From: JBBIVP01 sp037439705 [NCBI: bacterium]
GTDB taxonomy: Bacteria > JBBIVP01
Reading direction: 5' to 3'
DNA: 8,826 nt
NCBI GenBank assembly: GCA_037439705.1
Contig: JBBIVP010000084.1
Span: 1 to 8,826, forward strand
The position numbers and the translations under genes were made by a program. Under the pieces are notes generated by a model. The model was not told the DNA's origin and searched no databases. It saw nothing but the letters and a program-made list of their open reading frames with translations. Positions within the stretch are counted from its first letter, which is position 1; each line of letters begins with the position of its first letter. This document shows positions 1-8,826 of the stretch, piece after piece.

Positions 1-16
1 AAGGGATTTGTTTCAT
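1..16 (-). CDS. 5' end of an unidentified gene leaving the left edge
   Basis: Only five codons are visible (M-K-Q-I-P), so no product can be named. The case for a real start is the Shine-Dalgarno sequence AAGGAG (minus strand, 23-28) placed 6 nt before the ATG at 16-14, with a plausible promoter just upstream. The gene would be divergent from the XRE-type regulator at 347-703, an arrangement often seen between a regulator and its target. That link is inference only. Confidence 0.35.
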
Positions 17-40
17 CTCTCACTCCTTAATGTCGCTCAT

Positions 41-70
41 ATCTTAACTTTTCCACCCCCCCTTGTTCAA
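41..70 (-). promoter_or_regulatory. possible promoter of the left-edge gene
   Basis: On the minus strand, TTGAAC (65-70) and TAAGAT (41-46) are separated by 18 nt, each matching 4 of 6 bases of the sigma-70 hexamers. The spacer contains a run of seven G. Transcription would begin near 35, giving a leader of about 18 nt that still carries the AAGGAG ribosome-binding site. The match is modest in AT-rich DNA. Confidence 0.3.
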
Positions 71-196
71 AAAATTTCAACAAAAAACACTTTTCTCTTA
101 GTAATGATATACATATTGTTCTACAAAAACCCGCTTGGAAAAACCTTCTTTAGAAAAACAGATTACCATTTTGAAAAATCAGAACCTATCCCCACT

Positions 197-217
197 TCAA
201 AAATAGCTCAAAAATAG
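197..217 (+). repeat. tandem 10-bp direct repeat, 11-bp period
   Basis: TCAAAAATAG occurs at 197-206 and again at 208-217, so the copies lie about one helical turn apart. Such phasing suits a dimeric or cooperative DNA-binding protein, and the adjacent XRE-type regulator is the obvious candidate. The repeat is AT-rich and could be chance. Confidence 0.35.
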
Positions 218-333
218 TATCCACGGGGTAAATTTTATAGAAGAGGGAGTGAAAGAATGTTTATAGATAATATATTGGGTATTATTCCATAAAAATCCCA
301 CATTTTTTGGATACACATTTTAAATCCTTTTCA

Positions 334-346
334 TAAAATTCTCTTT
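334..346 (+). promoter_or_regulatory. -10 element giving a leaderless start for the XRE gene
   Basis: TAAAAT (334-339) matches 5 of 6 bases of TATAAT and is followed by exactly 7 nt before the ATG at 347, so the predicted transcription start falls on or next to the A of the start codon. No Shine-Dalgarno sequence lies upstream. No good -35 hexamer is visible (the best-placed is GATACA at 310-315), so the promoter may depend on another factor. Confidence 0.4.
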
Positions 347-703
347 ATGGAAGAGAAAGAAGTTTTGGAACAACTTGGAGAAAGGAGAAAGAAACTGAGG
401 AAGGAAAGAGGATGGTCTCAGGAAATTCTCGCAGATTTCACAGGATATCACTGGAAGACAATAAGTTTGCTTGAGTGCGGAAAGTTAAACCCATCGTTCA
501 TTTTTCTGTGGAGAATAGCAAAAGCATTTAACATCTCAGTAGCAGATTTATTTCCTGAAATATCTCAATCAATTATACCTCCTTTGCATCATAAAGAACT
601 CTCTGCTGTTTTTACTACTGACATTGTCATGGATAGTTCTGAGGAGGAAGTAAACCATCTTCTAACAATTTTAAAATCCCTGAAAAAACTCAGAAAGAGA
701 TAA
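347..703 (+). CDS. XRE-family helix-turn-helix transcriptional regulator
   Basis: This 118-residue protein is a small DNA-binding regulator of the XRE/Cro-CI type. Residues about 10-69 form the helix-turn-helix domain: LGERRKKLRKERGWSQEILA, then GYHWKTISLLECGKLNPS (the recognition helix and following turn, corresponding to the common IS.IE.GK.NPS pattern), then LWRIAKAFNISVADLF. The remaining 48 residues match nothing I recognise. They end in a Lys/Arg-rich, probably helical tail (residues about 96-118), which could mediate dimerisation. No ligand-binding or peptidase domain is present. The gene stands alone between the divergent left-edge gene and an IS110 relic on the opposite strand. It appears leaderless. 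Its target is unknown; autoregulation or control of the left-edge gene would be usual for the family. Confidence 0.88.
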   Translation: MEEKEVLEQLGERRKKLRKERGWSQEILADFTGYHWKTISLLECGKLNPSFIFLWRIAKAFNISVADLFPEISQSIIPPLHHKELSAVFTTDIVMDSSEEEVNHLLTILKSLKKLRKR

Positions 704-970
704 CAACTTCCTTCCTCACGAGACTTCTTTATTCCATGGTTGTATATTCATATAGAGGAGGTGTGCGCCGCTATGTTGACAATTTGTGAATTTTTGGTAT
801 ATTCATTTTCAGTAAGAGAGCATATAACCATCAAAGCTGGTAATTCGGAACTTTGAGCCCGAAAATGCTTAATCGGAGGTGTTATAGGAGGGAGGAGCCA
901 TTGTTCTGACCCTGAGGGTGGAAAATCCCCCTTTTGTCTTGCCTTGATGGTCTCCCCGCTACTTTCTCTC
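704..970. other. gene-free region beyond the transposase relic
   Basis: No credible gene is seen here. A 79-codon minus-strand frame (748-987) exists, but its composition is not protein-like and its 5' end overlaps the transposase relic in another frame, so I left it out. The stretch holds a near-palindrome ACCCTGAGGGT (909-919), and GTATATTCAT occurs twice as a direct repeat (742-751 and 797-806). Part of it (about 904-970) may be the downstream non-coding end of the IS110-type element. No terminator hairpin with a T-run is evident after the XRE gene. Confidence 0.4.
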
Positions 971-1376
971 TTACCAAATTCCAGCAAAGAACATCGCCTC
1001 CCTCAAAGCCGGATTTCCCCTCTTTGAAATATGCGATTTACTTCTTGCCTTCCCGGATTGATAAAAAACCAAGTTTAGCCCCATGAATTTCAAAACCTCA
1101 TTTAGGGATTGAAAAGTGCCCTCCATCCCGCTTCTCTCCTTCCATTTCCTTATTTCTTCTAAAAGACTTCTGAATCCCTCCCCATCGTTTGAAAAATTGA
1201 GTGGACCATACCTACTACCATCGGGAGTAAGTCCAACTGCAGTGTGCCTTTCTCCCTACGCTCAAACCCCACAACCAATACCTTCTCATGGTATAACTTT
1301 TCCATCTTTCACCTCCTGATTTTTTCTATAACAATAACATAAATATATCATGAATTAATATATGGCATTCTGACCC
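904..1376 (-). mobile_element. decayed IS110-family element, tentative limits
   Basis: The transposase relic at about 971-1305 is bracketed by a 9-bp direct repeat, TTCTGACCC, at 904-912 and 1368-1376 on the plus strand. If these mark the ends, about 60 nt of non-coding DNA lies on each side of the coding relic, and the right boundary falls within the last codons of ubiE. IS110 elements lack classical terminal inverted repeats and insert by a DEDD/serine recombinase guided by an element-encoded bridge RNA, so boundaries are hard to set by eye. The repeat could be chance; the presence of IS110 sequence is much firmer than its limits. Confidence 0.45.
971..1305 (-). pseudogene. IS110-family transposase remnant, internally deleted and frameshifted
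   Basis: The relic starts at ATG 1305-1303 behind a near-perfect ribosome-binding site (AGGAGGTGA), reading MEKLYHEKVLVVGFE, the usual IS110 N-terminus, where a conserved Asp would follow GF. A frameshift near 1240-1260 moves into the frame reading AVGLTPDG..YGPLNFSNDGEGF and LLEEIRKWKER, again typical of the N-terminal RuvC-like DEDD domain. The same frame then jumps directly to C-terminal Tnp_20-type sequence, SLNEVLKFMGLNL and YQSGKARSKSHISKRGN, followed by LREAMFFAG and a stop at 973-971. The SG motif is where the family's catalytic serine lies. Intact members are about 300-400 residues; here some 110 codons remain, so roughly the middle half or more is gone. It cannot encode an active transposase. 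The family call rests on my recognition of these motifs. Confidence 0.75.
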
Positions 1377-2112
1377 CAAAACCTTGTTTTATTCCAGTAT
1401 ATACAATCGCTATTCCTCCTGTTAATGCTCTTGAATCCATCACCCTTATGCCTGCTCTTTCAAGAAGCCTTATAACTTCATCTTTTTTCATAAAACCCCT
1501 GATTGATGAGGAAAGGTATTCGTAGGCTCCTTTTGAACCCGATACAATCCCTCCTATAAACGGCAGAATTTTACCAAGGTAAACGGAATATAAGAGTGAA
1601 AAAATTCTATTTTCTGGCATAGAAAACTCAAGGATGATTAATTTCCCCCCTCTTTTTAAAACCCGAACTATCTCCGAAATTCCTGTCTCATAGGAAGAAA
1701 AATTTCGCAAACCGAACCCGATGGTAATCAGGTCAAATACCCCGTCCTTAAAAGGAAGAGACAAGGCATTCCCTTTTATAAGGAAAAAGTTATCTGTGAT
1801 TTTTCTTTTTTCTGCCTTCTTCCCTGCTAATCTGAGCATTTTCTCAGAAAGGTCAACCCCAAAAACCCTGTGTCCCATGGCTCTCAATACGATTGCAAGG
1901 TCTCCTGTTCCGGTGCAAAGGTCAAGGACCGTAAGAATTTCCGGAGAATTTACAAGTTTGAAAACCGTTCTCCGCCACTTTCTGTCAAAATTTAAACTTA
2001 AAAGATGATTTAAAAAATCGTATTTATGAGCAATGGATGAAAACATTCTTTCAATCTCCTCTGGTGCGGGATTTTGCTTACCTTTTAATTTTTCCTGGCA
2101 ATATAAATTCAT
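1348..2112 (-). CDS. ubiE: demethylmenaquinone methyltransferase, UbiE/MenG family
   Basis: This SAM-dependent C-methyltransferase performs the final ring methylation of menaquinone (or the matching ubiquinone step). The 254-residue protein shows the family hallmarks: MFSSIAHKYDFLNHLLS (23-39) with DRKWRR (43-48), the SAM-binding motif LDLCTGTGDLA (63-73), GVDLS (85-89), FDLITIGFGLRN (126-137), LKRGGKLIILEFSMP (152-166), and the signature around YLGKILPFIGG and SIRGF (178-207). Its start overlaps the preceding gene by 35 bp. An internal ATG at residue 23 (2046-2044), with GAGGAG 9 nt upstream, is an alternative start, but family alignment favours some residues before it. The protein continues about 12 residues past TGGIAIVYTGIK, where relatives usually end; this tail (QGFGVRMPYINS) coincides with the suspected IS110 boundary. 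It is the third gene of the aminotransferase operon. Confidence 0.9.
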   Translation of the reverse strand: MNLYCQEKLKGKQNPAPEEIERMFSSIAHKYDFLNHLLSLNFDRKWRRTVFKLVNSPEILTVLDLCTGTGDLAIVLRAMGHRVFGVDLSEKMLRLAGKKAEKRKITDNFFLIKGNALSLPFKDGVFDLITIGFGLRNFSSYETGISEIVRVLKRGGKLIILEFSMPENRIFSLLYSVYLGKILPFIGGIVSGSKGAYEYLSSSIRGFMKKDEVIRLLERAGIRVMDSRALTGGIAIVYTGIKQGFGVRMPYINS

Positions 2113-3004
2113 ACCTTTTTCTTAGAAGGTTCATTTTAAAAAATCTGTGGGTTTTCCTCAAAAACTGAAACAGGCTCCAGATGAAGGCGTCTCTTTTGTA
2201 ATAGGATTTTACTTCTTCAAATGTTATCTTTTTATCAAGAACCCTGTTAGCCACATCTAAAACCTTATATATAATTTCCGGAACACCTTCTTTGAAAAGG
2301 TTTGCAATAAGGTCTGTGACTACGAGACGAAAATCGTAATATCTGTCAAGAATTTCCTGAAGAAATATGTATCTTACAATTATGTTTAAAATGGGTGGAA
2401 CGCTTTTTAAAAACAGTCCCGCTTTGAGCATTTCCTCACCGTTTTTCCTGTAAAGGGGAGTTGAAACATCAAAATAAAGCAGATTTATATCCTCCCTTTC
2501 CGAATCCTCCACTATCCAGTTAGAAATCTGTCCGTCAATCCCCACCTTTATATTCTCACTCCTCTCGTTGAATTCCTTCACTTTTTTCAGCTCGTAGATT
2601 ACCCGTTCAAAAACCTCTATTGCCCTTTTTTCATCCAGACCCTTTATAAAGAAATTTCCGATTTTTGATTGCGGAAATTCCCTCTGAACCACATAATAAA
2701 CAATCCTTCCATCCGAAGTTTTAATTTTTACTCCCCCTGTATCAATTACACTTATTCCCACATTCCTTAGAACTTCTATGTATTCTTTTAAAATTCTTTC
2801 GTACTCATCAGCCTCCTCCTCGCAAGAAAAAATTGGAAGCCTTTTAAAAGCAAGGGAATGAAAGGCCGGATGGTCTATCAGAAAGACCGTGCTTATTTCT
2901 CCATAACCGATAATCCTCGCCGGCATCTTACTTTTTTCTGGATATCTGGTATTTATTCCTTCCTCAAATTTTCTTAAAACTTCCTCATCTACCTCAAATC
3001 TCAT
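2078..3004 (-). CDS. protein of unknown function with kinase-like motif pattern
   Basis: I do not recognise this 308-residue protein with certainty. Its motif order resembles protein-kinase/aminoglycoside-phosphotransferase folds: a glycine-containing loop IGYGEISTVFLID (32-44), a possible ATP-binding lysine in LAFKRL (K54), an acidic helix (62-70), then GIDGQISNW (155-163), giving a D157 and N162 pair like the catalytic loop, and LLYFDVSTPL (175-184), whose D179 sits like the DFG metal-binding Asp. The HRD-type histidine is absent and the canonical DFG is FDV. The C-terminal 110 residues are helical and basic. No signal peptide or clear membrane segment is seen. It resembles DUF6206-type proteins as I remember them, but that assignment is unverified. 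Its ATG overlaps the aminotransferase stop (ATGA), and its end overlaps ubiE by 35 bp, so it is translated in step with both. A small-molecule kinase is the best guess; a non-catalytic pseudokinase is possible. Confidence 0.8.
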   Translation of the reverse strand: MRFEVDEEVLRKFEEGINTRYPEKSKMPARIIGYGEISTVFLIDHPAFHSLAFKRLPIFSCEEEADEYERILKEYIEVLRNVGISVIDTGGVKIKTSDGRIVYYVVQREFPQSKIGNFFIKGLDEKRAIEVFERVIYELKKVKEFNERSENIKVGIDGQISNWIVEDSEREDINLLYFDVSTPLYRKNGEEMLKAGLFLKSVPPILNIIVRYIFLQEILDRYYDFRLVVTDLIANLFKEGVPEIIYKVLDVANRVLDKKITFEEVKSYYKRDAFIWSLFQFLRKTHRFFKMNLLRKRYEFILPGKIKR

Positions 3005-4332
3005 TTCAGAAATCCCTTCACCCCATCAAAGGCTTTTCTGATTTTCTCCCTGATATAACCTAATGCAAGCCCGGTCTGAAATTTTCCTGTCCTTGCAAGA
3101 GAAAAGGCTTTATCAAGCCTTCTTATTACTTCCATTGCTTCTTCCTCTTTTATTATGAGGGGTGGAAGAAACTGAAGAACTGACGGATCATTATTTGCGT
3201 ATATACATAAGAGTCCGGATTCATAGCACGCCTTTGTCATCATCATACCCCAGGTTTGGTCCTTCATTTTAATTCCCATCATCATTCCGAGCTGTCTGAT
3301 GGAAAGGATTATGTCCGAATTCCTTTCCTTCAATGCATTTAGTTCCCTCTTAAAAAACTCGGCAACTTTATTTACATGCTGAAAAAATTCAGGTGAAGAT
3401 GAAATTTCAAGAACCTTCATCGCCACCACACATCCGGGCTCTGCTCCCCCAAAAGTTGAAACATGAATAAACGGGTCTTTATGAAAAACCCTTTCAAGAT
3501 GGGTTCTGAAAGAGGTGGCGGTGATGGGATAAATTCCACCGCTCAATCCCTTTCCCGTGACAATTATATCAGGAACAACTCCGAAATGTTCTATACCCCA
3601 GAGCTTTCCAGTTCTTCCAAGCCCTGTCTGAATCTCATCAATAATCATCAATGCTCCCTTTCTGTCACATATCTCCCTTACTCCCTTGAAAAAATTTTTA
3701 TCAGGAACATAAATGCCCAGAGTGGCGGGAACGGTTTCAAAAATCACAGCAGCGGTTTCTGAATCCACAGCCCTTTCAAGGCTTTCAAGGTCGTTAAAGG
3801 GAACCTGATAAAACCCGGGAGCAAGTGGTTCAAATGGTTTTTTATACTTCTCATCTCCTGTGGCAAGGGCAAAACCAGTATGTCCATGATACCCTCCTTT
3901 TGCAGAAATTATTTTGTGCCTCCTCGTATATGCTCTCGCAATTTTTATCGCCAGGTCAATTGCCTCTCCTCCGCTCACCCCAAAAACCGTATAACTTATG
4001 TCGCCGGGCATAAGCTCTGCCATCTTTCTGGCAAGCAATGCCCTGAACTGGCTTATGAGGTGATGATTTCCTATATCAATTTCTTCATGAGCTTCTTCAA
4101 GCGCCCTTATTATTTCCTGATTTCTGTGTCCCAGATTGAAAACCCCTCCATTGCAGTGACAGTTGATCAATTCTTTTCCTGTTTCCATATCCCACACATA
4201 TACTCCCTCCCTTTTTCCAAAAACAAAATCCATATCAAAGGATGTAAAGACCCTTGCTTTTCCAGAAGATACATGATTTCTGAAAAGCTCTATTATTTTC
4301 TCTTTGGAAATTTTATCCCTTCCTGAATGCAT
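3001..4332 (-). CDS. class III PLP-dependent aminotransferase
   Basis: This 443-residue enzyme belongs to the fold-type I, class III (omega) aminotransferases, which move an amino group, often terminal, from compounds such as ornithine, lysine, putrescine or 4-aminobutyrate to a keto acid. Visible features are the cofactor phosphate-binding region VSGGEAIDLAIKIAR (119-133), GGYHGHTG (146-153) whose aromatic stacks on PLP, IIDEIQTGLGRTG (230-242) with D232 contacting the pyridine nitrogen, TGKGLSGG (259-266) with K261 as the Schiff-base lysine, and STFGGAEPG (292-300). Length is normal for the family and all catalytic residues are present. The substrate cannot be read from sequence. It is the first gene of a three-gene operon, coupled to the kinase-like gene by an ATGA overlap and divergent from lysA. 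The ATG at 4332 has no ribosome-binding site and sits 8 nt after a perfect -10 box, so the message is probably leaderless. Confidence 0.92.
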   Translation of the reverse strand: MHSGRDKISKEKIIELFRNHVSSGKARVFTSFDMDFVFGKREGVYVWDMETGKELINCHCNGGVFNLGHRNQEIIRALEEAHEEIDIGNHHLISQFRALLARKMAELMPGDISYTVFGVSGGEAIDLAIKIARAYTRRHKIISAKGGYHGHTGFALATGDEKYKKPFEPLAPGFYQVPFNDLESLERAVDSETAAVIFETVPATLGIYVPDKNFFKGVREICDRKGALMIIDEIQTGLGRTGKLWGIEHFGVVPDIIVTGKGLSGGIYPITATSFRTHLERVFHKDPFIHVSTFGGAEPGCVVAMKVLEISSSPEFFQHVNKVAEFFKRELNALKERNSDIILSIRQLGMMMGIKMKDQTWGMMMTKACYESGLLCIYANNDPSVLQFLPPLIIKEEEAMEVIRRLDKAFSLARTGKFQTGLALGYIREKIRKAFDGVKGFLK

Positions 4333-4340
4333 TTTTTTAA

Positions 4341-4369
4341 ATTATAGATTTTGAAAATTTCTCTGTCAA
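4341..4369 (-). promoter_or_regulatory. consensus sigma-70 promoter of the aminotransferase operon
   Basis: On the minus strand TTGACA (4364-4369) and TATAAT (4341-4346) are both exact consensus hexamers with the ideal 17-nt spacer. An A/T-rich tract (about 4370-4400), including the palindrome AATTTAAATT (4376-4385), lies upstream like an UP element. Only TTAAAAAA separates the -10 from the ATG at 4332, so the predicted start site is within a base or two of the initiation codon: a leaderless mRNA. Confidence 0.8.
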
Positions 4370-4430
4370 ATGACCAATTTAAATTTTTTTAAAATTACAA
4401 AAAGGAGTTCAAACATTAAATTGCGAAATG

Positions 4431-4460
4431 TTGAAAGACTTGTTTTTAATTTTTTAGAAT
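4431..4460 (+). promoter_or_regulatory. sigma-70 promoter of the lysA-dprA-topA unit
   Basis: TTGAAA (4431-4436) and TAGAAT (4455-4460), each 5 of 6 to consensus, are spaced by 18 nt. Transcription would begin near 4467. That places the first possible lysA ATG (4459) inside the -10 box, upstream of the transcript, and supports starting at 4477 or 4480 with a leader of about 10 nt and no Shine-Dalgarno sequence. It stands back to back with the aminotransferase promoter, with about 60 bp between the two -35 boxes. Confidence 0.6.
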
Positions 4461-4476
4461 GGTAAATAAGTTTTTT

Positions 4477-5721
4477 ATGATGGTAAGATATATAAACGGA
4501 ATTCTTCATTTAGAAGAGGTTGACCTTTCTTTCATTGCAAAGAAATTCGGAACTCCGCTTTATATTTATAGCGAAAATGGAATAAGGGAGAGAATAAGGA
4601 GCCTTAAGAAGGCATTCGGGAAAAGCCTTTATTTTGTTGCTTATGCTGTAAAGGCCAATTCAAATATGGGAATTTTAAAGGTAGTAAAGGATGAGGGATG
4701 TGGTGCTGAGGTTGTTTCAGGAGGAGAGCTCTACAGGGCGCTTCTTGCAGGAATCAGTCCGAAAAAAATTCTTTTTACCGGTGTTGGTAAAACAGGTGAT
4801 GAAATCAAGTATGCCATAAAAAATAGCATCTTTTCTATTGTGTGCGAGAGTGAGGAGGAGTTAAGGATTATAGAGGAGATTGCAAAAAAACTTAAAAAGA
4901 AAGTAAAAATTATGTTGAGGGTTAATCCTGATATTGACCCGAAGACCCATCCATATATTGCAACGGGTCTGAAAAATTCCAAATTCGGGATTCCTGAAGA
5001 GATTGCGTATTCTCTGTATAAAAATGTGGCAAGGAGCAAATTTCTTCAGCCAGCAGGAATACACTTTCACATAGGTTCACAGATCACCATTCCTGAACCA
5101 TTTTATGAGGCGGCAAAAAAGATAAAAGCTCTTTTGATGAAACTTGAAAATGAGGGAATAAAACTGGAATTTGTTGATGTAGGAGGAGGTATTGGAATTC
5201 AGTATAAAGATGGAGAAACCGGGCTTTCTTTAGAGGCTTACAGTTCTGCTATCAAAGAGGGACTAAAAGGGCTTGATGTAAAAATAATCGTTGAACCCGG
5301 AAGGTTCCTCGTTGGTAACAATGGGATTCTGCTGGGAAGGGTTATTTATGTGAAGGATAATAAAACAAAGAAATTTCTTGTTACCGATATAGGAATGAAT
5401 GACCTTATAAGACCCTCATTATACAATTCTTTTCATAGAATACTTCCTGTTGAAGAAAAGAAGAACGGGCAATTATATAAATTTGATGTGGTTGGACCTA
5501 TCTGCGAATCCGGTGATTTTATTGCGAAAGAAAGGGAAATGCCCGAGATAAGGAATGGAGAGTTTATAGCAGTTCTTGATACAGGGGCATATGGATTTTC
5601 AATGTCATCAAATTATAATTCGCGCCCCAGAGCGGCTGAAGTGCTGGTGAGTGGAAAGAAGTGGAAAATTTTAAGGAAGAGGGAGAATTATAAAAGTCTG
5701 GTGAGGGGAGAGGTTTTTTAA
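4477..5721 (+). CDS. lysA: diaminopimelate decarboxylase
   Basis: LysA is the PLP-dependent fold-type III enzyme that decarboxylates meso-diaminopimelate to L-lysine, the last step of bacterial lysine synthesis. With the start at 4477 the protein has 414 residues, typical for the family. The alanine-racemase-like barrel carries AVKAN with the PLP lysine (K59), GAEVVSGGEL, HFHIGSQI (196-203), VGGGIGIQY and the phosphate-binding EPGR (273-276). The C-terminal part has DIGMNDLIRPSLY, VVGPICESGD with the substrate-site Cys (C343) contributed across the dimer, and DTGAYGFSMSSNYNSRPRAAE. In-frame ATGs lie at 4459, 4477 and 4480. The promoter excludes the first, and MVRYINGILHLEEVDL is the natural LysA N-terminus. 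The stop codon abuts the dprA ATG directly. The catalytic residues are intact. Confidence 0.96.
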   Translation: MMVRYINGILHLEEVDLSFIAKKFGTPLYIYSENGIRERIRSLKKAFGKSLYFVAYAVKANSNMGILKVVKDEGCGAEVVSGGELYRALLAGISPKKILFTGVGKTGDEIKYAIKNSIFSIVCESEEELRIIEEIAKKLKKKVKIMLRVNPDIDPKTHPYIATGLKNSKFGIPEEIAYSLYKNVARSKFLQPAGIHFHIGSQITIPEPFYEAAKKIKALLMKLENEGIKLEFVDVGGGIGIQYKDGETGLSLEAYSSAIKEGLKGLDVKIIVEPGRFLVGNNGILLGRVIYVKDNKTKKFLVTDIGMNDLIRPSLYNSFHRILPVEEKKNGQLYKFDVVGPICESGDFIAKEREMPEIRNGEFIAVLDTGAYGFSMSSNYNSRPRAAEVLVSGKKWKILRKRENYKSLVRGEVF

Positions 5722-6792
5722 ATGTCCTTGAGGGAATGGATTGCTTTAAGTTTGATAGATGGAGTGGGTCCCATAACCTTTAAGAAAATTCTTGAAAAAG
5801 GCTTGAAACCGGAGACAATTTTTTCGCTTTCAAAAAAGGAACTTGAAGGAACTGGACTTTTAAGGGAGAACCCCATTGAGGTTATAATAAAAAAAGAAAC
5901 CCTGCTCATGGCTGAAAAGATAATAGAAATCTCGGAAAAGAACAGAATAAAAATTCTCACGGTTGAATCTCCCTCATATCCCCTTCTTCTTAAACATATT
6001 CCTGACCCACCTCCTGTTCTTTATGTAATGGGAGATATGAAACCGGATGAAAGGTGTGTAGGGGTAGTGGGTACAAGAACACCCACCGAATATGGAAAAA
6101 TGGTGGCTGAAAAGATTGCCTTTCTTCTTGCATTGAACGGTGTGACTCCTGTAAGCGGAATGGCTTACGGAATTGATAGTATAGTGCATTCTTCAGCCAT
6201 GAATGGAGGTGGAAGAACAATTGCGGTTCTCGGTTCAGGTTTAATGAGGATATATCCTCCGGAACACAAAAACCTTTTCAGAAGAATATGTGAAAACGGA
6301 TGCGCTCTTTCAGAGTATCCACTATATGAAGAGCCCCATATTTCACATTTTCCTCAAAGGAATAGAATCATTTCTGGCATTTCGTCCGCTGTTATTATTG
6401 TTGAAGCGGGCGAAAAAAGTGGTGCTCTGATAACAGCAAAATTTGCGCTCGAGCAGGGAAGGGAGGTATTCGCAGTGCCAGGAAACATAACCTCTGCAAT
6501 GAGCAGGGGGACAAATAAGTTGATAAAAGAGGGAGCAACTCCCTTCACAAGTTTTGAAGACCTTTCCGAGGTTCTCGGTCAGCCTCTTCTTAATTTAAGT
6601 TCCACTAAAGATTTTCTGACCGAGAGCGAGTCCTTGCTTTTGAAATTCATAAAAAATGGAGAGGTATTTTATCCTGAAGATTTGCTATTTCTTTCACAGG
6701 AGAAGGGAACTAATGTATATGAAGTCCTTACATCCCTTGAATTAAAGGGAATTATAAAAAGGACAGAGGGAGGTGGTTTTATTAAGGGATGA
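5722..6792 (+). CDS. dprA: DNA processing protein DprA (Smf)
   Basis: DprA binds incoming single-stranded DNA in the cytoplasm and loads RecA onto it during natural transformation; it is also widespread in non-competent bacteria. The 356-residue protein has a short helical N-terminal (HhH/SAM-like) region (about 1-70), the Rossmann-like DprA domain, and a C-terminal winged helix (about 295-356, SLLLKFIKNGEVFYPEDL to GIIKRTEGG). Family motifs are VGVVGTRTPTEYG (113-125), SGMAYGID (145-152), AVLGSG, FPQRNRIISG (210-219), EAGEKSGALITA (228-239) and VPGN (252-255). Its ATG follows the lysA stop without a gap and has a purine-rich ribosome-binding site, GAGGGGAGAGG (5703-5713), inside lysA. The TGA stop overlaps the topA start as ATGA. 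The dprA-topA pairing is widely conserved among bacteria. Confidence 0.96.
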   Translation: MSLREWIALSLIDGVGPITFKKILEKGLKPETIFSLSKKELEGTGLLRENPIEVIIKKETLLMAEKIIEISEKNRIKILTVESPSYPLLLKHIPDPPPVLYVMGDMKPDERCVGVVGTRTPTEYGKMVAEKIAFLLALNGVTPVSGMAYGIDSIVHSSAMNGGGRTIAVLGSGLMRIYPPEHKNLFRRICENGCALSEYPLYEEPHISHFPQRNRIISGISSAVIIVEAGEKSGALITAKFALEQGREVFAVPGNITSAMSRGTNKLIKEGATPFTSFEDLSEVLGQPLLNLSSTKDFLTESESLLLKFIKNGEVFYPEDLLFLSQEKGTNVYEVLTSLELKGIIKRTEGGGFIKG

Positions 6793-8826
6793 AACTTGTT
6801 ATAGTTGAATCACCTGCCAAAGCAAAAACTATAAAGAGATTTCTTTGAAAGGATTTTGAAGTTATTGCTTCTTACGGGCATATAAAAGACCTTCCAAAGT
6901 CCCGTCTGGGAGTAAAGATAGAGGAAGGATTTGAGCCAGAGTATCAGACTATTCCAGCAAGGAGAGCGAGAATAAAGGAAATGAAGGAGAAGTCATATAA
7001 TGCTGAAATTGTATTTCTTGCTTCAGACCCTGATAGAGAAGGAGAGGCAATAGCCTGGCATATAGCAGAAGAGATAATGGATTCAAAGGTTATAAAAAGG
7101 GCAGTTTTTCACGAGATTACCGAAAAAGGCGTAAAAGAGGGTATAAATAATCCGAGAGAACTTGACGAAAATCTGTATAATGCCCAAAAAGCAAGAAGGG
7201 TGCTTGACAGGCTTGTGGGTTATAAAATTTCTCCGCTTCTTTGGGATAAAGTAAAGAGAGGGATTTCTGCGGGAAGGGTTCAGTCTGTGGCGCTTAAATT
7301 TGTGGTGGAAAGGGAGAAGGAAATAGAAGCTTTTGTCCCGAAGGAGTACTGGACAATTACTGTATTTTTTGAAAAGGACGGTAAAAGGTTTTCTGCGGAG
7401 CTAAGGACAAAAGACCCGATTTCCGATGAAGCAGCTTCAAAGAAAATCGTTGAGGAGATAAATGATAAAGAGTTTATCGTTAAAGAGGTAACAAAAAAGG
7501 AAAGAAGGGTGAATCCCCCACCTCCTTACATTACGAGCACCCTTCAGCAGGATGCATTCAAAAAACTTGGTTTTTCGGCGGAGAGAACGATGAGGGTCGC
7601 TCAGAACCTTTATGAAGGAGTTGATGCAGGTCCTTATGGAAGACTTGGTCTTATTACATACATGAGAACAGATTCTGTAAGGATAGCGGAAGAGGCAATA
7701 GAAAGGGTAAGGCAGGTGATAGAAAATGAATTCGGCAGGGATTATCTTCCTGATAAAGCGAGAATTTACAGGAACAAGGAGTCCGCACAGGATGCCCATG
7801 AGGCAATAAGACCTGCAGATGTTAAAATAACGCCATCATCTATAAAGGAATATATTTCAAAAGATGAAGGTAAACTTTATGAGATCATATGGAGAAGGTT
7901 TCTGGCATGCCAGATGAATCCTGCAGTATATGAAATAATTATCGCTGAACTTGTATGTGGAGATTATGTGTTTAAGGCATCGGGTTCAAGGCTTTTATTT
8001 GATGGTTTTAAAAAGGTTTATGAGGAGGAAAGGGAAGAGGGGGAAGATGGAGCAGGAATTCTTCCAGTTTTGGAAGAGGGGGAGGTTTTAAAACCTGTAG
8101 AAATAAAGCCGGAACAGCACTGGACGAAGCCTCCTCCAAGGTATAACGAAAGCAGTCTCATTAAAGAGCTTGAAGAAAAGGGAATAGGAAGACCCTCAAC
8201 CTACGCTACAATAATTTCAACTCTGAAGAAAAGGGGTTATGTAAAAGTAGAGAATGGAAGGTTCCATCCCACTGCCCTCGGAACTCTTGTCTGTGAAATC
8301 CTCCTTCAGCATTTTGCGGAGATAATGGATACAAATTTTACTGCGAGGATGGAAAGACAACTTGACCTGATAGAAAGGGGAGAAGAGGAATGGAGAAAGA
8401 CAGTTTCCAGTTTTTATTCTTTACTTAAAGAGTATCTCCGTAATGCAGAGAAAGACATAGAAAACTATAAGGGTAAGGGAATAAAGACAGAACTTAAATG
8501 CCCTCTTTGTGGAGGGGAAACATATATAAAGATGGGAAAGAATGGAGAATTCATTGCTTGCGGAAATTATCCCGCCTGTAATTTTTCTTCCAATTTCAAA
8601 AAGGAAAAGGATGGAAAAATTGTCCTTCTATCAGATGAAATTATAGAGGGCAGTTGTCCTCAATGCGGGTCACCGCTTTCTGTAAAGCGGACAAAAAAGG
8701 GGTTGAGGTTTATTGCCTGTTCCTCATATCCAGTCTGTAAGTGGACTTCTTCATACAAAATCGGTGAAAAGTGTCCCTCCTGCGGGGCAGAGCTCGTGGA
8801 AAGGATTTCAAAAAAAGGGAAAATTT
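6789..8826 (+). CDS. topA: DNA topoisomerase I, in-frame TGA at codon 20, runs off the right edge
   Basis: TopA relaxes negative supercoils by cutting one strand through a 5'-phosphotyrosine. About 679 codons are visible. Toprim motifs are MKLVIVESPAKAKTI (catalytic Glu7) and ASDPDREGEAIAWHIA (78-93; D80, D82, E84). The core includes SAGRVQSVALK, the active-site GLITYMRTDS with Tyr291 and Arg293, DAHEAIRP, and EKGIGRPSTYA. Two C4 zinc ribbons follow (first cysteines C571 and C623) and a third begins at C662 and is cut by the window end. Codon 20 (6846-6848) is TGA where relatives usually have Gly (FLG.DFEV). The frame is the same on both sides, so this is a substitution rather than an indel, and no other in-frame stop occurs. 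The next ATG (6981) would lose Glu7, so a restart could not give an active enzyme. The gene overlaps dprA by 4 bp; GGAGGTGG at 6769-6776 is the likely ribosome-binding site. Confidence 0.93.
6846..6848 (+). other. topA: in-frame TGA in topA at a conserved glycine position
   Basis: The codon lies between KTIKRFL and KDFEVIASYGHIKDLP; the equivalent E. coli segment reads [20 protein letters not shown], so TGA replaces Gly. GGA to TGA is one G-to-T change, and GGA is a common Gly codon here. TGA also terminates the aminotransferase, ubiE and dprA genes, so it normally means stop in this genome. Readthrough, recent mutation or a base-call error cannot be separated from sequence alone. Confidence 0.85.

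What the first reader, a model, noticed from the sequence alone, without database searches (positions are those of the whole stretch)
6789..6980. topA interrupted by a TGA exactly at a conserved glycine codon
The frame is intact and family-like on both sides of codon 20, with the substitution at a Gly that TopA proteins generally keep. TopA is normally essential, and downstream restart would lose the catalytic Glu7, so a true stop should be costly. UGA=Gly is known in Gracilibacteria/SR1 (code 25), but three other genes here end at TGA and none has internal TGA in roughly 2,000 codons, so a genome-wide code change does not fit. Options: base error, strain-specific lesion, or local readthrough, which could limit TopA output.
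Basis: partly seen in the sequence, partly recalled or inferred. Interest (0 to 1): 0.6.

Follow-up and report, generated by a model that had tools for sequence, protein, structure and literature searches.

The report
Lone stop codon in intact topA
An otherwise ordinary bacterial DNA topoisomerase I gene carries one stop codon near its start, most likely a single-base sequence error or a very recent mutation rather than a new way of reading the genetic code.

Summary
The TGA is real in the supplied sequence: window 6846-6848, codon 20 of a topA frame that starts at 6789 and is otherwise open to the window's end. Read through, the protein is a normal bacterial TopA (TIGR01051, 804.9 bits). The position is usually Gly (100 of 109 distinct related loci) but not strictly kept: 4 have Lys, Asp or Arg; 5 lack the residue, including the locus most identical to the window. 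None has a stop there. A changed code does not fit: 2,577 codons with 203 Gly codons hold no other internal TGA, and three of six complete genes end at TGA. RNA at and after the stop folds no better than shuffled controls. No whole genome, close relative or reads could be reached, so error and recent lesion cannot be separated. Best reading: one isolated base change, more likely a consensus error than a fixed lesion; programmed readthrough is not excluded but has no positive support. In three bacterial groups a lone mid-gene topA stop turned up in at least 1 of 602 matching genomes (printed rows were cut). Low interest.

The parts
6789..8826 (+). topA, type I DNA topoisomerase, first 679 codons; runs off the window
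   Evidence: TIGR01051 804.9 bits against cut-off 456.4 when the TGA is read through; Toprim, Topoisom_bac and Zn_ribbon_Top1 in Pfam
6846..6848 (+). in-frame TGA, codon 20 of topA
   Evidence: translation and codon table
6807..6809 (+). codon 7, Glu of the VESPAKA motif, upstream of the TGA
   Evidence: translation, aligned with solved TopAs; its catalytic role is recalled
6981..6983 (+). first in-frame ATG/GTG/TTG after the TGA (codon 65)
5722..6792 (+). dprA, ends at TGA, overlaps the topA start (ATGA); an example of TGA as terminator
   Evidence: TIGR00732 255.1 bits; reading through adds 3 codons
4459..5721 (+). lysA, diaminopimelate decarboxylase, ends at TAA
   Evidence: TIGR01048 516 bits

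Best explanation
The TGA is one isolated base change in a TopA gene whose rest, as far as the window goes, is intact. Most likely it is an error in the assembled sequence at one base, and the organism's gene has a sense codon there. Shown: one stop, frame intact on both sides, no sign of another code, no other lesion. Inferred: that the change is in the sequence record and not in the cell.
For: Single stop in 679 codons and no frameshift. TGA is one substitution from GGA, which makes up 111 of 203 Gly codons in the window; Gly stands here in 100 of 109 distinct related loci and none has a stop. G+C at third positions after the stop (0.358) lies within that of the other genes (0.319-0.376), so the downstream part looks like a live gene. 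TopA loss is costly in bacteria studied (starts of the abstracts of PMC6160223 and PMC10648598, listing). G>T changes are described as an oxidative sequencing artefact (start of the abstract of PMC12390751, on exome data, listing). A lone mid-gene stop in topA was also seen in at least 1 of 602 matching genomes of three groups.
Against: No reads, coverage or second assembly could be examined, and the quality of the record is unknown; the artefact was not tested. The residue is not essential in the family, and TGA is one substitution from codons of several other amino acids too, so which sense codon this lineage has, or whether it has one there at all, is not known: the locus with the highest identity lacks the residue. 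The 19 codons before the stop have a third-position G+C of 0.158, though the sample is tiny. topA is not indispensable everywhere: a listed title is on the viability of E. coli lacking it (PMC3313902, title and start of abstract).
Confidence: 0.6

Rival explanations
1. A real, very recent nonsense mutation in the sampled strain or population. Little full-length TopA is made, by leaky UGA reading, and the cell gets by through a second type IA topoisomerase or changes in gyrase.
For: The frame is otherwise undamaged, as expected of a recent change. E. coli topA mutants grow with compensatory gyrase changes or topo IV amplification (start of the abstract of PMC6160223, listing). UGA is described as leaky, with 6% readthrough of a TGA mutant in B. 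subtilis (passage of PMC7918605). In-frame stops in bacterial genes are reported as widespread (abstract of PMC7918605).
Against: An assembly consensus would show it only if it were the major allele, which is hard to square with a costly loss (inference). No decay elsewhere in the part of the gene seen.
Confidence: 0.28
2. A kept in-frame stop read through at a set rate, so that UGA readthrough limits TopA output.
For: The stop lies early, at a position that accepts several residues or none, so whichever residue is put in could be tolerated (inference). Sequences around shared in-frame stops in bacteria are reported to be under purifying selection (abstract of PMC7918605).
Against: No relative examined has a stop here: 0 of 109 distinct loci, all distant. 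RNA at or after the stop folds no better than shuffles (z -0.22, 0.37, -0.14; a stretch across the start and the stop gives z -1.40, reached by 21 of 200 shuffles). No Rfam match at gathering scores.
Confidence: 0.09
3. UGA is a sense codon in this organism (Gly as in code 25, Trp as in code 4) or selenocysteine at this site.
For: TGA stands where most TopAs examined have Gly.
Against: No other internal TGA among 2,577 codons with 203 Gly and 18 Trp codons; if 5% of Gly codons were TGA the chance of none elsewhere is 3e-5, at 2% it is 0.017. ubiE, the aminotransferase gene and dprA end at TGA; dprA and the aminotransferase would run on only 3 codons, ubiE 62. Folding after the TGA is no better than shuffles.
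Confidence: 0.02

Closest known systems
Isolated in-frame stop codons in bacterial genes (Belinky et al. 2021, PMC7918605; abstract and passages seen)
   Same: One stop in an otherwise intact conserved gene
   Different: Those authors considered only stops shared by two or more genomes, to reduce sequencing errors (passage); this one is shared by no relative examined here
UGA = glycine, code 25 (BD1-5, SR1, Gracilibacteria; PMC4032931, passages seen)
   Same: UGA at a position that is usually Gly
   Different: There UGA is translated as Gly, with many peptides in support; here it occurs once inside a gene and UGA ends three genes
Bacterial topoisomerase I, TIGR01051
   Same: Match of domains and motifs over the part in the window
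   Different: Only the TGA at codon 20

Membership tests
Bacterial TopA (TIGR01051) | Score above the curated cut-off | tested here: met
   804.9 bits against 456.4, with TGA read as Gly
Bacterial TopA (TIGR01051) | Toprim domain, type IA core, C4 zinc ribbons | tested here: met
   PF01751, PF01131, PF01396; DPDREGE and ITYMRTDS aligned with solved TopAs
Genetic code 25 (UGA = Gly) | Internal TGA at Gly positions in many genes | tested here: not met
   one internal TGA in 2,577 codons with 203 Gly codons
Genetic code 25 (UGA = Gly) | TGA not used as terminator | tested here: not met
   ubiE, aminotransferase and dprA end at TGA
Genetic code 25 (UGA = Gly) | tRNA-Gly with anticodon UCA | not testable with these tools
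   no whole genome is held; no tRNA in the window
Selenoprotein | Hairpin (bacterial SECIS) just after the UGA | tested here: inconclusive
   50 and 70 nt from the UGA fold no better than shuffles, z 0.37 and -0.14; a short hairpin is not excluded by an energy test
Selenoprotein | SelA, SelB, SelC in the genome | not testable with these tools
   no whole genome held
Conserved programmed readthrough | Stop kept at the same codon in relatives | tested here: inconclusive
   0 of 109 distinct loci, but all are distant (best identity 54-56%)

The most novel reading that the evidence does not exclude
An early UGA, kept by selection, throttles the amount of TopA through leaky reading and so links DNA supercoiling to the rate of UGA readthrough in this lineage.
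Probability: 0.06. Interest if true: 0.6.

Novelty: not a real feature. Interest (0 to 1): 0.12.

Why it matters
If the stop were real and kept, it would be a rare case of a core DNA-topology enzyme controlled by stop-codon reading. As the evidence stands it shows how one base in one assembled sequence can mimic recoding.

Tried and rejected
A search of 198 genomes of one phylum gave a highest identity of 56%, and the class of that genome has 6 members in the holding, none nearer. A TopA tree of 65 rows puts the window on a long branch (1.06), grouped with three Thermodesulfobacteriota-like rows at open support of 90; the smallest well-supported set that holds it has 24 rows. LysA matches 19 of 21 chosen genomes, at most 52% identical. 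The lineage is therefore not named.

Selenocysteine and structured readthrough: folding of 50, 70 and 100 nt at or after the stop, and of 81 nt across start and stop, gave nothing beyond shuffles; Rfam gave no match at gathering scores.

Internal stops flagged in G242 (TAG) and G410 (TAA) lie at query residues 669 and 665, where the alignment reaches the variable C-terminal part and seems to run past the gene's own stop; they were not counted as lesions. The TAG of G074 (query residue 430) is mid-gene and was counted. A TGA in L022 (query residue 529) lies where that alignment has left the family's sequence and was not counted. A distant second hit in G091 with one TAG (33% identity) is not TopA proper and was not counted.

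Rows dropped: the codon-20 count saw 114 loci; one (L014) had no alignment there, and L086, L087, L088 and L104 repeat L028, L042, L039 and L028, which leaves 109. The sample is uneven: 5 are viral, many are Paenibacillus or other Bacillota, and L112-L114 were fetched because they had been flagged. The codon tally printed by that script carries over a codon for gap rows, so only its residue tally is used. For the tree, repeats, short rows and most Bacillota/Ktedonobacterales rows were left out (65 rows kept). A paper search for topA with premature stop or nonsense mutation matched 200 papers; none of the 12 titles shown is about bacterial topA.

Full report
In the frame that starts at ATG 6789, codon 20 (6846-6848) is TGA, and the frame is open before it and for 659 codons after it to the window's end. 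The other two frames of the same stretch hold 50 and 51 stops, so the open frame is no accident. The ATG overlaps the TGA of dprA as ATGA.

With the TGA read through, the product matches bacterial TopA: TIGR01051 at 804.9 bits (cut-off 456.4) over profile positions 1-630 of 632, with Toprim, the type IA core and zinc ribbons. Solved TopAs align over the stop without a gap there and have Gly at that position in 6ozw, 4rul and 2gai (that 4rul is the E. coli enzyme is recalled). The first ATG, GTG or TTG after the stop is codon 65, so restart would lose Glu7; that this Glu is catalytic is recalled.

How well is the position kept? Of 114 loci, 113 aligned over codon 20; without four repeats, 109 distinct loci remain: 100 Gly, 2 Lys, 1 Asp, 1 Arg, 5 with no residue. 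None has a stop. The sample is uneven (viral, Paenibacillus and other Bacillota rows). The five without the residue include the locus with the highest identity to the window (L090; 54 to 56% depending on the method). The site tolerates change, and the sense codon of this lineage cannot be read off with certainty.

A changed code does not fit. The seven frames hold 2,577 codons with 203 Gly (111 GGA) and 18 TGG, and no other internal TGA; the six genes other than topA hold 1,899 of these. If 5% of Gly codons were TGA, the chance of seeing none elsewhere would be 3e-5; at 2% it would be 0.017, so a very sparing use of UGA for Gly is disfavoured less strongly. ubiE, the aminotransferase gene and dprA end at TGA; reading through dprA or the aminotransferase adds only 3 codons before TAG, reading through ubiE 62. 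In a BD1-5 bacterium, where UGA is Gly, 97 peptides were unique to that reading (passage of PMC4032931); no peptide data are at hand here.

Selenocysteine or structured readthrough has no positive support. RNA of 50, 70 and 100 nt at or after the stop folds like shuffled sequence (z 0.37, -0.14, -0.22); 81 nt across start and stop give z -1.40, reached by 21 of 200 shuffles. Rfam has no match in the window at gathering scores. An energy test does not exclude a short hairpin.

Background. In TopA searches of three groups (phyla of G002, G011 and G009), 189 of 198, 276 of 286 and 137 of 148 genomes matched. The printed rows flag three internal stops in TopA; two lie near the C-terminal end at query residues 665 and 669 and one, the TAG of G074, is a mid-gene stop in an intact frame. 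That is at least 1 of 602 matching genomes; the printed lists were cut, so weaker rows were not seen, and some matches are partial. A lone stop in an assembled topA is rare but not unheard of, and it need not be TGA.

The tree leaves the lineage unplaced.

Verdict. The part of the gene in the window shows one base-level lesion and no decay: third-position G+C after the stop is 0.358, within the 0.319-0.376 of the other genes (the 19 codons before the stop have 0.158, too few to judge). For a gene whose loss is costly (starts of the abstracts of PMC6160223 and PMC10648598, listing; but see the title of PMC3313902 on E. coli cells without it) the likeliest source of a lone stop is the sequence record. 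G>T changes are described as an oxidative sequencing artefact (start of the abstract of PMC12390751, listing), and a change from GGA to TGA would be of that kind, but this was not tested. A recent real mutation is the main rival. Kept readthrough is not excluded and has no positive evidence.

Noticed in passing
L090, L099, L101, L103, L028 (class of G153): TopAs of 5 of the 6 genomes of this small class lack the residue that aligns with codon 20, a one-residue deletion between the VESPAKA and GHIKDLP motifs; the sixth (L105) has Arg and an insert there.
   Followed up: partly
L112 (G074:C241): A TopA with a single mid-gene TAG in an otherwise intact frame, at query residue 430; could be an error or amber reading.
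   Followed up: partly
window 2078-3004, minus strand: A DUF6206 protein (PF19709, 98.7 bits) between an aminotransferase gene (ATGA overlap) and ubiE (35-base overlap); relatives in 18 of 395 genomes of one phylum.
   Followed up: partly
window 4341-4369, minus strand: A perfect sigma-70-like promoter match (12 of 12, 17-base spacer) just upstream of the aminotransferase gene, in the gap shared with lysA; the scan as a whole found no more sites than shuffles (19 against 19.0).
   Followed up: no
genomes G091, G124 and G153: Distant second hits with one internal stop in long frames: G091 a 1472-residue topoisomerase-like frame and a decarboxylase-like frame (TAG each), G124 a decarboxylase-like frame (TAG), G153 one with TAA; amber reading in this class might be worth a look.
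   Followed up: no
window 704-1347: About 640 bases between the HTH regulator and ubiE where the ORF list shows nothing longer than 79 residues.
   Followed up: no
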